DNA of 64,000 bases from Nibricoccus aquaticus (GTDB taxonomy: Bacteria > Verrucomicrobiota > Verrucomicrobiia > Opitutales > Opitutaceae): contig NZ_CP023344.1 of NCBI RefSeq assembly GCF_002310495.1, positions 1,736,001 through 1,800,000 on the forward strand, read 5' to 3'. The notes below the pieces were generated by a model. It saw only the letters and a program-made list of their open reading frames with translations. It had not been told where the DNA came from and searched no databases. Below are positions 1 to 64,000 of the stretch, piece by piece (position 1 is the first letter of the stretch; every line of letters begins with the position of its first letter). The translations under genes were made by a program, and so were the position numbers.

Positions 1-1
1 C

Positions 2-1351
2 CGCCGCCGCGGCACCATGAGCTTCGACCTCGAAATGCTCTCCAGCACCGGCGAACACCTCCCCATCGAGGTCAACGCCAGCTTCCTCACCTTCGACGGC
101 CGCGAAGCCGTCTGCACCATCTCCCGCGACCTCGGCCCCCGCCGCGCCGCCGAAGCCGAGAAAAAGCGCATGGAGGAACAACTCCGCGAAACTCAAAAAC
201 TCGAAAGCCTCGGCGTCCTCGCCGGCGGCATCGCCCACGATTTCAACAACCTGCTAACCGGCATCCTCGGTCACGCCAGCCTCGCCCGCGACCGCCTCCC
301 CGACGGCCACGAGATGCACGAATCCCTCTCGCAAATCGAGCAATCCTCCACCCGCGCCGCCGAACTCTGCCAGCAGATGCTCGCCTACGCCGGCAAGGGC
401 CGCTTCATCGTCGGCGCCGTCGACCTCAGCAAACTCGTCGGCGACACCGCCAAACTCCTCGACGTCTCCATCGAGCACCGCGCCGCCCTCACGCTCAACC
501 TCGCGCAAAATCTGCCCGCCGTCCTCGCCGACGCCACGCAGATGCGCCAGATCGTCATGAACCTCGTGCTCAACGCCGCCGAAGCCGTCACCCCCGACAC
601 CGGCCGCATCGTTGTCACCACCGGACGGATGCACGTGGACGCCGCCTTCCTCGCCTCCGCCCGCGTCGCCGCCGGCCTCCGCCACGGCGAAGCCGTCTTC
701 CTCGAAGTCACCGACAACGGCTGCGGCATGGACCCCGCCACCCTCGAACGCATCTTCGATCCCTTCTTCACCACCAAATTCACTGGCCGCGGCCTCGGCC
801 TCGCCGCCGTTCAAGGCATAGTCCGCTCCCACGAAGGCGCCCTCCACGTCCACAGCTCACCCGGCGGCGGCACCACCTTCCGCCTCGTGCTTGCTCCCTA
901 CACCGGCAGCAAAGCCCGCACCATGCCCCCCTTCGCTCCCGCGCGAAACAGCCGCCCGCCCATCGCCAGCGGACGCGTCCTCGTCGTCGATGACGAAGAA
1001 AGCGTCCGCTCCGTCACCCGCCAAGTCCTCGAACGCACCGGCTTCACCGTCGAACTCGCCGAAGACGGCGAAAGCGCCCTCGAACACCTCAAAAGAAGCC
1101 CCTCCGATTTCACCCTCATCCTCCTCGATTTCACCATGCCCCGCCTCGACGGCGCGCAAACCCTCCGCGAAATCCTCCAGATCCATCCCAACGCCCGCGT
1201 GATGATGATGAGCGGCTTCTCCGAAACCGAAGCCCGTCAACGCCTCGGCGACCTAGCCATCGTCGGCTTCATCCAAAAGCCCTTCGACTTCCCCACCCTC
1301 CGCACCCGCGTCGAACAAGTCCTCCAACTCGACCCCGCCTCGCAGATATAG
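2..1351 (+). CDS. Hybrid sensor histidine kinase/response regulator, 5' end outside window
   Basis: Two-component hybrid kinase cut by the window edge. The frame is open from base 2; the ATG at 17 is probably internal because the residues around it (RRRGTMSFDLEM) read as the middle of a PAS domain. Counting from that ATG, the PAS remnant is about 1-40, a coiled linker 41-60, the HisKA phosphorylation site H74 ([11 protein letters not shown]), the ATPase domain about 170-295 with an N box (MNLVLNAAEA) and G boxes (DNGCGM, GRGLGLAA), and a complete receiver about 320-438 with acidic pair DD, phosphoacceptor D371 (LLDFTMPRLDG) and K421. It is a soluble phosphorelay protein in what remains. Input signal and partner are unknown. 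The family call is firm; the true start cannot be seen. Confidence 0.92.
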   Translation, partial: RRRGTMSFDLEMLSSTGEHLPIEVNASFLTFDGREAVCTISRDLGPRRAAEAEKKRMEEQLRETQKLESLGVLAGGIAHDFNNLLTGILGHASLARDRLPDGHEMHESLSQIEQSSTRAAELCQQMLAYAGKGRFIVGAVDLSKLVGDTAKLLDVSIEHRAALTLNLAQNLPAVLADATQMRQIVMNLVLNAAEAVTPDTGRIVVTTGRMHVDAAFLASARVAAGLRHGEAVFLEVTDNGCGMDPATLERIFDPFFTTKFTGRGLGLAAVQGIVRSHEGALHVHSSPGGGTTFRLVLAPYTGSKARTMPPFAPARNSRPPIASGRVLVVDDEESVRSVTRQVLERTGFTVELAEDGESALEHLKRSPSDFTLILLDFTMPRLDGAQTLREILQIHPNARVMMMSGFSETEARQRLGDLAIVGFIQKPFDFPTLRTRVEQVLQLDPASQI

Positions 1352-1380
1352 CGCAGTTCAAATAAAGCATGCCCGTATTC

Positions 1381-1405
1381 TGGAGGGACGACCTCCGTGT
1401 CGTCC
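1381..1405. repeat. REP-like palindrome, GGAG-headed
   Basis: Starts TGGAGGGACGACC and folds GGACGAC against GTCGTCC around a CTCCGT loop. The same 25-mer recurs at 7234-7258 and, with changes in the loop, at 8613-8637. Confidence 0.8.
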
Positions 1406-1517
1406 ACGGTCAGCACGAAGCCCGGCTCTCCCTCCGAGCGGCGATGCCTTTTCTGAAAAGACGGTAAGCCCTACCCGCGAACACCGCCGCGCCCCACGCG
1501 ATGCCTGCGTATCAGGC

Positions 1518-1551
1518 ACAAAAAAGCGGCTTCCGTTTAGGAAGCCGCTTT
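1518..1551 (-). terminator. Intrinsic terminator after the TonB receptor
   Basis: A perfect 12-bp stem (AAAGCGGCTTCC at 1523-1534 with GGAAGCCGCTTT at 1540-1551) and a 5-nt loop. Read on the minus strand, the run of A at 1520-1525 becomes the U tract. It lies 30 nt beyond the stop of the minus-strand receptor gene. Confidence 0.85.
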
Positions 1552-1581
1552 GAGCAGAAACAGTTTCTCGGACGTCTTAGT

Positions 1582-4172
1582 TTAGAAGGAGACTTTGACT
1601 CCCATATTCCAGGCGAATCCTGGCCCGAGGAAAACCTCGGCGCGCTGCACCGAATGGCGCGCTGCCAGATTCAGACCGACCGCCTCGAATGCACTCTCAT
1701 CCGTCGCGTCGGAGACGTGAACCTTGTCGAAGATATTGAAGAGATGCGCGAACACGCTCACGTCGAAGCGACGCGATGAGATCGGCAGGTTATAGTTCAC
1801 GTGCAGATCGTAGAGCGTGTAGCTCGGGATGCGCCAGGACTGCGCATAGTCGCCGACCACCGTGCGGGTCTCGGGAGAGAAATCCGACCAGTAACGATCA
1901 TACCAGCGGCCCTGGAACTTCACGGAAAGTCCCTGGACTGGAAATACCGTCGCCGCGTACGCGATCTGGCTTTGCGGAGCATCACCCACCATGAGGTCGC
2001 GGATAAATACGCGCGAAGTGGTCGGCACTGCGCTGCCCGTGCTCAGATTGAAAGCTTCGCCCGTGACATCGTCGGTGTAAACCCATTCGCCGAAAGACGC
2101 CGCCGCATCGAAACGCAGCCAGCGCAGCGGACGCCACGCGCTCTCGATTTCAATGCCTTCGTAGGTCGAGTTCATGCCGCGCAGATAGGTCACCGTGTCA
2201 TCCGTCGTGTTCACCGACGAGGTCGTGCGATCCTTCCACTCGGTGTGATACACACCCGCCGAAACATTGAATGAACGGCCCGGCGTCTGGTAGCGCACGC
2301 CCGCTTCATAGGAGACGAATGACTCATTACCGGCATCGACGAGCGTACCGGTCGAGTCGTTGATGACCCCGTCGAAGTTCGGGATCTTATCCACGAATCC
2401 GGCATTCACATACGCGCTGATGTCGTTCGTGAATGCGTACTGCACGCCACCCTTGATCTGGTGGCCTTCGAGAGCATCGGATTCGAGTGCATACTCCCCG
2501 CCGCCAGCGGCCCGGCGGAAGTGATCGGTGAAACCGTACTCGATGGTTGAAAAACCATAAACCGCGAAAGCCGTCACCGGGCCGGACTCATACTGGGCCT
2601 GTGCGAACAGACCCAGCCAGTCCACCGTGTTGGTGTTGTGGTAATCCACTTTGTCGCCGAGGCGGAGCTGGGTGTTCATGCCCGAAGCCCAGAAATCGCT
2701 GACCTGCACAGCGGCGGTCGGGAGATAATAAGAGCCACCGAGCAAATCGCGCACTTCGCGGTAATGCTCGATCTCGGCCGTACGCCAGTCGAGACCTGTG
2801 GTCAGCTTGAGCGTCGGAGTAATCTGATAATTCAGCTTAGAAACGATACCGTACTGATTCTGATAGTTGGTGCTGTTGCGCAGGATCGCGCGGGAGACGG
2901 ATTGCCCGCCGACCATGTTCGCCTGATTAGCGGCGATCGTAGCATCCCAGTTAATGTTGCCGTTCAGCTGAGGCGTCGTGGCGGTGTAACGGGTAAACCC
3001 GTTGCCCAAAGTGCCGCCGCTGCCCGCCTGCACGCCGGAATAATAAAACACCGACGTCAGCTTCAGCTCTTCGGTGAGATTGGCGTACCAGTTTAAATTC
3101 ACCTGCGGCTTGTGGGAATAGTTCACCACCTCGTTGATGTAACCATCCTTCTCGCGCGAGTGCGTGCCGCCCCAGTAATACTGCTTACCATTGTAAGCGA
3201 CCGTGACGGGAGCTCCGTTTGGATTGTAGTCGTGACCGCCACCAACTGCACCCTGGCGCAGCGCACCGGCATTCGCGCCCGAAGCATTGGAGAAAATCTG
3301 GGCCTCGGTGTAGCCGAGTTCTCGAGCGTAATCCACATCGTAGGCCGCGAGGTTGGAGGCGAAGCTGCGACGACCGTGTTGCTGCGCCGCGCCAACCGCG
3401 AACAGCTCCAGCCGGTGCATCGAATTGATCTTCCAAGAGGTGCCCAGGTAATAACCCGCGCTCTTCGCCCAAGTACCATCCGCCGTGCCCTCGCCCTGCT
3501 TGAGCGACAAGCCCGCCGTCACGGCAAACTTACCCTGGAGCAATCCGGTGTTATACACGCCGGAAATCTTGTAGAAATCGTCCGCGCCAAACTCGGTCTT
3601 TACGGAAACCCCGCTCCGCGAAGCGGCGGGATCGGTCACGACATTCATCGTACCGCCGATGGAGGGCGTAGGCAGCGTCGTGTTGCTCAAACCGCGCTGC
3701 ACCTGGATCGTGCTCGAGACATCGCCCAAGCCGTCCCAATTAGACCAATACAGCCAGCCGTTCTCCAGATCGTTCGTCGGCACACCGTTGATCAGGATCG
3801 CCACGTTGCGCTGGCTGAAACCGCGCACATTCACGCGCGAGTCACCGGCACCGCCGCTGTCCTGTGTCGCGAAAACCGAAGGCGTGGTGTTCAAAACATG
3901 CGGAAGGTCACGCGCGCCCAGCTCGGCGGAGATCGTCTCCTTGCCCAGCTCCGTAAACGCCACCGGCGTCTTCCCCGAGATCGCTTGATCGGAGAACGTT
4001 TTCATATCGGTCACTTCGAGCGCCTCCAGCTGCACCACCTCGTCATCGACAGGCGATGGTGCGACCGGCGGAGCCGGGGTGTCGGCGGTGTCGGCGGTTG
4101 GGTTTGTGCGGAGAGCGACAACGCTCCTCCGACGGCTAACAGACAGGACAGACTGACGCGTGATGGACGCAT
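1582..4172 (-). CDS. TonB-dependent outer membrane receptor with frameshifted signal peptide
   Basis: An about 860-residue outer-membrane receptor. The plug has the usual motif series (VNVRGFSQRNVAILINGVP, then a TIQVQRG-type strand and GGTMNVVTD), followed by a long beta-barrel that ends in Phe, as expected for BAM-assembled proteins. The continuous minus-strand frame can be opened from an ATG at 4206, but its first 50 residues are Arg/Ser-rich and not a signal peptide. In the neighbouring frame an ATG at 4172 opens a textbook one (MRPSRVSLSCLLAVGGAL, then SAQTQPPTPPTP). It runs into the receptor frame if one C is added near the C4 tract at 4076-4079. I therefore place the start at 4172 with a one-base loss in the proline linker. 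This may be a sequencing error, a real mutation or phase variation. The ligand is unknown; no partner enzyme is adjacent. Confidence 0.85.
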
Positions 4173-4472
4173 ATTTTGGCAGGTTGGATGGTGGTGGTGA
4201 AACCACTCACCATGCTAACTCAGAGAGCAGCATGGCGGGTGTGCGGGCGAACCCGACTCCCCAGCGCGAGCTGAGTCAAGCCGGACGCCTTGGGCGATGG
4301 ATGCACACGGAGAAAGTTCACCTTGCCGTAACGCATCAGCAGCTAGCACGCCGAAGCCCCCAGATGGTTGAAAATAATTAAACACCTCCGCCTTACGCCT
4401 GCTTAACCAGCTCCGGTCCAAACCCGCCTCCACGCCTCGGGCCCACCCACTCACCGGCTGCAAACACGCCGC
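4173..4472. other. 300-bp spacer upstream of the TonB receptor
   Basis: No convincing gene. On the minus strand it contains two small hairpins: CATGCT/AGCATG at about 4213-4236, and GACTC/GAGTC around 4256-4278. It also holds an AGTCGGG-loop-CCCGC element that only loosely resembles a cobalamin-riboswitch B12 box. It probably holds the receptor promoter and leader, plus the end of the gmk transcript. No riboswitch class could be assigned. Confidence 0.5.
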
Positions 4473-5102
4473 TCACCCCGCCTTCGCCACCCGCGCCGCC
4501 ACCTCGCGCCAGATCGCCAGCAACGCCTGGAAGTCCTCCTCACGCGACGCGCTGTGTATCTGGTAATCGAACTTCCCCGCCTCCCGCTGCTCGAATTCCA
4601 CCGTCTGCATCCGGTGCTCGATCTCCGCCTCGCTATCCTGCCCTCGCGCCACCATCCGCGCCCTCAGCTCCGCCAGCGGCACATGGATAAACACCGTCGC
4701 CAGATGTTTCGCCAGCAGCGCATTCGCCGCCCCCGCCCGCCGGAAATTCTCCACCCCCTGCACATCGACATTGATGATCAGGCTCCGCCCCGCGCTGAGC
4801 GGCCCAAGCACATCAGCCGCGAGCGTCCCATAACGGTTCTTCTTATGGACCCACGCCCACTCCAAAAACGCACCCGCCGCGATCTTCGCGTCAAACGCCT
4901 CCGGAGTCAGAAAATGATAATGCACCCCGTCCACCTCACCCGGCCGCGGAGCCCGCGTCGTCGTCGTCACCACCCGCGAAAACCCCGGCGCCTCCGCCAC
5001 CATCCGGTCGCACAACGTCGACTTCCCCGACCCCGCCGGACCGGCGATCACGATCAAAACAGGAGCGGACAACACAGGGTTAACTTCACGAGAAGACGAC
5101 AT
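4473..5102 (-). CDS. gmk: Guanylate kinase
   Basis: Transfers phosphate from ATP to GMP to give GDP in purine nucleotide synthesis; cytosolic. The 209-residue protein has the P-loop GPAGSGKS at residues 21-28, the GMP-binding stretch TTTTRAPRPGEVDGVHYHF, and the usual length of the family. The start is the first Met of the frame and gives a 12-residue leader before the core, so a slightly later start is possible. Unlike many genomes there is no rpoZ or coaBC beside it. A membrane protein and miaB precede it on the same strand, with spacers of about 40 and 18 nt, so the three may be co-transcribed. Confidence 0.96.
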   Translation of the reverse strand: MSSSREVNPVLSAPVLIVIAGPAGSGKSTLCDRMVAEAPGFSRVVTTTTRAPRPGEVDGVHYHFLTPEAFDAKIAAGAFLEWAWVHKKNRYGTLAADVLGPLSAGRSLIINVDVQGVENFRRAGAANALLAKHLATVFIHVPLAELRARMVARGQDSEAEIEHRMQTVEFEQREAGKFDYQIHSASREEDFQALLAIWREVAARVAKAG

Positions 5103-5142
5103 CGGGAAAACGCAGACCGTTCAACGCACCGGGATCAATCGT

Positions 5143-5688
5143 TCAATACGTGAACGCCACCACTGCCAGCAACGCCCCGTACCCCAGCAATCCGCCGCCA
5201 AGCGCGCGCGACCGACCAGGCCGGGCAAACAGCCACTGGAAAAAATCGCGCAACCGGTACGGCACCGCGCCCAGATAAAGCGCCGCCGCCAGCCCGATAT
5301 ACACCGCCGTCACCATGAACAATCGCTGCGGCTCCTCATACTCGCCAAACGCAGCACCCAAAAGCGGCGTCCCCGCCAGCAGCATCAATACGCTCAGCCC
5401 GCGCACCGCCAAAAAATCCGGCAGATAAAAAAATGCCAGCAACGCCAGCACGCTAAAACCAATCATCAGCGGCTTCGGCGACTGCACGAGAATCAGATCC
5501 GCCTCCGACAGCCCGCTCATCCTGAACGCGAACCACACCGCCCCGCCTCCGAAGAAAAGCACCGACGCCACCTGCGACCGCGGCATCGCCTTCAACGTCG
5601 AGACGATCGCCGAGTTGCTGATCAACAGCAGCGCCCCCAGCACGATCAGAAAAATCCCGGGCAACAACGTGGCAGTGGTCAGACTCAT
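5143..5688 (-). CDS. Unknown small integral membrane protein
   Basis: A 181-residue protein with about six hydrophobic segments: near the N terminus (LLPGIFLIVLGALLLI), then around residues 40-60, 73-90, 95-112, 125-145 and at the C terminus. No catalytic motif is visible and I do not recognise the family. The start codon follows an AT-rich leader with no Shine-Dalgarno site; the same 11 bases precede the start at 32530. It sits between miaB (18 nt upstream) and gmk (40 nt downstream) on the same strand, which suggests one transcript but says nothing about function. Confidence 0.8.
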   Translation of the reverse strand: MSLTTATLLPGIFLIVLGALLLISNSAIVSTLKAMPRSQVASVLFFGGGAVWFAFRMSGLSEADLILVQSPKPLMIGFSVLALLAFFYLPDFLAVRGLSVLMLLAGTPLLGAAFGEYEEPQRLFMVTAVYIGLAAALYLGAVPYRLRDFFQWLFARPGRSRALGGGLLGYGALLAVVAFTY

Positions 5689-5706
5689 AAAATTAAAAGC
5701 GTTCTC

Positions 5707-7077
5707 TTACGACACCCCGCTGAGCACCAGTTCCCCATAGAGTGAACTCACCGACGCCCGCTCGATCCGCAGCGGCACCAGCTGCCCGATGAGCCGCGCA
5801 TCCGCCTCAAAAATCGCCACGCGATTCCCGCGCGTCCGCCCCGTGAACCGCTGCCCCGTCTTGTCCGGCCCTTCCACGAGCACTTCCTGCACGGTGCCGA
5901 CCAGCTCCGAGCTGCGACGCAGCGAATTCGCCTGCATGATTTCGAGCAGCGCCTGATTCCGCCGCTCCTTCACCTCATCCGAAATCTGATCACCCAACTC
6001 CGCCGCCGGCGTCCCGCTGCGGATCGAGTATTTGAACACGTACGCCATGTCATAGTTGCACTCCGCGAAGAGCGCCCGCGTCTGCTCGAAATCCTCATCC
6101 GTCTCGCCCGGGAAACCCACGATCACATCCGTCGAAAAATACATATCCGGCTTCACCGCGCGCAGCGATTGCACGATCTCGCGATAACGCTCCCGCGTGT
6201 ACGGCCGGTTCATCGCCTTCAAAATCCGGTCGCTCCCACTCTGCATCGGCAGGTGAACATACTCGCAGAGCTTCGATAACTTCCCGTACGCATCGACCAA
6301 GTCCTGTTTGAACCCACGCGGATGCGGCGACGTGAAACGAATCCGCTCGATCCCCTCGATCGCATTCACCTTCTCCAACAACTGCGTGAACGGCGACACG
6401 CCCCCCGTGTGCGTATAATCCCGCCGTCCGTAGCTCGTCACGATCTGCCCGAGCAGCGTGATCTCGCGCACGCCTTTCGCCGCGAGCTGACGGCACTCCG
6501 CCACGATATCGTCCATCGGCCGCGACCGCTCGTCGCCGCGCGTCTTCGGCACGATGCAGAACGCGCAATCCATGTTACACCCCTGCTGAATCGAAACGAA
6601 CGCGCTCACCTGCGGCGTCGCCCCCGCATCGAGCTCCAGGTGATCCTTGATCGTATTCTGCGATCCCGCCTCTTCTCCGATATCGATGATCGTCTCCGCA
6701 ATCGGCACGCCCGCTTCACGCGCCGCACGCAGATTATCCAAATAGTCCGGCACCTGGTGAAATTTCTGCGTGCCCACGATCAGGTCCACGTCGGGCAACT
6801 TGTCCAAAAGCTCAGCGCCCCGGTTCTGCGCCATGCACCCCAGAATCCCGAGCACGAAGTCCGGGTTCTTTTTCTTGCGACTCTGCACATTCGCCGCGCG
6901 CCCGATCGCCTTCTGTTCCGCCGCATCGCGCACACTGCACGTGTTGAGCAGCATCACGTCGCACTCATCCTCCGACCCCACGATCCGATACCCCCGGGCG
7001 CGCAACATCGCCGCGACCGCCTCGCTGTCGCGCTCGTTCATCTGGCACCCGTAGGTTTTGATGTAGACTCGGTTCAT
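5707..7077 (-). CDS. miaB: tRNA-2-methylthio-N6-dimethylallyladenosine synthase
   Basis: Radical-SAM methylthiotransferase that converts i6A37 to ms2i6A37 in tRNAs reading UNN codons. From the Met at 7077 (MNRVYIKTYGCQMNERDSE) the protein has 456 residues. The N-terminal domain carries the auxiliary-cluster cysteines C11, C47 and C81. The radical SAM CxxxCxxC is C167, C171 and C174 (GCNMDCAFC). A C-terminal TRAM domain binds tRNA. An upstream in-frame start at 7095 would add only six residues not typical of the family. It points away from the lytic transglycosylase across a repeat-filled spacer. Confidence 0.96.
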   Translation of the reverse strand: MNRVYIKTYGCQMNERDSEAVAAMLRARGYRIVGSEDECDVMLLNTCSVRDAAEQKAIGRAANVQSRKKKNPDFVLGILGCMAQNRGAELLDKLPDVDLIVGTQKFHQVPDYLDNLRAAREAGVPIAETIIDIGEEAGSQNTIKDHLELDAGATPQVSAFVSIQQGCNMDCAFCIVPKTRGDERSRPMDDIVAECRQLAAKGVREITLLGQIVTSYGRRDYTHTGGVSPFTQLLEKVNAIEGIERIRFTSPHPRGFKQDLVDAYGKLSKLCEYVHLPMQSGSDRILKAMNRPYTRERYREIVQSLRAVKPDMYFSTDVIVGFPGETDEDFEQTRALFAECNYDMAYVFKYSIRSGTPAAELGDQISDEVKERRNQALLEIMQANSLRRSSELVGTVQEVLVEGPDKTGQRFTGRTRGNRVAIFEADARLIGQLVPLRIERASVSSLYGELVLSGVS

Positions 7078-7168
7078 CCGGACAAAGCCGCGCACCGCGC
7101 AGCGAAACGGTCTTAGCTAAGCCCGCCCCCCGACGGGTCAAACGGGAAAGCGGTTCACAAATCACCCC

Positions 7169-7192
7169 GTAGGCCAGCGTGCTCGCACGCGC
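7169..7192. repeat. REP-like palindrome, GTAG-headed (GCGTGC type)
   Basis: GTAGGCCAGCGTGC is followed by a two-base loop and GCACGCGC. A near-identical copy lies at 12427-12450. Both continue into GCTCCG. Confidence 0.75.
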
Positions 7193-7233
7193 TCCGGGAT
7201 CTCTGTCCGCCGACCGGCTTCCAACCTCTCCCT

Positions 7234-7258
7234 TGGAGGGACGACCTCCGTGTCGTCC
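7234..7258. repeat. REP-like palindrome, GGAG-headed
   Basis: Identical over 25 bases to the copy at 1381-1405 (stem GGACGAC/GTCGTCC). Confidence 0.8.
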
Positions 7259-7438
7259 ACCTCCGCCACGCCCGCTTCAGACAAGATCGATCACACGCCA
7301 CTTCGCCCGCTATGCAATGCACCCATGCCTCAGCCATAGCTCCGTCTCCCTCCGCGATCTCCCCCGGACCCACTCATCCACTTTCCCCTCGCGCCAGCCC
7401 CGAACTCCCGCCCTCTTCGTTTGTCCAACCCCGTCGGA

Positions 7439-8578
7439 ATGCGACCCTTGCGCCTCTTACTTTTAGGTTCCGCCACGGCCCTGCTGCTGCCGTATCTGCG
7501 CGCCCAGGATACGCCTCCCGCCGCAGCCGCTGAAAAATCCGACACTGCATCAACAACGACGCCTCCGCCCGCCGCCAAGCAGCCCACCCCCGCCGACTTC
7601 GACGACCTCTACAACCTCGGCCGCCAGCTCTTCGACGACTACGCCCCCGAAGCCATCAAAGACCAGTACGAGTTCGTCTCCAAAGATCAGTGGGACAACT
7701 TCACCGGCCGCCTCCAGACCTCCCTCGAATCCGGCTCCGTCGCCGACCTCGCCTCCCTCGAATCTGAGGCCCGCCGCACGCTCGCCGCGCTCCGCATGAT
7801 GCCCGCCTACGCCGAGTACGCCGACTGGCTCGCCGAGCGTCTCGACTTAATGGAGACAGCCCGCCTCGTCACCCGCTTCCCCGCCCCGCCGCGCGTACTT
7901 CTTCCGGTCCCCAAAGACACTCCCGACGCCCCCGCCATCACTCCACCAACCCCCACCACCCCACCCGCCGTCGCCTTCGCCGCGCCACCCCGCTCGCCCG
8001 TCCCGTTCTACGACATCTGGCACGAGCGCATCCGCACCCGCCCGCGCCCCGCCAAAGCCGACGAGCTCATGCCCGTCCTCAAAGTCATCTTCGCCGCCGA
8101 AGGCATCCCCACCGAACTCGTCTGGCTCGCCGAAGTGGAATCATCCCTCAACCCCTCCGCCCGCAGTCCCGCCGGTGCCCGCGGCCTCTTCCAACTCATG
8201 CCCGCCACCGCGCGCGCCTTCGGCCTGAGCACCTTCCCCTTCGACGAACGCACCCAGCCCGGCAAAAGCGCCCGCGCCGCCGCGAAATTCCTCCGCGTCC
8301 TCCACGAACGCTTCGACTCCTGGCCCCTAGCCCTCGCCGCCTACAACGCCGGCGAAGGCCGCATCGCCACCGCGCAAAAAAAAGCCGGCTCCCCCGACTA
8401 CGCCGACATCGCCGATCTCCTCCCCTCCGAGACCCGCATGTACGTCCCCAAAGTCCTCGCGACTCTTGCCGTCCGCGAAAAAACCCTCCCCGCCGCGCTC
8501 ACCGTCCCGCTCACGCCAGCCCCCGTCACCTCCGGCCGCAGCTCGCTTTTCCCCTCCGCTTTCGCAACCGACGAATAA
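7439..8578 (+). CDS. Secreted lytic transglycosylase (SLT/MltD type)
   Basis: Cleaves the glycan strands of peptidoglycan in the periplasm. From the ATG at 7439 the 379-residue protein starts with a signal sequence (MRPLRLLLLGSATALLLPYL, then RAQ). A helical region of about 130 residues and a Pro-rich linker follow, then the SLT domain at about 214-330 with catalytic Glu in EVESSLNP and the family motifs GARGLFQLMP and ALAAYNAGEG. A TTG start at 7421 is also possible but would put six polar residues before the signal peptide. No LysM repeats are visible at the C terminus, unlike E. coli MltD. Confidence 0.92.
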   Translation: MRPLRLLLLGSATALLLPYLRAQDTPPAAAAEKSDTASTTTPPPAAKQPTPADFDDLYNLGRQLFDDYAPEAIKDQYEFVSKDQWDNFTGRLQTSLESGSVADLASLESEARRTLAALRMMPAYAEYADWLAERLDLMETARLVTRFPAPPRVLLPVPKDTPDAPAITPPTPTTPPAVAFAAPPRSPVPFYDIWHERIRTRPRPAKADELMPVLKVIFAAEGIPTELVWLAEVESSLNPSARSPAGARGLFQLMPATARAFGLSTFPFDERTQPGKSARAAAKFLRVLHERFDSWPLALAAYNAGEGRIATAQKKAGSPDYADIADLLPSETRMYVPKVLATLAVREKTLPAALTVPLTPAPVTSGRSSLFPSAFATDE

Positions 8579-8612
8579 CGCGTCCGCGGGAAAGCGCGCC
8601 ATGAATCTTCCC

Positions 8613-8637
8613 TGGAGGGACGACCTCCCCGTCGTCC
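8613..8637. repeat. REP-like palindrome, GGAG-headed variant
   Basis: TGGAGGGACGACC, a changed loop, then GTCGTCC; the third copy of the 1381-1405 family. It lies in the short spacer after the lytic transglycosylase. Confidence 0.75.
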
Positions 8638-8710
8638 GCCCCCGCTGGTCATTCGCTCGCGCGCGTTTTTTCTTCGCCCTGCCGCCCTCGCCCGCTTTCC
8701 TCCCACGATC

Positions 8711-10149
8711 ATGGGATTTTTCGACCGCTTCGCCAAAAAAGACGCCAGCCCTCAATCGCAGCCCAATCCCGCACCCGCGCCTTCCCCCGCCACGGTCGAT
8801 CCCACCACGCCGCTTTCCCCCGGCCTCTCGTCCCCGCCGATTCCCCCGCCAGCTCTCCCACTCCCGCCGGCGTGATCCACCTCCTCGTCGCCGCTCGCGA
8901 GAAACTCGAAGCCAAAGACCTCCCCGGCGCCCAGGCCATCTACGAAGAAATTCTCCGCACCGCCGGCGATCGCCCCGATGTCCTCGTCACCATTTCTGGC
9001 GACCTCGGCGCCAACGGCTACATCGCCCAGATCGCCGAGCTCATCGCCCCGCGCTACGACGCCGAGCGCCACGGCCCCGCCACCGGCCTCAACATCCTCC
9101 AAGCCTACCTCGCGCTCCGCAACACCACCGCCGCCCGCCACATCCTCGACGTCCTTTTCTCCCTCCAGCGCCCCGAACTCGAAAACCGCCTCTACGGTTT
9201 CTCCAACGCCCTCGGCGAACTCCTCGAACTCGAACGCCGTGGCGAACTCCAGCCACCCGCCCCGACCAACGGTAGCGCCGATCCCGATACGCCCGCACCC
9301 GCCGAGAAAAAGATGGTGAGCCTCGTCAGCATCAGCCGCCCCATCTGGTCCTACGGCATCGAACAAGTCCCCGGCCTCGTCCCCCCGCCCAAACAGGGCA
9401 AACTTCGCCGCATCGCCTTCGGCCAGCTCGCCCTGCTCGGCACCACCGACTTCGCCGAGAAAATGAAACAACCCGAGGACGCCATTACCCGCCTCACCCG
9501 CGGCCTCCCCCTCTGGTTTGCCGAGACCTTCTATTTCTCCCCGCACTACGCCCCCATCGCCGCCATCGGCATGTTAGCCAAAGACCACTTCGCGATCTTC
9601 CCCTCCGAGTGGACCACGGAAAACATCCGCCAGCTCGTGGACACCGCCACCGAAGGCCTCGACTACGTCATCACCGGCGCGCTCAAACACACCAACGGTG
9701 ACTTCGAGATCCTCCTGCGCGTCTGGGAGGTGAAAAAGCTCCGAGAACGAAAACAATTCTCCGCCCGCTGGACCCCCGCCACCGCCGACGCCGAGCTCGC
9801 CAAACTCCACGAACAAGTCCGCCTCTTCATGGAATGGCAGCAAGCCCCCGCCGGCCCCGCCTACGCCTTCCCCTCCAGCCCGACTGCCTGGTGCGACACC
9901 CTGGGCATCTCCGCCGTCTGCTTCCTCGCCGATAAATCCGTCCTCCCCAAAGACCAGATCGCCACCCCCACGGAGTTCTTCGCCCAAGTCGCCGCCCGCG
10001 CCGCCGCCTCCGAAAAAGACACTATCGCCTGGCTCACCATCGCCGACCGCGCCACCCGTCTCGGCTTGGCCGATACGCTGCCAACCTCACCCGCGATCGC
10101 CGAAACCCCGGCCACCCTCCAAGCGCGCGAAACCCTCGGCCTGCTCTGA
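8711..10149 (+). CDS. Unknown helical-repeat protein, split by a one-base frameshift
   Basis: The clear frame runs from a GTG at 8872 to 10149 (425 residues). It starts in the middle of a helical, TPR-like region (LLVAAREKLEAKDLPGAQAI) and is followed by a mixed domain of unknown function. The normal N terminus is in the next frame: an ATG at 8711 gives MGFFDRFAKKDASPQSQ and a proline-rich linker, and stops exactly at 8873-8875. Adding one C near the C5 run at 8817-8821 joins the two, with the linker continuing as VPADSPASSPTPAGVIHLL. No signal peptide or membrane segment is seen, so it is probably cytosolic. The composite span is one base short of a multiple of three. I do not recognise the family. 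Confidence 0.7.
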
Positions 10150-10231
10150 AGATTTCGAGGCACGGCACGTTATGCCCAAGGCGATTGGCTCGGGCGGAAC
10201 AGATCTCAGCCAATCCCTCCAATCCGAAAAA

Positions 10232-10591
10232 ATGAAATCTTTCATAATTCGAATTTGTTTTGGAGTTATGGTTGCGGGCTTCGCAGTAACGTTTTTCTGG
10301 CGGGAAATTTGGAGTACTAACCAAACGCCCTCCAAGGATGCCGGAGTCCTTTTTGCCCAAGCATCTACTGCTCTTGCTGTCGGCGACAGTGAGGCAGCTA
10401 TCTTGGAGTTTTTTAATAAGCAGAAATGGGACTATCATTATTACGCCCCAGAAAATCGATACGGCTCAATGCATACCGTTAAGACGAAAAATGGCGTATG
10501 GCTTCACAAGGTTTACGTTGGGATAGAGCTGGATTCAAAGAAGTGCGTAGAGCGAATATACGTCGAAGACTCTTATGCCGGTGTGCAGTAG
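10232..10591 (+). CDS. Small AT-rich membrane-anchored or secreted protein of unknown function
   Basis: 119 residues from the ATG at 10232. An N-terminal hydrophobic segment (FIIRICFGVMVAGFAVTFFW) is a membrane anchor or uncleaved signal. The rest is a small extracytoplasmic domain containing two aromatic clusters (WDYHYY and GVWLHKVYVG). Codons are much richer in A and T than in any neighbour, a sign of foreign origin or weak selection. An upstream start at 10172 would add 20 residues that read like leader sequence. It ends 29 bp before the convergent stop of rlmN. I do not recognise the family. Confidence 0.65.
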   Translation: MKSFIIRICFGVMVAGFAVTFFWREIWSTNQTPSKDAGVLFAQASTALAVGDSEAAILEFFNKQKWDYHYYAPENRYGSMHTVKTKNGVWLHKVYVGIELDSKKCVERIYVEDSYAGVQ

Positions 10592-10620
10592 TCCTTAAAG
10601 AGCAAGAGGCCTTTTTCACT

Positions 10621-11685
10621 TCATCCGCTAGCCGCCGCCAGCTGCCCGCAACCCGCAGCGATATCAATCCCCCGCCTCTGCCGCACCGTGCTGGCAAATC
10701 CATACTCCGCCAGCACCGCTTGAAACCGTTTCGCCGCCTCCGTCCGTGTCGGCGCGCCATCATAGCCCGAAGTCGGATTGAGCGGGATCAAATTCACCTG
10801 CGATTCCTCCAGCCCCTTCAGCAACCGCGCCACCGCGTGCGCGTTCTCTTCAGAGTCGTTCTTCCCTTCGATCAACGTCCACTCGAAGAAAATCTTCTGC
10901 CCCGTCTTCTGCACATAGTAGCGGCACGCCTCCATCAGTTCATCGAGCGGCCACCGCTTCGCCGTCGGCACCAACGCATGACGCTCCTCCTGCGTCGCTC
11001 CGTGCAAACTCAACGCCAGCGAGATCGTCCGCCCTTCATCCGCCAGCCGCACGATTCCCGGAATTACCCCGACCGTGCTGAGCGTGATCTTCGACGCCCC
11101 GATCGCCAGCCCGCTCGAATCGCGAAAAATATCCACGGCCTTCATGACCGCGTCGTAGTTGTGCAACGGCTCACCCATGCCCATGAGCACAAGATTCCGC
11201 AACCGGTCTCCCTTCGCCTTCAAGATCCGCTGCACGTGCACCACTTGCGCCACGATCTCGCCTGTCGTCAGATGCCGCGTGAACCCGCGCTGTCCCGTCG
11301 CGCAAAACACGCAGCCCATCGCGCACCCCGCCTGCGAACTGATGCACGCCGTCACCCGCCCCGAGAACCGCATCAACACCGTCTCGATCTTCTCCTGATC
11401 GTTCAGCGCCAGCAGATACTTCTTCGTAAACCCATCCGAGCTGTGCGTCTCCACCGCCACCGGCAGATTTCCGAGCACACACTCCGCCTCCAATTTCGCC
11501 CGCACCTTCACCGGCAGCTCCGTCATCGCGGCAAACGAATCGACGCACTCCCAATAAAGATAGTTCCACAGCCGCGCCACATGCACCGGGTTCAACTCCC
11601 AGCTCACGATTAAAGCCTGCAGCTCCGCCTTCGTGAGATCGTAGAGATCCATCAGTTGCGCAGAACGTGAAACAGAAGCCGTCAT
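10621..11685 (-). CDS. rlmN: Dual-specificity 23S rRNA A2503 / tRNA A37 C2-methyltransferase
   Basis: Radical-SAM enzyme that methylates C2 of A2503 in 23S rRNA and of A37 in some tRNAs. The protein has the N-terminal helical RNA-binding domain (DLTKAELQAL), the CxxxCxxC cluster motif GCAMGCVFC, the GMGEPLHNYD motif and the conserved C-terminal cysteine near GCGQLAAA. I prefer the start at 11685, which has GGGGAG just upstream, giving 354 residues. Alternatives lie at 11736 and at the internal Met of MDLYDLTK. It is monocistronic and converges on the small AT-rich gene. Confidence 0.95.
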   Translation of the reverse strand: MTASVSRSAQLMDLYDLTKAELQALIVSWELNPVHVARLWNYLYWECVDSFAAMTELPVKVRAKLEAECVLGNLPVAVETHSSDGFTKKYLLALNDQEKIETVLMRFSGRVTACISSQAGCAMGCVFCATGQRGFTRHLTTGEIVAQVVHVQRILKAKGDRLRNLVLMGMGEPLHNYDAVMKAVDIFRDSSGLAIGASKITLSTVGVIPGIVRLADEGRTISLALSLHGATQEERHALVPTAKRWPLDELMEACRYYVQKTGQKIFFEWTLIEGKNDSEENAHAVARLLKGLEESQVNLIPLNPTSGYDGAPTRTEAAKRFQAVLAEYGFASTVRQRRGIDIAAGCGQLAAASG

Positions 11686-11818
11686 CAGCTCCCCAGCCAA
11701 ATCCCCCGCCCCCGCTTCGTCGAGCCGCCACTTCATTCCGATTCCGGTGGAGGCGGGGTGCCCTCCCCCCCATGACGCCCGTCCCGCTTGTGATACAAAA
11801 CCACTCCCATTCCTTTAC

Positions 11819-11921
11819 TGGAGGGCAGCGCTTCATCGCCGCCGTTCGCGCCGCAAACAGACCGCTGTAAATCAACCTACTCACAGCGCCACAGTGCTGA
11901 CGAAGCAGCGCCCTCCATCCG
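11819..11921. repeat. Imperfect inverted repeat with GGAG-headed arms
   Basis: The left arm TGGAGGGCAGCGCTTCATC (11819-11837) pairs, with a few mismatches, with GACGAAGCAGCGCCCTCCA (about 11903-11921) across a 65-nt spacer. The TGGAGGG head matches the palindromes at 1381 and 7234, so this may be a two-unit (BIME-like) arrangement. Confidence 0.55.
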
Positions 11922-11932
11922 AGATAGTACCC

Positions 11933-11972
11933 CCAAAAAACCAAGAAGCCGCGCCCCTTTCGGCGCGGCTTC
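11933..11972 (-). terminator. Intrinsic terminator of the 12054-12317 gene
   Basis: An 11-bp stem (GAAGCCGCGCC at 11945-11955, GGCGCGGCTTC at 11962-11972). Read on the minus strand it is followed by a U-rich tract made from the A run at 11935-11940. Confidence 0.8.
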
Positions 11973-12053
11973 CCAACACTCGGGTCACCTTCTGTTTCTG
12001 ACCTTACCTGTCATGCAATCACTGTCTGGCTAACTTACTTTCCATCTAACAAC

Positions 12054-12317
12054 TCAGCGGAGCTGCGTGTGTCCACCATCGGACTTTGCTTCATACGCAT
12101 GCACGGAGCGGGCGGAGTCTCCCCAACTGGGGAGATTATCGCGGCGCCAGTAATGCGCCTCTGTTATCTCCGCGCGCATCGCCGGATCGCTTGCTCGCAG
12201 CATAACCAGATTCAGACCTGCGTAAGCGACATCTTCCGGCTTCAAGTGCAGCTCATCCGCCAAGCGGGCGACGGGAGCGAATTCTTCATCTTCGAGGTGA
12301 ATCTTAACGACGGGCAT
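12054..12317 (-). CDS. Small cytosolic protein of unknown function
   Basis: 87 residues beginning MPVVKIHLEDEEFAPVARLA. The start is supported by a good Shine-Dalgarno site (GGAG seven bases before the ATG), rare in this window. The order of a short strand, a helix and then a 'DVAYAGLNLVML' helix is reminiscent of small ribbon-helix-helix or antitoxin-type folds, but no toxin gene is adjacent. The C-terminal half ends in Ser/Gly-rich polar sequence. Its own terminator follows about 80 bp downstream, so it is monocistronic. Function is not known. Confidence 0.7.
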   Translation of the reverse strand: MPVVKIHLEDEEFAPVARLADELHLKPEDVAYAGLNLVMLRASDPAMRAEITEAHYWRRDNLPSWGDSARSVHAYEAKSDGGHTQLR

Positions 12318-12426
12318 AAGAACTCCGGGTTGAGGGGTTGAGTGTCTTACCTGCCAAAACCGTAGCCCACTTCCGCCCCCCGGCAAACGCCGCCCGCACT
12401 TTTTCCCCACATTCACAAACGCCCTC

Positions 12427-12450
12427 GTAGGCCAGCGTGCTTGCACGCGC
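12427..12450. repeat. REP-like palindrome, GTAG-headed (GCGTGC type)
   Basis: Second copy of the 7169-7192 element, one base different in the loop (TT for TC). It sits between the small gene and the M20 peptidase stop. Confidence 0.75.
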
Positions 12451-12504
12451 TCCGACCGTTCCCTCCCGCCTTCGTCATTCGGCCTTCGGATTTCGACCCT
12501 CCGC

Positions 12505-13746
12505 TCACCCCGCAAACGTCGTCAGCAACTCCGCATAAATCTTCGCACTCCGTACCAGCTCTTTCACCGACGCCCGCTCATCCACCGCGTGACAATCCTC
12601 CCCGCCCGGACCGTAGCCGAGCGTCGGGATCTTCAGATGATGCGCAAAAAAATGCATGTCGTTAAACCCCGTGGACACGTTGAACACCGCCGCCTTTTTC
12701 CGCACCCGCGTCACCGTCGCCGCCATCGCCGCGAAAAACGGATGCTCCGGCGCGTGATAACACGGATGATTATCCGACACCTTCGCCACGCTGATCCGGC
12801 AGTCCGGAATCCGCTTCGCCGCCGCCGCTAGAAACGCCCGGAGTTCACGCTCCGCCTCCACCACCGTCTCCACCGCAACCACCCGCCGGTCGATCGAGAA
12901 ACTCGCCAGGGCCGGCACCGTGTTGATCTTACCGCCCGGCCCCTGCGCAAAAACCCCGCCCACATTCAATGTCGGCCGCATCGTCTTTCCCTCCGGCGTC
13001 GTGAACGTCCGCCCCGCCAGCTCCTCCTTGTGCACATCCAGTTCTCGGACGAGCGCCGCCATTTTCTCAAACGCATTCACACCCTTGTGCGGCTGCGACC
13101 CGTGAGCCGCCCGCCCATGCACCGTCACCTCCAGCCACACGACACCATTGTGCCCGCAGCACACCCGGTTCCCCTCGCCACCTTCCATCACCACCGCGTA
13201 GTCCGGCGAGATCGGCGCGTGCTCGACAACCCATCCCGCGCCCAACGCCGAATCCGTCTCCTCATCCGCCGTGAACGACACCTCCACATTCATGAGCGGT
13301 TCCACCCCGCTCGCGCGCAGCGCCCTCAGCGCCATGAGCAAACTCGCGATCGAGCCCTTCATGTCCGCCGTCCCCCGCCCATGCTGCCAGCCCTTGACCA
13401 CCGCGCCGGAGAACGCGTCACCCTGTGCCCAGTTTCCCGATACCGGCACCACGTCATAGTGCGCGTTAAAATGAATCGTCTTCTTCGCCCCGCGCGCCTT
13501 CCGAAACCCCAGCACATTCCAACGCGGGAACCCATGCTGCTCCACCGGCAGCGTCTTCTTCAATAACCCCGCCGGAACCGCCAGCCGCCTCGACTTCAGC
13601 CCCGCCGCCGCCAGCTCCTTCACCAACCGCGCCGTGATCGCGTCATAATTTTCCCCGGGCGGATTCACCGTCGGAATGCTCACCAGCCCCCGCAACAGCG
13701 TCGTCAGATCGTACTCGTGTGCATCGATGTAAGCGGCAGGCGTCAT
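12505..13746 (-). CDS. M20-family metallopeptidase / deacylase (ArgE/DapE-like)
   Basis: A zinc-dependent amidohydrolase of the M20 family, acting on a small peptide or N-acyl amino acid in the cytosol. In the 413-residue protein the metal-site motifs are all visible: FNAHYDVVPV (His and the activating Asp), GRGTADMKG (bridging Asp), the catalytic ADEETDS, a ligand acid in VVMEGGEGN, and the C-terminal GEDCHAVDE. The dimerisation domain begins near HGRAAHGSQPHKG. The Met at 13746 gives a natural N terminus; 13776 adds ten residues. Substrate cannot be assigned: no arginine or lysine pathway genes are adjacent. Confidence 0.88.
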   Translation of the reverse strand: MTPAAYIDAHEYDLTTLLRGLVSIPTVNPPGENYDAITARLVKELAAAGLKSRRLAVPAGLLKKTLPVEQHGFPRWNVLGFRKARGAKKTIHFNAHYDVVPVSGNWAQGDAFSGAVVKGWQHGRGTADMKGSIASLLMALRALRASGVEPLMNVEVSFTADEETDSALGAGWVVEHAPISPDYAVVMEGGEGNRVCCGHNGVVWLEVTVHGRAAHGSQPHKGVNAFEKMAALVRELDVHKEELAGRTFTTPEGKTMRPTLNVGGVFAQGPGGKINTVPALASFSIDRRVVAVETVVEAERELRAFLAAAAKRIPDCRISVAKVSDNHPCYHAPEHPFFAAMAATVTRVRKKAAVFNVSTGFNDMHFFAHHLKIPTLGYGPGGEDCHAVDERASVKELVRSAKIYAELLTTFAG

Positions 13747-13820
13747 GCCCCGCACAATCCCCAAATCTCGCTCCAACGGAAGCGCGGAAAACTAAAAGCC
13801 CTCCGATGCAGGGCTCCGAT

Positions 13821-13845
13821 GTAGGGCCTCACCTCGCGTGAGGCC
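13821..13845. repeat. REP-like palindrome, GTAG-headed (GGCCTCAC type)
   Basis: GTAG, then GGCCTCAC, a CTCGC loop and GTGAGGCC. The same element lies at 34395-34419 and an inverted relative at 34441-34465. Confidence 0.8.
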
Positions 13846-14006
13846 TTCCGACTTTTGCTCGCACGCCGACGTCCGCACCGTCCCTACTTCGCCTCCCGTT
13901 TCCCCAGTCGTTCCGCCCCTCAGAAATAATCCTCACCCCTCCGCACTTTCGCTCCTCCGCGTTTCCACGATTAACTCCGCCACTCGACCCCTTCCGCCGC
14001 TTCCTC

Positions 14007-14040
14007 TTTCACCCTTCACCTTTCACCCCTCACTCTTCTC
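14007..14040 (+). repeat. TTTCACCC simple-repeat tract before a start codon
   Basis: Degenerate repeats of TTCACCC / CTCACTCTT end two bases before the ATG of the cupin gene at 14043. A longer copy is inside the GH20-like gene at 18943-18975. Confidence 0.6.
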
Positions 14041-14042
14041 GC

Positions 14043-14543
14043 ATGCCCGCCCCCAACCCCGCCGCCGCCGCCCTCATCGCACGTCTCAATCTCCAGCCTC
14101 TCCCGCACGAAGGCGGTTACTTCGCCCGCACCTGGACCAGCCGCGAAACCCTCCCCAACGGCCGCCCCCTCGGCACCGCGATTTATTTCCTCCTCACACC
14201 CGCCGGCTTTTCCGCGCTCCACCGCCTCGACGCCGACGAGCTCTGGCACTTCCACAGCGGCGACCCCGTCGAACACCTCCAACTCCCGCCTTCCGGCCCC
14301 GCCCGCATTTCTCACCTCGGCGCCGACCTCGCCGCCGGCGAAATCCCCCAACTCTCCATCCCCTCCGGCATCTGGCAGGGCGCCCGCCTCGCGCAAAACG
14401 CCCGCCTCGGCTGGGCCCTCCTCAGCTGCACCATGAGCCCCGGCTGGACCGACTCCGGCTTCGAACTCGCCGCCCGCCCCGCCCTCCATTCGCAGTACCC
14501 CGCACACATGGCCTTAATCTCGTCCCTCACCCGCACCGATTAA
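14043..14543 (+). CDS. Cupin-superfamily protein, DUF985 type
   Basis: A 166-residue single-domain cupin. It has the family's opening (LIARLNLQPLPHEGGYFARTW), the strand IYFLLTPAGFSALHRLDADELWHFH with the putative metal or ligand histidines, and a closing CTMSPGWTDSGFEL segment. DUF985 proteins are small cytosolic beta-barrels; some have been linked to sugar-nucleotide epimerase-like folds, but no reaction is established for this one. It starts right after a pyrimidine-rich repeat tract and is followed 146 bp later by pdxH on the same strand. Confidence 0.85.
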   Translation: MPAPNPAAAALIARLNLQPLPHEGGYFARTWTSRETLPNGRPLGTAIYFLLTPAGFSALHRLDADELWHFHSGDPVEHLQLPPSGPARISHLGADLAAGEIPQLSIPSGIWQGARLAQNARLGWALLSCTMSPGWTDSGFELAARPALHSQYPAHMALISSLTRTD

Positions 14544-14689
14544 CCACCCCGCGGTCTGGCCCCATTCCCCAGCCGTTCTCTCCATGAAAAGATTCGTTGG
14601 GCTGTAGTGGTTTCCCTGCTTACGGCCCTTGGCATGAGTTACCGGTTGGAAAACGCAGTCACAGACACGTTACTTTTTATTCAAGAACC

Positions 14690-15328
14690 ATGAGCCTCGC
14701 CGACTTACGCAAAGACTACTCGCTCGCCGGGCTCCTCGAAAAGGACCTGGCCCGCGACCCTTTCCGTCAGTTCGACAAATGGTTCCAGGAAGCCCAAGGC
14801 GCCAAAATTCCCGAGCCCAACGCCATGGTCTGCTCGCTCGCCGGTGCCGACGGCCGCCCCTCCTCCCGCATCGTCCTCCTCAAAGCCATCGATGGCCGCG
14901 GCTTCGTATTTTATTCCAACTACGACAGCCGCAAGGGCCGCGAACTCGCCGCCAATCCCCGCGCCTCGCTCCTCTTCCCTTGGATCGCCCTCGAGCGCCA
15001 GGTCATCATCGACGGCACCGTCACCCGCCTGACTCGCGAAGAGTCCGCCGCCTATTTCCACAGCCGCCCCCTCGCCAGCCAGCTCGGCGCCTGGGCCTCC
15101 CCGCAAAGCACCATCCTGCCCACCCGCGCCGCCCTCGACGATGCCTACAAGGCCGTCGAAAAAAAGTACGCCGGCGAAGAGATCCCGCTCCCGCCCAACT
15201 GGGGCGGCTACCGCGTCTCCCCCGAGTCCGTCGAGTTCTGGCAAGGCCGCCGCTCCCGCCTCCACGACCGCCTCCGCTACCGCCGCGAAAAATCCGGTGA
15301 CTGGCTCGTCGAACGCCTCGCCCCCTGA
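14690..15328 (+). CDS. pdxH: Pyridoxamine 5'-phosphate oxidase
   Basis: FMN-dependent oxidase that makes pyridoxal 5'-phosphate from pyridoxine or pyridoxamine phosphate. The 212-residue protein matches the family in length and motifs: MSLADLRKDYSLAGLLE at the N terminus, RPSSRIVLLKAIDGRGFVFYSNY for FMN binding, SRPLASQLGAWAS, and the C-terminal GRRSRLHDRLRYRRE active-site segment. The ATG at 14690 is chosen because it aligns with the usual start; an upstream TTG at 14597 adds 31 residues that look like leader sequence. No other vitamin B6 gene is nearby. Confidence 0.95.
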   Translation: MSLADLRKDYSLAGLLEKDLARDPFRQFDKWFQEAQGAKIPEPNAMVCSLAGADGRPSSRIVLLKAIDGRGFVFYSNYDSRKGRELAANPRASLLFPWIALERQVIIDGTVTRLTREESAAYFHSRPLASQLGAWASPQSTILPTRAALDDAYKAVEKKYAGEEIPLPPNWGGYRVSPESVEFWQGRRSRLHDRLRYRREKSGDWLVERLAP

Positions 15329-15365
15329 CCGCACGAACACCGCCCGCCGCAACTGACACGTCCTC

Positions 15366-16970
15366 GTGAGGTACCTCCAATCAACGCCGCCATTTCCCGC
15401 GCTCCCTGACGCGCGCGACACCCGGGACAAACCCCCGGCGGCGCCGCTGCTTGCCGCCGCCGTTCATGCCCAAAGCGAAGGCGTCCTCATCGTCGAGAAG
15501 CGCTGGACCCGCAAAGGCCTCAAAATCATTTTCGCCAACGAGAGCTTCTGCGCCATGACCGGCCACACCGTCAGCGGCCTGCGCGAACTCGGCCTCGCCA
15601 CGCTCCACGTCGAGACCGACACCCTTCCCCGCCTCAAAGACTGGGTCTCCCATCTCCAAAGCGGCACCGTCTTCAGCGGCGAAGGCGGCCTCCTGCGCAA
15701 AGATGGCACCGCTCTCTTCGCCGCTTGGAACTACTGCCCCGTTCACGACGAACGCGGCCGCGTCACCCACATCGTCGCCACCTTCCGCGACCTCACCGAA
15801 AAACGCCGCCTCCAGGAAGCCCTCGTCCACTCGCAACGCCTCGACGCCGTCGGCCGCCTCGCCGGCGGAGTCGCCCACGATTTCAACAACCTGCTGTCCG
15901 TCATTAACGGATACTGCGAAATCCTCGCCACCAAAGCCCCGATACGCCGACAGGCCTCCCGCGAACTCGAAGAGATCCACCTCGCCAGCCAGAAAGCCGC
16001 GCTCCTCGTCCGTCAGCTCCTCGCCTTCTCCCGCCGCCAGGCGATGAACCCAAAAGTCATCAGCCTCAACCAACTCGTCCGCGACAACGCCGAGATCCTC
16101 TCCCGCCTGCTCAAGCCGTCCAAATCCCTCGCGCTCTCCCTCGACACCGAGTCCCTCAACATCCGCGTCGATCCCGCCCAGCTCCAGCAGGTCCTCCTCA
16201 ATCTCACCATCAACGCCCGCGACGCCCTCGCCGAAGGCGGCCAGGTCACCCTCACCACCGCCCTCCGCGAAATCACCGGCGAAAACCAGTCCGACCCCTC
16301 CGACTTGGAGCCCATCCCCACCGGCCGCTACGCCGTCCTCGCCGTCCACGACAACGGCATCGGCATGGACGAACAAACGCAGTCGCACCTCTTCGAGCCC
16401 TTCTTCACCACCAAAGAACCCGGCCACGGCACCGGCCTCGGCCTCGCCCTGGTTTACGGCGTCGTTCAGCAATCCGGCGGCCACATCCGCGTCCACAGCG
16501 CCCCGCGCGTCGGCTCCACCTTCGAGATTTTTCTCCCCGAAGTCCGCGAGCCCGTCCAAGCCATCCACGCGCCCATCCCCACACTCCCCGGCACCCGCGG
16601 CCGCGAGACCGTTCTCATCGTCGAAGAAGACGACGTCATCCGCAAAATGGTCGCCAGCATCCTCACGGCCGACGGCTACACCGTCCTCTCCGAGCGCACC
16701 GCCGACGACGGCCTCGACATCGCCCGCCGCCTCGGCCGCCCCATCGACCTCCTCATCACCCAGATCGGCGGCAACGTCGGCAGCGAAGGCGAAAAACTCG
16801 TCCGCGACCTCCACGCCGAACACCCGCAAGTCCGCGTCCTCGCCACCTGCAACCCCGACTGCGCCCCGCTCGCGATGCTCTCCGCTGACCGCGTTGCCTG
16901 CGTGACCAAGCCCTTCGCCCTCAGCGCCCTCATCAAATCCGTTCGCACCCTCTTGGACGCGAAAAAATAA
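15366..16970 (+). CDS. PAS hybrid histidine kinase with degenerate receiver
   Basis: A soluble two-component sensor of 534 residues starting at GTG 15366. It has a PAS domain at about 25-145 ([14 protein letters not shown]), HisKA with phosphorylatable H171 ([11 protein letters not shown]), and an ATPase domain about 265-392 with N, G1 (DNGIGM) and G2 ([11 protein letters not shown]) boxes. A receiver-like domain spans about 413-533. In the receiver the acidic pocket (EEDD, 420-423) and Lys515 are kept, but the phosphoacceptor position is Gln466 (DLLITQIGG) instead of Asp, so this domain should not be phosphorylated in the usual way. It resembles the kinase at 2-1351. No separate response regulator is adjacent. 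Confidence 0.93.
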
Positions 16971-17019
16971 CGCGCCCCGACATAGCCGCGAGCGCTTCTT
17001 CCCCGCCATCGATTGAGCG

Positions 17020-17210
17020 TTAAGAGTGAAACGTTCAGCGTTGAGCGTTCCCGCCCTCAGAGCGCCAGCTAGCTTCTGGTCATTGGTCATTCGCGCGAGC
17101 GCGGCAAATCCCCCGCCGACTACCGCTCCCGCTTCAGCTCCTCCGGCATATAACTCCACGCGCCTCCGCTTTTTCCACTGGTCATTGCTCACTCGGTCAT
17201 TGGTCATTTC
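17020..17210 (+). repeat. TGGTCATT-type and GTTGAGCGTT simple repeats
   Basis: The 16971-17214 spacer is filled with degenerate repeats. GTTAAGAGTG / GTTCAGCGTTGAGCGTT lies at 17020-17050, CTGGTCATTGGTCATT at 17076-17091, and related CTGGTCATTG...GGTCATTGGTCATT at 17177-17210, which ends just before the sixA start. No gene is seen. Confidence 0.6.
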
Positions 17211-17214
17211 CCCG

Positions 17215-17688
17215 ATGCCCGTCGTTTACCTCGTCCGCCACGCCCACGCCGTCACCGAAGAGGAAAATCCTCTCCGCCCCTTGAGCACGCGCGGCCACGA
17301 CGAGTGCCGCCGTCTCGTTTCGTTTTTCAAAAACAACCGCGCCCTCACGCCCGCCGAGTTCTGGCACAGCCCGCTCGCCCGCGCCCGCGAAACTGCCGCG
17401 CTACTTCAACCCCTCGCGCCTCACGCCGCCCTCCGCGAAACCCTCGGCCTGCTCCCCGAAGACCGCCCCGAAAAAATGGCCGCACGCCTCGCCACCCTCG
17501 CCTCCACCCAGATGCTTGCCATCGTCGGCCACGAACCGCACCTGAGCTCCCTCGCCACGCTGCTCGTCACCGGTCGCTCCGGCCTCACCGCCTTCGACGT
17601 CGAAAAAGGCGCCATCCTCTGCCTCGCCTCTGAAGACAAGCACACCTGGTCCGTCCGCTGGCACCTCGCCCCCTCCCTCCTCCCTTAA
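17215..17688 (+). CDS. sixA: SixA-type phosphohistidine phosphatase (histidine phosphatase superfamily)
   Basis: A 157-residue protein beginning MPVVYLVRHAHA, where the RHA motif holds the catalytic His. It has the second-motif Arg (STRGHDECRRL), a conserved SPLARARETA and the second catalytic His in IVGHEPHLSSL. E. coli SixA removes phosphate from histidine phosphotransfer domains; whether this one acts on the hybrid kinase just upstream is inference from the 244-bp proximity. The Met at 17215 gives the family's start. The frame continues upstream through repeat sequence and that part is not believed to be coding. Confidence 0.88.
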   Translation: MPVVYLVRHAHAVTEEENPLRPLSTRGHDECRRLVSFFKNNRALTPAEFWHSPLARARETAALLQPLAPHAALRETLGLLPEDRPEKMAARLATLASTQMLAIVGHEPHLSSLATLLVTGRSGLTAFDVEKGAILCLASEDKHTWSVRWHLAPSLLP

Positions 17689-17709
17689 AAACGCACGCCC
17701 CCTGCGACA

Positions 17710-17732
17710 CTGGTCAATGGTCACTGGTCATT
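17710..17732 (+). repeat. TGGTCAYT repeat just before a start codon
   Basis: TGGTCAATGGTCACTGGTCA followed by TT; it ends 8 bases before the ATG at 17741. Confidence 0.6.
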
Positions 17733-17740
17733 CTTCCCCC

Positions 17741-19765
17741 ATGCTCCGCGCCTTCCAATGGGACCTCGCCCGCCAGGTCGAGCGCCTCGACGTCCTGCTC
17801 AAACTTCTCCCGCGCTACGCCGACTGGGGCTACAACGAACTGTATCTGCATCTCGAAGACGCCGTCGAATACCCCTCTCTCCCCACCGTCGCCCGCGCCG
17901 ACGCCTACTCCCACCGCCAGCTCCACCGCCTCGTCAACACCGCCGAGCGCCACGGCATCCGCACCGTCCCCATCGTCAATCTCCTCGGCCACACGCAGTA
18001 CCTGATAAAAGCCCCCGCGCTACGCGACCTGAACGAACTCCGCGCCCCCGACGGCTCTCCGCTCGAGCGCGGCCAGATCTGCCCGCTCCACGCCGACACC
18101 CTCGCCGTCGCCGAAAAACTGCTACACGACACCGCCCCCTTCTGCACCGCCGGCAAAGTCCACGTCGGCCTCGACGAATCCTTCCACCTCGGCAAATGCC
18201 CGCGCTGCCGCGCCGAAATCGCAGACCGCGGCCTCGCCGCCCACTTCGCCGGCCACGTCAACCGCCTCCACACGCTCACCTCCTCGCGCGGTCTCCAGCT
18301 CGGCCTCTGGGCCGACATGCTCAACTTCATCCCCTCCGCGATCCCGCTCCTCCCGCGCGACATCGCCGCCTACGACTGGTACTACTACCCCTTCACCCGC
18401 CACCCGCGCGTCGAGCTCTTCAACTTCGCCGAGTCCGACCTCGCCACGCCGCTCGCCAAACACGGCATCGACTACTGGGGCTGCCCCATGAACGGCGCCT
18501 TCCGCTACGAGCCGCTCCCCCTCTTCCGCGACCGCCTCGCCAACCTCCGCTCCTGGTGGAAACGCTGTCACGACACCAACGCCGCCGGCTTCCTCGTCAC
18601 CTCCTGGGAAGCCTACCGCCTCGCCCTCGAAACAACCACCGTCGTCGATGCCGCCGCCGCATCCCTCTGGCTGAACCCCAAAAAATCCACCGACGACGAA
18701 ACCCTACTCACCGCCGGTTTCGAACGCGTCTTTGGCAAAGGCAAAAAACTCAGCGCCCGCCACGCCGCCCGCACCGCCCTCGCCGCCGACGCCCGCGCCT
18801 TCACCGGCTACGCCCGCTGGGAAATCAACGACCGCTGGGACCTCCGCGCCGCCACGACTCGCTCTCCCGCCTCTCGCCTGCGTACGTCCACTGGTCACTG
18901 GTCATTGGTCACTGGTCATTCCCCCTCCTCTCCGTCCGCCCCTTTCACCCTTCACCCTTCACCCTTCACTCTTCCTCGCCCGCTCGCCTCCAGCCTCGCC
19001 TTCCTCGCGTACTTGGAATCCCGCGACACCTTCGTCGCCCGCGCCGCCGACGGCATCTTCGCCCTCCGCCGCACATTAGCCTCTTCCGCACGTCCGAACT
19101 CTCAACTCTCAACCCTCAACTCTCAACTCGGCTCGTCTCCGCTCATCCGTCTCCGCCTCGACGACCTCACCCGCGACGCCCGCGTCTTCGCCCGTCAACT
19201 CGCCACCGGCCGCCGCGCTGCCCGCGCCATGTGGCTACGCACCCGCGACGCGAAAGTCCGCGGCCAAAACGAGCTCATCCTCGACGCCGACGCCGCCCGC
19301 CTCGCCACCTGGCGCACCTTCCTTCGCTCTCTACGCCGACGCCCCGACCTCGCCCTCGATACCACGCCCGTCTGCGGCCGCTGGCAGCTCGTCTTCACCG
19401 TCGAGAACATCGCCCCTGCTCTCCAAAAAATCGTCGTCGAACAACAACAGCCCGACCGCACCTGGCGCGAACTCCGCGCCCGCCACACCATCGAATTCCG
19501 CTCCGAAGCCGCGCAACCGCGCGCCAATATTTCCCGCCTCTTCTCCACACCCATCGACGATCCGTCGCGCCCCCTCCGCCTCTCCCTCCGCGGTCTCGGC
19601 CAAGTCGCCATCCGCGACCTCGCGCTCACCAACTGCGTTACCACCCTCCGCCCCGCAGCCTGGCCACGCACCACCAAAAAAATCCTCGGCCACCCCGCCC
19701 CCACCCGCGGCTTCCCCGACATCACCCGCACCCTCGCCACCCTCCCCCTCCGCTTTCCGAGATAG
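17741..19765 (+). CDS. GH20-like beta-N-acetylhexosaminidase carrying in-frame repeats
   Basis: A 674-residue protein whose first 330 residues form a GH20-type TIM barrel. The catalytic Asp-Glu pair is in KVHVGLDESFHLG, with supporting motifs YNELYLHLEDAVEYP and a WGCPMNGAFRYE segment. GH20 enzymes remove terminal GlcNAc or GalNAc; here there is no signal peptide, so it would be cytosolic. Two stretches interrupt the protein: about residues 384-412 are encoded by TGGTCAYT and TTCACCC repeats, and about 453-463 by a CTCAAC repeat (STLNSQL). Both families also occur between genes. The C-terminal 210 residues are Arg-rich and unassigned. The Met at 17741 follows the repeat at 17710 and is preferred to 17717. 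Confidence 0.75.
   Translation: MLRAFQWDLARQVERLDVLLKLLPRYADWGYNELYLHLEDAVEYPSLPTVARADAYSHRQLHRLVNTAERHGIRTVPIVNLLGHTQYLIKAPALRDLNELRAPDGSPLERGQICPLHADTLAVAEKLLHDTAPFCTAGKVHVGLDESFHLGKCPRCRAEIADRGLAAHFAGHVNRLHTLTSSRGLQLGLWADMLNFIPSAIPLLPRDIAAYDWYYYPFTRHPRVELFNFAESDLATPLAKHGIDYWGCPMNGAFRYEPLPLFRDRLANLRSWWKRCHDTNAAGFLVTSWEAYRLALETTTVVDAAAASLWLNPKKSTDDETLLTAGFERVFGKGKKLSARHAARTALAADARAFTGYARWEINDRWDLRAATTRSPASRLRTSTGHWSLVTGHSPSSPSAPFTLHPSPFTLPRPLASSLAFLAYLESRDTFVARAADGIFALRRTLASSARPNSQLSTLNSQLGSSPLIRLRLDDLTRDARVFARQLATGRRAARAMWLRTRDAKVRGQNELILDADAARLATWRTFLRSLRRRPDLALDTTPVCGRWQLVFTVENIAPALQKIVVEQQQPDRTWRELRARHTIEFRSEAAQPRANISRLFSTPIDDPSRPLRLSLRGLGQVAIRDLALTNCVTTLRPAAWPRTTKKILGHPAPTRGFPDITRTLATLPLRFPR
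18891..18975 (+). repeat. Two simple-repeat tracts inside the GH20-like frame
   Basis: CTGGTCACTGGTCATTGGTC and continuation at 18891-18920, then TTTCACCCTTCACCCTTCAC and continuation at 18943-18975. Both match repeats found between genes (17076, 17177, 17710 and 14007). They are read as TGHWSLVTGHS and FTLHPSPFTL. Confidence 0.8.
19097..19129 (+). repeat. CTCAACTCTCAACCCTCAAC repeat inside the GH20-like frame
   Basis: Degenerate CTCAACY units, read as NSQLSTLNSQL. Related tracts lie at 25112-25143 and 26428-26453 inside two other genes. Confidence 0.75.
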
Positions 19766-19778
19766 GGCCGGCTCCGAG

Positions 19779-19804
19779 GTAGGGCCGGCACGCCGTGCCC
19801 GGCC
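19779..19804. repeat. REP-like palindrome, GTAG-headed (GGCCGGCACG type)
   Basis: GTAGGGCCGGCACGCCGTGC then CCGGCC; a partial unit (ATAGGGCCGG) precedes it at 19763. It lies between the converging GH20-like gene and TonB receptor. Confidence 0.7.
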
Positions 19805-19846
19805 TCTTTGCCTCCCCCTCCCGCCGACACCTCACCTCTTACCCAC

Positions 19847-22672
19847 TCAAAACGCCTTCGTCACCTGCACATACACGAAGCGCCCGATGTCGTTATGCAG
19901 CGTCACATCGTAGCTCGCGTTCGACACCGCATTGACCGCACCCGCCGCAAACGGCGCCGCCTCGTCCGCGATATTGTTCACGCCCGCGCGCACCTCGATC
20001 CCCGCCGCCTTCCAGCGATAACCCAGCTGAGCATCGAACGTCGTCCATTGGCTCACATAACGCGGCCGATTCCCCAACGTCCGCGTCGCGTCATCCTCCA
20101 GATGACTCACACGATTCACCGCGCCGATCACCGACCACGCGCCCTTCTCGACACCTTGCGAGAAACGCCCGCGATGCCGCGGAATGCTCCCCGGCGAAAT
20201 GCTGTTCGTTGAAGCATCCACATAACGCCCCAGCCAGTTCTGGCTCGGCTGTCCGCCCACCGTCGTCAGATCCCAGTTCAGCGTCGTATTCCACGCCAGC
20301 ACTGACATCACCTTCGCCGCCGTCACCGGCCACTCCGCCACGATCTGCCCGTCGATGCCGCTCGCCTCGCGCGACGACGCATTCACGGGATAAAAACTCA
20401 CCGCCGTCACCGCGCCCGCCGAGTTACGCGTGATCGCGCTCGCGAACGCCGCATTCGGATTGATCGAGCCCGCCACCCCGCGCCGGAAGCCCGGCCCCTG
20501 CGTCAGCGCGTTCGCGTTGAGCGCATACTGCGCCCCATCCGCGATCAGATTGCTCACCACGCCCCGGTAATAATCCACCTCGAAGCGCAGCCCCTTCGCC
20601 GCCTTCGGCGTGTACACCGCGCCCACATTCCACGTCTTCGATTCCTCCGGTTCCAGATCCGGATTCCCCCGCGAATTCACGATCACCGCGCTCGCCGTCG
20701 TGAATCCCAGCGGATCGCTCAACGCCAGCTGCGAGCTGCCCGCCGCCGCGAACAGATGCCCCAGGCTCGGCGTGCGGAAACCCTCCGCGTACGTCGCGCG
20801 AAACATCACGTCACGCACCGGCCGATACAACACACCCACCTTCGGCGTCGTCTCCGAAAACTCCCGCGACCGCTGCTGATACACGCCCGCCAGATCGCGC
20901 ACCGCACCCTTCACATCCTTCTCACTCCGCCGCACGCTAGCCGACAAGCGCAAATCCCGCACCGCCGTGATTCCCTGCGCGCTCGAAATGAGCGGCACCA
21001 TCACCTCGGCAAACACTCCCCGCGCCTCATAACCCGACGCCGTGAACCCCGCCGGATTAAACCCAATCATCAACCCGTTCTGCCCGGTGATATTCCGGTC
21101 CGGCACCACACTCTGCTCGGACAACGTATAATCCCCGCCCACCGCCAGCTGCACCTTCCCCGCCGGCAATTCGAACACCGGCCCGCCCGCACGCACCGAT
21201 CCCCCGCGCATCCCGAAATCGTGATCGATCCGCCCCTGCACCGCCGCGTCGCGCAGCGCCGCAGGATTATCGAATGCCCGCGAGTTCGTCGGATTCACGC
21301 CGCGCGCCGAATCCAGTGCGTAAGGATTATACGCCCCGCTGTTAATCGCCGCCGCCAGCTTCGCGTAATCGAATGAATTGGTCTGCGTGTCGTCGCGATA
21401 CCACCAGCTATACAAATACGTAGCCTCCCAGCTCCAGCCTCCGGGAATCTTCCCCTTCAACCCCGCCTGAAAATCGTAAACATCCCGCTCGTAGATGCGC
21501 CCGCGCGGCCCAATCGAAGCCGGCCTCAAATAGTAATAATAGCCAGGAGGGTAATAAACGGTCAGTCCGCTGGAGACCGGAGGCAGATGCGGACTCACCG
21601 CCGGGTATTGCGTCACGTTGATCGCATTGATCGCCAGCGGCGACACAGCGCTCTCGTATTCATTTTGTGCGAACAGCATCCGTGCAAACGCCTCCAGCCG
21701 CCCGCCCGGCAGTATCTGGTGGTTGATGCGCGCATAAACCGACTTGTTCTCCTGCTCCGGAATCAGCGCAGTGTCCGCGCGCGGATTATAGTACTGCGCC
21801 GTTGTCTGGACCATGAAGTCGGATAACCCATATCCGGCCGTCCGGCCCGGAGCCAGCACCCGGTACTGCCATCCATCGGAAGCGTGATACGCATACGTGA
21901 GCCCCGACGTCACGAACTCCCGCCAGTTCTGCCCGCCCTGACTCCGCGCATCCGCATCCGCCGAACCTACGCGGTCGCGCGACATCACCGCATTCCGATG
22001 ATAATACTCCCCCGCCACCACGACATCGGTCTTGCCCGCCGCCGCGCCCGCGATGAACCCCACCCGCACCGTCCCCATATCGTCACCCGTCGTGTTGCCA
22101 TAATAAGCACGCACCTTCGCCCCACGATAGCTCGGCACCAGCACCGTATTAAAAACTCCCGTCAACGCATCCGCACCATATCGCGCGCTCGCCCCATCCT
22201 TCGCGATCTCCACCCCCTGCACCGCGATCGTCGGAATTAAATTCAACTCGTCGAACACGCTCCGCTGCCCATCGAGCAACGTCAGCGTGCCGCCCAACCC
22301 GCGCAGATTTGCCTTCGCCACGCCCGTCCCACCGTTCGCGCGCAACTCCGTCCCCGCCTCGCCGAAAAACCCCGGCACCAAAGTCCGCAGCCCTTCCGCC
22401 AGCGTGCCCGACCCCGCGTCCTCCAAATTCACCTGCGAAATCGTCGTCACCGGCTGAAACGCCTCCGCCGGAATCACCGGCACCGCCGACCCCGTGATCA
22501 CCATCGGCTCGGAAAGTACCGGCGCCACATCCACATGCTGGAGCACCACCCGCTCCTCCGTGGGCTGCACCGGCGCCGTCTGCGCCGACAACACAACCGC
22601 ACCCACCGCCAGTGCGGCAGACGCAGCCAGGACAAAACGATGCGCAGAACCAACAACCGGGGAAGTCTTCAT
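19847..22672 (-). CDS. TonB-dependent outer membrane receptor
   Basis: A 941-residue receptor starting at the Met at 22672, which opens a good signal peptide (MKTSPVVGSAHRFVLAASAA, then LAVGAVVLSAQTAP). Upstream codons to 22759 are Arg/Trp-rich and rejected. The plug contains a TTISQVNLEDAGSGTLAEGL box, ANLRGLGGTLTLLDGQR and EIAKDGASARYGADALTG. The barrel includes ATYAEGFRTPSLGHLF and ends in Phe (VQVTKAF). Ligand unknown. It is divergent from the XdhC-MocA-like fusion; nothing in the spacer indicates a riboswitch. It resembles the 1582-4172 receptor in type only, not closely in sequence. Confidence 0.92.
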   Translation of the reverse strand: MKTSPVVGSAHRFVLAASAALAVGAVVLSAQTAPVQPTEERVVLQHVDVAPVLSEPMVITGSAVPVIPAEAFQPVTTISQVNLEDAGSGTLAEGLRTLVPGFFGEAGTELRANGGTGVAKANLRGLGGTLTLLDGQRSVFDELNLIPTIAVQGVEIAKDGASARYGADALTGVFNTVLVPSYRGAKVRAYYGNTTGDDMGTVRVGFIAGAAAGKTDVVVAGEYYHRNAVMSRDRVGSADADARSQGGQNWREFVTSGLTYAYHASDGWQYRVLAPGRTAGYGLSDFMVQTTAQYYNPRADTALIPEQENKSVYARINHQILPGGRLEAFARMLFAQNEYESAVSPLAINAINVTQYPAVSPHLPPVSSGLTVYYPPGYYYYLRPASIGPRGRIYERDVYDFQAGLKGKIPGGWSWEATYLYSWWYRDDTQTNSFDYAKLAAAINSGAYNPYALDSARGVNPTNSRAFDNPAALRDAAVQGRIDHDFGMRGGSVRAGGPVFELPAGKVQLAVGGDYTLSEQSVVPDRNITGQNGLMIGFNPAGFTASGYEARGVFAEVMVPLISSAQGITAVRDLRLSASVRRSEKDVKGAVRDLAGVYQQRSREFSETTPKVGVLYRPVRDVMFRATYAEGFRTPSLGHLFAAAGSSQLALSDPLGFTTASAVIVNSRGNPDLEPEESKTWNVGAVYTPKAAKGLRFEVDYYRGVVSNLIADGAQYALNANALTQGPGFRRGVAGSINPNAAFASAITRNSAGAVTAVSFYPVNASSREASGIDGQIVAEWPVTAAKVMSVLAWNTTLNWDLTTVGGQPSQNWLGRYVDASTNSISPGSIPRHRGRFSQGVEKGAWSVIGAVNRVSHLEDDATRTLGNRPRYVSQWTTFDAQLGYRWKAAGIEVRAGVNNIADEAAPFAAGAVNAVSNASYDVTLHNDIGRFVYVQVTKAF

Positions 22673-22964
22673 GAGGGCGGGAAACCGCTTCAGCCACCGC
22701 GCAAACCACACGCGAACCGAAGCGCCGTGTTTCTCCGCCAACCACCCTCCCTCCAGCAACTCATTTCACCGCGAGCCATTGGCATCTGCCTCCCTCATCC
22801 ACTTTCCCGTCACCCCGCGCGCCCCCCCACCGTCACAGACAACCCGATACACCCCGCCACCATTCAGTAAACCCACCCCGCACGTTGCACCCGCGCCTTG
22901 CTCCCTCATCCTCCCCTCCGACCACTCATCGCACCCAGCCTCTCGCCCATCGCCTCCCTCCCGC
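22673..22964. other. Divergent spacer, TonB receptor / XdhC fusion
   Basis: 292 bp, C-rich on the + strand, with no palindrome of note. Presumed to hold two divergent promoters; none could be defined. Confidence 0.4.
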
Positions 22965-24668
22965 ATGAAAGAGCTCCTGAGCATCACCGCCTCCCTCCGC
23001 GCCGACCCATCTCCCGCCGTCCTCTGCACCCTCGTCGGCGTCACCGGCTCCTCCTTCCGCACCATCGGCGCCCGCATGTTGTGGCGCCCCGACGGCTCTT
23101 ACATCGGCTCCATCAGCGGCGGCTGCCTCGAAGCCGACCTCATGACTCAAGCCGCCGACGTTCTGCGCACCTCCCGCCCACGCATCGCCCGCTACAACAC
23201 CGCCGCCGACACCGACATCATCTGGGGCACCGGCAGCGGCTGCGAAGGCACCATCGCCGTCTGGCTCGAACCCATCGCCGGCGTCCCTCCCTGGCTCGAC
23301 TTCATCCTCGCCGCCTGGGACCGCCGCGAAAACGCCGCGCTCTTCACTGAGTGCTTCCCCCACCACACGCCCACCGGCGCAGTCGCAGCCCGCGCATCCA
23401 GCGGTCTCTCATGGACTCATCCCGACCATAAAGATCCCTTCGCCAGCGAACGCCTTCTGCCTGACGCACTGGAGCGACAGACCAGCACTGAAATGCTCGC
23501 CCACCGCGACCACGGATTCTTCTGCGAATTCCTCCCCCCTCCGCCCTCCCTCACCCTCTTCGGCGCCGGCGACGACACCCAATCCCTCACCTACCTCGCC
23601 ACCGAACTCGGCTGGCGCGTCACCATCGTCGACTCCCGCGCCTCGCTTCTCAACACCACCCGCTTCCCCTCCGCCCACGCTCTCCACCTCGCCCCACCGG
23701 AGACCGCCCTCGCCAGCCTCCCGCTCGACGCCCGTTCCTTCGTCGTCCTGATGACGCACCGTTACCTCGACGACCTGCCCCTCCTCCGCGCCCTGCTCCC
23801 GCGCCCGCTCGCCTACCTCGGTCTCCTCGGCTCCCGCAAACGCTCCGAAAAAATCCTCGCCGACCTCACCCGCGAAGGCCTCGCCATCACCGATGACATG
23901 CACGCCCGCCTTCACGCCCCCGTCGGCCTCGACCTCGGCGGCGGCACCCCCGAGGAAGTCGCCCTCTCCATCCTCGCCGAGCTTCAAGCCTCACACTCCT
24001 CCCGCGACGCCCGCCCCCTCCGCCAACGCCTTCTCCCCATCCACCGCGACCAAGGCCGCCTCGAATCCCTGGTATCCGCTCCGCCTCGATTCGCCGCCAT
24101 CATCCTCGCCGCCGGCGCCTCCACCCGCCTCGGACAACCCAAACAACTCCTCCTCCACAAAGGCACCCCGCTCATCGTCCGCGCCGCCCAGGCCGCCTTG
24201 GATGCCAAGGCCCTCCCCGTCATCGTCGTCCTCGGCGCCCACGCCGACAAAATCCGCCCCGCACTCGCCGGCCTCCCCGTCTTCATCGTTGAAAACCCCA
24301 ATTGGGCCGAGGGCATGGGCACCTCCATCACCACGGGTTTCTCCGCTCTCCACGGTGGCGTCTCCACTTTCGGCTCCGTCCTTCTCGCCGTCTGCGACCA
24401 GCCGCACCTCTCCGCCACCGCCATCGAGAAACTCCGCGCCGCCCTGGACGGTCGCCACACTATCGCCGCCACGCGCCACGGCGACACCGGCGGCGTCCCC
24501 GCCATCTTCACCCATTCCCATTTCCCCACCCTCCGCCAGCTCCGCGGAGCCGAAGGCGCCCGCCGCATTATCGCCGCTCACAAATCCAACACCGCCCTCG
24601 TCGATCTCCCCGAACTCGCCCTCGACATCGATACCCCGGCAGACTGGCAGCAGCTCAATTCCCCGTAA
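22965..24668 (+). CDS. XdhC/CoxI-family protein fused to MocA-like nucleotidyltransferase
   Basis: A 567-residue fusion of two molybdenum-cofactor maturation modules. The first is XdhC/CoxI-like, about residues 1-350: the opening GVTGSSFRTIGARM, SISGGCLEADL, then a Rossmann segment TLFGAGDDTQSL and LGLLGSRKRSEKI. XdhC proteins bind molybdenum cofactor and help insert it into xanthine-dehydrogenase-type enzymes. The second, about 375-567, is a MobA/MocA-type transferase with AAIILAAGASTRLGQPKQLL and VCDQPHLS, expected to add CMP or GMP to molybdopterin. No molybdoenzyme or other cofactor gene is in the window. The ATG at 22965 fits the XdhC start; the frame runs open upstream through non-coding sequence. 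Confidence 0.88.
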   Translation: MKELLSITASLRADPSPAVLCTLVGVTGSSFRTIGARMLWRPDGSYIGSISGGCLEADLMTQAADVLRTSRPRIARYNTAADTDIIWGTGSGCEGTIAVWLEPIAGVPPWLDFILAAWDRRENAALFTECFPHHTPTGAVAARASSGLSWTHPDHKDPFASERLLPDALERQTSTEMLAHRDHGFFCEFLPPPPSLTLFGAGDDTQSLTYLATELGWRVTIVDSRASLLNTTRFPSAHALHLAPPETALASLPLDARSFVVLMTHRYLDDLPLLRALLPRPLAYLGLLGSRKRSEKILADLTREGLAITDDMHARLHAPVGLDLGGGTPEEVALSILAELQASHSSRDARPLRQRLLPIHRDQGRLESLVSAPPRFAAIILAAGASTRLGQPKQLLLHKGTPLIVRAAQAALDAKALPVIVVLGAHADKIRPALAGLPVFIVENPNWAEGMGTSITTGFSALHGGVSTFGSVLLAVCDQPHLSATAIEKLRAALDGRHTIAATRHGDTGGVPAIFTHSHFPTLRQLRGAEGARRIIAAHKSNTALVDLPELALDIDTPADWQQLNSP

Positions 24669-24903
24669 AATTTCCGCTCCGCCGCCCACCGGCCTTGAGC
24701 CCTTCACCCGCGCGCGTCCAGACTTCGTCCCATGTCCGCGCCCATGGTTCAATCGCCCGCGATTCCACCCCGGCCTCGTCAGCACCCGAAATCTCCGGCC
24801 TGACCGCCCAGCCCACTTTTCTAGCGCGCATCCCGCATCACGGCCCGCGACGCTTTTCCTCCAGCCAGCCTCGCTCCGACCATCCACACCGCCCGCCGCG
24901 CCC

Positions 24904-26036
24904 ATGAACTACTACTACGCCAACACCGCCAACCAGCCCGCCGGCCCCGTCACCCTCGACGAACTCCAAAAACTCCTCGCCCGCGGTGAAATCACCCCCG
25001 CCACCCACATCATCCCCGTCGGCGAAACCACCTGGCGCCCCCTCTCCACCGTGCTCCCGGCCACGCCTCCGTCGCCCTCATCCGCCTCCGCGCCTTCCTC
25101 CACCCCTCCGTCCCTCAACTCTCAACCCTCAACTCCCAACTCTCCGCCCTCCGCTCCCCCCCGGCTCCCGCCCCCGCCTTCAAACCCACGGACGCCGCCA
25201 AACTCCCCGCCCTGCTCGCTACGTTTATCGGCAGTCTCCTCGCCAAGGCCCGCGCCCTCCTCTCCGTCGCCCGCCTCACCGCACTCTTCACTGCCGCCGG
25301 CTCTTTCGGCCAGCTCATCGTCCTCGCCGGCGCCCTCCTCGCACTCATCTACGGCGTGGTCTACGCTATCAAGTGGGACTCATTCGAAGTCTTTCTCTAC
25401 GGCCTCGCATCCGTCCTCGTCCTCGCCGTCCTCCAATTCGTCGCCAAACGCCTGCTCGATGCCTGCGCGTCCATCCTGAAAACCTCCCCCACCCGCATCG
25501 CCTCCATGGCAGTACTCGAATGCCTTGGCCTGGTCCTCCTGCTGGCCGCCATCGGCGCGCTCATCGGTGGCATCATCACGGCGATTCAAGTCGAGTCATT
25601 CACTCCGATCATCCCCGCGCTCGTCTCCTTCGTCCTGCTCACCGCCTTCGCTGGCGTCGCACTCCACCCATCACTCGCCAACGTCGAGGAGGCTCCTGCC
25701 ACCGCCGGTGAAGAAGCCATCGGCCTTTTCTCCTTCTTCGCCAAGGCCGGCCTCGCCCTCCAGCCGCTACTCTTTGCCGTCTACGCGGCTGCCGGAGCCA
25801 TCGTCATCCTCTTCGCCCTTTTCGGAAGCGACGTCTCCCTCTCCCTGGGCGGCCTCATCCTGCTGCCCACGACCATCACCCTCTCAGGCGGCGGCCCCGC
25901 AGGTGCCGCCATCATCGCATCGGCCTGCCTCCTCCCCCTCACCGCCTACCTGACCTTCCTGCTCTACTACCTCCTCATCGACGTCCTCCGCGCCATCCTC
26001 TCAATCCCGCAAAAACTCGACCAACTCCGCCGCTAA
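24904..26036 (+). CDS. GYF_2-domain multispanning membrane protein, split by one-base frameshift
   Basis: The start frame gives MNYYYANTANQPAGPVTLDE and the rest of a GYF_2 domain (about residues 1-50), then a Pro/Ser linker. The continuation is in the preceding frame from about 25155: APAFKPTDAAKLPALLATFI, then roughly seven hydrophobic helices (for example FGQLIVLAGALLALIYGVVY and LVLLLAAIGALIGGIITAI) to the stop at 26036. Adding one C to the C7 run at 25156-25162 joins them into an about 377-residue protein. GYF domains bind proline-rich sequence, and the next gene encodes a proline-rich membrane protein 42 bp downstream, so the two products may interact; that is inference. A GTG at 25356 would give only the C-terminal part. 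Confidence 0.72.
25112..25143 (+). repeat. CTCAAC simple repeat inside the GYF_2 gene
   Basis: CCTCAACTCTCAACCCTCAA and continuation, encoding SLNSQPSTPNS in the linker just before the frameshift. Confidence 0.65.
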
Positions 26037-26078
26037 CCCGGCCCCCGCAATCTCCTTCACCCTCAACACCGGCGCGCC

Positions 26079-28492
26079 ATGCCTCCTGATTTCCCACCGC
26101 CTCCTCCGCCTCCCACTCCTCCGCGCGCCCCCGGAGCCACGCCTGCACCACCCCCGCCCCCTCCTGCGCCCCCGCGCCCACTCACCCTCTCCCGGCCTTC
26201 AGCTCCTCCGCCCCCCCCGTCATCCGACACCATTCCCCCACTCTCCTTCTCACTCCCGCCCATCCCCCTGCCTTCCTCAACTCCCACCCCTCCACTCTCC
26301 CCGCCTCCGCCCTCGCCCAAACCCGCGCCATCGTCCCCGCCTCCCCCGCCCCCCGCCGTATCCGCATCCCCGGCACACCCCCGCGCCCACCTTCCCCGCC
26401 ACCCGCCGCTCCACCGCTCCCGCCCTCCACTCTCAACCCTCAACTCTCAACTCCTCCTCCGCCCCCCGCCCCTCCACTCCCGCAGGCCCGCCTCGCCCCC
26501 AAGACCCGCCTCGCCCTCATCCTCGGCACCGCCCTCGTCCTCCTCATCACCGCCGCCCTCACCTGGTCCCACCTCCGTAAACGCGTCCCCGACGCCGACT
26601 TCATCGCCTGGCTCCACGCCCAGTCCGACACCGGCCTCACCATCGGCCAGCTCACCAAGACCTCCACCCCACAACCCGACGGCTCCAGCCTCATCGCATT
26701 CGAAGCCACCGCCACCGTCCCCGCCGCCCTCTACGTCCGCGAAGACACCGCCCACCACCTCCGCCGCACCCTCGACCTCGATCCCGCCTCGCCTTCCGCC
26801 GTCCGCGAGGCCGCCCAGACCGCCTCCGACGCCCGCCTCCGCGAACGTGCCGGACTCTCGGATACACCCGCCGACCCGCTCGCCGCCGTCATCCTCCGCG
26901 AAACCACCCCCGCCGGGAAAACCCTCCCCTTCACCGGCACCGCCCTCGCCACCCGCATCGACGGCCACTGGCGCTTCTCCCTCCGCGAAAACCCCTTCGC
27001 CTCTCCCGCCCTCGAAGGAAAACCCCGCGCCTCCTTCGGCGAAAAAACCTACCTCGCCGGCAACCCCGACGATGACGCCGCCCTCAAACAACTCGTCGAA
27101 ACCCAGACCGACGCCCTCGCCCGCCTCGAAAAAGCCGCCGCCGATTTCCTCGACGAAAACAAACGCGACCGCGGATCGCGCCTCACCCGCTTTCACGACC
27201 TCCTCGCGACAGGCACCCTCTTCGTCGGCCGCACCACCCGGGAAGCCAGCGAGGATTTCTCCCTCGAAATCACCACCCCCAAACCCGGCGCCCGCCAGCT
27301 CACCGCCCTCCTCCGCATCTACGGCCACGGCTGGCTCGATGCCCGCCCCTTCACCGGCACCTGGACTCTCGACGACACCACCGGCGTCTTCTCCCTCACT
27401 CTCACCTCGCGCCCCAATCAGGCCATCCCCGGCGCCGGCTCTCTCCTCGAATCCACCAACCCCATCACCCTCGCCCTCACCCTCGGCGAAGACGGCGAAC
27501 TCCTCAGCGCACCCGACAGCCCCATCCCGTTAAAAGCCACGCGCATCGCCCCCGAAAAACTCGCCGCCACCAAAACCAAACTCACCACCCGCCTCGAGGC
27601 CCTCCTCGAAGCCACCCGCCCCGACACCCTCTACCACGGCACCGCCACGCCAAAGGCCGGCGACGCCACCGCCGAAAAAATCCTCCTCCGCTTCATCAAA
27701 CAAACCGACGACGGCGCATCCTTCACCGCCGCCTTCGAGTCCGCCGAAGCCGGCGCCACCGCGAAACGCCCACTCCACGGCACCCTCATCGACAATCCCC
27801 GCCGCGCCTCCAGCCAGCCCATCCGCCTCCACATGCCCGGCAACGGCCGTTCGCGTAGTGCCAAACCGGGCACACTCTTCACCCACGTCGCCGACACCAC
27901 CCCGGCCCTCAAACTCGACGGCACCCGCCTCTCCGGCGAAGACGCCGCCTTCACCTACGAATTCACCCGCATAAGCGCCGCCCAGGCCGCCGCCCTGAAA
28001 AAAGCCGCCGCCTCCAACGAGCCCAACCTCCCCCGCTCCTCCGGCGTCCATGCCCAGATCGACGACGAATGGACCGCCCTCCCCCGCAACGGCGGCAGCA
28101 CCTCCGGCGGCTTCATCAAAAGCCTCTTCTCCAAAAAAGACGCCGATAAACCCGCCGTGCTCACCTTCAAAGGCGACACACCTGCGCCCATTGTCTCTGG
28201 CGAAAAGCTCACCCTCACCTTCAAAGGCAAACTCCCGTCGCGCGCCAAAGGCGTATCCGACGATTACCCACTGATCGAAGCCGCCCTCACCACCGCCCAA
28301 CCCGACGGCACCCGCACCGCTCCGCTCGAAAAAATCAGCCCCAACTTCAACGGCTTCGGCACCACCCGCCTCCCCGCGACGATCGCCCAACCCGCCGCCG
28401 ACCTCCTCACCATCACCTTCCCCGAAACTCTCGCCCCCGGCACCTACGCGATCTTGGTCGGCTCCGACGGCTACGAATTCACGGTCAAATAG
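26079..28492 (+). CDS. Proline-rich single-pass membrane protein of unknown function, frameshifted
   Basis: From 26282 or earlier to the stop at 28492 one frame reads as a normal protein with no start codon until 27833. It has a Pro-rich stretch, one membrane helix (LALILGTALVLLITAAL, about 26513-26563), then about 640 residues of mixed extracytoplasmic sequence, including WLHAQSDTGLTIGQLTK, YLAGNPDDDAALKQLVE and the ending GTYAILVGSDGYEFTVK. The plausible start is the ATG at 26079 (MPPDFPPPPPPPTPP), one frame away. A missing C in the Pro-rich part, for instance the C8 run at 26211-26218, would join them; the exact site is unclear. It follows the GYF_2 gene by 42 bp. I do not recognise the large domain. 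Confidence 0.65.
26428..26453 (+). repeat. CTCAACCCTCAACTCTCAAC repeat in the proline-rich gene
   Basis: Same degenerate family as 19097-19129 and 25112-25143; encodes STLNPQLST ahead of the membrane helix. Confidence 0.65.
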
Positions 28493-28755
28493 TCAGGCGT
28501 GCCCGCCCCTCAGTCATCAGTGCCTTTCAGTGCTAATCAGTGGTCCAACTCCGATCAACCGACTGGTCGCCCCCCCTGAGTTCGCCCCCACCGCGGCCAT
28601 TGGCCGTCTCCGCTCGGTCGCGAAGGCCATTGGCCGCAGCCGCACTCTCTAAAAACGCCCCATTGGCGTTTTCCATTAGCGGTTCCTCCTTCGACTTCCG
28701 CCGTATCCACTGTCCACCTATTCCCCCCGGCGTCAGTGGCCTCTTGGAAACGGCC
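28493..28755. other. Repeat-rich spacer between converging genes
   Basis: 263 bp without a gene. It contains CAGTCATCAGTG / CAGTGCTAATCAGTGG units (about 28511-28543) and two copies of the palindrome GGCCATTGGCCG (about 28597-28608 and 28625-28636), plus a related CATTGGCG near 28669. Confidence 0.55.
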
Positions 28756-29895
28756 TCACAATTTCGCCTTGAGCGCCCGCGCCGCCTCGAGCGCCACATC
28801 CGCCGTTGCGGCCTGCACCGTGAAATGCCCCATCTTGCGGCCCACGCGCGGCTCGTTCTTCCCGTAGAGATGCAGCTTCGCCGCCGGCTCGCTCAACACC
28901 GCCGCCCAGTTCGGATCGCCGACCAGCTGCCCATCGCGCCACTTCCACGCATCGCCCAAAATATTCACCATCACCACCGGCGACGTCAGCGTCGTGTCGC
29001 CCAGCGGCAGATCCGTCACCGCGCGCACATGCTGCTCGAACTGCGACGTCCGGCACGCATCGAGCGTATAATGCCCCGAGTTGTGCGGACGCGGCGCGAG
29101 TTCGTTCACGATGATCTCGCTGCGATCCGTGAGAAAAATCTCCACCGCGAGCAACCCGACCACGTTGAGCTTCTCCGCGATCGTCTTCGCCAGCGTTTCC
29201 GCCTCCACGCGCACCGCCTCGGTGATCCGCGCCGGCACGATCGAAAAATCCAGCACGTGTTTCGTGTGGATATTCTCCGAAACCGGGAACGTCTTCATCG
29301 CCCCGCCCGGCGTGCGCGCCACGATCACCGACAGCTCGCACTTAAAATCGATATACTTCTCCACCACCGCCCGCTGCTTCGTAAACGACGCCACCGCCTT
29401 CGCCACACTCGCCTCGTCGCTGACCTTGATCTGCCCTTTCCCATCGTAGCCAAAGTCCGCCGTCTTCACCACGCACGGCATCCCGATCCGCCGGATCGCC
29501 GCCGCCAGATCGTCGCCCGCCTCGACCTCCGCGAAAGGCACATGCGGAAACCCATTCTTCCGCAGCCACGTCTTCTCGCGCATCCGGTTCTGGCAGATCT
29601 CCAAAACATTCGAATGCGGATGCATCAGAACCTTCTTCTCGATCTCCCAAAGCGGCTCCACCGGGATGTTTTCAAATTCGTACGTCACCACATCGCACTC
29701 GCTCACGAACTCCGTCAGCCGCTCGACATCGGTGTACGGCGCATTGACCTCCTTCGCCGAAACCTCGCCCGCCGGCGACTTCCGCGCGGGCTCGTAAATA
29801 TGCACCCGATAGCCAAGCCGCTCCGCCGCTTGCGCAAACATCCGGCCAAGCTGGCCGCCACCGAGGACACCGACGATTTTACCGGGAGAGATCAT
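28756..29895 (-). CDS. purK: 5-(carboxyamino)imidazole ribonucleotide synthase
   Basis: ATP-grasp enzyme that carboxylates AIR to N5-CAIR in purine synthesis. The 379-residue protein starts MISPGKIVGVLGGGQLGRMF at 29895. It has VVTYEFENIP, the ATP-grasp segment VVKTADFGYDGKGQIKV, the metal-binding EIFLTDRSEIIVNELAPRPH and a PurK C-terminal domain. The upstream start at 29955 would add 20 non-typical residues. purE follows the usual partnership but is upstream on the same strand, 209 bp away with a REP-like element between. Confidence 0.96.
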   Translation of the reverse strand: MISPGKIVGVLGGGQLGRMFAQAAERLGYRVHIYEPARKSPAGEVSAKEVNAPYTDVERLTEFVSECDVVTYEFENIPVEPLWEIEKKVLMHPHSNVLEICQNRMREKTWLRKNGFPHVPFAEVEAGDDLAAAIRRIGMPCVVKTADFGYDGKGQIKVSDEASVAKAVASFTKQRAVVEKYIDFKCELSVIVARTPGGAMKTFPVSENIHTKHVLDFSIVPARITEAVRVEAETLAKTIAEKLNVVGLLAVEIFLTDRSEIIVNELAPRPHNSGHYTLDACRTSQFEQHVRAVTDLPLGDTTLTSPVVMVNILGDAWKWRDGQLVGDPNWAAVLSEPAAKLHLYGKNEPRVGRKMGHFTVQAATADVALEAARALKAKL

Positions 29896-29961
29896 GGAAT
29901 AAAAACGAACAACCAGTGACCAACGCCCACCGCCCGATGACAAGCGCGGAGTCACCCCGAG

Positions 29962-29988
29962 GTAGGGCGGGCTAGCCCTAGCCCCGCC
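29962..29988. repeat. REP-like palindrome, GTAG-headed (GGCGGGCTAG type)
   Basis: GTAG then GGCGGGCTAG, two bases, CTAGCCCCGCC. Lies between purE and purK; relatives at 30650-30675 and 63160-63186. Confidence 0.75.
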
Positions 29989-30073
29989 GCTTCGACATCG
30001 CCTGCCTCACCGCCCACACCGCCAACCAACCCCGCCGACCAAATCCCAACTGGTCACTGCGCATTGGTCATTC

Positions 30074-30120
30074 CGCGAAGCTGCCGTGAAGGCGCTCCGC
30101 GCCTTCACGGCAGCTTCGCG
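30074..30120. repeat. 22-bp perfect hairpin overlapping the purE stop codon
   Basis: Left arm 30074-30095 (starts CGCGAAGCTGCCGTG), loop TCC at 30096-30098, right arm 30099-30120. The right arm contains the last codons and the TGA of purE, so the left arm is an inverted copy of the 3' end of the gene. It could act as a transcript-end hairpin; there is no U tract. Confidence 0.9.
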
Positions 30121-30593
30121 TCCAACACCTTCGCCGTCTGATTCGCGCGAAACGCATCCAGCGCCACCTTGATCTTCTTTTCGCCGCCGACCGACAAAAT
30201 CGCCGCCGCAAACAACGCCGCGTTGATCGCCCCCGCCTTCCCGATCGCAAACGTCGCCACCGGAATGCCTCCCGGCATTTGCACGATCGAGAGCAACGAA
30301 TCCTGCCCCTTCAACGCGTGCGACTCCACCGGCACCCCGAGCACCGGCAACGCCGTCAGCGCCGCCGTCATCCCCGGCAAATGCGCCGCACCGCCCGCCC
30401 CCGCGATGATCGCCCGAAGCCCGCGCGACTCCGCCGACTTCGCATACTCGTACATCTTGTCCGGCGTGCGATGCGCGCTCACGACCAGCTTCTCAAAGGG
30501 CACGCCCAGGCTTTCGAGCGTCGCCGCCGCGTGCTGCATCGTATCCCAATCCGACGTGCTGCCCATGATCACACCGACAAGAGGTTGGCTCAT
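30105..30593 (-). CDS. purE: N5-carboxyaminoimidazole ribonucleotide mutase
   Basis: Class I PurE, which moves the carboxyl group of N5-CAIR to give CAIR, acting after PurK. The 162 residues show the phosphate-binding start [26 protein letters not shown], and [12 protein letters not shown] with the active-site His and Gly-rich loop. Length is standard. The end of the gene is unusual: its last codons and stop form one arm of a 22-bp perfect hairpin. A small AT-rich leader, not a Shine-Dalgarno site, precedes the ATG. Confidence 0.96.
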
Positions 30594-30649
30594 AAAATTT
30601 CCTCCACCCTCACCACCCGCCCCGCCCTCCGCAAGGTGGAACCTCCGAG

Positions 30650-30675
30650 GTAGGGCGGGTTAGCCCTAACCCGCC
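30650..30675. repeat. REP-like palindrome, GTAG-headed (GGCGGGTTAG type)
   Basis: GTAG, then a perfect 10-bp stem GGCGGGTTAG / CTAACCCGCC around a two-base loop. Followed at 30716-30740 by a CATTGGTCATTAGTC repeat. Confidence 0.8.
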
Positions 30676-30757
30676 GATTCACCTCCGCCCGCTTTCCTGC
30701 TCCTCGCGCCAGCTCATTGGTCATTAGTCTTTCGCGCGAGCGCCACGCGCTCGCGCG

Positions 30758-32530
30758 CTACACCAACGACATCCCCTTCGGCGCATGCACCACCACCGTC
30801 CCCGCCACCTTGTCGTGCCACGACTGCTTCTCCTCATCGAACGCCACCCACAAAAATCCCAGCCCCGCCGGCAGCACCGATAAAAACCCCGCCAGCCCGC
30901 GCACCACCGCCGTCGTCCAATCCAGCGGACGATCATCCAGCCGCACCACTTTCAACCCGCAGATGATCCCGCCGATCGTCGTCCCCTTCAGCCCCCACAA
31001 CGCGATCAGATAAACCGCCATGCCCGGAGCCAGCATACCCGGCCCGCCCCTGAATCCGCGCGAAATCATCAACACCACGAAAAACACCAGCGTCGCATCG
31101 ATCAGCAACGCCCCCAGCCGCACCCCAAACCCCGCCCGCGGCAACGCCGACGTGATCGGCACCGTCGAGACCGGCTTCGGCAAAATCCCACTCGTCGCCC
31201 GCGCGTGCGTCACCCCCACAGCGGCCGGCGAAGCCATCGACTCACCCGCACCCGTCGCTTCAGGAACCACCACCGGCGGCGGTGGTGGCGGCATCGCCGC
31301 AAACCCCATCGACATACTCATCCCCGGCTCGCTCGCAGTCATCACCGGGCCCATCGGAGTCACGGGAACTCCCGCCCTGCCTCCGCCCGCTCCCATTCCA
31401 CCCGCATCTCCGCGAGTCGAAGTCGCAGACCCCGCCGTACCCAATTTCTCACGACGCCCCGCCAGCATCATCGTATACACCACCATGCCCACACCGAGCA
31501 TGTCCGTGAGCTTCATCACCACGAAGCCGAGAAACGGCACCAGATACAGCAGCGTGATTAAAACCCCGCCGATCAACACCGCTGGCAACGCATGCCTCAG
31601 CCCCAACGCCAGCGTCACCCGCCGCCCCAGCCAGCACAAAAACGCCGCCTTCCCGATCAGCGAAACCACCCCGAGCGCCAGCATCAGCACGGGCGCGCCC
31701 ACCACCGTGACGGAGAGCACCACAAACAACAGCGGCGTCAGCAGCACCGCGAGAAACGCCGCCAGCACCGTCTTCCCCGGCCGCTGCTCCAGCGTCTCCG
31801 CGCACTTCACCAAGGCCCCGTTCATCACCAGCGCGATGAACAGATAAAGCGCGAGAAACAACCCCGCCACGCCCCACGCCCACAACACGTCTGCGCGCAG
31901 CGCCAGCGGACGCCCCAAGAGCAGCGCGTGCCTCACCCACGCCTGCAATCCCGTCAGCTCCGGCATCTCCGCAAACGTCGCCGCTTCCACCACATTACCT
32001 TTCACCACCGCCTCGGGATCGGCCTGAATTGGCGCGCCCACGCTCACGACATTCCCATCCACCCGTGCCTTCGGCCCGAGCTCCACCCCGCCGAGCACCG
32101 ACACCACGTTCCCCTCCACCGGACCATCGATCCGCACCGTCCCGAGCACCGCAACCACATTGCCGTCCGCGCTCCCCGTGCCGCTCAAAAACACCGGCCC
32201 AAAAACCGCCACCGCGTTCCCATCTACCTTTCCGTCCACATGTACCGGACCGAAAAGCGCGACCAGATTGTCCACCTCTTCGCCCGCAGGCACCACCGCT
32301 TCACTTCCCCACTTGGTGATGTCGCGATCGCGATTCACCCGCCGCTTCCCCGACTCACGCGCCGCCGCCGGCGCAGGTCCGCGCTCCACCTCCGGAGCCG
32401 CGTCCGCGCTCTGCACAGACACAGCACCCTCAACCACCGGCACCGGCGACGCATCCTCCGCCATTACCCACGTCAACGAAAGCCCGGCCATCGCGCCGAG
32501 CAGGCAAAAGATAAAACGAAACGGTTTCAT
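30758..32530 (-). CDS. Bactofilin-like polymer domain fused to membrane helices and RDD domain
   Basis: A 590-residue membrane protein. It has a signal peptide (MKPFRFIFCLLGAMAGLSLT), a low-complexity linker, and a right-handed beta-helix at about 85-180. That helix is built of short repeats (VDGNAVAVFGPV, ADGNVVAVLGTV, VEGNVVSVLGGV) like polymer-forming bactofilins or adhesin stalks. Then come four or five helices at about 210-370, a Met/Pro/Gly-rich linker, and a C-terminal RDD domain (about 465-585) with its characteristic Arg-Asp-Asp (VVRLDDRPLDW). It follows the sigma-factor and small membrane protein genes and is probably in their operon. The leader before the ATG at 32530 matches that at 5688. 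Function unknown; envelope sensing or stress response is inference. Confidence 0.8.
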   Translation of the reverse strand: MKPFRFIFCLLGAMAGLSLTWVMAEDASPVPVVEGAVSVQSADAAPEVERGPAPAAARESGKRRVNRDRDITKWGSEAVVPAGEEVDNLVALFGPVHVDGKVDGNAVAVFGPVFLSGTGSADGNVVAVLGTVRIDGPVEGNVVSVLGGVELGPKARVDGNVVSVGAPIQADPEAVVKGNVVEAATFAEMPELTGLQAWVRHALLLGRPLALRADVLWAWGVAGLFLALYLFIALVMNGALVKCAETLEQRPGKTVLAAFLAVLLTPLLFVVLSVTVVGAPVLMLALGVVSLIGKAAFLCWLGRRVTLALGLRHALPAVLIGGVLITLLYLVPFLGFVVMKLTDMLGVGMVVYTMMLAGRREKLGTAGSATSTRGDAGGMGAGGGRAGVPVTPMGPVMTASEPGMSMSMGFAAMPPPPPPVVVPEATGAGESMASPAAVGVTHARATSGILPKPVSTVPITSALPRAGFGVRLGALLIDATLVFFVVLMISRGFRGGPGMLAPGMAVYLIALWGLKGTTIGGIICGLKVVRLDDRPLDWTTAVVRGLAGFLSVLPAGLGFLWVAFDEEKQSWHDKVAGTVVVHAPKGMSLV

Positions 32531-32581
32531 AAAATTAAAAGTGAGAGAAAACATGACCAAAAATACCCGCGCGCGGTCTCC

Positions 32582-33037
32582 TTAACGCCCCCTCCACAGC
32601 AGCCGGTACGCAGTCGCCCCGATGCCCAGCAGTCCCGCCGCCGACGCCGCCACGATCCCGCCCGCCAGCCACCACCAGCCGGGCGAAACTCCTGCGAGCA
32701 AACGCGCGCCCGACTCCACCACCGACTGCACCAGCAGACGCCACGCGCCCACTTCCCGCAAAACCACCGCCGCCATCTCCGCGCCCGGCCCGTTCAACAA
32801 CGCCAGCGTGCCCGCGATACAAATACACGCCGCGCACCCCGACAGCGCCACAAACGCCCCCCGCACCATCACCGGCCATTCGCCAAACGACCGCTGCCAC
32901 CACGGCCGATCCGCCCGTCGCGCGATCTCTGCGCGCACCCGCTGCTCGAGCGACACCGGCGCACGCAGCACCGGCTGCCCGCGCAGCACCGCGTGCAACG
33001 CTTTCTCCCGTGGATCTTCGAAGTGTTCGTCAGTCAT
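32582..33037 (-). CDS. Small membrane protein, possible anti-sigma factor
   Basis: 151 residues: a charged, presumably cytosolic N terminus of about 50 residues (HFEDPREKALHAVLRGQPV), then two or three hydrophobic segments (VMVRGAFVALSGCAACICIAG and WLAGGIVAASAAGLLGIG) and an Arg-rich end. It starts 23 bp after the stop of an ECF sigma factor. Position and topology match membrane-bound anti-sigma factors, but no HxxxCxxC zinc motif or clear anti-sigma domain is visible, so the role is inferred from context only. Confidence 0.7.
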   Translation of the reverse strand: MTDEHFEDPREKALHAVLRGQPVLRAPVSLEQRVRAEIARRADRPWWQRSFGEWPVMVRGAFVALSGCAACICIAGTLALLNGPGAEMAAVVLREVGAWRLLVQSVVESGARLLAGVSPGWWWLAGGIVAASAAGLLGIGATAYRLLWRGR

Positions 33038-33060
33038 GGCGGAGTGCGCAGCGTGCGGCT

Positions 33061-33657
33061 TCAGGCGTTAAAAGGTTCATGCGGCGCGGCCGACTTCATC
33101 AGCTCCCGCGCCAGCGCCGCGCGTCCGCGCAGCACATCGGTTTTCAATTTCGCGAGCGAGATGCGCAGCCGTTTCGCGATCTCCTCGTACGACATCTCCT
33201 CAAAGTGAAACAACACCAGCGGCACCCGCTGATGCTCCGGCAGCTCGGCGAGCGCCCGCTCGATCCACGCCCGCTTCTCTGACTGATCGATCCCGTCCTG
33301 AAAATTTTCCAACGACGGAAACTCCACCGGCCCGTCCTCACGTTCACCGCCATCATCGCGCGCGAACTCCGAGAAAAACCGCCAACGGTTCCGATAACGT
33401 TGCAGATGATTGAGCGAGAGATTCGTCGCCACCGTCTTCAGCCAGCCGCCCGCCGTCGGGCTCACGCTAAGCATGTCGAACCGCTCGTACGCCTTCAGGA
33501 AAACCTCCTGGGAAATATCCTCCGCCTGCGCCTGATTGCCCGTCAGGCGCGCGGCCGTGGAATAAACCATGTCCTGGTAACTGCGCATAAAAGCCGTGAA
33601 GTCGGCCGGGGTCAGCGGGCCCGCGGTGGAAGTTTGCACGTGAGGTTCATCGTTCAT
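33061..33657 (-). CDS. ECF-family RNA polymerase sigma factor
   Basis: 198 residues starting MNDEPHVQTSTAGP at 33657. Region 2 (YQDMVYSTAARLTGNQAQAE, then DISQEVFLKAYERF) binds the -10 element and core polymerase. Region 4 (LPEHQRVPLVLFHFEEMSYE and a helix-turn-helix to LKTDVLRGRAALA) binds the -35 element. The long open frame upstream to 34188 is antisense to the lipoprotein gene and not part of the protein. It leads a likely operon with a small membrane protein and a bactofilin/RDD protein, which suggests an envelope-related regulon. Its target promoters cannot be inferred here. Confidence 0.93.
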   Translation of the reverse strand: MNDEPHVQTSTAGPLTPADFTAFMRSYQDMVYSTAARLTGNQAQAEDISQEVFLKAYERFDMLSVSPTAGGWLKTVATNLSLNHLQRYRNRWRFFSEFARDDGGEREDGPVEFPSLENFQDGIDQSEKRAWIERALAELPEHQRVPLVLFHFEEMSYEEIAKRLRISLAKLKTDVLRGRAALARELMKSAAPHEPFNA

Positions 33658-33771
33658 GCGCAAAACACGGCTGCCGCCGCGAAGTTGCAGGCAATTTTCC
33701 CACCCGCACAACGGTAATAAGGCTGTTTCCGCAGCTTGCCACCACGCCCGCCGCGCCTTTCGTTCGCTGCG

Positions 33772-34161
33772 ATGAAGAAACATTTCCGCCTTTCCGTCCT
33801 CGCGATCCTGGCCCTCGTCGGCTCGCTCGCTGGCTGCCGTTCCGTGGTACTCGACCCGACCGGCGAAACCACCGCCGTCTACAAATTCGGCGAGTTCCAG
33901 ATGGTCTTTAATTCCACCGCCCCGAAGGTCGCCGAAGCCGCCATCGCGGCCATCGCCGAGGCCGAGCTCATGCTGACCAAGAGCGAAATCAATAAATTCG
34001 ACGCCGCCCTCATCGCCCGCGCCACCGGCGATCAGAAGGTCAAAATCAAGATCGAGGAGGTCAACCGCCAGCAGACCATCATCCGCATCCGCTACGGCGA
34101 AGGCGGCAATCTCAACAAATCCCGCCGCCTCTACGAATTGATCGACTCGAAGGTGAAGTAA
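33772..34161 (+). CDS. Small lipoprotein, DUF3568-like
   Basis: 129 residues with a lipoprotein signal (MKKHFRLSVLAILALVG, lipobox SLAGC). A compact domain follows in which TAVYKFGEFQMVFN and a helix-strand pair (EAAIAAIAEAELMLTKSEIN, then VKIKIEEVNRQQTIIRIRYG) resemble DUF3568-type lipoproteins of Verrucomicrobiota and related phyla. It is likely anchored in the outer membrane or periplasm. It diverges from the ECF sigma-factor gene across 114 bp, so shared control is possible. A strong bidirectional terminator lies about 100 bp after the stop. Confidence 0.82.
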   Translation: MKKHFRLSVLAILALVGSLAGCRSVVLDPTGETTAVYKFGEFQMVFNSTAPKVAEAAIAAIAEAELMLTKSEINKFDAALIARATGDQKVKIKIEEVNRQQTIIRIRYGEGGNLNKSRRLYELIDSKVK

Positions 34162-34175
34162 CCCGCGGCGGTCCC

Positions 34176-34199
34176 GTAGCCGCGTCATTTAAGACGCGG
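34176..34199. repeat. REP-like palindrome, GTAG-headed (GCGTC type)
   Basis: GTAG, CCGCGTC, loop ATTTAA, GACGCGG. A near-identical copy is at 42507-42528. Confidence 0.8.
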
Positions 34200-34264
34200 A
34201 CCTTCGGTATCGCCCGCGCTCTCCTCCCTGGAGTCCACCCCGACATCACCTACCTCTCACACCC

Positions 34265-34325
34265 CAAAAAACGCCAAAGGGCGGAAGCCGCGGTTCACCC
34301 CGCGCTTCCGCCCTTCGTCTTTTCA
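34265..34325. terminator. Bidirectional intrinsic terminator
   Basis: Arms AAGGGCGGAAGC (34277-34288) and GCTTCCGCCCTT (34304-34315), with a smaller inner stem. An A run lies at 34266-34271 and a T-rich tract at 34318-34323. It serves the + strand lipoprotein and the minus-strand peroxiredoxin. Confidence 0.85.
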
Positions 34326-34394
34326 AAACAACTGTCCTCAGCCAGACTCATGCAGTTGGAACCGACCTGCTGAAAACATGAAAAACTTTCCGAT

Positions 34395-34465
34395 GTAGGG
34401 CCTCACCTCGCGTGAGGCCCTTGCGCTTCAAATCTCGGAAGGCCTCAGGCGAGCTGAGGCCCTAC
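34395..34465. repeat. Inverted pair of GTAG-headed REP-like palindromes
   Basis: 34395-34419 is a forward copy of the 13821 element. 34441-34465 is a reverse-oriented relative ending in GGCCCTAC. Two units head-to-head, 21 bp apart, resemble a BIME arrangement. It lies in the 327-bp spacer 34162-34488, which otherwise holds only the terminator and the GCGTC-type palindrome. Confidence 0.8.
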
Positions 34466-34488
34466 ATCAAACAACTGCCCGCCCCGCC

Positions 34489-35007
34489 TCACCCGCCGAT
34501 CTGCTTCAACGCCGCCAGCACATCGTCCGCCTGCTGCTTCGTGGACGCCTTCAAATCGCGCCACACAATCTTCCCCTCCTTGTTGATGAGAAACGCCTGA
34601 CGGCTCGCAAAGCCCATCACTCCCGGCTCCTGCCCAAACGCCTTCATCACCGCCTTGTCCGTGTCCGCCAGCAGCGTGAACGGGAAGTTATTCTTCTCCT
34701 TAAATTTCTTCTGCGCCTCGACCGAGTCCGTGCTCACGCCGATCACCGTCACGCCATGCTTCGTCAGCTCCGTGTACGCATCGCGCAGCGAACACCCCTG
34801 CGCCGTGCAACCACCCGTATCGGCCTTCGGATAAAAATAAACGAGCGTGAATCCCTTCGGATAAACTTCGGCGAGAGTCAGCGTCTCGCCCGTTTCCGTC
34901 GTGGCGGAAAGCCCGGGAGCCGCATCGCCGACATTAAGCGCTTCAGCGCGCGAGAATGAGAATAGAGAGAGAAATGACACGGTGAGTAAGAGGAGTCGTT
35001 TGCGCAT
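34489..35007 (-). CDS. Secreted peroxiredoxin (Bcp/PrxQ type)
   Basis: Thiol peroxidase that reduces hydroperoxides. The 172-residue protein starts MRKRLLLLTVSFLSLFSFSR at 35007, a signal peptide, so unlike E. coli Bcp it should be extracytoplasmic. The peroxidatic Cys67 and resolving Cys72 are in YPKADTGGCTAQGCSLRD, the PrxQ spacing of five residues. Further motifs are GVSTDSVEAQKKFKEK and PGVMGFASRQAFLINKEG. Downstream is the bidirectional terminator. An upstream start at 35031 would add eight residues. Confidence 0.92.
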   Translation of the reverse strand: MRKRLLLLTVSFLSLFSFSRAEALNVGDAAPGLSATTETGETLTLAEVYPKGFTLVYFYPKADTGGCTAQGCSLRDAYTELTKHGVTVIGVSTDSVEAQKKFKEKNNFPFTLLADTDKAVMKAFGQEPGVMGFASRQAFLINKEGKIVWRDLKASTKQQADDVLAALKQIGG

Positions 35008-35097
35008 GGCGGGCACACAGTGATCCGTCACGCGACCCGCGCAAGTAACCGGACAAGAATCCTATTCATACCCCGGCGACTCAACCGAACCGCGAAG

Positions 35098-35170
35098 CCG
35101 CAAAGACGCTAAGTACTAACTCAAAGACCAAAGCGGTTGTTGAGCCCTTCGCCCCTTAGCGTCTTTGCGA
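35098..35170. repeat. Inverted repeat of CGCAAAGACGCTAAG
   Basis: CGCAAAGACGCTAAG at 35098-35112 and its complement CTTAGCGTCTTTGCG at 35156-35170, 43 bp apart, between the peroxiredoxin start and the MuiA-like stop. A single degenerate copy lies near 39590-39613. Confidence 0.8.
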
Positions 35171-35181
35171 TTCAACTCCTC

Positions 35182-36924
35182 TCACTCCAACCCCGTCACC
35201 TGCACATCCGCCGGATGCTCGACGCTAAACTTCAACGCGATCTCCCGCTTCTCGCCCGGCTTCAGATCCAACCGCCACACCAGTTTCCCATCCGCCTCGC
35301 GCGTCACTTCCTTCGGCGCAGCCACCGTACCGACATCACGCTCCATCGGCCCGATCAGCTTCACCACGATCTTCTCATTCCGAGAAACCGGCAGCAGCTC
35401 CTTAAACACCACCCGCTCGGTCGTCTTCTTGTTATTCGTGAGCGTCACGAGGAACTCATACGTCACCCGCCGCCCGCTGCCCGTGAGCCCCGTATCTTCC
35501 GCGAAACGGTTCACCACCTTCCGCTTCACGCCGATGCTCTCGTCCGCGCCGAGTGCCAGCTCGAACTTCTCCGACGGCATCACCGTCTTCAGCCCGCTCG
35601 TCGCCACAAACGAATCACCCAAAAACGTGTTCACACTTCCGGCGAGCAGCGGGAAATCCGTCGAGTTCGTCACATACGCGCTAAGAAACGCCGTCTCCTG
35701 CAACCGCGGCGTCGCCTGATACTGCAACTTCGCCGCCAGCGTAATCGTCGTGATCGCCACCTTCTGCGTCGCATTGTCGCTGAGAATCGTCGCGGGCGCC
35801 GCAATCTTGAACGACGCACTCGTCGCCGAGGAATCGACCGTCGCCACGGCCTGCTGCGCAACAATCGCAGCGGGAGCTGCCTCTAAAGCCATCCCATTCC
35901 CAAAACCCAAACTGGTCGATGAAGGATCTGGGCGCAGCGGCCGTTTTCCAGCCGTGTCCATGCCTCGATACCTTTTGTCATTCGAACCAGAGACCGAGAA
36001 TGGCGACAACGCTATCGCCTCGTCGCTCGGCATCACATCCACCACCCAGGTCCCCAACTCCGGCGCCCCACCACCCAGCCCCGGCTTCGCCGTCGAAAGC
36101 GTCAGCGCCACGCCCTTCCAATCCTCGCCCGTGTTCTGCCGCACAATGCCGAAATACGACAACTCCACCGCCCGCTCCTCACCGCGCAACCGCGCATCGT
36201 ACGACGGCGTCCACGACGCCCCCATCACCGCATAGCCCAGCGTGAGATCGAGCGACCCCGCATTCGCCGCAGCGACGCGCACTGTCACCGTTTTATAGCT
36301 ACGCCCGCTCCCCGCCTGCCCGCGCAGCGCCACGAGCTGCGCCTCCAGCGCCCCGATCTTCGCCTGCACCTCCTCGCGCTGCGCATCCAGCGCCTGCCGC
36401 TCCGTCGCCAGCTTCGTGCGCGCCTCATCCGAAAACGTCAGCAGCTTCTGCCACTCCTCAAAACCCGGCCGCGTCGCGCCCGAGTCCTTCGTCGGAGGAG
36501 CCGCCACCGCATTCTCGATCTTCCCGATCAACGTCTGCTGCTGATCCAGCGCCACACCGCGATCCCCCAGCGCCCGCAGCTTTTTCTGCTCTGCCGCGAT
36601 CTGATCTTCGAGCGACTTCACCCGCGCATCCGCCGCCGCTTCGACATACGTCGTCCGCGCATTCACATCGAGAATCGTCGCCACCGCCGTTCCTTTTCCC
36701 GACACCTGCAACGACTGATCCATCAGCGCCGCCGGCAGTTTCTCAAACGTCACCTCCGCCTCGCCCGCCGCGAGTTCGACCGTGCCCGTGCGTGTGACAA
36801 TCGCGCGATCCGTATAAACGGTCGCAGCCGTGATCTGCGAATTCACCGGCACCGGAGCCGCCGCCAGCGCCGAAATCAGCGCGCAAGGAACCACCAACAA
36901 CGAAACAAGGATTCGGGTTTTCAT
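35182..36924 (-). CDS. Secreted DUF4139 / mucoidy-inhibitor MuiA-like protein
   Basis: 580 residues with a signal peptide (MKTRILVSLLVVPCALISAL). An N-terminal beta domain (AATVYTDRAIVTRTGTVELA) is followed by a long coiled coil at about 100-220 (KSLEDQIAAEQKKLRALGDR and AQREEVQAKIGALEAQLVAL). The DUF4139 beta-sandwich follows, with YDARLRGEERAVELSYFGIV, GEDWKGVALTLSTAKP and the closing RLDLKPGEKREIALKFSVEH. Family members occur in many Gram-negative bacteria and an archetype was linked to mucoidy, but no biochemical role is established. It is monocistronic, with a repeat-bearing spacer downstream. The frame's extra N-terminal codons to 36987 are rejected in favour of the signal peptide. Confidence 0.88.
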   Translation of the reverse strand: MKTRILVSLLVVPCALISALAAAPVPVNSQITAATVYTDRAIVTRTGTVELAAGEAEVTFEKLPAALMDQSLQVSGKGTAVATILDVNARTTYVEAAADARVKSLEDQIAAEQKKLRALGDRGVALDQQQTLIGKIENAVAAPPTKDSGATRPGFEEWQKLLTFSDEARTKLATERQALDAQREEVQAKIGALEAQLVALRGQAGSGRSYKTVTVRVAAANAGSLDLTLGYAVMGASWTPSYDARLRGEERAVELSYFGIVRQNTGEDWKGVALTLSTAKPGLGGGAPELGTWVVDVMPSDEAIALSPFSVSGSNDKRYRGMDTAGKRPLRPDPSSTSLGFGNGMALEAAPAAIVAQQAVATVDSSATSASFKIAAPATILSDNATQKVAITTITLAAKLQYQATPRLQETAFLSAYVTNSTDFPLLAGSVNTFLGDSFVATSGLKTVMPSEKFELALGADESIGVKRKVVNRFAEDTGLTGSGRRVTYEFLVTLTNNKKTTERVVFKELLPVSRNEKIVVKLIGPMERDVGTVAAPKEVTREADGKLVWRLDLKPGEKREIALKFSVEHPADVQVTGLE

Positions 36925-37031
36925 GGGGAAAATAGAAAAAATCAAACGCGCCAGCCGCGCCTTTCTTAAACACGCGCACCTCCACACCGTTCCGCTTTTC
37001 TGCTACCGCACCGCCAACTCTGGCCTCTGGC

Positions 37032-38549
37032 TCACCACGCATCACTCCGAAACGGCACCGCCGGCAGCCCCGCGCCATTATACAGATTCGCCTCCGGAGC
37101 ATTCGTCCACGCATAGCGCACCGCGACCGGCTCCGCCACCTCCGGCGCCGACACGATCACCGTCTCCCCCTCGATCTTCGCCATCGCCGGGAAAAACTTT
37201 TGATCCGCACCCGCGACTTGAAACGCCGCCAACGGCTTATCCTTCGCGATCAGCCCGTTGCCCGCGTAGTCGAAACTCACCCGTATCGCCGCGCCTTCTC
37301 GTTCCGCATTGTTAAAAGTCGGCCCCGCAAAATCCACCGACCCGCCATAAACCTTCGCCCGCGCGATCAGCGCCAGCCGCCGCCCGACTTCCTGCTTGTT
37401 CGTCGGGTGAATGTCGTTCGCATCACCAATATCGATCGCCACCGCCTGCCCCGTGTTTGGCAGCGCCAGCGTGTCCGTCTGCGCATCGCGCAACTTCGCC
37501 CAGTTCGTCGCATCCGGATAACCGCCGCCGAAGTTCGCCAGCTGTACCCAGAAAAAGGGCACATCCCCCTGCCCCAGATGCGCCCGCCAGTGCGTGATCA
37601 TCGCCGCGAACAACTTCGCATACTCGTCCGGCCGCTCGCCATTCGTCTCCCCCTGATACCAAAGCACACCCTTGATCGCCACCGGCAGGATCGGCGCGAT
37701 CATCCCATTAAAAAGTCCGCTCGGCTGAAACCACTTCACACTCGCCGGATTCTGCGGCCACGGTGCGGTGTACTTCTCGCCTTTCGCCTTCGCAGCCGCT
37801 TCGCCCGCCTTCCACACTTCGAGAGCCGCGTCGAAACGCGCCCGATCCTCCGGCGCGGTCACGAGCGCCGTCTGCCACCGCTCGCCCACCACCGCAAACG
37901 CCGGATCGCTCCCCAACGCCGCCTCGCTCATCCACCCCTCGACCGGCGTCCCGCCATACGTGCTGTTGATCAACCCCACCGGCACACCGATGCGCGGCTG
38001 AAGATCGCGCGCGAAATAAAACCCCACCGCCGAAAACCACTTCGCCACCTCCGGCGTACACACACGCCAGCCCGCACCGTCATTCTCCACCGACTCCGCC
38101 GGCGCACTCGTGATCGTCTTCTTAAATTTGATATGCCGGATCAGTGGGAAATTCGCCTCCGCCGTTTCCTCCGCCGCATTCATCGCCCGCTCCACCGGCC
38201 ACTCCATGTTCGACTGCCCCGACAGCAGCCACACATCGCCCACCAAAATATCCGTCAACGTCACCACATTGCTCCCCGTCACCACCAACTCCCCCCCCGC
38301 CGACGACGCCGTCAGCGGCGCGAGATAAACAATCCACCGCCCATCCTTCCCTGCCGTCGTGCCCACGCTCTGCCCGGCAAAATTCACCACCACGCGCTCC
38401 CCCGCCTCCGCCTTGCCCCACACCGGCACCGGCTTCTCCCGCTGCAGCACCGCGTGATCGGTGAACACCGGCGCCAAGGTGACGTCAGCGAATGCCGACG
38501 CGCACGAAACCAAAAAACTCAGGACCACCAGCGAGCGGGGAAAATACAT
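37032..38549 (-). CDS. Sialate O-acetylesterase-type SGNH carbohydrate esterase
   Basis: Secreted esterase that removes acetyl groups from sugars. The 505 residues start with a signal peptide (MYFPRSLVVLSFLVSCASAF). Next is an Ig-like N-terminal domain (VLQREKPVPVWGKAEAGERV), then the SGNH core with Ser113 in the GQSNMEWP block, the oxyanion region STYGGTPVEGW, GVLWYQGETNG, and the Asp/His pair in GDANDIHPTNK. Family members act on sialic acids or on acetylated xylan and other plant glycans; the window's arabinofuranosidase and xylose transporter make plant polymer the likelier substrate (inference). It diverges from the SDR gene. An 8-G run in its N-terminal region is in frame. Confidence 0.9.
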   Translation of the reverse strand: MYFPRSLVVLSFLVSCASAFADVTLAPVFTDHAVLQREKPVPVWGKAEAGERVVVNFAGQSVGTTAGKDGRWIVYLAPLTASSAGGELVVTGSNVVTLTDILVGDVWLLSGQSNMEWPVERAMNAAEETAEANFPLIRHIKFKKTITSAPAESVENDGAGWRVCTPEVAKWFSAVGFYFARDLQPRIGVPVGLINSTYGGTPVEGWMSEAALGSDPAFAVVGERWQTALVTAPEDRARFDAALEVWKAGEAAAKAKGEKYTAPWPQNPASVKWFQPSGLFNGMIAPILPVAIKGVLWYQGETNGERPDEYAKLFAAMITHWRAHLGQGDVPFFWVQLANFGGGYPDATNWAKLRDAQTDTLALPNTGQAVAIDIGDANDIHPTNKQEVGRRLALIARAKVYGGSVDFAGPTFNNAEREGAAIRVSFDYAGNGLIAKDKPLAAFQVAGADQKFFPAMAKIEGETVIVSAPEVAEPVAVRYAWTNAPEANLYNGAGLPAVPFRSDAW

Positions 38550-38651
38550 GGAGGGTTGCGACTGCCGCCGAACCTGCGCCGCCCAAACGCGCCGCGCAAC
38601 GGGGATTTGGAAAACTTGCTCACAACAACCCGCCCCGCTTGCTTCCGCCCC

Positions 38652-39503
38652 ATGCCCTTCCCCGCCCCCGCCGATCAGGTCGTCATCATCACCGGCGCCT
38701 CTTCCGGCATCGGCGAAGCCACCGCCCGCCGCCTCGCCCGCTCCGGCGCAAAACTCGTCCTCGCCGCCCGCCGCACCGACCGGCTTGAAAAACTCTGCGC
38801 CGAGCTCGATCCCACCGGCTCCAAAACCCTCGTCGTCTCCGGCGACATCACGTCCAACGCCGATCGCCGCGCCCTGATCGACGCCGCGCTCAAACGCTTC
38901 GGCCGCATCGACGCCCTCATCAACAACGCCGGCTACGGCCAGCGCGGCCCCATCGAGTGCGTGCCCGTCGATTCGATACGCGCCAACTACGAGACCAACG
39001 TCTTCTCCCTCCTCGCCCTCACCCAGCTCGTCACACCTCTTCTCCGCGCCCAGGGCCATGGCCGCATCGTCAACATCGGCTCCGTCGCCGGCCGCATCGC
39101 CCGCCCGATGTCGTCCATCTACGACTCCACCAAACACGCCATCGAAGCCCTCACCGACGGACTCCGCGGCGAGCTAAAACCTTTCGGCGTCCAGGCCGTC
39201 CTCGTCCGCCCCGGCTTCATCCAGACCGAGTTCGGCCAGGTCGCCAACGCCGGCTGGGCCGAGATCCGTCAGTCCGCCGGCGATTACGCCCCCTACATCG
39301 ACGGCTTCCTCGCCAAGTCCAAAAACCTCAAGCGTGGTGCCCAAGGCACTCCCGACGACATCGCCCGCGCCATCGAAAAGTCCCTCGCCGCCCGGTGCCC
39401 GCGTTCCCACTACAACGCCCCGCGCCACGCTTCCCTCTTCCTCTTCGCCAAGTGGCTCCTCCCCGTCTGCCTGATGGACCACATCCTCCGCATGGAAAAA
39501 TAA
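38652..39503 (+). CDS. Short-chain dehydrogenase/reductase
   Basis: A 283-residue NAD(P)-dependent oxidoreductase. It has the cofactor loop IITGASSGIGEATARRLA, a basic AARRTDRLEKL segment that suggests NADP, INNAGYGQRGPIE, and the catalytic Ser in NIGSVAGRI with Tyr and Lys in YDSTKHAIEAL. The C-terminal 30 residues are hydrophobic (ASLFLFAKWLLPVCLMDHIL), which suggests membrane association as in some SDRs of lipid metabolism. The start at 38652 is the first Met before the Rossmann fold. Substrate unknown. It diverges from the esterase gene across 102 bp. Confidence 0.92.
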   Translation: MPFPAPADQVVIITGASSGIGEATARRLARSGAKLVLAARRTDRLEKLCAELDPTGSKTLVVSGDITSNADRRALIDAALKRFGRIDALINNAGYGQRGPIECVPVDSIRANYETNVFSLLALTQLVTPLLRAQGHGRIVNIGSVAGRIARPMSSIYDSTKHAIEALTDGLRGELKPFGVQAVLVRPGFIQTEFGQVANAGWAEIRQSAGDYAPYIDGFLAKSKNLKRGAQGTPDDIARAIEKSLAARCPRSHYNAPRHASLFLFAKWLLPVCLMDHILRMEK

Positions 39504-39506
39504 CCC

Positions 39507-39617
39507 CGTCCTCGTCTTTCTCCGCGTCCTCCGCGCCTCCGCGGTGAAACCCCACCCCCGTATTTCCCCTTCCTCCACATCCAAGCTCCTTAGCGTCGTC
39601 GCGTCTTTGCGCTTAAC
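39507..39617. repeat. Dispersed CTCCGCGCCTCCGCGG and CTTAGCGTC...CTTTGCG repeats
   Basis: The spacer between SDR and uvrC holds CTCCGCGTCCTCCGCGCCTC with CGCGGTGAA (about 39520-39546), then CTTAGCGTCGTCGCGTCTTT with GCG (about 39590-39613). The second is half of the inverted repeat at 35098-35170. No gene is seen. Confidence 0.55.
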
Positions 39618-39646
39618 CAGCCCACCGCCCGCTTTAATCCAAGCAC

Positions 39647-41134
39647 CTAAACCCGGCTCAAAAACGCTTTCAGCTCCCCCGCCATCTTCGGCCCGAATCC
39701 CTCCACCTCGCCAATCTGCTCCTCACTCGCCGCGCGCAGCTTTTCGATATCCCCAAAGTGCGCCATCAGCGCCGCCCGCCGCACCTCGCCCAGCCCGGGG
39801 AAATCATCCAGCACCGACTCCCGAATCTTCTTCGAGCGCAGATCCGCGTTGTACGTATTCGCAAAGCGGTGCGCCTCATCGCGCAGCCGCTGCAACAGCT
39901 GCAATCCCGGATGCGTCAGCGGCAGATTCAACGGCGCGCGCTCGTCCGGAAAAATGATCGTCTCATGCTTCTTCGCCAGGCCGATCATCGTCGGCGGCTC
40001 CACCCCGATCGCGACAAACGCCTTGAGCGCCGCCCCGATCTGCCCGCGCCCACCGTCAATCACGACGAGTTCCGGAAACGCCTTCTGCTCCTCGCTCAAT
40101 CGCCGATAGCGCCGCCCCACCACTTCTTCCATCGCACGAAAGTCATCGTTGCCGATGAAACTCTTGATCTGAAACCGCCGGTAATTGTTTTTATCCGGCT
40201 TCCCGTCCGCAAAGTGAACCATCGAGGCCACGACGAACGTCCCCGAGATGTGCGAAATATCGAAGCACTCCATGTGCGCCGGCAGCACCCTCATCCCGAG
40301 CGCTTCCTGCAACGCCTTCAGCGCATCCCCATCGCCTTCGATCATCGGCTGCTCGCGCTCAAACCGCCGTGTTTTCGCGAGCGTTTTCTCCAGCGCAAAA
40401 ACCACATCGCGCAACTCCGCCGCCTTCTCGAACTCCTGCTTCTCCGCCGCCTTCATCATCTCTTCGCGCAACGACTCCAGCCACTCGCGCGACTTCCCTT
40501 CGAGAAACGCGCAAGCATCCTCCGCCCGCCGCCGATAATCCTCCGCCGCCACTTCGTTCTGAAACGAGTACAACTCCTGCCGCACATCGTCGTAGAGTTT
40601 CCACCGCCCGTCCGGTAGCTTCTGCGGCGTCGCATCCGTCAGCATGATGCCAAACTGCTTCCGCATCTGCGCGAGGGTCTTTCTTAAAAGCCCCGAGTGC
40701 GCGAATGGCCCGAAGTACCGCGAGCGATCCTCCTTCTTGAAGCGCGTCAGCCGGAACTTCGGCATCTCCTCCTGCATATCCACGCGCACGAGGAGGAAGC
40801 GTTTATCGTCGGTGAAGTCCGTGTTGTACTTCGGCTTCCACTGCTTGATCAGCCGACCTTCGAGCAACAGTGCCTCGGGCTCCGACTTCACTTCGATCAC
40901 ATCGAAATCTTCAATCAGCTCGATCAACGCGCGGATCTTCGGGTGCAGCGTCATCGCGCGCGACGGCGTGAAATAAGACGATACCCGCTTTTTCAAACTC
41001 TTCGCCTTTCCCACATAAAGAATCCGCCCCAACCGGTCCTTCATCAAATACACGCCGGGCTTTTCCGACAACCGTCGGACTTTTTCTTTCAGCCCGAGAG
41101 GCGCGGAGTCGTTATCTGGACCGTTAGCTGGCAT
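39647..41134 (-). CDS. uvrC: Excinuclease ABC subunit C, short form without iron-sulfur cysteines
   Basis: Makes the two incisions around DNA damage in UvrABC repair. The 495 residues contain the GIY-YIG nuclease (GVYLMKDRLGRILYVGKAKS), a UVR helix pair (KQEFEKAAELRDVVFALEKT), the RNase-H-like nuclease with acidic and His residues in ECFDISHISG, VIDGGRGQIG and LRDEAHRFAN, and a C-terminal helix-hairpin-helix. It is about 100 residues shorter than E. coli UvrC. The region after YFGPFAHSG, where UvrC usually has four cysteines for a 4Fe-4S cluster, has none. It is divergent from cinA with only 36 bp between starts. Confidence 0.95.
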   Translation of the reverse strand: MPANGPDNDSAPLGLKEKVRRLSEKPGVYLMKDRLGRILYVGKAKSLKKRVSSYFTPSRAMTLHPKIRALIELIEDFDVIEVKSEPEALLLEGRLIKQWKPKYNTDFTDDKRFLLVRVDMQEEMPKFRLTRFKKEDRSRYFGPFAHSGLLRKTLAQMRKQFGIMLTDATPQKLPDGRWKLYDDVRQELYSFQNEVAAEDYRRRAEDACAFLEGKSREWLESLREEMMKAAEKQEFEKAAELRDVVFALEKTLAKTRRFEREQPMIEGDGDALKALQEALGMRVLPAHMECFDISHISGTFVVASMVHFADGKPDKNNYRRFQIKSFIGNDDFRAMEEVVGRRYRRLSEEQKAFPELVVIDGGRGQIGAALKAFVAIGVEPPTMIGLAKKHETIIFPDERAPLNLPLTHPGLQLLQRLRDEAHRFANTYNADLRSKKIRESVLDDFPGLGEVRRAALMAHFGDIEKLRAASEEQIGEVEGFGPKMAGELKAFLSRV

Positions 41135-41170
41135 TTTGAAGAGATTATCCTAATTTCCGTCTCCGCAAGT

Positions 41171-42499
41171 ATGGTTTCTCCGGATCAGAACTCTTCCAGC
41201 CAGTCGCCCGCGCGCCATCTGCGCTACGAACTCATCACGCTCGGCGACGAACTCCTTCTCGGCCTCACCGCCAACGGCCACCTCACCTTCATCGGCAGCC
41301 AGCTCGGCCGCCGCGGCGTCGCCCTCCAGCGCAACGTCACCATCACCGACGAAGCCCCCGCCATCGCGAAACAATTTTCCGAAAGCTGGGCCAACGCCGA
41401 CGTCATCATCACCACCGGCGGCCTCGGCCCGACCTGCGACGATCGCACCCGCGAAGTCATTGCCGAAGTCCTCGGCCAGAAACTCGTCTTCGATGTCGCC
41501 GCCGAAAAAGCCATCGCCGACCGCTTCGCCCGCCTCGGTCGCAAGATGACCGAAAATAATCTCAAGCAAGCCTACCGACCTGAACGCGCCGAACTTCTCC
41601 CTAACGCCAACGGCACCGCCCCCGGTCTATGGGTCGAGCAATCGGGAAAAGTTCTCTGCATGTTGCCCGGCCCGCCCAACGAACTTCAGCCGATGTTCGT
41701 CGAGCAAGTCCTCCCTCGCCTCGCCAAACTCGGCCTCCTCCTCGATCGCGAAGCCTACGTGCAACTCCGCTCCGCCGGCATCGGCGAGTCCGCGCTCGAA
41801 ACCAAACTCCAGCCCATCTTCGATCGCTACGGCGACGCGCTGAACATCGCCTTCTGCGCTCACCAGGGCCAGGTCGACTGCCGCCTCAGTTCCCCGACCG
41901 ACCAGCTTTCCCTGCCCCAACTCGACGAGATCGCCCAGGAATGCGGCCGCCTCCTCGGTGAAGACTTGATGTGCTACGGCCACGACTCCCTCGCCAAGGT
42001 CGCCGGCGATCTACTCCGCGCCGGAGAAAAAACCCTCGCTGTCGCCGAGACTGCCACCGGCGGCATGCTCGCGAGCTGCTTCACCGACATCGCCGGAGCC
42101 TCCAAGTTTTTCGCGGGCGGCGTCGTCTGCTATGACAACGAGGCCAAGATGCAGCTCCTCGACGTCCCCGAGTGCCTCCTCAAACAGCACGGCGCCGTCA
42201 GTCCCGAAAACGCCGTCGCCATGGCCACCGGCGCCGCCGAACGCATGTGCGCCGACTACGCCCTCGCCGTCACCGGCTATTGCGGTCCCTGCGGCGGTCC
42301 CGCCGAGAATCCCATAGGCGGCGTCTACATCGGCCTGTATTCGCCCTGCGGAGTCTGGTCCAAAAAACTCTCCATCCCCGGCCCCCGCAGCACCGTGAAA
42401 CAACGCGCTGTTAACGCCGCCCTCGACTGGCTCCGCCGCGAACTCGTCCGCACGCACCGCGGCGCGACCGTCCAGCCCCAGCGCTCCGCCCAAGCCTGA
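41171..42499 (+). CDS. cinA: CinA-family protein (nicotinamide-nucleotide amidohydrolase)
   Basis: 442 residues with both CinA modules. The first is an N-terminal COG1058/MoCF-like domain (YELITLGDELLLGLTANGHL, VIITTGGLGPTCDDRTREVI, MLPGPPNELQPMF) with ADP-ribose-type pyrophosphatase activity in characterised members. The second is a C-terminal amidohydrolase domain (LAVAETATGGMLASCFTDIAG, YDNEAKMQLL, VTGYCGPCGGPAENPIGGVY) that deamidates NMN for NAD recycling. Gln-rich sequence of about 16 residues precedes the core, so a later start is conceivable. Some bacteria place cinA with recA; not here. Confidence 0.93.
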   Translation: MVSPDQNSSSQSPARHLRYELITLGDELLLGLTANGHLTFIGSQLGRRGVALQRNVTITDEAPAIAKQFSESWANADVIITTGGLGPTCDDRTREVIAEVLGQKLVFDVAAEKAIADRFARLGRKMTENNLKQAYRPERAELLPNANGTAPGLWVEQSGKVLCMLPGPPNELQPMFVEQVLPRLAKLGLLLDREAYVQLRSAGIGESALETKLQPIFDRYGDALNIAFCAHQGQVDCRLSSPTDQLSLPQLDEIAQECGRLLGEDLMCYGHDSLAKVAGDLLRAGEKTLAVAETATGGMLASCFTDIAGASKFFAGGVVCYDNEAKMQLLDVPECLLKQHGAVSPENAVAMATGAAERMCADYALAVTGYCGPCGGPAENPIGGVYIGLYSPCGVWSKKLSIPGPRSTVKQRAVNAALDWLRRELVRTHRGATVQPQRSAQA

Positions 42500-42506
42500 C
42501 CCCTCT

Positions 42507-42528
42507 GTAGCCGCGTCATTTAAGACGC
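42507..42528. repeat. REP-like palindrome, GTAG-headed (GCGTC type)
   Basis: Copy of 34176-34199 (GTAGCCGCGTC, ATTTAA, GACGC). It lies 7 bp after the cinA stop and about 60 bp before the HDOD gene. Confidence 0.8.
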
Positions 42529-42586
42529 AGAGACTTGCACCCTTCACTCAAGCTAACCCCTTGATGTGCCGATACCGGAGAGACCC

Positions 42587-43444
42587 ATGACCGCCATCGC
42601 TCTCACGCCGGAAAAATTCGCCGCCGCCGCCGAACGCCTGCCAACGACGCCCCAGATTTTTTCCCGCCTCAGCGCCGCGATGAAAAACCCCGACATCTCC
42701 GTCGAGGAAATCGTCTCCGTCGTCCAGCTCGACGCCTCGCTCAGCGCCCGCGTCCTCCGCCTCAGCAACAGCGCCCAGTTCGGCCGCGGCGATCCCGTGA
42801 CCAGCCTCGACGACGCTATCAACCGCACCGGCTTCCAGGAAGTCTACCGCCTCGTCGGCGCCGCCATGTCGTCCCAGCTCTACATCACCGGCCTCCCCGT
42901 GTATGGAATCGGCGGCGACGAACTCTGGAGCAACTCCCTCACCGCCGCAGTCGCCCTCGAACACCTTTCCGATGCCACCGGGGAAGACCGCCGCGTGGGC
43001 TACACCCTGGGCCTCCTCCGCTCCGTCGGCCGTCTTTTGCTCCAGCGCCTCGCCGCCGGCGCCCTCGTGCCCCCGCTCAGCGGACGCAAAGCCACTGCCG
43101 CCCTCGTCGAGGCGTGGGAACGCGAAACCTTCGGCATCACCAGCGCCGAAGCCGCCGAACGTCTTTTCGCTCTCTGGCGCTTCCCCGCGCGACTCGCCGA
43201 TCCTATCCAGTTTCAATTCAAACCCAGCGCCGCCCCACAACGCGTCCGCTTCGCCGCCCTGCTCCACATCGCGGGTTACATCGCCGAAAAACTCGACCGC
43301 AGCATCCCCATCGAAAAGTCCGCCTGGTCTCTCGACGAAGAGATCCTCCTCATGGCCGGCATCGATGCGGAAACCGTCGAAGCCTGCCTCGAAAAAACCC
43401 GCGCAGGCGCTGGCCAGATGGAATCCCTCATGCGCGCCGCTTAA
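42587..43444 (+). CDS. HDOD-domain signalling protein
   Basis: 285 residues with one HDOD domain over most of the length: LPTTPQIFSRLSAAMKNPDI, the helix VEEIVSVVQLDASLSARVLR and LSNSAQFG, and later YTLGLLRSVGRLLLQRLA. HDOD domains are HD-related but lack the catalytic metal residues and act in signalling linked to c-di-GMP, chemotaxis or stress. No output domain is visible. The start at 42587 has GGAGAG five bases upstream. It is probably monocistronic; a GTAG palindrome lies on each side. Confidence 0.88.
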   Translation: MTAIALTPEKFAAAAERLPTTPQIFSRLSAAMKNPDISVEEIVSVVQLDASLSARVLRLSNSAQFGRGDPVTSLDDAINRTGFQEVYRLVGAAMSSQLYITGLPVYGIGGDELWSNSLTAAVALEHLSDATGEDRRVGYTLGLLRSVGRLLLQRLAAGALVPPLSGRKATAALVEAWERETFGITSAEAAERLFALWRFPARLADPIQFQFKPSAAPQRVRFAALLHIAGYIAEKLDRSIPIEKSAWSLDEEILLMAGIDAETVEACLEKTRAGAGQMESLMRAA

Positions 43445-43452
43445 ACTCTGAG

Positions 43453-43477
43453 GTAGGGACAATGCTCCGCATTGTCC
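43453..43477. repeat. REP-like palindrome, GTAG-headed (GGACAATGC type)
   Basis: GTAG, then GGACAATGC, loop TCC, GCATTGTCC: a perfect 9-bp stem. A degenerate echo (GGAACAATTCTCCGC) follows at about 43496-43510. The TCC loop is the same as in the purE hairpin. Confidence 0.8.
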
Positions 43478-43539
43478 GCTCCGTCTCCCGGGCAGGAACA
43501 ATTCTCCGCTCCGCCGCGTCGCGCTTCAGTCTCTTCCCC

Positions 43540-44451
43540 TCACCCCAGCAGATTCTTCAAAGCCGTCAGATACTTCGCCTGCGTCCCGCGAATCACCTCC
43601 TGCGGCAACACCGGCGCCGGCGGCGTCTGATCCCATTTGATCGCGATCAAATGGTCGCGCACGAACTGCTTGTCATAGCTCGGCGGTGATTGGTTGGGCG
43701 CATACTGATCCGCCGGCCAGTAACGCGATGAATCCGGCGTCAGCACTTCGTCAATGAGTACGAGTTTCCCCGCCGCATCCGTGCCGAACTCAAACTTCGT
43801 GTCCGCCAGAATCATCCCCGCCGCCTTCGCGCGATCATGCCCGATCTTGTAGAGCGCCAGACTCGTCGCCTTCACCTGCTCATACAGCGCCGCGCCCACC
43901 GCCGCCGCGCCCTGCGCATCGTTGATCGGCGCATCGTGCTCGCCCTTCGGCGCCTTCGTCGTCGGCGTAAATAGCGGCTGCGGCAACTTGTCCGCCTGGC
44001 GCAAACCCGCCGGCAGACGATGCCCACACACTTCGCCAGTCTTCTGATAAGAACTCCACCCGCTGCCCACGAGATAACCGCGCACCACGCACTCGATCGT
44101 CAGCGGTTTCAACTTCCGCACCACCATGCTCCGCAGCTGAAGATCCCGATCCGTGATCCCGCGCCGTGCAAACTCCCCCGCCTGATCCGGCAGCAAGTGA
44201 TTGCCGATGATCCCCGTGGTCTGGGAGAACCACCACAAACTCATCTGATTCAAAATAATCCCCTTCCCGGGAATTCCATCCGGCAAAATCACATCAAACG
44301 CCGACAACCGGTCGCTCGCCACCAGCAGCAACGCATCGCCCAGATCGAAGATCTCGCGCACCTTGCCGGAAGCGATCTTAGGAAACGGCAGGTTCTCGAC
44401 GGAAGTGACAGCTTGGGGCGGCAGCGCGGCGGAAATTTCGGCGAAGGTCAT
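43540..44451 (-). CDS. purC: Phosphoribosylaminoimidazole-succinocarboxamide synthase
   Basis: Joins CAIR and aspartate to SAICAR using ATP in purine synthesis, following PurE. The 303-residue protein is the longer, eukaryote/Bacteroidetes-like form: GKVREIFDLGDALLLVASDR and LSAFD at the N terminus, VVRGYLVGSGWSSYQKTG, the substrate segment FTPTTKAPKGEHD, and FEFGTDAAGKLVLIDEVLTP with DSSRYW. It is 13 kb from purK-purE, so the pathway genes are scattered. It converges on the HDOD gene and diverges from the tRNA-Glu gene. Confidence 0.96.
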   Translation of the reverse strand: MTFAEISAALPPQAVTSVENLPFPKIASGKVREIFDLGDALLLVASDRLSAFDVILPDGIPGKGIILNQMSLWWFSQTTGIIGNHLLPDQAGEFARRGITDRDLQLRSMVVRKLKPLTIECVVRGYLVGSGWSSYQKTGEVCGHRLPAGLRQADKLPQPLFTPTTKAPKGEHDAPINDAQGAAAVGAALYEQVKATSLALYKIGHDRAKAAGMILADTKFEFGTDAAGKLVLIDEVLTPDSSRYWPADQYAPNQSPPSYDKQFVRDHLIAIKWDQTPPAPVLPQEVIRGTQAKYLTALKNLLG

Positions 44452-44577
44452 GGAGAAGCCGACTGTCTCAACGTAAACGCCGGTCTGCGCGAGTCCCTTT
44501 TGCGCCGGAAAAGTCCCGAAATAAAACCTTGCGCGAGCCGCCTTGGAACCTACGTTTCGGCCCCTTCTGTTCTTTGC

Positions 44578-44654
44578 GTCCCCATCGTCTAGCCCGGTCA
44601 GGACACGTCCCTTTCACGGATGTAACCGGGGTTCGAATCCCCGTGGGGACGCCA
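44578..44654 (+). tRNA. tRNA-Glu (anticodon TTC), CCA encoded
   Basis: Acceptor stem GTCCCCA (44578-44584) pairs with TGGGGAC (44644-44650), discriminator G44651, then CCA. The anticodon stem CGTCC/GGATG holds the loop CTTTCAC, with anticodon TTC. The T arm is CCGGGGTTCGAATCCCCG with a perfect stem. It is followed by a strong terminator. A partial copy of its 3' end lies 173 bp downstream. Confidence 0.97.
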
Positions 44655-44661
44655 TTTTTAG

Positions 44662-44698
44662 AAAGACCACTTACCATCACGTAAGTGGTCTTTTTTTT
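44662..44698 (+). terminator. Intrinsic terminator of tRNA-Glu
   Basis: AAAGACCACTTAC (44662-44674), loop CATCAC, GTAAGTGGTCTTT (44681-44693), with T continuing to 44698: a 13-bp stem and 8-T run starting at 44691. Confidence 0.93.
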
Positions 44699-44808
44699 GG
44701 CGCTGCGAAGCAGTTCGAACCCCGCAGGGGTTTGCGGAAGCAATCCTTGCCGGAGCGGGCCACCGTTCGAGGGTGGATCACGCGCCAGCGTGACGAGGCC
44801 GCCGAGCC

Positions 44809-44867
44809 AATCCCCGTGGGGGCGCCATTTTAGAAAGACCGCTTACCTACAAGTAAGCGGTCTTTTT
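44809..44867 (+). pseudogene. Partial duplicate of the tRNA-Glu 3' end with its terminator
   Basis: Starting with AATCCCCGTGGG, the last 19 bases of the tRNA (one substitution) and the next part of its spacer are repeated. A second 13-bp terminator follows (AAAGACCGCTTAC 44834-44846, GTAAGCGGTCTTT 44853-44865, then T). The stem differs from the first by one compensated base pair (A-T to G-C), so it appears kept as a hairpin. No 5' half of a tRNA is recognisable upstream, though a TTCGAACCCCGCAGGGG stretch lies at about 44714-44730. Confidence 0.75.
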
Positions 44868-44919
44868 GCTTCATAGCGCTCCCGAGAAAACGCGCAGTGC
44901 GCCCGTAAAAACGCCCGCC

Positions 44920-46158
44920 TCAGCGCGAGGCCGCTACATTCGCCGCCAGCTGCATACCGAGGAATCCCACGAAAAACGTAGTCAGCCAGCTGAAGCCGTT
45001 TTCGTTGCCCGTCATCAGCAGTGCGATGCCACCCAGCCCGATCACCGCCATCAGCGCCGTCCCCACCGCGAACCCCGTGCGCTTCTTTCCTGCACGGTTG
45101 AATGTGATCGCGACGCACACCGACAGCATCGCGCCCACGATCGCCCCGAACATCCCCAGCGGATTCCCCGCCCCCCACCACCCCAGCGCGCCCAGCAAGA
45201 TCACCACACACGCGCCAAACCAGTTCGTCGCATTCCGCTCATCGCGCGAAAGCACCAGCCGCCCAAACCCGTCGAACCGCAGCAACAGGTTGAACATCGG
45301 CCCCGCCACCCACGACAGGTAGATGAACGCATAAAACAAAATCACCACCGGCCACAGCACCACGCCCAGCGACGGCTGCTGCTCCGCCACGGTCCGCACC
45401 GCCCGCACCCCAAACATCGTGCCGATCACAAACGCCCACTGCAGCTTCGTGCTCAGCCGCCCCATCCACAAAAAGTACGCCAGCATCCCGCGATAAACCG
45501 GATTCCGCGCCTTCAGCGCCTCGAGCATCCCCTGCCGCGCATATTCGAAATCCGGCTCCAGCCGCAGCGCCTCGCGGAAATGATCCTGCGCCTTCTTCGG
45601 ATCGTTCCGGTGCAGACAATTCCATCCCTGGTTCGCATGAGACCACGCATTCTCCGGCGCGCGCTCCAGTGCGAAATCCACCGTCCGCATCGCCTCTTCC
45701 TTCCGTCCCAGCCGCACCAGCGCCATCGAACGCAAATTCGCGCACTGCACATCCTCGGGATTGATCGCCAGCCCCTGCTCCGCCGCTTCGAGCGCCGCCG
45801 TCCAATCGCGCAACCCGAGCTGGATGCTCGCCAGCACCGCGAAATGACCTTCGTCATCCGGATCGAGCCGGATCGCCTCCTGGATCTCCGCCAGCGCCGC
45901 CTTCTCCCGCTCCAGCCGGTGCAACACCACCGCCAGGATGCGGTGCATGAACGGATCGTCCGGCGCTAGAGCCACCGCCCGCTCCGCCGCCGACAACGCC
46001 TCCGCATCCTTCCGCTGATCCACACGACTCAGCGCCAGATAAGCATGACCCCGCGCCGAGTCCGGATCTTCGCTCAATGCCAGCATCAGCTCGCGCTCCG
46101 CATCCGCAGCCCGCGACTGCTGCAACAACAACTGCGCACGTTCGATGCGGTGACTCAT
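44920..46158 (-). CDS. TPR protein with C-terminal membrane domain
   Basis: 412 residues. The first about 220 form five or six tetratricopeptide repeats (for example ALSEDPDSARGHAYLALSRV, ALAEIQEAIRLDPDDEGHFA, AQDHFREALRLEPDFEYARQ). The rest has about six hydrophobic helices (LGVVLWPVVILFYAFIYLSW, FGACVVILLGALGWWGAG, TALMAVIGLGGIALLM). The TPR part should face the cytosol as a protein-binding platform. Its ATG overlaps the stop of the AAA+ gene by ATGA, so translation is coupled and the two products probably work together. Function unknown. Confidence 0.88.
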   Translation of the reverse strand: MSHRIERAQLLLQQSRAADAERELMLALSEDPDSARGHAYLALSRVDQRKDAEALSAAERAVALAPDDPFMHRILAVVLHRLEREKAALAEIQEAIRLDPDDEGHFAVLASIQLGLRDWTAALEAAEQGLAINPEDVQCANLRSMALVRLGRKEEAMRTVDFALERAPENAWSHANQGWNCLHRNDPKKAQDHFREALRLEPDFEYARQGMLEALKARNPVYRGMLAYFLWMGRLSTKLQWAFVIGTMFGVRAVRTVAEQQPSLGVVLWPVVILFYAFIYLSWVAGPMFNLLLRFDGFGRLVLSRDERNATNWFGACVVILLGALGWWGAGNPLGMFGAIVGAMLSVCVAITFNRAGKKRTGFAVGTALMAVIGLGGIALLMTGNENGFSWLTTFFVGFLGMQLAANVAASR

Positions 46159-47606
46159 TTGGAAAGTTTCAGATGCGCCAGGATGTCGTCGTACAGCCCG
46201 CTCTGGTTCGCGTAGAGCGCATAGTTACGCGCCGTGTCGAACCAGTCGCGCACCGTCGGCTTATGCCGCTTCGCCGCCTCGAGCAGATCCTTGCTCATGA
46301 TCGGCGCGATCTTCCCCGTCTTCATTGCCTCAGTGAGCTTCGCCTCCACCGCGAGATCGACGACTGCCTTCAAATCCGCGCCAGAAAACCCATCCGTCTT
46401 CTTCGCCACCGCGTCGAAGTCCACCGCGTCCGCCGGTTTGCCGCGCAACATCAGGCGCAACACCGCCGCGCGCGCCGGAGCATCCGGCGGCGGCACGAAG
46501 ATGATGCGATCAAAACGCCCCGGCCGCCGGAACGCCGGATCGAGATGCCACGGCGCATTCGTCGCCGCCAGAATCAGCACGCCTTCGTTTGACGAGGAAA
46601 CACCATCCAGCTCCGACAGGAACTGGTTGATCATCTGCCGTCCGCCGCTCTTGAGCATGTCCGTGCGGTTCGCGCCCAGCGCATCCACTTCGTCGAAAAA
46701 CAACACGCACGGCCGGTGCGAACGCGCCTGCTCGAAAATCGCGTGCAGGTTTTTTTCGCTCTGCCCGATCCACATATCGAGCACGTCATTGATGCCCACC
46801 GCGAGAAACCCGGCATTCACCTCGCCCGCCGTCGCGCGCGCCATGAACGTCTTTCCACAACCCGGCGGCCCATAGAGCAAAATCCCGCCGCCCGCCTTTT
46901 TCCCGTACGCCTTGAACAGCTCCGGCTGCTTCAGCGGGAGGATGATTTTCATCCGGATCTCCTCCTTCACGCGGTCCATCCCGCCCACATCCGCAAAATT
47001 CAGCTCAGGCTTTTCCATCTCCACCGCCGCATCGTCCGGCAGATCGCCCGCCGGAAGCCGCTGCGGCTCATCAAACTCATCCGGCTCCACCGCCTCGCCA
47101 TCTTTCGACGCCGTCTCGCCCGCATCCGCGTACAACGTGTCCAGCGGCGAAACCACCTTCGGCGGCAGCACTGGCGACGGCCGCTTCGGCAGATAATTCC
47201 CCAGCTCCTGCTCCAGCTCCGGATCGGCAAACGCCGGATCGGTTTCCCGGATACGCGCAAACAGCTGCGCCGCCAGCCGCGGCTCGCCCGCCCGGATCGC
47301 CAGCCGCGCATGAAGCGCCAGCGCTCTCGCCGGAGCCGCCGGCGATTTCGTCAACGACTCCACCAGCACCAGCGCCATGCTGTCCGCCCCCTTCTGAAAA
47401 AACGTCGCCGCCAGCCCTGTCTTCGCATCGAGGTTTGCCGCATCGAGCGAGAGCGCCCGCTTGAACATCACCTCGGCCTCCGCCGTACCGCCCACCTTCA
47501 AGACTGCCTCAGCGGCATGAACCAGCAGCGGCACATTATCCGGCGAAAACCGGAGCGCCTCGCGCAACCCGGCCGGAATCAGCGGTGAATTAAAAACGTC
47601 GGACAT
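46155..47606 (-). CDS. AAA+ ATPase with N-terminal TPR-like region
   Basis: 483 residues. The first about 135 are TPR-like helices (AEAEVMFKRALSLDAANLDA), then an acidic linker and one Cdc48/FtsH-type AAA module. That module has FADVGGMDRVKEEI, Walker A GPPGCGKT (246-253), Walker B VLFFDE (301-306), sensor 1 ILAATNAPW, the arginine finger region DPAFRRPGRFDRI and sensor 2 FSGADLKAVV. There is no protease domain, so it should remodel or unfold a partner. It is translationally coupled to the TPR membrane protein, which may recruit it to the membrane (inference). The Met at 47606 is preferred to 47663, since the extra 19 residues look untranslated. Confidence 0.9.
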   Translation of the reverse strand: MSDVFNSPLIPAGLREALRFSPDNVPLLVHAAEAVLKVGGTAEAEVMFKRALSLDAANLDAKTGLAATFFQKGADSMALVLVESLTKSPAAPARALALHARLAIRAGEPRLAAQLFARIRETDPAFADPELEQELGNYLPKRPSPVLPPKVVSPLDTLYADAGETASKDGEAVEPDEFDEPQRLPAGDLPDDAAVEMEKPELNFADVGGMDRVKEEIRMKIILPLKQPELFKAYGKKAGGGILLYGPPGCGKTFMARATAGEVNAGFLAVGINDVLDMWIGQSEKNLHAIFEQARSHRPCVLFFDEVDALGANRTDMLKSGGRQMINQFLSELDGVSSSNEGVLILAATNAPWHLDPAFRRPGRFDRIIFVPPPDAPARAAVLRLMLRGKPADAVDFDAVAKKTDGFSGADLKAVVDLAVEAKLTEAMKTGKIAPIMSKDLLEAAKRHKPTVRDWFDTARNYALYANQSGLYDDILAHLKLSK

Positions 47607-47723
47607 GACCGCCAAACAAATCGCACCCACGCCACCGTGCCCAACCCAAATTTCACCCGCCACCGCACGAGCGTCCGTCGCCGGCCAGCCTCCCGGCCAG
47701 CGACGGCCCGCCCGACTGGCTTG

Positions 47724-49688
47724 TCACTCGAAATGAGCCGCCACCGCATCTGCCGCCACCCCGGCCGTCTGCTCACGTCCGCCGTGCACAGGTTGGACCG
47801 GCCGCTCGGCCCTGGGCATCGGCCGTGTGGACACCTTTGTAGAAATCACGACCGGTTTCTCCGGACGTGCCTGACGCTTCCCCATGCCCACCAGCTGCCT
47901 CAACTGGCCGGTAACCGCGCTCAGCTCGGCGGACTGCGCGCTCAACTCCTCCGCCGCACTCGCCGTTTCTTCCGCCTGCGCCGCGCTGTCCTGCACGACT
48001 TTGTCCATCTGACCGACAGCCACATTCAACTGCTGGATACCCTGGCTCTGCTCGCGACACGCCGTCGCGATCTCCGTGATCAACCCGTCCACCGTGCGCG
48101 ACTGCTCGATGATCTCCGTCAGACTGCGCGAAACGCGCACCGTGAGCTCCGCGCCCTGCTTCGATTTCACATGCGTGTCGTCTACCAGCTCCGCCGTCTC
48201 CTTGGCCGCCACCGCGCAACGATGCGCGAGGCTGCGCACTTCGTCGGCGACGACCGCGAATCCCGCACCCGCCTCGCCCGCCCGCGCCGCCTCCACCGCC
48301 GCATTGAGCGCGAGCAAGTTCGTTTGAAACGCGATCTCGTCGATCGTCTTCACGATTTTCAGCACCGACGTCGATGAGCCCACCAGCGCCTCAATCGCCA
48401 CCGTCATCTGCCGCATTTCGCCACCACCGCCCTCGGCCGCCGTTCGCGCCAGGCTCGAGCGCTCCTTCGCCGCCTGCGCGTGCTCCGCGTTACGCTCCAC
48501 GATGCTCGCGATCTCTTCGAGCGACGAACTCGTCTCCTCCAGCGACGCCGCCTGCTCGCTCGCCCCCTGCGCCTGCGACTGGCTCGCCGACGCGATCTGG
48601 TTCGATGCCGAGGACGTCTGCTCCGCCCCGGCCGCCAGCAACTCCGTGATCGCACGCACCGGACGCGTGATCGAACGCGTCAGCCACACTGCCAGCGCCA
48701 CGCCCAGCACGACACTTCCCGTGACCGCCACGATCACCCAGCGCGTCGTCACCGCCAGCGTATCCGCCGCCGCAGTGCCTTCATTCACCGTATGATCGAT
48801 GCCCGCTCTTAAGACATCCTCCGCCGCCCCCACCGCGACGAGCATCGCCGCCATCCGCCGCGGCGCCACCTCCTCCAGCGCCACCTCGCCCATCCGCAAC
48901 GTCGCCACCGTCGCCTGATACGTCAGCAACGCTCCCTCGATCTCGACGATCAACCCCTGGTTGTCCGCACGCCGCATCACCCCCTTTAGCTCCCTCGCCC
49001 TCTCCAGCGCGCGCATCAGCAACTCGTCGAGCCGCTTCAACTCATTCAAATCCCGCAGCACCTTCGAGCGCATCAACGCCAGCCGCATCTGCGATACGCC
49101 ATCGCGCAGACCCGACGCCGCCTCCAGCTTGCCCACGCGCTCGCTGATCTCCGCGCCCGTTTTCCCCGCCGCCAGTTCCTCCTGCATCAGCTTCCCTTGC
49201 GAAACCGCTAGCGCCTCGGTCGCCTTCACCAACACCCCCGCCGTCTTGTTCAACACCGCCCACGCTGCATCTACCTGCTCGCCCGCCTGCCGCGTCTCCG
49301 CCATCCGCGCCGCAAAATCCGCCTCCGCCTTTGCGAAAACCCCCAGCTTCTCCCGCAACACAACCAGCTGCGGATGCTCCGCCGAAAACCCCTCCGCCGC
49401 TTTCCGCGCCGCCACCAGCTTTGCCCACGCCTTCTCGTACTCCGCCAGATAAGCCTCATCACGCGTCAGCGCGTACGACCGCGCCTCCAGATTCGATTTG
49501 CGCATCGTCCGCTCGATCTCCGACGCGAACTTCGCCTCCGGGATGTAACTCTCCGCCAGCGCGCGCGCCCGCGTCGTCCCGCTCGTCATACTATAAACCG
49601 AATACGCGCCGATCGCGCCCAGCAGCAGAAGCAGCAGACCGAAGCCCGCGGCGATTTTATGGGTCAGGGTGATGTTTGTTTTGCTCAT
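47724..49688 (-). CDS. Methyl-accepting chemotaxis protein
   Basis: A 654-residue chemoreceptor. The N-terminal helix is at about 8-31 ([20 protein letters not shown]), with a periplasmic helical-bundle sensor of about 280 residues and a second helix ([20 protein letters not shown]). Only the start of a HAMP is visible ([15 protein letters not shown]) before the long cytosolic coiled coil with the signalling tip [20 protein letters not shown] and [16 protein letters not shown]. The start at 49688 has a good GGGGAAG site. No CheW-binding pentapeptide tail and no che genes are nearby. A single perfect DnaA box lies 50 bp upstream. Confidence 0.94.
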
Positions 49689-49873
49689 AGTCTTCCCCAC
49701 CGCCTGCTGGCCATTTCGGCAATCGAAACGACAGAGCTGTGGATAACCATTAAATCGGCTGCCCTTACCATGCCGCTCGCGCATCCCTTGTCTTTTCCCT
49801 GCGCACCCCTTGCCGGGGTGAAGCACCCAGAAAAAGCCCGCCTTATGGCATTCGCCCCGCCTCACTCCAGCAC

Positions 49874-50479
49874 TCAGCGCGTCAGATCGTAGAGCGCGTA
49901 GCCCGCGAAAAAATTCGGCCGCACCGTGCAGCGCGTTTTCCAATCGCCCCGCAGCAATGCACGCCGGGCGATGCGGATATTCTTCTGCGCGCAAAATTCC
50001 TCGAAGTCCGCCACGCTCACCGGATTCGCCGGCCGGCTCTCATGCCATGCGGTTTTGTAGACTTCATTGCGCGGCTTGCGCCCATAGCGCAGCGCATCGA
50101 GCCGGTTCTTCCAATAACCGTGATTCACGAAGCCCACCGTGACCGCCTTCGCCACGCGCAGCGCCTCGTCGATCACCGCTCCCGGATCCGGCACTTCTTC
50201 GAGCGTCCGCGAAAAAATCACCCGGTCGAAATGCCCATCCGCAAACCCGCGCATGAACTCCAGCATGTCCCCTTGATAAGCCGTGATCCCGCGTTTCACG
50301 CAGGCCGAAATCTTCTCGAACTCCAAATCCACACCGACAGCGAAAACATCCTTCTGCTGCACAAGCGACTCCAACAACACCCCACGCCCGCAGCCAAGAT
50401 CGAGCACGCGTGACCGGGGTTCGACCCAGTCCGCGATGATCTGCATATCAACAGTGCGTTTAACGGCGGCTTTTTGCAT
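49874..50479 (-). CDS. metW: Methionine biosynthesis protein MetW
   Basis: A 201-residue SAM-dependent methyltransferase fold protein. Motif I is [16 protein letters not shown], with [20 protein letters not shown], and the family segment [40 protein letters not shown]. MetW works with MetX in homoserine acylation in organisms that carry both. Here metX is 4 kb upstream on the same strand, with xylFGH between. The nearest upstream gene is xylH, 72 bp away. Confidence 0.92.
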
Positions 50480-50551
50480 CGGAACAGTAGACGCGGATTA
50501 CGCGCAAGCGACCGTTTGAAGCAAGCGGCTCTTTGCCGCGCACGTCGTCGC

Positions 50552-51679
50552 TCAGCTCCGCGAGAGCTTCACATCCAGCCAGACGGCCAGCACCAGCACT
50601 AGACCGCGAGCGATGTATTTGATCTCAGGCTCGACCCCGAGAAGCCCCATGCCGTTGAGCAACGCCGTCATGATCAGTGCACCAAAAAGCACACCCAGCA
50701 CCGTGCCACGCCCACCTTTCAACGCCGTTCCACCAATCACGCACGCCGCGATCGCATCGAGCTCCAGCAAATCGCCTACCGTGGTCGTCGACGAACCGAT
50801 GTAGGCGGTAGACATGAATCCCGTGATCGCGACCGTCACGCCCATCAGCACATACGCGCCGATCATCACGCGATTCACCGCGATACCGGAAAGCACCGCC
50901 GCCTCTTCATTCCCGCCAATCGCGTAGAGGTAGCGGCCGAATGGTGTATGCTTCGTCAGGAAATAAACGACCACCCCTGTCGCACCAAGGATTAGCAACG
51001 ACAACGGCACTCCGCGGAAATTATTGCAGACAACGACCAGCCCGAAAATCGCCGCCGACTTCACAACCCAGAAAAGCGTTTCCCGTCCGGTCGAATTCAC
51101 CGGAAGTCTGTAATCGATCCGTTTTTCTCGCGCACGCCACACGAGCCAGCCGAGTACGAGACTTGTGGCAAACGCGAGGCCGAGACCGATGTTCGCGGGC
51201 AAATAATAAGTTGTGAGCAGCGAAAAGAGATTCTCCTCATCACCACGCGAAACCGGCACCGTCGCGCTGGAAATCACCTTCCAAAAAATACCTTTGAAGA
51301 TCAGCAACCCGCCCAACGTGATGATGAAGGAGGGTATCCGCTGCTTCACGATGAGCGTTCCCATCAGCGCCCAAAGCACGAGCGCCGCGACCAGTCCCGC
51401 GCCCATCGCCGCCGGTGCCGACCAGCCCTCGTGGAAAACAAGCACCGCCGCGATACCGCCGATTAAACCGACGCCACTGCCGACCGAAAGATCGATCTGC
51501 CCCGTGAGCAAAATCATGAACATGCCCAGCGCGAGCGTCCCGATGATCGAGAACTCGATGATGAGCTGCGTCAGGTTGCGCGCGCCGAGGAAGGCAGGCT
51601 CGCGCAGCGCGAAGAACGCGACGATCAGCGCGAGCGCGATCGGCATCGAGAGGGATTTAAGCAGGACGCGGGCGTTCAT
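50552..51679 (-). CDS. xylH: D-xylose ABC transporter permease
   Basis: A 375-residue inner-membrane permease of the sugar BPD/ribose-xylose group with about ten helices. It shows the diagnostic LLTGQIDLSVGSGVGLIGG and, near the end, the coupling segment LDAIAACVIGGTALKGGRGT. A cytoplasmic loop at about 195-215 is somewhat longer than in RbsC, as in XylH. The gene starts 13 bp after the ATPase stop. The substrate call rests on the binding protein. Confidence 0.92.
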   Translation of the reverse strand: MNARVLLKSLSMPIALALIVAFFALREPAFLGARNLTQLIIEFSIIGTLALGMFMILLTGQIDLSVGSGVGLIGGIAAVLVFHEGWSAPAAMGAGLVAALVLWALMGTLIVKQRIPSFIITLGGLLIFKGIFWKVISSATVPVSRGDEENLFSLLTTYYLPANIGLGLAFATSLVLGWLVWRAREKRIDYRLPVNSTGRETLFWVVKSAAIFGLVVVCNNFRGVPLSLLILGATGVVVYFLTKHTPFGRYLYAIGGNEEAAVLSGIAVNRVMIGAYVLMGVTVAITGFMSTAYIGSSTTTVGDLLELDAIAACVIGGTALKGGRGTVLGVLFGALIMTALLNGMGLLGVEPEIKYIARGLVLVLAVWLDVKLSRS

Positions 51680-51692
51680 GGTTTGAAAAATG

Positions 51693-53228
51693 TCAGGCGG
51701 CTGCCGAGCTCGACTTGCCCATCGCCGCCGCCAGGAGCTTCTCTTGTGTGAACTCAGCGCGATTGAAGACGCCGCCGATCTTACCCTCGCACAGCATGAT
51801 GATGCGATCGCTCATGCCCATGAGCTCGGGCAGCTCGCTCGACACCAGGATCACCGCTTTGCCCTCGGCCGTGAGCCGGTTGATCAACTCATACACTTCG
51901 AGTTTCGCGCCGACATCAATGCCGCGCGTCGGCTCGTCGAGCATCACGACCGTTGGCTCCGTCATGAGCGCCTTGCCGATCACGATCTTCTGCTGATTGC
52001 CGCCGGAAAGCCCGCCTGCCCTTGCCTGCTGATTCGGCGCCTTTACGCGCAGGGAGTCGAAGAAATGCTGGTTCCTCGCATACTCCGCCGAGGTGTCGAT
52101 ACGTCCGCCAAAACCGCTGAAACTCTTCAGGCTGGAGAGGGAAAAGTTAAAACCAATGTCCTGCCCGAGCACCAATCCGTAGCGTTTGCGATCCTCGCTC
52201 ACGAGCACCAGCCCGCGCCGGATCGAATCGCGCGGCTGCGGCTTTGCGTAGTCTTCACCACGTAGCGAAACATCGCCGCAGATTCGCGAGCCCCACGCTC
52301 CGAAAATGTGCATGAGCAACTCCGTGCGTCCCGCGCCCATCAACCCGCCAAAACCGAGCACCTCACCCGGACGCAGCTCGAAATCCAGCCCGCGCAAAAA
52401 CGCCTTAGTTCCCTTGTCCGGAGCCACGTCAAGCCCGCGGACCGTAAGCACCGGCTTCTCCGCCGAGCGATCGGTCGTCGAAGGTTTGCGCGGAAACAGG
52501 TCGGTGATCTCGCGGCCAACCATATTTTTGATCACCTGCGGAATCGTCGCCTCGCGCGTGGTAAGCGTCGTGATGCTCGCTCCATCGCGCAGGACGGTGA
52601 TGCGGTCACAGATGGCGAAAACTTCATCGAGCTTGTGCGAGATGTAGATGCACGCCGTGCCTTGCGACCGGAGGCGGCGGAGATGCTTCAGCAACACGGC
52701 AACCTCCTGCTCGGTCAGCGCGGCAGTCGGTTCATCGAGCACGAGCACGCGGGATTTTTTATCCATCGCACGCACGATCTCGACGAGTTGCTTGTGCCCG
52801 ACACCGAGATCGCCCACGAGCGTATCGGGCGAAAGTGGAAGACCGAATTCCGCGAGCAACTCGGCGCTGCGCCGACGCAGCTTGTGCCAGTCAATCCGCC
52901 AGCCGAGACGCGGCTCGCGGCCGAGGAAAATGTTTTCCGCCACGCTGAGTTCGTCCACGAGCGCGAATTCCTGCGTGATCACCGCGATGCCCTGCGCCTC
53001 GGAATCGCGGATGCTTTTGAACTCCGCGACGCTCCCATCGACCAGCAATTCACCCTCGTAGCTGCCGTGCGGATGGATGCCGGAGAGCAGCTTGATAAGC
53101 GTCGATTTGCCCGCGCCGTTTTCTCCGCAGAGCGCGTGGATCTCGCCCGCTTTGAGCCCGAAGCACACATTCTTCAGTGCGACAACACCCGGGAAGCGCT
53201 TGGTGAGATTTCGTGTTTCGAGAAGCAT
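51693..53228 (-). CDS. xylG: D-xylose ABC transporter ATP-binding protein
   Basis: 511 residues with two ABC domains, as in sugar transporters of this class. The first has Walker A GENGAGKST, signature-like DLGVGHKQLVEIVRAM and Walker B VLVLDEPTAAL. The second has a degenerate P loop (GLMGAGRTE), signature LSGGNQQKIVIGKAL and Walker B VVMLDEPTRGIDVGAK. It energises import of xylose with XylF and XylH. It is separated from xylF by a 90-bp gap filled by a long inverted repeat that could set expression below that of the binding protein. Confidence 0.93.
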   Translation of the reverse strand: MLLETRNLTKRFPGVVALKNVCFGLKAGEIHALCGENGAGKSTLIKLLSGIHPHGSYEGELLVDGSVAEFKSIRDSEAQGIAVITQEFALVDELSVAENIFLGREPRLGWRIDWHKLRRRSAELLAEFGLPLSPDTLVGDLGVGHKQLVEIVRAMDKKSRVLVLDEPTAALTEQEVAVLLKHLRRLRSQGTACIYISHKLDEVFAICDRITVLRDGASITTLTTREATIPQVIKNMVGREITDLFPRKPSTTDRSAEKPVLTVRGLDVAPDKGTKAFLRGLDFELRPGEVLGFGGLMGAGRTELLMHIFGAWGSRICGDVSLRGEDYAKPQPRDSIRRGLVLVSEDRKRYGLVLGQDIGFNFSLSSLKSFSGFGGRIDTSAEYARNQHFFDSLRVKAPNQQARAGGLSGGNQQKIVIGKALMTEPTVVMLDEPTRGIDVGAKLEVYELINRLTAEGKAVILVSSELPELMGMSDRIIMLCEGKIGGVFNRAEFTQEKLLAAAMGKSSSAAA

Positions 53229-53250
53229 CCGGCGTTACTTCAGATTTAAG

Positions 53251-53313
53251 TGAACCACAGAGACACAGAGGAAAACTTTCCGATCTCTGTGCCCTCTGTG
53301 TCTCTGTGGTTCA
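53251..53313. repeat. 21-bp perfect inverted repeat between xylF and xylG
   Basis: TGAACCACAGAGACACAGAG with G (53251-53271) and its exact complement (53293-53313), 21-nt loop. Related single-arm sequence (GAACCACGGAGGCACGGAG) lies at about 55659-55677. It starts 6 bp after the xylF stop, so in RNA it forms a hairpin between the binding-protein and ATPase cistrons. Confidence 0.9.
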
Positions 53314-53318
53314 AAAAT

Positions 53319-54341
53319 TCACTTCAGCGATTCGGCCGAGTGGAAACCATCGGCGACCACCGTCGACTGGAGATTATCCTTATCGACCGAGATGATCTTC
53401 TCGAAGATCGACGGCACCTTTACCGCACCGTTATCGAGCTCGGCAGCGGTCTCGATCTTCTCACCCTTCACGACTGCCACGGCCACATCGGCGGCGCGTG
53501 TCGCGAGATTCTTGAGCGGCTTGTAAACCGTCATCGCCTGCGTACCGCCCTGGATGCGCTGGCAGGCGGCGAGGTCGGCGTCCTGGCCAGTGACGATGAT
53601 TTTTCCGGCGAGCCCTTCTTCACGCAGCGCCTGGATCGCGCCACCGGCGGTGCCGTCGTTCGATGCAACAACCGCGTCGATATTCGTGCCTGCCTTGGTG
53701 ATGGCGGCGTTCATGATTTTCTTCGCGACATCGGGCTTCCAATCGAGCGCCCAGTCTTCGAAGACGACTTCGATTTTACCGGCCTTGATGAGCGGGTTCA
53801 GAATGTTGTCCTGCCCTTCCTTGAACATCTTGGCGTTGTTGTCGGTCGGCGCGCCATAGATGCGGACGATGCGGGCGGGCCGATCTTTCGGCAGGCGTTC
53901 GACGACGTACTGCGCCTGCGCTTCGCCGACTTTCACGTTGTCGAACGTGAGGTAGTAGCTGACCGGGCTGTTGAGGATGAGGCGGTCATAGGAGATCACC
54001 GGGATGTTCGCTTCCTTCGCGGACTTCATCGCGCGGCTGACAGCGGAGCCGTTGTGCGGAACAACCACCAGCACATCGACGCCGCGGCTGATCAGCGACT
54101 CGATGTCGCGCGTCTGCTTGGTGTCGTCGCTATTCGCGGATTGGACGATCACCTCGGCGCCGAGCTCCTTGGCGCGGGCGACGAACGTGTCGCGATCGCG
54201 CTGCCAGCGCTCTTCTTTGAGCGTGTCGAGCGAGAGGCCGATCACGGGTTTTCCCTTCGATGCAAAGGCGGCGGGCAGGAGGGCGAGGCAGGCGGCGCCG
54301 ACGAGCAGGCGCTTCAACAGGGCAGCGGGGGTATTTTTCAT
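53319..54341 (-). CDS. xylF: D-xylose ABC transporter substrate-binding protein
   Basis: A 340-residue periplasmic protein with a signal peptide (MKNTPAALLKRLLVGAACLA). It matches XylF closely in the ligand region: IGLSLDTLKEERWQRDRDTF, EVIVQSANSDDTKQTRDIES, VVVPHNGSAVSRAMK, VISYDRLILNSPVSYYLTFD, and TGQDADLAACQRIQGGTQAM. This makes D-xylose the likely ligand. First gene of xylFGH. The start at 54341 is chosen for the signal peptide; upstream codons to 54410 are in the metX-xylF hairpin region. Confidence 0.93.
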   Translation of the reverse strand: MKNTPAALLKRLLVGAACLALLPAAFASKGKPVIGLSLDTLKEERWQRDRDTFVARAKELGAEVIVQSANSDDTKQTRDIESLISRGVDVLVVVPHNGSAVSRAMKSAKEANIPVISYDRLILNSPVSYYLTFDNVKVGEAQAQYVVERLPKDRPARIVRIYGAPTDNNAKMFKEGQDNILNPLIKAGKIEVVFEDWALDWKPDVAKKIMNAAITKAGTNIDAVVASNDGTAGGAIQALREEGLAGKIIVTGQDADLAACQRIQGGTQAMTVYKPLKNLATRAADVAVAVVKGEKIETAAELDNGAVKVPSIFEKIISVDKDNLQSTVVADGFHSAESLK

Positions 54342-54392
54342 GCGTGCAAAAAGAAGGTGTACGAACCTCACCCGAGACAAGCATGGAGGCGC

Positions 54393-54442
54393 GAGGTTCG
54401 TTGCGCACACTGTTGAACTCGTTCAGTGCCGCAACGAGCCTC
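54393..54442. repeat. Imperfect hairpin downstream of metX
   Basis: GAGGTTCGTTGCG (54393-54405) pairs with CGCAACGAGCCTC (54430-54442); an inner CACTG/CAGTG stem extends it. It lies 6 bp after the metX stop on the minus strand, before xylF. It may end or protect the metX transcript; there is no U tract. Confidence 0.7.
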
Positions 54443-54447
54443 AATCA

Positions 54448-55644
54448 TCAGGTCAGAAACCCGCGCACGAGTGCGTAGAGTTCTTCTGATTCGAGGAGGA
54501 ACGAGTCGTGGCCGAGATCGGTGTCGAGTTCGGCATAGCTGGCGCGTTTGCCCGTGCGCAGTAATGCGAGCGAGATGTCGCGGTTTTGCTGCGGCGGGAA
54601 AAGCCAGTCGCTCGTGAAACCCACGACCAGCGTCTCGGCTTCAACATGCTCGAAGGCCTTTTCGAGCGAACCGTACGCGGCGGCCAGATCGAAGTGATCG
54701 ATCGCGCGCGTAATGTAGAGGTAGGTGTTCGCGTCGAAGCGATTGATGAAGCTCTCGCCTTGGTAGCGCAGGTAGCTCTCCACCTCGAATTGCATGTCGA
54801 AGGTGTAGGACGCGGGCTGCGCAACAGGTGCGACAGGAATCCCCTCCATCGAGTCCAGGGCCGAGACCTTGGGCTTCACGGTTTTCCGCCCAAATTTCCG
54901 ATCCATGCTGGCGTCCGAAACGTACGTGATGTGCGCCATCATGCGTGCGATCGCGAGGCCCACGCGCGGGCCGCCGCTCTTCGCGTAGTCGCCGTTGTTC
55001 CAGCCCGGGTCCTGCATGATGGCCTGGCGGCCGACTTCGTTGAAGCCGATGCCTTGAGCGCTCTCGCGAGCGGTCGTGGCCATAGCGAGGACGCGGCGGA
55101 CAAATGCCGGGTATTCGATTCCCCACTGCACGGCCTGCATGCCGCCCATCGAACCGCCGACAACGGCGTAGATCGAGGTGATGCCGAGCGAATCGAGCAG
55201 GCGCTTCTGCGCGCGCACCATGTCCCGGATCGTCACAAACGGGAATGTCACGCCGTAGGGACGCCCGGTCGCGGGGTTGATCGACGACGGGCCGGTCGAG
55301 CCCTGGCAACCGCCGAGGCAGTTCGAGCAGAGGACAAAGAATCGGTTCGTGTCCACGGCCTTGCCGGGACCGATGAGGTTGTTCCACCAACCCGGTTTGC
55401 GATCGGTGAGCGAGTGAATGCCCGCGCAGTGATGGTCGCCGCTGAGCGCATGGCAGATGATGACGACGTTGTCCTTCGCGGTATTGAGGCGTCCGTAGGT
55501 TTCGTAGCGAAGCGTGAAGCCCGCGAGGCTCTGGCCGCTTTCAAAAAGGAACGACTCGATGGAAACGAAATCGCGCGGCTCGACGAGGCCGACTTCACCG
55601 GGCTCGGTGCGGGCGGGCTGATCGATGATTTCGGCGTCATTCAT
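54448..55644 (-). CDS. metX: Homoserine O-acetyltransferase
   Basis: An alpha/beta-hydrolase that acetylates (or succinylates) homoserine, the first committed step of methionine synthesis. The 398 residues show LRYETYGRLNTAKDNVVIIC, HALSGDHHCAG, the nucleophile in VVGGSMGGMQAVQWG, the segment ARRMM-like ARMMAHITYVSD, and the catalytic Asp and His in the C-terminal part (TSDWLFPPQQ, DLGHDSFLLE). The start at 55644 is the Met of MNDAEIIDQPART; further upstream is a dispersed repeat. The partner metW is 4 kb away. Confidence 0.95.
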   Translation of the reverse strand: MNDAEIIDQPARTEPGEVGLVEPRDFVSIESFLFESGQSLAGFTLRYETYGRLNTAKDNVVIICHALSGDHHCAGIHSLTDRKPGWWNNLIGPGKAVDTNRFFVLCSNCLGGCQGSTGPSSINPATGRPYGVTFPFVTIRDMVRAQKRLLDSLGITSIYAVVGGSMGGMQAVQWGIEYPAFVRRVLAMATTARESAQGIGFNEVGRQAIMQDPGWNNGDYAKSGGPRVGLAIARMMAHITYVSDASMDRKFGRKTVKPKVSALDSMEGIPVAPVAQPASYTFDMQFEVESYLRYQGESFINRFDANTYLYITRAIDHFDLAAAYGSLEKAFEHVEAETLVVGFTSDWLFPPQQNRDISLALLRTGKRASYAELDTDLGHDSFLLESEELYALVRGFLT

Positions 55645-55658
55645 TTCAGGAGACGGAT

Positions 55659-55695
55659 TTGAACCACGGAGGCACGGAGCGCACGGAGAAAAACT
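55659..55695. repeat. Dispersed GAACCACGGAGGCACGGAG repeat
   Basis: A diverged single arm of the 53251-53313 inverted repeat, just upstream of the metX start. Confidence 0.6.
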
Positions 55696-55712
55696 CAGAG
55701 CATGGCGATGTC

Positions 55713-55758
55713 TTGAAAACAAAACAGGCAGCCGGCTCTCACCGGCTGCCTGTTTTTT
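55713..55758 (-). terminator. Intrinsic terminator of the rpmH-yidC operon
   Basis: AAACAGGCAGCCGG (55722-55735), loop CTCTCA, CCGGCTGCCTGTTT (55742-55755): a perfect 14-bp stem. A-rich sequence at 55717-55724 becomes the U tract on the minus strand. It lies 20 bp after the yidC stop. Confidence 0.93.
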
Positions 55759-55778
55759 AGGAAACGCTTAAGCGAGGA

Positions 55779-57605
55779 TCACTTCTTCGGCGTGACGTTC
55801 TTCATGCCTTTGCCGCCCTTGGCCGCGACTGGGACGGGAGCCAGAGGCTCGTCTTTCATGCGGTTGATGATGAGCTGCTGGCCGATGGTGAAGAGGCCGT
55901 TGACCGTCGAGTAGAGGGCCAACGCGCACGAGAAGTTGTAGCAGAAGATCGCGAAGATATACGGCATGAACTTAAACATCTTCGCCTGCGCGTTATCAAT
56001 GGAGGGCTGCGGCGTGAGGCGCATCTGGACGATCATGGTGACACCCATCAGAATCGGGAAAATGTTCAGCGGAAGCGTCATGAAGCCGAGCGGGATACGG
56101 GCGACGGTGTCAGGCATCGAGAGGTCCGATGCCCACAGGAACTCCGCGAACCGCAGCTCGGCGGTGCTCTGGAGCATCGAGAAGAACCCCATGAAAAACG
56201 GAATCGTGATGAGAATCGGGAGACAGCCGCCGACAGGATTCACGCGATGTGTTTTGAAGATCTCCATCGTGGCTTCCTGCATCTTGCGCGGGTTGTCTTT
56301 GTACTTCTCGCGCAGCGCCTGCATCTCGGGTTGAATTTTCTGCATACGCTTGGCCGACTTGGAGGCCGAGAGTGTGAGCGGGAGGAAAATGATCTTGAGG
56401 AAGAGCGTCGTCAGCACGATCGACCAGCCCCAGCTAATGCCCCATTTGTGAATGGTGGACATGATGCTGACGAGGGCCTGGCTGAACCACTTGAAGATAC
56501 CGAACTGCATGACCTTGTCCTGGTCGTGCTTGAAGATGTCGGCGTTGGAGAGACGGGAGTATTCCTTCGGCCCGGTGTAGAAATCAAAGCCGAGCTTCGA
56601 CTCCGCGCCGGGGGCCAGGGCTGGCGTCTCGATGCTCACCGCGCCAGTCACACCGATGGCCGCGATGGGCGATCCAGGGAAGGCCGGCAGTTCCACGCGG
56701 CGCGTAGTCAAGCCGCGACCAGGCTGGTCGGCGGTGAGGATGCTGGCGAAGAACTGGTTCTCCACCGAGCCCCACACAACCGGCGCGACCGTCTCGATCA
56801 ACGGAAGCGGCGTCGGGGAGCCCATGCCGAACGTGCTCAAAAACGGGCTGGCCTCGAGCTTTGAGCGTTTAACGAAATCGATGTCGCTGCCGGTGTTGTA
56901 CCCGGTGGCCAGGTACAGACCATGATCGTCGGCATTGACCGGAGCAGCCGTGCCGAGGCTGAGCGCAAAACGCGGGAGCGCCACGGTCTGGTCTGTGAGA
57001 TTACGAAAGGCGATCTCGTGGCGGAGCTGGTAAGGGTCGGCTTTGTCGGTCGGCGAACCGGCCGGTAGGATCGAATACGTGCGCGTGACCTCGATGCGGT
57101 TTTCCCAGATCGCGCGAAAGACGACCTTCGTGGCATCCTGCGAAACGACTTCATAGCGGGTAGAACGGCCGAGGCCCGGGAAACTATCCTGCGTGAACGC
57201 GAGCATCGGGTCGGTGTGCGTCTCGTTGATCACGAAAGGCTCAGGCTTGCCCTTAACGGCGGGGTACTTCTTGAGCGCCACGTTCTTGATCGCGCCGCCG
57301 AAGTCGGTGAGGCGCGCCTCGATGAAGTCGTTGGAGAGCGTGATGACGCGGGCGGTCTCATCCTGTTTCGCCAGCGCGGCAAACGTCGTGTTCGCGGGTG
57401 CCGCCGTGAGCACGGGAACCGCCGCAGCAGGTGCCGGAGCGGCAGGCGTGGTGCCTTCAGGTCCGGGAGCAGACGGGTTGCTCGCCACAGGCTGGGTCGT
57501 CGCAGGCGGCTGCACCGGCGGCGGCGTCTGCTTGGCGGTGATGATGAAGGCGGCAAATGCGGCGAGCAGGAAGCCGACGCCGATGAGTGTGTTTTTCTTG
57601 TCCAT
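55779..57605 (-). CDS. yidC: Membrane protein insertase YidC
   Basis: Inserts and folds inner-membrane proteins, alone or with SecYEG. 608 residues, the Gram-negative form. An N-terminal helix (NTLIGVGFLLAAFAAFIITA) is followed by a Pro/Ala-rich linker, a large periplasmic domain at about 80-360 (ITLSNDFIEARLTDFGGAIK), and the conserved five-helix core with WGISWGWSIVLTTLFLKIIF, KIQPEMQALREKYKDNPRKM and PVGGCLPILITIPFFMGFFS. The tail is basic (AKGGKGMKNVTPKK). It is the last gene of the rpmH-rnpA-yidD-yidC cluster and is followed by a strong terminator. Confidence 0.97.
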   Translation of the reverse strand: MDKKNTLIGVGFLLAAFAAFIITAKQTPPPVQPPATTQPVASNPSAPGPEGTTPAAPAPAAAVPVLTAAPANTTFAALAKQDETARVITLSNDFIEARLTDFGGAIKNVALKKYPAVKGKPEPFVINETHTDPMLAFTQDSFPGLGRSTRYEVVSQDATKVVFRAIWENRIEVTRTYSILPAGSPTDKADPYQLRHEIAFRNLTDQTVALPRFALSLGTAAPVNADDHGLYLATGYNTGSDIDFVKRSKLEASPFLSTFGMGSPTPLPLIETVAPVVWGSVENQFFASILTADQPGRGLTTRRVELPAFPGSPIAAIGVTGAVSIETPALAPGAESKLGFDFYTGPKEYSRLSNADIFKHDQDKVMQFGIFKWFSQALVSIMSTIHKWGISWGWSIVLTTLFLKIIFLPLTLSASKSAKRMQKIQPEMQALREKYKDNPRKMQEATMEIFKTHRVNPVGGCLPILITIPFFMGFFSMLQSTAELRFAEFLWASDLSMPDTVARIPLGFMTLPLNIFPILMGVTMIVQMRLTPQPSIDNAQAKMFKFMPYIFAIFCYNFSCALALYSTVNGLFTIGQQLIINRMKDEPLAPVPVAAKGGKGMKNVTPKK

Positions 57606-57641
57606 TACAGAAAGGGAACGGGTGGTGATTTCGAAAATTGT

Positions 57642-58004
57642 TCAGGCGACGACGCGGACGCAGGCCGGCCGGCGTGACGCGACTTTACGCGACGAGGGCG
57701 GCGGCACCGGATCAAGGCCGCCCGGGTGCAACGGCGTGCATTTCAAGAGGCGCACCGCCGCGAGCCACGCGCCGCGCAGCGCTCCATGCGCGGTGACCGC
57801 CTTCGCCGCATAGCGCGAACAGGTCGGATAAAAGCGGCAGCCGCACGCCGGACCAAACACCGCCGGCAGAACGGGCGAAAGTGTACGCTGATAAATCGTG
57901 ATGAGTGCGAGCAGCCCGCGGCGCGGGAGAGAAACCAGGCCTGCCGCAAAACGGGCGGACCATGAGTCAGCGTTTGCACGCGATGTTTTGGCCGGAGCAG
58001 TCAT
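57642..58004 (-). CDS. yidD: Membrane protein insertion efficiency factor YidD
   Basis: 120 residues with the YidD core: [20 protein letters not shown] and [20 protein letters not shown], with three conserved Cys, then [16 protein letters not shown]. It is a small membrane-associated protein that assists YidC. Its ATG overlaps the rnpA stop (TGATG), so translation is coupled; an alternative Met at 58034 lies inside rnpA. The N- and C-terminal extensions (about 20 residues each) are longer than in E. coli. Confidence 0.95.
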
Positions 58005-58414
58005 CACGCGTTCGCAGGAAACAGCCGACGGCACGCGTCGATGAATTTTTTCTCAATGGCCGTGTACTCAAGGCCGTTGAGCGAGTGACGCGCCACCATG
58101 AGAAGGTCGTAATCCGTCGGCACGAGCTGCTGCTGATGGCGAAAAACTTCGCGCAGGCGTCGCTTGGCGCGGTTGCGCTCCACGGCGCAACCGACGGCGG
58201 CGGTGGAAGCGATCACGCCCACCCGAGGCCCGACAATCGGACGCGATTCATGCGCCACTTGCGCAGCCAAAGACGGTTCCAACGGCGTGGTCGGCGCAGC
58301 GGGACGCTGGTAATACCAAAGCGTAAAGCCGCCACAATCAAGGCGGCGGCCTTTTTCACGCGCGTCACGGAAATCGTATTGCCGCCGCACGTGTTGCTCG
58401 GGGCGGAAACGCAT
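58004..58414 (-). CDS. rnpA: Ribonuclease P protein component
   Basis: Protein subunit of RNase P, which trims the 5' ends of tRNA precursors with the RNA subunit. 136 residues: an [20 protein letters not shown] start, then [20 protein letters not shown] and RRLREVFR, the conserved RNR motif that binds RNA. A 20-residue insertion ([20 protein letters not shown]) lies between the first strands. It follows rpmH by 43 bp, the classic arrangement. Confidence 0.96.
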
Positions 58415-58457
58415 GACGCGGAAGGAGAACGAAGCGCAGCAATCAGCGGCGCGGTGC

Positions 58458-58595
58458 TCAGACGACGGTCAGGCGCTTGCGGCCCTTGCGGCGGCGGTTG
58501 GCGAGAACCTTGCGGCCACCAACGGTGGCTTTGCGGGCGCGATAGCCAATCTTGCGGGCACGCTTGAGGCGGTGTGGGCGGAATGTCGGTTGCAT
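58458..58595 (-). CDS. rpmH: 50S ribosomal protein L34
   Basis: A 45-residue basic protein, [20 protein letters not shown] then [20 protein letters not shown], typical for L34 with slight variation in the middle ([11 protein letters not shown]). First gene of the rpmH-rnpA-yidD-yidC cluster. The frame's upstream Met at 58649 is rejected because the family begins here and a promoter-like sequence occupies the region. Confidence 0.97.
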
Positions 58596-58620
58596 AGTAT
58601 TAAGGCGAAAAAGGGGTGAG

Positions 58621-58649
58621 AGATGACTGGACGCTCTCGCCACTGTCAA
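58621..58649 (-). promoter_or_regulatory. Possible rpmH operon promoter
   Basis: On the minus strand TTGACA (58644-58649), a 17-bp spacer, then TCATCT (58621-58626). The -35 box is perfect and the -10 box is weak. The ATG follows 25 bp later. Confidence 0.45.
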
Positions 58650-58778
58650 GGCGTGGTTTGAGCAGGCGGCGTCCTAATTTGCATCAACGTTTTTCACCCG
58701 GCTTCCGAGCCTGCACACGCGTGCCGGATAAATAAAAACGCCTGCGCAGCCTGCCTCGAACGCAGCTAGGCCCCTCGA

Positions 58779-59240
58779 TTATTTCTTAATCGCGACCACC
58801 TCGACTTCGAACACCAGCGTCGCCCGCTTCGGGATCTTTGGCGGATCGCCCCGCGTTCCATAGCCCAGCTCGAACGGCACGATGATGATCCGCTTCTCGC
58901 CCAACCGCATCAACTGCAACCCCTGCTCCCACCCATCGATCACCTGCCCCCGACCGACGCGAAACTCGAACGGCTTCGCCGGATCTTTTGTCTCATCGAA
59001 AACCGTCCCGTCCAGCAGCTGCCCTTTGTAAATCACGCTCACCAGATTACCCGACTTCACCAGATCGCCCGCCCCCTCTTTCACGACCACCGAGCGCAGG
59101 CCCGTCGAAGTCTTCTTCGCATCCGGCCAGTTCTTCTCGACGATCTGTAAATCCTCCGGCGGCAATTTCTCCCGCTGCGCCTGCACGGCCAGCGGAGCAG
59201 TCAGCGCGACACACAACAGGGTCCATCTAAGAAAACGCAT
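58779..59240 (-). CDS. Secreted FKBP-type peptidyl-prolyl isomerase
   Basis: 153 residues starting at 59240 with a signal peptide (MRFLRWTLLCVALTAPLAVQ). One FKBP domain follows: VVVKEGAGDLVKSGNLVSVI, YKGQLLDGTVFDETKD, FRVGRGQVIDGWEQGLQLMR, GEKRIIIVPFELGYG, ATLVFEVEVVAI. The catalytic pocket residues (Tyr, Phe, Asp, Trp) are present. It speeds proline isomerisation during folding outside the cytosol. Monocistronic; downstream is the rpmH promoter region. Confidence 0.94.
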   Translation of the reverse strand: MRFLRWTLLCVALTAPLAVQAQREKLPPEDLQIVEKNWPDAKKTSTGLRSVVVKEGAGDLVKSGNLVSVIYKGQLLDGTVFDETKDPAKPFEFRVGRGQVIDGWEQGLQLMRLGEKRIIIVPFELGYGTRGDPPKIPKRATLVFEVEVVAIKK

Positions 59241-59313
59241 GACGCCTCTTCTGCCCCATTGCCCCACGCCGCGGCAATTCCTTTTAACACCCCCGCCATC
59301 GTTCGCTCACTCG

Positions 59314-60678
59314 CTATCCGCTCCGCCTCTTCACCCGCAGTCTCTCCGCCCGTCCATTCAGATCGCTCAACAGCTCCGTGTGCTCCCGCGCCTCCCGATC
59401 ATCCACATGCACCAGCCCGCGCCCAAACGGCGGCGCATCCGCCTCCCCATCAGCCCACGCCGCCCACTCGTAACCGACCACGCCGCGCTGCGCGCAAAGC
59501 TTCTCCAGCGCCGCCCGCCCCTTCTTGAGCATCCGCTCCACCGTCGTCACCCCGCGCGCATCGCGCACCGCCGGCGCCCGCGTAAACGCCTCCCCGTTCC
59601 AACCCGCCTCCACCAACAGCACAGGCATCGCCCGCGCCGCATGACATCCCTGCGCCGTCTTCTCCCAAAATGCATCCGCCGCCCGCGCCGACACGACATC
59701 GACATTCGGATACACACACTCTGCCAGCACCACCGCCCCCGGCGCCTGCTGGAAACGGCATCCTAAAATAAGATGATCCGGATCGTGCGCCCGGATCGCC
59801 GCCGCACCCGTCGCGAAATACCGCCGCGCAAACTCCCGCGCAAACAACCGCTGATCCCGTAAATACCCCGCGCTCACCAGCGCCACCTCGCGATGCGTCA
59901 GCTGCCGCAGCGTCTCCTTGTTGGGCAACTCCACCGCCCAGTCTTTCGCCAGCACCGCCAGATCCCCGCGCCGCGTCGCCAGCACGAATTCCCACGCCGC
60001 ATGATACGCCCGCTGCGACGGCTCCAGACTCAGACAAATCTGCAACAACGACGGCCGCTCCGCCTCCCGCCCTTCCCCCGAAAACGCCGCCCCCATCCTC
60101 CCGCCCGCATTTTCTCCCGCCATCTCCGCCCGCGGCTGCGCCCAGTTAAGCGCATGATCCGTATAATACCCGATCAGCTCCCGGCTCCCCCGATGTGGCG
60201 CGCATAATTCCGCCGCCTGCCGCTCCACCGCCTCGCGCCACGCCGGATCGAACACATCCGGCACCCGCGCTCCCGCGCTATGAATCACCGGCCCGCACTC
60301 CCCCAGCCCCAGCACCTCCGTATAATACATCCCCTGATCCGCCAGCGCCTCCTCCGCCCACGACCCCAGCGTATTGAAATTCCACGCACGCAACCGCCCG
60401 ATCGCCGCGCGCATGAACCCATGCGCATCGTCCCCGTATTTCGCCGCCACCGCCGCCGAATAAGGCCCGGGCATCGGCAGCCGCCCATCCACGCGCCCCG
60501 AACGATTCACCCCCGCCACACCCTTGCTGAAAAACGCCTGCCCCAGCGGATCGACCAGCCACCACTGCCCGTCACGCGCCTGCCCCACGCGGAAAAAACC
60601 CGGCGTCCCACGAAGCGAATCAGGACGAAAATCTTCAAGGGTGGGGATGAGTGCGACATCGCGCGGGGACTGCGCCAT
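59314..60678 (-). CDS. Agarase-like glycoside hydrolase (TIM-barrel)
   Basis: 454 residues from the Met at 60678. The pattern fits putative beta-agarase/GH-A-type hydrolases: GQWWLVDPLGQAFFSKGVAG at the N terminus, GRLRAWNFNTLGSWAEEALA, YYTEVLGLGECGPVIHSAGA, PDVFDPAWREAVERQ, ELIGYYTDHALNW (usually the acid/base region), and VLLVEAGWNGEAFTRAPAV with a candidate nucleophile Glu. No signal peptide is seen with this start. The frame extends to 60897, but that part is dispersed-repeat sequence. The stop is 309 bp from the GH51 stop-to-start spacer, same strand. The substrate is not certain. Confidence 0.72.
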   Translation of the reverse strand: MAQSPRDVALIPTLEDFRPDSLRGTPGFFRVGQARDGQWWLVDPLGQAFFSKGVAGVNRSGRVDGRLPMPGPYSAAVAAKYGDDAHGFMRAAIGRLRAWNFNTLGSWAEEALADQGMYYTEVLGLGECGPVIHSAGARVPDVFDPAWREAVERQAAELCAPHRGSRELIGYYTDHALNWAQPRAEMAGENAGGRMGAAFSGEGREAERPSLLQICLSLEPSQRAYHAAWEFVLATRRGDLAVLAKDWAVELPNKETLRQLTHREVALVSAGYLRDQRLFAREFARRYFATGAAAIRAHDPDHLILGCRFQQAPGAVVLAECVYPNVDVVSARAADAFWEKTAQGCHAARAMPVLLVEAGWNGEAFTRAPAVRDARGVTTVERMLKKGRAALEKLCAQRGVVGYEWAAWADGEADAPPFGRGLVHVDDREAREHTELLSDLNGRAERLRVKRRSG

Positions 60679-60987
60679 GGCCCGCCACGCTGCGAGTCTC
60701 GCGACAAAAGAAAAGCCCGCACCCAATCTTTCCGCTTTCTCCAGATCGGAACTCGGACCCGACAAAACGGAAAGCCCTCCTCTGCTATGGTTCTCCTGTC
60801 CGTCTTCGTTCCCTGCTCCCCCGCCCCCTTCCGAAATCCTGTTAATCCTCTTAATCCTGTCCAAAAATTCCGCCCTCATCCGTGCCCATCTGAGCAATCC
60901 GTGGTTAAAAAATTTCCGCCCCTCCGCGTCACCGCCCTTCCGCGTTTCCGCGTTTCCGCGACAAAAACTTCCCCCTCCCGCCCCGGC
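60679..60987. other. 309-bp repeat-filled spacer
   Basis: Between the GH51 stop and the agarase-like start. It contains TTAATCCTCTTAATCCTGTCC-type sequence (about 60842-60862), the dispersed repeat at 60881-60913, and CCGCGTTTCCGCG units (about 60940-60960). No gene is supported. Confidence 0.6.
60881..60913. repeat. Dispersed repeat CGTGCCCATC...GTGGTTAAAAAAT
   Basis: 33 bp repeated at 63251-63283 with one difference (TGAGC for CGAGC). One copy lies on each side of the GH51 gene. Confidence 0.85.
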
Positions 60988-63051
60988 CTACTTCTTCCCC
61001 GGAATCCTCCACACCGTCAGCGAATACCCCGCCACAGCCTCCGCGATCTCCGCATCACCACCGCCCGCCGCCACGACCGCGGTCTTTCCCGTCACCGGCA
61101 CCACCGCCCGCGGCGTCTTCGCATCATTCACCGCCGCCGGATCGCCCGTCAGCACCGTCTTCACCGCTTCACGCGACAGTCCTCTCGCGCTCACGCCCTT
61201 CAACTCCACCTGCACACTCCGCGCCTCCGCCCCCGCATTCACGATCTTCACAATCACATCACCGCTCGCACTGTCTCTCACCACCGACACCGCAAACCCA
61301 CACTTCTCCCACTCCACCGCTCCGACTTTTCCGTCCACGCCCACCGCATTCGCCGCCCCGCCACCCGAAACCACCGGTTCCAGCCACACATCGCCCGAGT
61401 TCACGCTGAACAACTGCTGCACCCAATAATTCACCGTCGGGAAAACCTCCGTATTCGAAAAATAGATCAGATTCGGATTCCACTGCGTGTTCCCGATCTT
61501 TCCCAGCAACGGCGCATACGACGCCAGCGGGACCACATCCGCGTTCCGCTCCAGCCCCGTCAGATACGCCGCCTCCGCCAGCGCATTCGCGAACTTGTTT
61601 CCACGCGACGCCCACTCGCCGAGATACACCTTCGATTTCTTCCGGTCATACGCGTCATACCGCCGCGTGTTCGCGAGAAACCACTCCGGCGCGACGTAGT
61701 AATGCTCGTCCACCATCGCCAGCCCGAGTTCATCCGCGATCTTCCACCCCGCCTCGAAATCCTCGCCTTCGTGAAACGGCCCGACCGTCCCGATCAAGAC
61801 AATCTCCCGATGCTTCGCCTTCACCGCTTTGTAGATCATCTCGAAGCGCTCCTTAAACACCGGCGTGATCCGATCCTCATTTCCCACGCCGAGATATCTT
61901 AAGCCAAACGGCTCCGGATGCCCCGCCGCCGCCCGCTTCGCACCCCACACCGACGTCACCGGCCCGTTCGCATACTCGATGAGATCGAGCACTTCCTGCA
62001 CATACGCGCCCATCAACGCCATCGGCAGACCCTTCTGCCCGAGCCCCTGCGAATGCGCCGCATTCTGACAGCACACGCCCGCGGGCACCACCGGCAGCGG
62101 CGCCGCCCCGATGTCCTCGCAAAATTGAAAATACTCAAAGTACCCCAGCCCCGCCGTCTGGTGATAACGCCACAAATTCTCCTGCTCGCGCCGCTCCTCC
62201 ACCGGCCCGATCGTGTCCTTCCAACGGTACATATTGCTCAACCCGTTTCCATGCACGAGACACCCGCCGGGAAACCGCACGAACTTCGGCTTCAAGTCCG
62301 CAATAACCTGCGCCAGATCCGCCCGCAGCCCATTCTTCCTCCCGCGAAACGTCTTCTGCGGGAAAACTGAAACCACATCCACCGCCACCCCGCCCGGCTG
62401 CGTCGCCAGCACCAGCAACCGCGCCGCCTTCTCCGTCCGCCTCGCCATGATCGTCGCGCTCAATCGCTTCCACGTCCGCTTCGGCATCGGCGCCTCCAAT
62501 TGCGCCTCACCGAGATTCTCTCCGTCCGCCGATTCGAACCGCACGATCAACGGAAACGCATCCCCGTCATTCGCCGTCTTCCCCCAGCGATTCCCGTTGT
62601 GAAGATGCATCGCGAACAACGACACATCATAAGCTTCACCGCCCGTAAGCGCCATCCCGCCAAACCCCGCGTTCGCGATCCCCGCGCCTTCACCGACCGC
62701 GTCCACTTTCAGCACCGCATACTTCGGATTGTTCGCGTGCAACGGATCCGCCGCATCGACCATCAACATCACCTTCGCCTCACCACGCTGCACCACTTCC
62801 CAAAACGACATCGGCCCCCAGTTCGGTTGCTCCGTCGCCTGATATTCAAACGACCGGTTCTGCACCATCTCCGCGTAGAGCCCGCCATCTGCCGCGTAAT
62901 TGATGTCCTCGAAAAAAATCCCCACGAGATCCCGGCTAATCGCCTTCCCCTTCGCGCCAGCATCGACCGACACCGTCACCGGCTCCGCCATCAACGCACC
63001 AGCCGCCCAAACGCCCAACGCCACCACACCGACACGATTAAAAAACAACAT
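60988..63051 (-). CDS. Secreted alpha-L-arabinofuranosidase, GH51
   Basis: Releases L-arabinose side chains from arabinoxylan or arabinan. 687 residues with a signal peptide (MLFFNRVGVVALGVWAAGAL). The GH51 start is ISRDLVGIFFEDINYAADGG and LYAEMVQNRSFEY, with a carbohydrate-binding-like insertion at about 80-240. The TIM barrel follows with FVRFPGGCLVHG, RWKDTIGPVEER, the acid/base Glu in RYLGVGNED, and the nucleophile Glu in VYLGEWASRG, then the C-terminal beta domain. Monocistronic and flanked by two copies of a 33-bp repeat. Xylose and arabinose use fits the xylFGH operon. Confidence 0.95.
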   Translation of the reverse strand: MLFFNRVGVVALGVWAAGALMAEPVTVSVDAGAKGKAISRDLVGIFFEDINYAADGGLYAEMVQNRSFEYQATEQPNWGPMSFWEVVQRGEAKVMLMVDAADPLHANNPKYAVLKVDAVGEGAGIANAGFGGMALTGGEAYDVSLFAMHLHNGNRWGKTANDGDAFPLIVRFESADGENLGEAQLEAPMPKRTWKRLSATIMARRTEKAARLLVLATQPGGVAVDVVSVFPQKTFRGRKNGLRADLAQVIADLKPKFVRFPGGCLVHGNGLSNMYRWKDTIGPVEERREQENLWRYHQTAGLGYFEYFQFCEDIGAAPLPVVPAGVCCQNAAHSQGLGQKGLPMALMGAYVQEVLDLIEYANGPVTSVWGAKRAAAGHPEPFGLRYLGVGNEDRITPVFKERFEMIYKAVKAKHREIVLIGTVGPFHEGEDFEAGWKIADELGLAMVDEHYYVAPEWFLANTRRYDAYDRKKSKVYLGEWASRGNKFANALAEAAYLTGLERNADVVPLASYAPLLGKIGNTQWNPNLIYFSNTEVFPTVNYWVQQLFSVNSGDVWLEPVVSGGGAANAVGVDGKVGAVEWEKCGFAVSVVRDSASGDVIVKIVNAGAEARSVQVELKGVSARGLSREAVKTVLTGDPAAVNDAKTPRAVVPVTGKTAVVAAGGGDAEIAEAVAGYSLTVWRIPGKK

Positions 63052-63159
63052 GGGATAAAAAGGGTAAGCCCCCGACCCTGCCGCCCGCCCCGCCCTTTTC
63101 ACTCCCCACAGATCTGGACCGTAAACCCACCTGAGCTCCGCGCCGCCTCCGATTCCGAG

Positions 63160-63186
63160 GTAGGGCGGGTTAGCCTTAACCCCGCC
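63160..63186. repeat. REP-like palindrome, GTAG-headed (GGCGGGTTAG type)
   Basis: GTAG, GGCGGGTTAG, CC, TTAACCCCGCC; a slightly diverged copy of 30650-30675. It is in the 317-bp spacer 63052-63368, which otherwise holds only simple and dispersed repeats. Confidence 0.75.
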
Positions 63187-63250
63187 GGTTTGATTCGCGA
63201 TCCCCCGCGCTGATCAAATCGCCTCCCGCCCCCCTCCGCGCTTCCCCCTC

Positions 63251-63283
63251 CGTGCCCATCCGAGCAATCCGTGGTTAAAAAAT
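63251..63283. repeat. Dispersed repeat, second copy of 60881-60913
   Basis: CGTGCCCATCCGAGCAATCC then GTGGTTAAAAAAT. Confidence 0.85.
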
Positions 63284-63322
63284 CTCATCCCCGTTCCACC
63301 ACCCCTTGCTCATTCTTTGGCC

Positions 63323-63352
63323 TTTGCCCCTTTGGCGTTTGCCCCTTTGGCG
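63323..63352 (+). repeat. Tandem 15-bp repeat, two copies
   Basis: TTTGCCCCTTTGGCG twice (63323-63337 and 63338-63352), followed by a partial third unit TTTGG. It lies between the GH51 start and the flavin reductase stop. Confidence 0.85.
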
Positions 63353-63362
63353 TTTGGAATTT

Positions 63363-63381
63363 CCCCGATCACCGATCGGGG
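63363..63381. repeat. Hairpin overlapping the stop codon of the flavin reductase-like gene
   Basis: CCCCGATC, loop ACC, GATCGGGG; the TCA at 63369-63371 is the stop (TGA on the minus strand). Possible transcript-end hairpin with weak U-rich sequence after it. Confidence 0.65.
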
Positions 63382-63980
63382 CGTTTCAGCGAAAAAATCT
63401 CCCCCATCCGCGAGTACGCCTCGCCCCCCAGCCGCGCCACCAGATCAAGCTTCACCGGATCGACCTTCCCGTCCGCTCCGATCACCGCGTCATCCACGTG
63501 CATCACCTGGATCAACCCAAACACCACATTCGCCGCCGCCGGCCCCTCACCGATCCGCGTGATCGAATGCAGCCGACACTCAAAACTCACCGGCGCCCCC
63601 GCCACGCGCAACGGCTTCACCTTCTCCGCCGCGACCGACGCGATTCCGAATTTCTCAAACTCGCTCTCCCCATACGGCAGCAACGCTGCGCACTTATTCA
63701 TCGCCTCCGCCTGCGCGTACGAAACGAGGTTCACCACAAACTCCCCCGTCGCCTCGATATTCCGCACGGTATCCTTCTTCGACCCGTCGCGCAGATTCAC
63801 CGGCACAAACATCAACGTCGGCGGTGCCGAGGTCACCCCCTGGAAAAAACTAAACGGCGCCAGATTCGTTTTTCCCTCCGCCGAGATCGTTGAAACCCAC
63901 GCAATCGGTCGGGGCAAAATCGTGCCGGTCATCCAGGCATAAGCGTCGCGAGTAGGAATCGTCGTCAGATCGATGCGCAT
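63369..63980 (-). CDS. Flavin reductase-like FMN-binding protein
   Basis: A 203-residue split-barrel flavoprotein: AWMTGTILPRPIAWVSTISA, TNLAPFSFFQGVTSAPPTLM, DTVRNIEATGEFVVNLVSYA, and FECRLHSITRIGEGPAAANV with VVFGLIQVMHVDD. Members bind FMN and reduce it or act on small substrates with NAD(P)H; this branch, which starts DLTTIPTRDAYAWMTG, is common but mostly uncharacterised. The stop codon sits in a hairpin. The gene is complete; its promoter would lie in the last 20 bp of the window or beyond. Confidence 0.9.
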   Translation of the reverse strand: MRIDLTTIPTRDAYAWMTGTILPRPIAWVSTISAEGKTNLAPFSFFQGVTSAPPTLMFVPVNLRDGSKKDTVRNIEATGEFVVNLVSYAQAEAMNKCAALLPYGESEFEKFGIASVAAEKVKPLRVAGAPVSFECRLHSITRIGEGPAAANVVFGLIQVMHVDDAVIGADGKVDPVKLDLVARLGGEAYSRMGEIFSLKRPDR

Positions 63981-64000
63981 ACCTCACGAAACTCCCCCCA

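Follow-up and report, generated by a model that had tools for sequence, protein, structure and literature searches.

Replichore-oriented heptanucleotide arrays in Nibricoccus aquaticus and three copies read in frame within a GH20-like gene

The palindromic elements of Rickettsia spread in frame into coding sequence and are tolerated in proteins; they are palindromic and longer than the repeat arrays of Nibricoccus aquaticus described here, which share with them the extra in-frame peptide but not the palindrome or hairpin. Heptamer repeats are on record from several groups of bacteria; TAACTGA direct repeats, for instance, occur in Beggiatoaceae, Cyanobacteria and Bacteroidetes, and their description states that a mechanism of spreading is not evident (MacGregor 2015, PMC4679880). 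TAACTGA sets resemble our arrays in their 7-nt unit, their few copies per set in most species, their patchy distribution and their frequent location just 5′ of start codons; additionally, one orientation is stopped in all frames while the other is open, and some sets fall within ORFs, mostly at the protein periphery (PMC4679880). The unit sequence differs, and TAACTGA in BOGUAY is mostly intergenic, whereas genic copies are common here (PMC4679880). As to orientation, eight M. aeruginosa sets between stop codons are remarked to share one (PMC4679880), whereas here orientation was tested along the replichores. The heptamers GGGAATC of Xanthomonas and GGGGA(T/C)T of Nostoc likewise form dispersed 7-nt arrays, most with four or more units; unlike ours, they form G-quadruplexes, and the Xanthomonas heptamers are 89-93% intergenic and are stated to have no leading/lagging preference, the opposite of what we found (PMC4692102). 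Thus, the polarity reported below is not general to all heptamers.

The GTAG/CGTC-tagged REPs/RAYTs are also small dispersed repeats that sometimes lie within genes; Opitutus terrae is highly enriched in GTAG repeats, and the Y1 enzymes act on single-stranded DNA, of which the lagging strand is an important source (PMC3733652, PMC6006769). REPs are palindromic and carry a tetranucleotide tag (PMC3733652, PMC6006769), whereas our arrays are hairpin-less and showed no GTAG/CGTC tag by eye in the printed flanks. IS200/IS605 insertions follow the direction of replication via the lagging-strand template, and our arrays are similarly oriented with replication; however, these elements use a transposase that recognises structured ends (PMC5371812, PMC6006769), and with neither a hairpin nor a link to a transposase in our arrays, we do not claim membership. 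Literature searches on heptamer repeats and on the strand orientation of small repeats gave no title or abstract opening that deals with replication-strand orientation of heptamers. Repeats tolerated in coding sequence are of a known kind; the replication polarity and the near-fixed unit are the new part.

We analysed a window of 64,000 nt of the N. aquaticus genome (NZ_CP023344.1, positions 1,736,001-1,800,000 of the forward strand), and the coordinates of all features refer to this window (Table 1). The 682-aa protein P0001 matches the Pfam GH20 family (PF00728) at residues 11-204 with an E value of 1.1e-11. The conserved part of the protein begins near 17741, while the upstream ATG at 17717 is created by a TGGTCA array. 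A preliminary description of this DNA had noticed three repeat families read within this coding sequence without a break of the frame, and this proved correct, as the ORF has no stop across its TGGTCAY, TTCACYC and CTCAACY arrays. The first unit had been given as TGGTCAYT, which is one letter too many; all three units are of 7 nt.

Table 1. Repeat arrays and the GH20-like gene in the 64,000-nt window
Feature	Position	Strand	Remarks
TTCACYC array	14006..14038	+	just 5′ of called start codon 14043
TGGTCAY array	17077..17091	+	intergenic
TGGTCAY array	17176..17208	+	imperfect
TGGTCAY array	17711..17730	+	immediately 5′ of GH20 gene
GH20-like protein gene P0001	17717..19765	+	ORF, Pfam, 61 orthologues aligned
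TGGTCAY array	18889..18918	+	in GH20 gene; 4.3 units; peptide TGHWSLVTGHS
TTCACYC array	18944..18974	+	in GH20 gene; 4.4 units; peptide FTLHPSPFTL
CTCAACY array	19097..19129	+	in GH20 gene; four units, T-C-T-T; peptide NSQLSTLNSQL
Repeat-coded peptide stretches of GH20 protein			LVTGHSPSSPSAPFTLHPSPFTLPR; NSQLSTLNSQL
CTCAACY array	25114..25158	+	linker of GYF_2-domain gene
CTCAACY array	26423..26457	+	in open frame ~26090-28492, before membrane-type segment (by eye)

P0001 was aligned with orthologues from other genomes at 61 of the 71 fetched loci, the 10 short-ORF loci (L050, L053, L054, L055, L057, L060, L062, L063, L064 and L071) being left out. None of the 61 carries any of eight test words taken from the three repeat-coded peptides. 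L057, compared separately, is the closest near-full-length relative among the fetched loci (78% identity over the best segment), and it has gaps opposite the repeat-coded segments. The comparison proposed in the preliminary description thus points to lineage-specific segments, and orthologues encoding the same residues by unrelated codons did not turn up. The first two peptides lie between RWD and P[LF]AAS; the stretch is variable, and P0001 is longer there than its orthologues yet misses part of a segment common to the others. Therefore, this region represents a replacement with net gain and not a clean insertion. The third peptide lengthens a second variable linker, and the unit haplotype of its array is also present in relatives. 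Different extra sequence occurs at one or both variable sites in some orthologues (e.g., L001, L005, L011, L016 and L020).

An AlphaFold2 model of P0001 built from 36 sequences had a mean pLDDT of 86.5, with the lowest confidence over residues 381-420 (pLDDT blocks of 46-69) and values of ~72 over residues 461-470. Protein-level selection might keep the peptides as functional linkers of the GH20 enzyme, a reading in keeping with the intact frame and with two helices modelled at residues 385-399 and 464-472 with low to moderate confidence. We find it scarcely tenable, considering that the peptides are absent from the aligned orthologues, that the confidence of the model is lowest over residues 381-420 and that the same repeat-coded peptides recur in unrelated proteins. 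By the alignment, the repeats in the GH20 gene add in-frame peptide in variable loops, specific to this lineage, and the segments would probably be neutral for the enzyme.

The preliminary description had also placed CTCAAC repeats in the linkers of two proline-rich genes (25112 and 26428). The arrays exist, but P0002 and P0003 were rejected as coding frames: they have no Pfam match and a low-complexity composition, and they look like wrong-frame ORFs. The first of these arrays lies between a GYF_2 domain (ATG 24904, Pfam match) and a membrane-type segment that continues in another frame to 26036; either the GYF_2 gene is frameshifted around the array or a nearby C run was misread. Homologues of this gene among the fetched loci amounted to two weak, uninformative matches. 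In the open frame that holds the second array, the first ATG/GTG/TTG does not occur before 27833.

In the whole genome (4,730,447 bases in one contig), the double units CTCAACYCTCAACY, TTCACYCTTCACYC and TGGTCAYTGGTCAYT occur 77, 28 and 195 times, respectively, in 4.73 Mb, and by arithmetic the chance expectation for a 14-mer with two twofold-degenerate positions is well under one; thus, the arrays are far beyond chance. The backward patterns gave 14, 0 and 27 matches, respectively, a control that is inflated for CTCAACY and TGGTCAY, the arrays of which read nearly alike backward. In being dispersed, multi-copy, tandem 7-nt arrays, these repeats resemble the heptanucleotide short tandem repeats of the STRR or TAACTGA kind.

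To describe gene context, we used the window and 40 stretches, each of 20 kb, of which 20 were set at even spacing and 20 on clusters of arrays; in these, a home-made, unvalidated codon-usage caller found 668 genes (86% coding). These 41 stretches contain 93 arrays: 44 in sense within genes, one in antisense and 48 intergenic. The sole antisense array consists of CTCAACG, which is the TTGAGCG family in backward reading. The genic share was 32/44 for CTCAAC, 6/32 for TGGTCA and 6/17 for TTCAC. If only the window and the even sample are counted, 4 of 21 arrays lie in genes, as against 44 of 93; the genic share therefore depends on the sample, 20 of the 41 stretches having been chosen at array clusters. 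The earlier statement that these repeats otherwise lie between genes is apt for TGGTCA and TTCAC, which are mostly intergenic, but not for CTCAAC, which is mostly genic in the 41-stretch sample.

Within genes, the arrays avoid conserved domains. In the 28 genes that match Pfam, the envelopes hold only 6 of 41 arrays, where 20.1 would be expected (P 2e-7), in a test that left out the antisense array and three arrays of two genes with no Pfam match, did not count envelopes under the curated cut-off and took only the best stretch where a protein had two of a family. The six envelopes are those of DUF58, Ig_Rha78A_N, HI0933, SRP54, AMP-binding and a HAD-type hydrolase. Several other in-gene arrays separate two domains from each other, for example in NAD synthase, asparagine synthase, carbamoyltransferase and exosortase.

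The stop-free reading of the arrays has a simple arithmetic background. Because 7 is prime to 3, a heptamer array yields the same seven residues whichever frame is read. For TGGTCAY, TTCACYC and CTCAACY, the sense orientation is open, while the antisense has TGA in every frame, a combination found in 18% of all heptamers; consequently, only genes on one replication strand accept the arrays. The length of the insertion must still fit the frame, and the codon phases of genic CTCAAC arrays are uneven (14/15/3). The point that such repeats give the same peptide and that one orientation is open was made earlier for TAACTGA (MacGregor 2015, PMC4679880). The GH20 gene appears to lie on the accepting strand and to have taken three repeat copies. 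As for the proposal that the repeats invade genes and persist in linkers, the lineage-specific segments and the avoidance of Pfam domains agree with it, but case-by-case luck is not needed for the stop-free reading; beyond the GH20 gene, the interpretation of a spread into genes is largely right.

The arrays follow the replichores, which is their strongest feature and one that the preliminary description had not remarked on. Based on merged genome-wide matches, CTCAACY is on the strand expected for its replichore in 40 of 42 arrays and TTCACYC in 22 of 22, and the strand of the arrays switches at two points of the chromosome. For TGGTCAY, the 100 matches listed out of 195 are all on the + strand and all below 1.93 Mb. 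GC skew is extreme in most of the 20-kb stretches, up to ~0.35 in absolute value (2 of the 20 even ones are near zero), and it switches at ~2.097 Mb and 4.475 Mb. Both CTCAACY exceptions are located at 1.588-1.608 Mb, where the skew is inverted (+0.2 to +0.3 in six of eight blocks). By local skew, 89 of 93 arrays are on the C-rich strand, and three of the other four are CTCAACG.

The orientation along the replichores is independent of where the origin is placed. The dnaA gene (376-855) was rejected as a mark of the origin, being far from both skew switches. A search for parS with at most two mismatches gave 2155199, 2887598 and 4180603, of which only 2155199 is a perfect palindrome; it is located within mnmG, adjoining mnmE, at ~2.153-2.156 Mb. 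A 16S rRNA search gave no match in this genome, though it found the gene in 9 of 14 control genomes. By the rule that the leading strand is the G-rich one, the skew switch and the parS-like palindrome by mnmG/mnmE place the origin probably at ~2.1 Mb, so that the + strand of the window would have the lagging sense.

Repeated 16-mers collected de novo extended this polarity to 48 families: relative to the C-rich strand, 298 copies had the orientation of the family majority and 3 the opposite one, blocks with a skew <0.08 being dropped. One might see in this orientation a by-product of composition, with C-rich words more frequent on the C-rich strand and copies of the other orientation decaying under strand-asymmetric mutation, and both the extreme skew and the C-rich units CTCAACY and TTCACYC are what this would call for. 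However, the 11 families that are rich in G on the C-rich strand are oriented 107:0; thus, orientation does not come from base composition. TGGTCAY, in which G equals or exceeds C, is nevertheless oriented 31:1, and we regard the compositional reading as very improbable.

Nineteen motif families, the reading of which was set by the majority in the 16-mer analysis, were then counted on the same stretches and gave together 225 to 6, with 3 ambiguous. The CTCTGTG motif was mixed (4:3, 2 ambiguous), which indicates that the method can reveal a mixture. Stretch L076, which overlaps L096, was dropped from the 16-mer, motif-family and array-structure counts. Gene direction was rejected as the cause of the orientation, as the 19 families are oriented 24:1 (3 ambiguous) between two G-strand genes and thus do not follow it. 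In the even sample, the two strands carry fairly similar numbers of genes (165 on the C strand and 138 on the G strand). Inside genes, the 19 families count 50 in C-strand genes versus 1 in G-strand genes, which, for heptamers, is predicted by the stop-codon filter.

Such polarity could also be expected if the arrays were selected regulatory or binding sites, acting either as 5′ leaders or as polar signals of the chromosome like FtsK/KOPS or Chi, with the genic copies as spill-over. The strict polarity along the replichores would accord with this, as would the position of 9 of 11 intergenic TTCAC arrays 7-38 nt 5′ of a called start on the same strand, similar to the position before starts reported for TAACTGA (MacGregor, PMC4679880). 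Nevertheless, the polarity is common to many repeat families, CTCAACY is often within genes of unrelated function and the distribution is patchy, 147 of 252 family genomes having no CTCAACY double; we therefore judge selected sites to be quite unlikely.

The structure of the arrays is informative about how they arise. Of the CTCAAC arrays with at least three units, 26 of 32 in this genome have exactly four, as do 18 of 25 distinct arrays from relatives. The tetranucleotide TCCG is located at exactly -7 in 20 of 45 CTCAAC arrays, against a background of 1.1%, and the other 25 have no TCCG there. Internal CTCAAC variants recur, also in relatives. The four units, the TCCG leader and the recurring variants argue for the copying of a near-fixed unit of ~35 nt, and by this structure CTCAACY is a near-fixed element of four units, often preceded by a TCCGTCT-like leader, and not the outcome of free slippage. 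None of the four array strands tried folds into a hairpin. TGGTCAY behaves differently, its arrays ranging from two to ~21 units, with long uniform ones of ~14 to 21 units at 716873, 1627037 and 1924743; this variation indicates that slippage acts on TGGTCAY, which seems to expand in this way after arrival.

These long TGGTCAY arrays and the tandem structure itself would suit ordinary microsatellites, in which slippage in situ extends a chance seed and the resulting peptide is tolerated. Additionally, contig L213, one stretch examined from two viral-contig scans (32 and 23 stretches), holds CTCAACY tracts with many more than four units, so that free expansion of CTCAACY does occur elsewhere. 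In this genome, however, the unit number that varies freely in microsatellites does so for TGGTCAY and not for CTCAAC, and slippage from chance seeds would account poorly for the prevalence of four units, for a leader at fixed distance, for the internal haplotypes shared with relatives and for the same doubles appearing in patchy bursts across the family. We consider this origin unlikely.

Of the 252 family genomes, counting this one, 105 have CTCAACY doubles and 47 have TGGTCAY doubles, and the bursts have empty neighbours. Orientation in relatives was assessed against local skew in 40 stretches from 13 genomes of four genera, chosen at listed matches; TGGTCA gave 29:1 and CTCAAC 21:4 (3 ambiguous). 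Several of the exceptions are arms of inverted pairs. In one genome, G048, repeats of 12 families were mixed (33:9). Shorter loci with a skew of at least 0.14 gave 18:4, partly from the same sites as the 40 stretches. As local skew partly reflects gene direction, the result in relatives carries less weight than that obtained along the replichores of the N. aquaticus genome itself.

Fork-oriented copying of small elements, followed by a filter of selection, is the explanation that we hold as a whole to be probable for what can be read from the sequence: lineage-specific in-frame segments, domain avoidance, replichore orientation, independence of gene direction and a near-fixed CTCAACY. The repeats would be small dispersed elements with an internal 7-nt periodicity, and the CTCAACY element, of ~35 nt, would consist of its TCCGTCT-like leader and then four units. 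Copying would proceed through single-stranded DNA at the replication fork, and the copies would read CTCAACY, TTCACYC or TGGTCAY on the C-rich strand, presumably the lagging-strand sense. Selection would then filter the copies: in genes, they would survive only in genes encoded on the C-rich strand, where they are read in the open sense and not in the antisense with its TGA, and the survivors would mostly be outside conserved domains, provided that their length keeps the frame. A Y1 transposase was rejected as the mover of the heptamers, the genome having three weak PF01797 matches, none of them tied to arrays, and the arrays having no hairpins; the single reverse transcriptase match in the genome is not tied to arrays either.

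The near-absolute orientation with replication, which is maintained between genes on either strand and turns with the segment of inverted skew, points to the fork as the site of copying. This polarity turns the question of how such repeats spread into a direct test of the strand of new copies, the exposure of single strands and the candidate enzymes. We further propose, tentatively and as possible rather than probable, that hairpin-less heptamer mini-elements of ~30-35 nt are copied via single-stranded lagging-strand DNA independently of any self-encoded transposase, which would account for the single orientation per replichore in several Opitutaceae genera; the elements, being free of stops in sense, would then lengthen lagging-strand proteins and act as a directional source of linkers. 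As a rule, such a peptide would be gained by genes on the strand that reads the repeat without a stop. It matters for annotation that several enzymes, among them NAD synthase, asparagine synthase and carbamoyltransferase, hold a repeat-coded peptide that probably does not represent conserved function.

Based on the alignment of the GH20-like protein P0001 (17717-19765, plus strand), the orthologues at loci L001, L005, L011, L016 and L020 carry different, long extra sequences at one or both of the linkers that the repeats lengthen in P0001. The extra linker sequence of the L020 orthologue includes GRDARAT, a probable repeat-coded peptide. Directly 3′ of the stop codon of the GH20 gene lies a REP-like repeat, and the orientation of the related motif CCGAGGTAGGGC was 11:0.

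Coordinates of the features in the window and in the viral-collection contig L213
Feature	Coordinates	Description
REP-like repeat	19756-19828	GAGATAGGGCCGGC / GAGGTAGGGCCGGC, then inverted repeat
GYF_2 domain with membrane-type segment downstream	24904-26036	two different frames
2.4-kb open frame	26090-28492	ATG, GTG and TTG all absent before 27833
Two long CTCAACY tracts, L213	4443-4559, 7335-7478	opposite orientation, 2.8 kb apart

Between the GYF_2 domain and the membrane-type segment, we identified a CTCAACY array and a C run; the frame change in this region may reflect a sequencing error, phase variation or a frameshift. In L213, other short repeats adjoin the long CTCAACY tracts.

Nine of the 11 intergenic TTCAC arrays are located 7-38 nt upstream of a called start codon on the same strand (20-kb stretches L092, L093, L098 and L104, among others), a position just ahead of starts that resembles that described for the TAACTGA repeats of Beggiatoaceae (PMC4679880). 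A left flank similar to cctgctactcgcgccagcgcat recurs ahead of TGGTCAY arrays (e.g., chromosome positions 1021116, 1924743 and 2376356), and several of these arrays are followed by GC-rich inverted repeats. The genome contains one reverse transcriptase match (3749728-3750081), inside a 1033-aa frame, with a TTCACYC double nearby at 3747437.

The GC skew of the chromosome is extreme, ranging from -0.32 to +0.35 among 20-kb stretches; it is approximately zero in two of 20 evenly spaced stretches of this size and switches sharply at ~2.097 and ~4.475 Mb. In L100 (1588001-1608000), the GC skew is locally reversed and the CTCAACY arrays are reversed with it; this segment looks like a fairly recent inversion.
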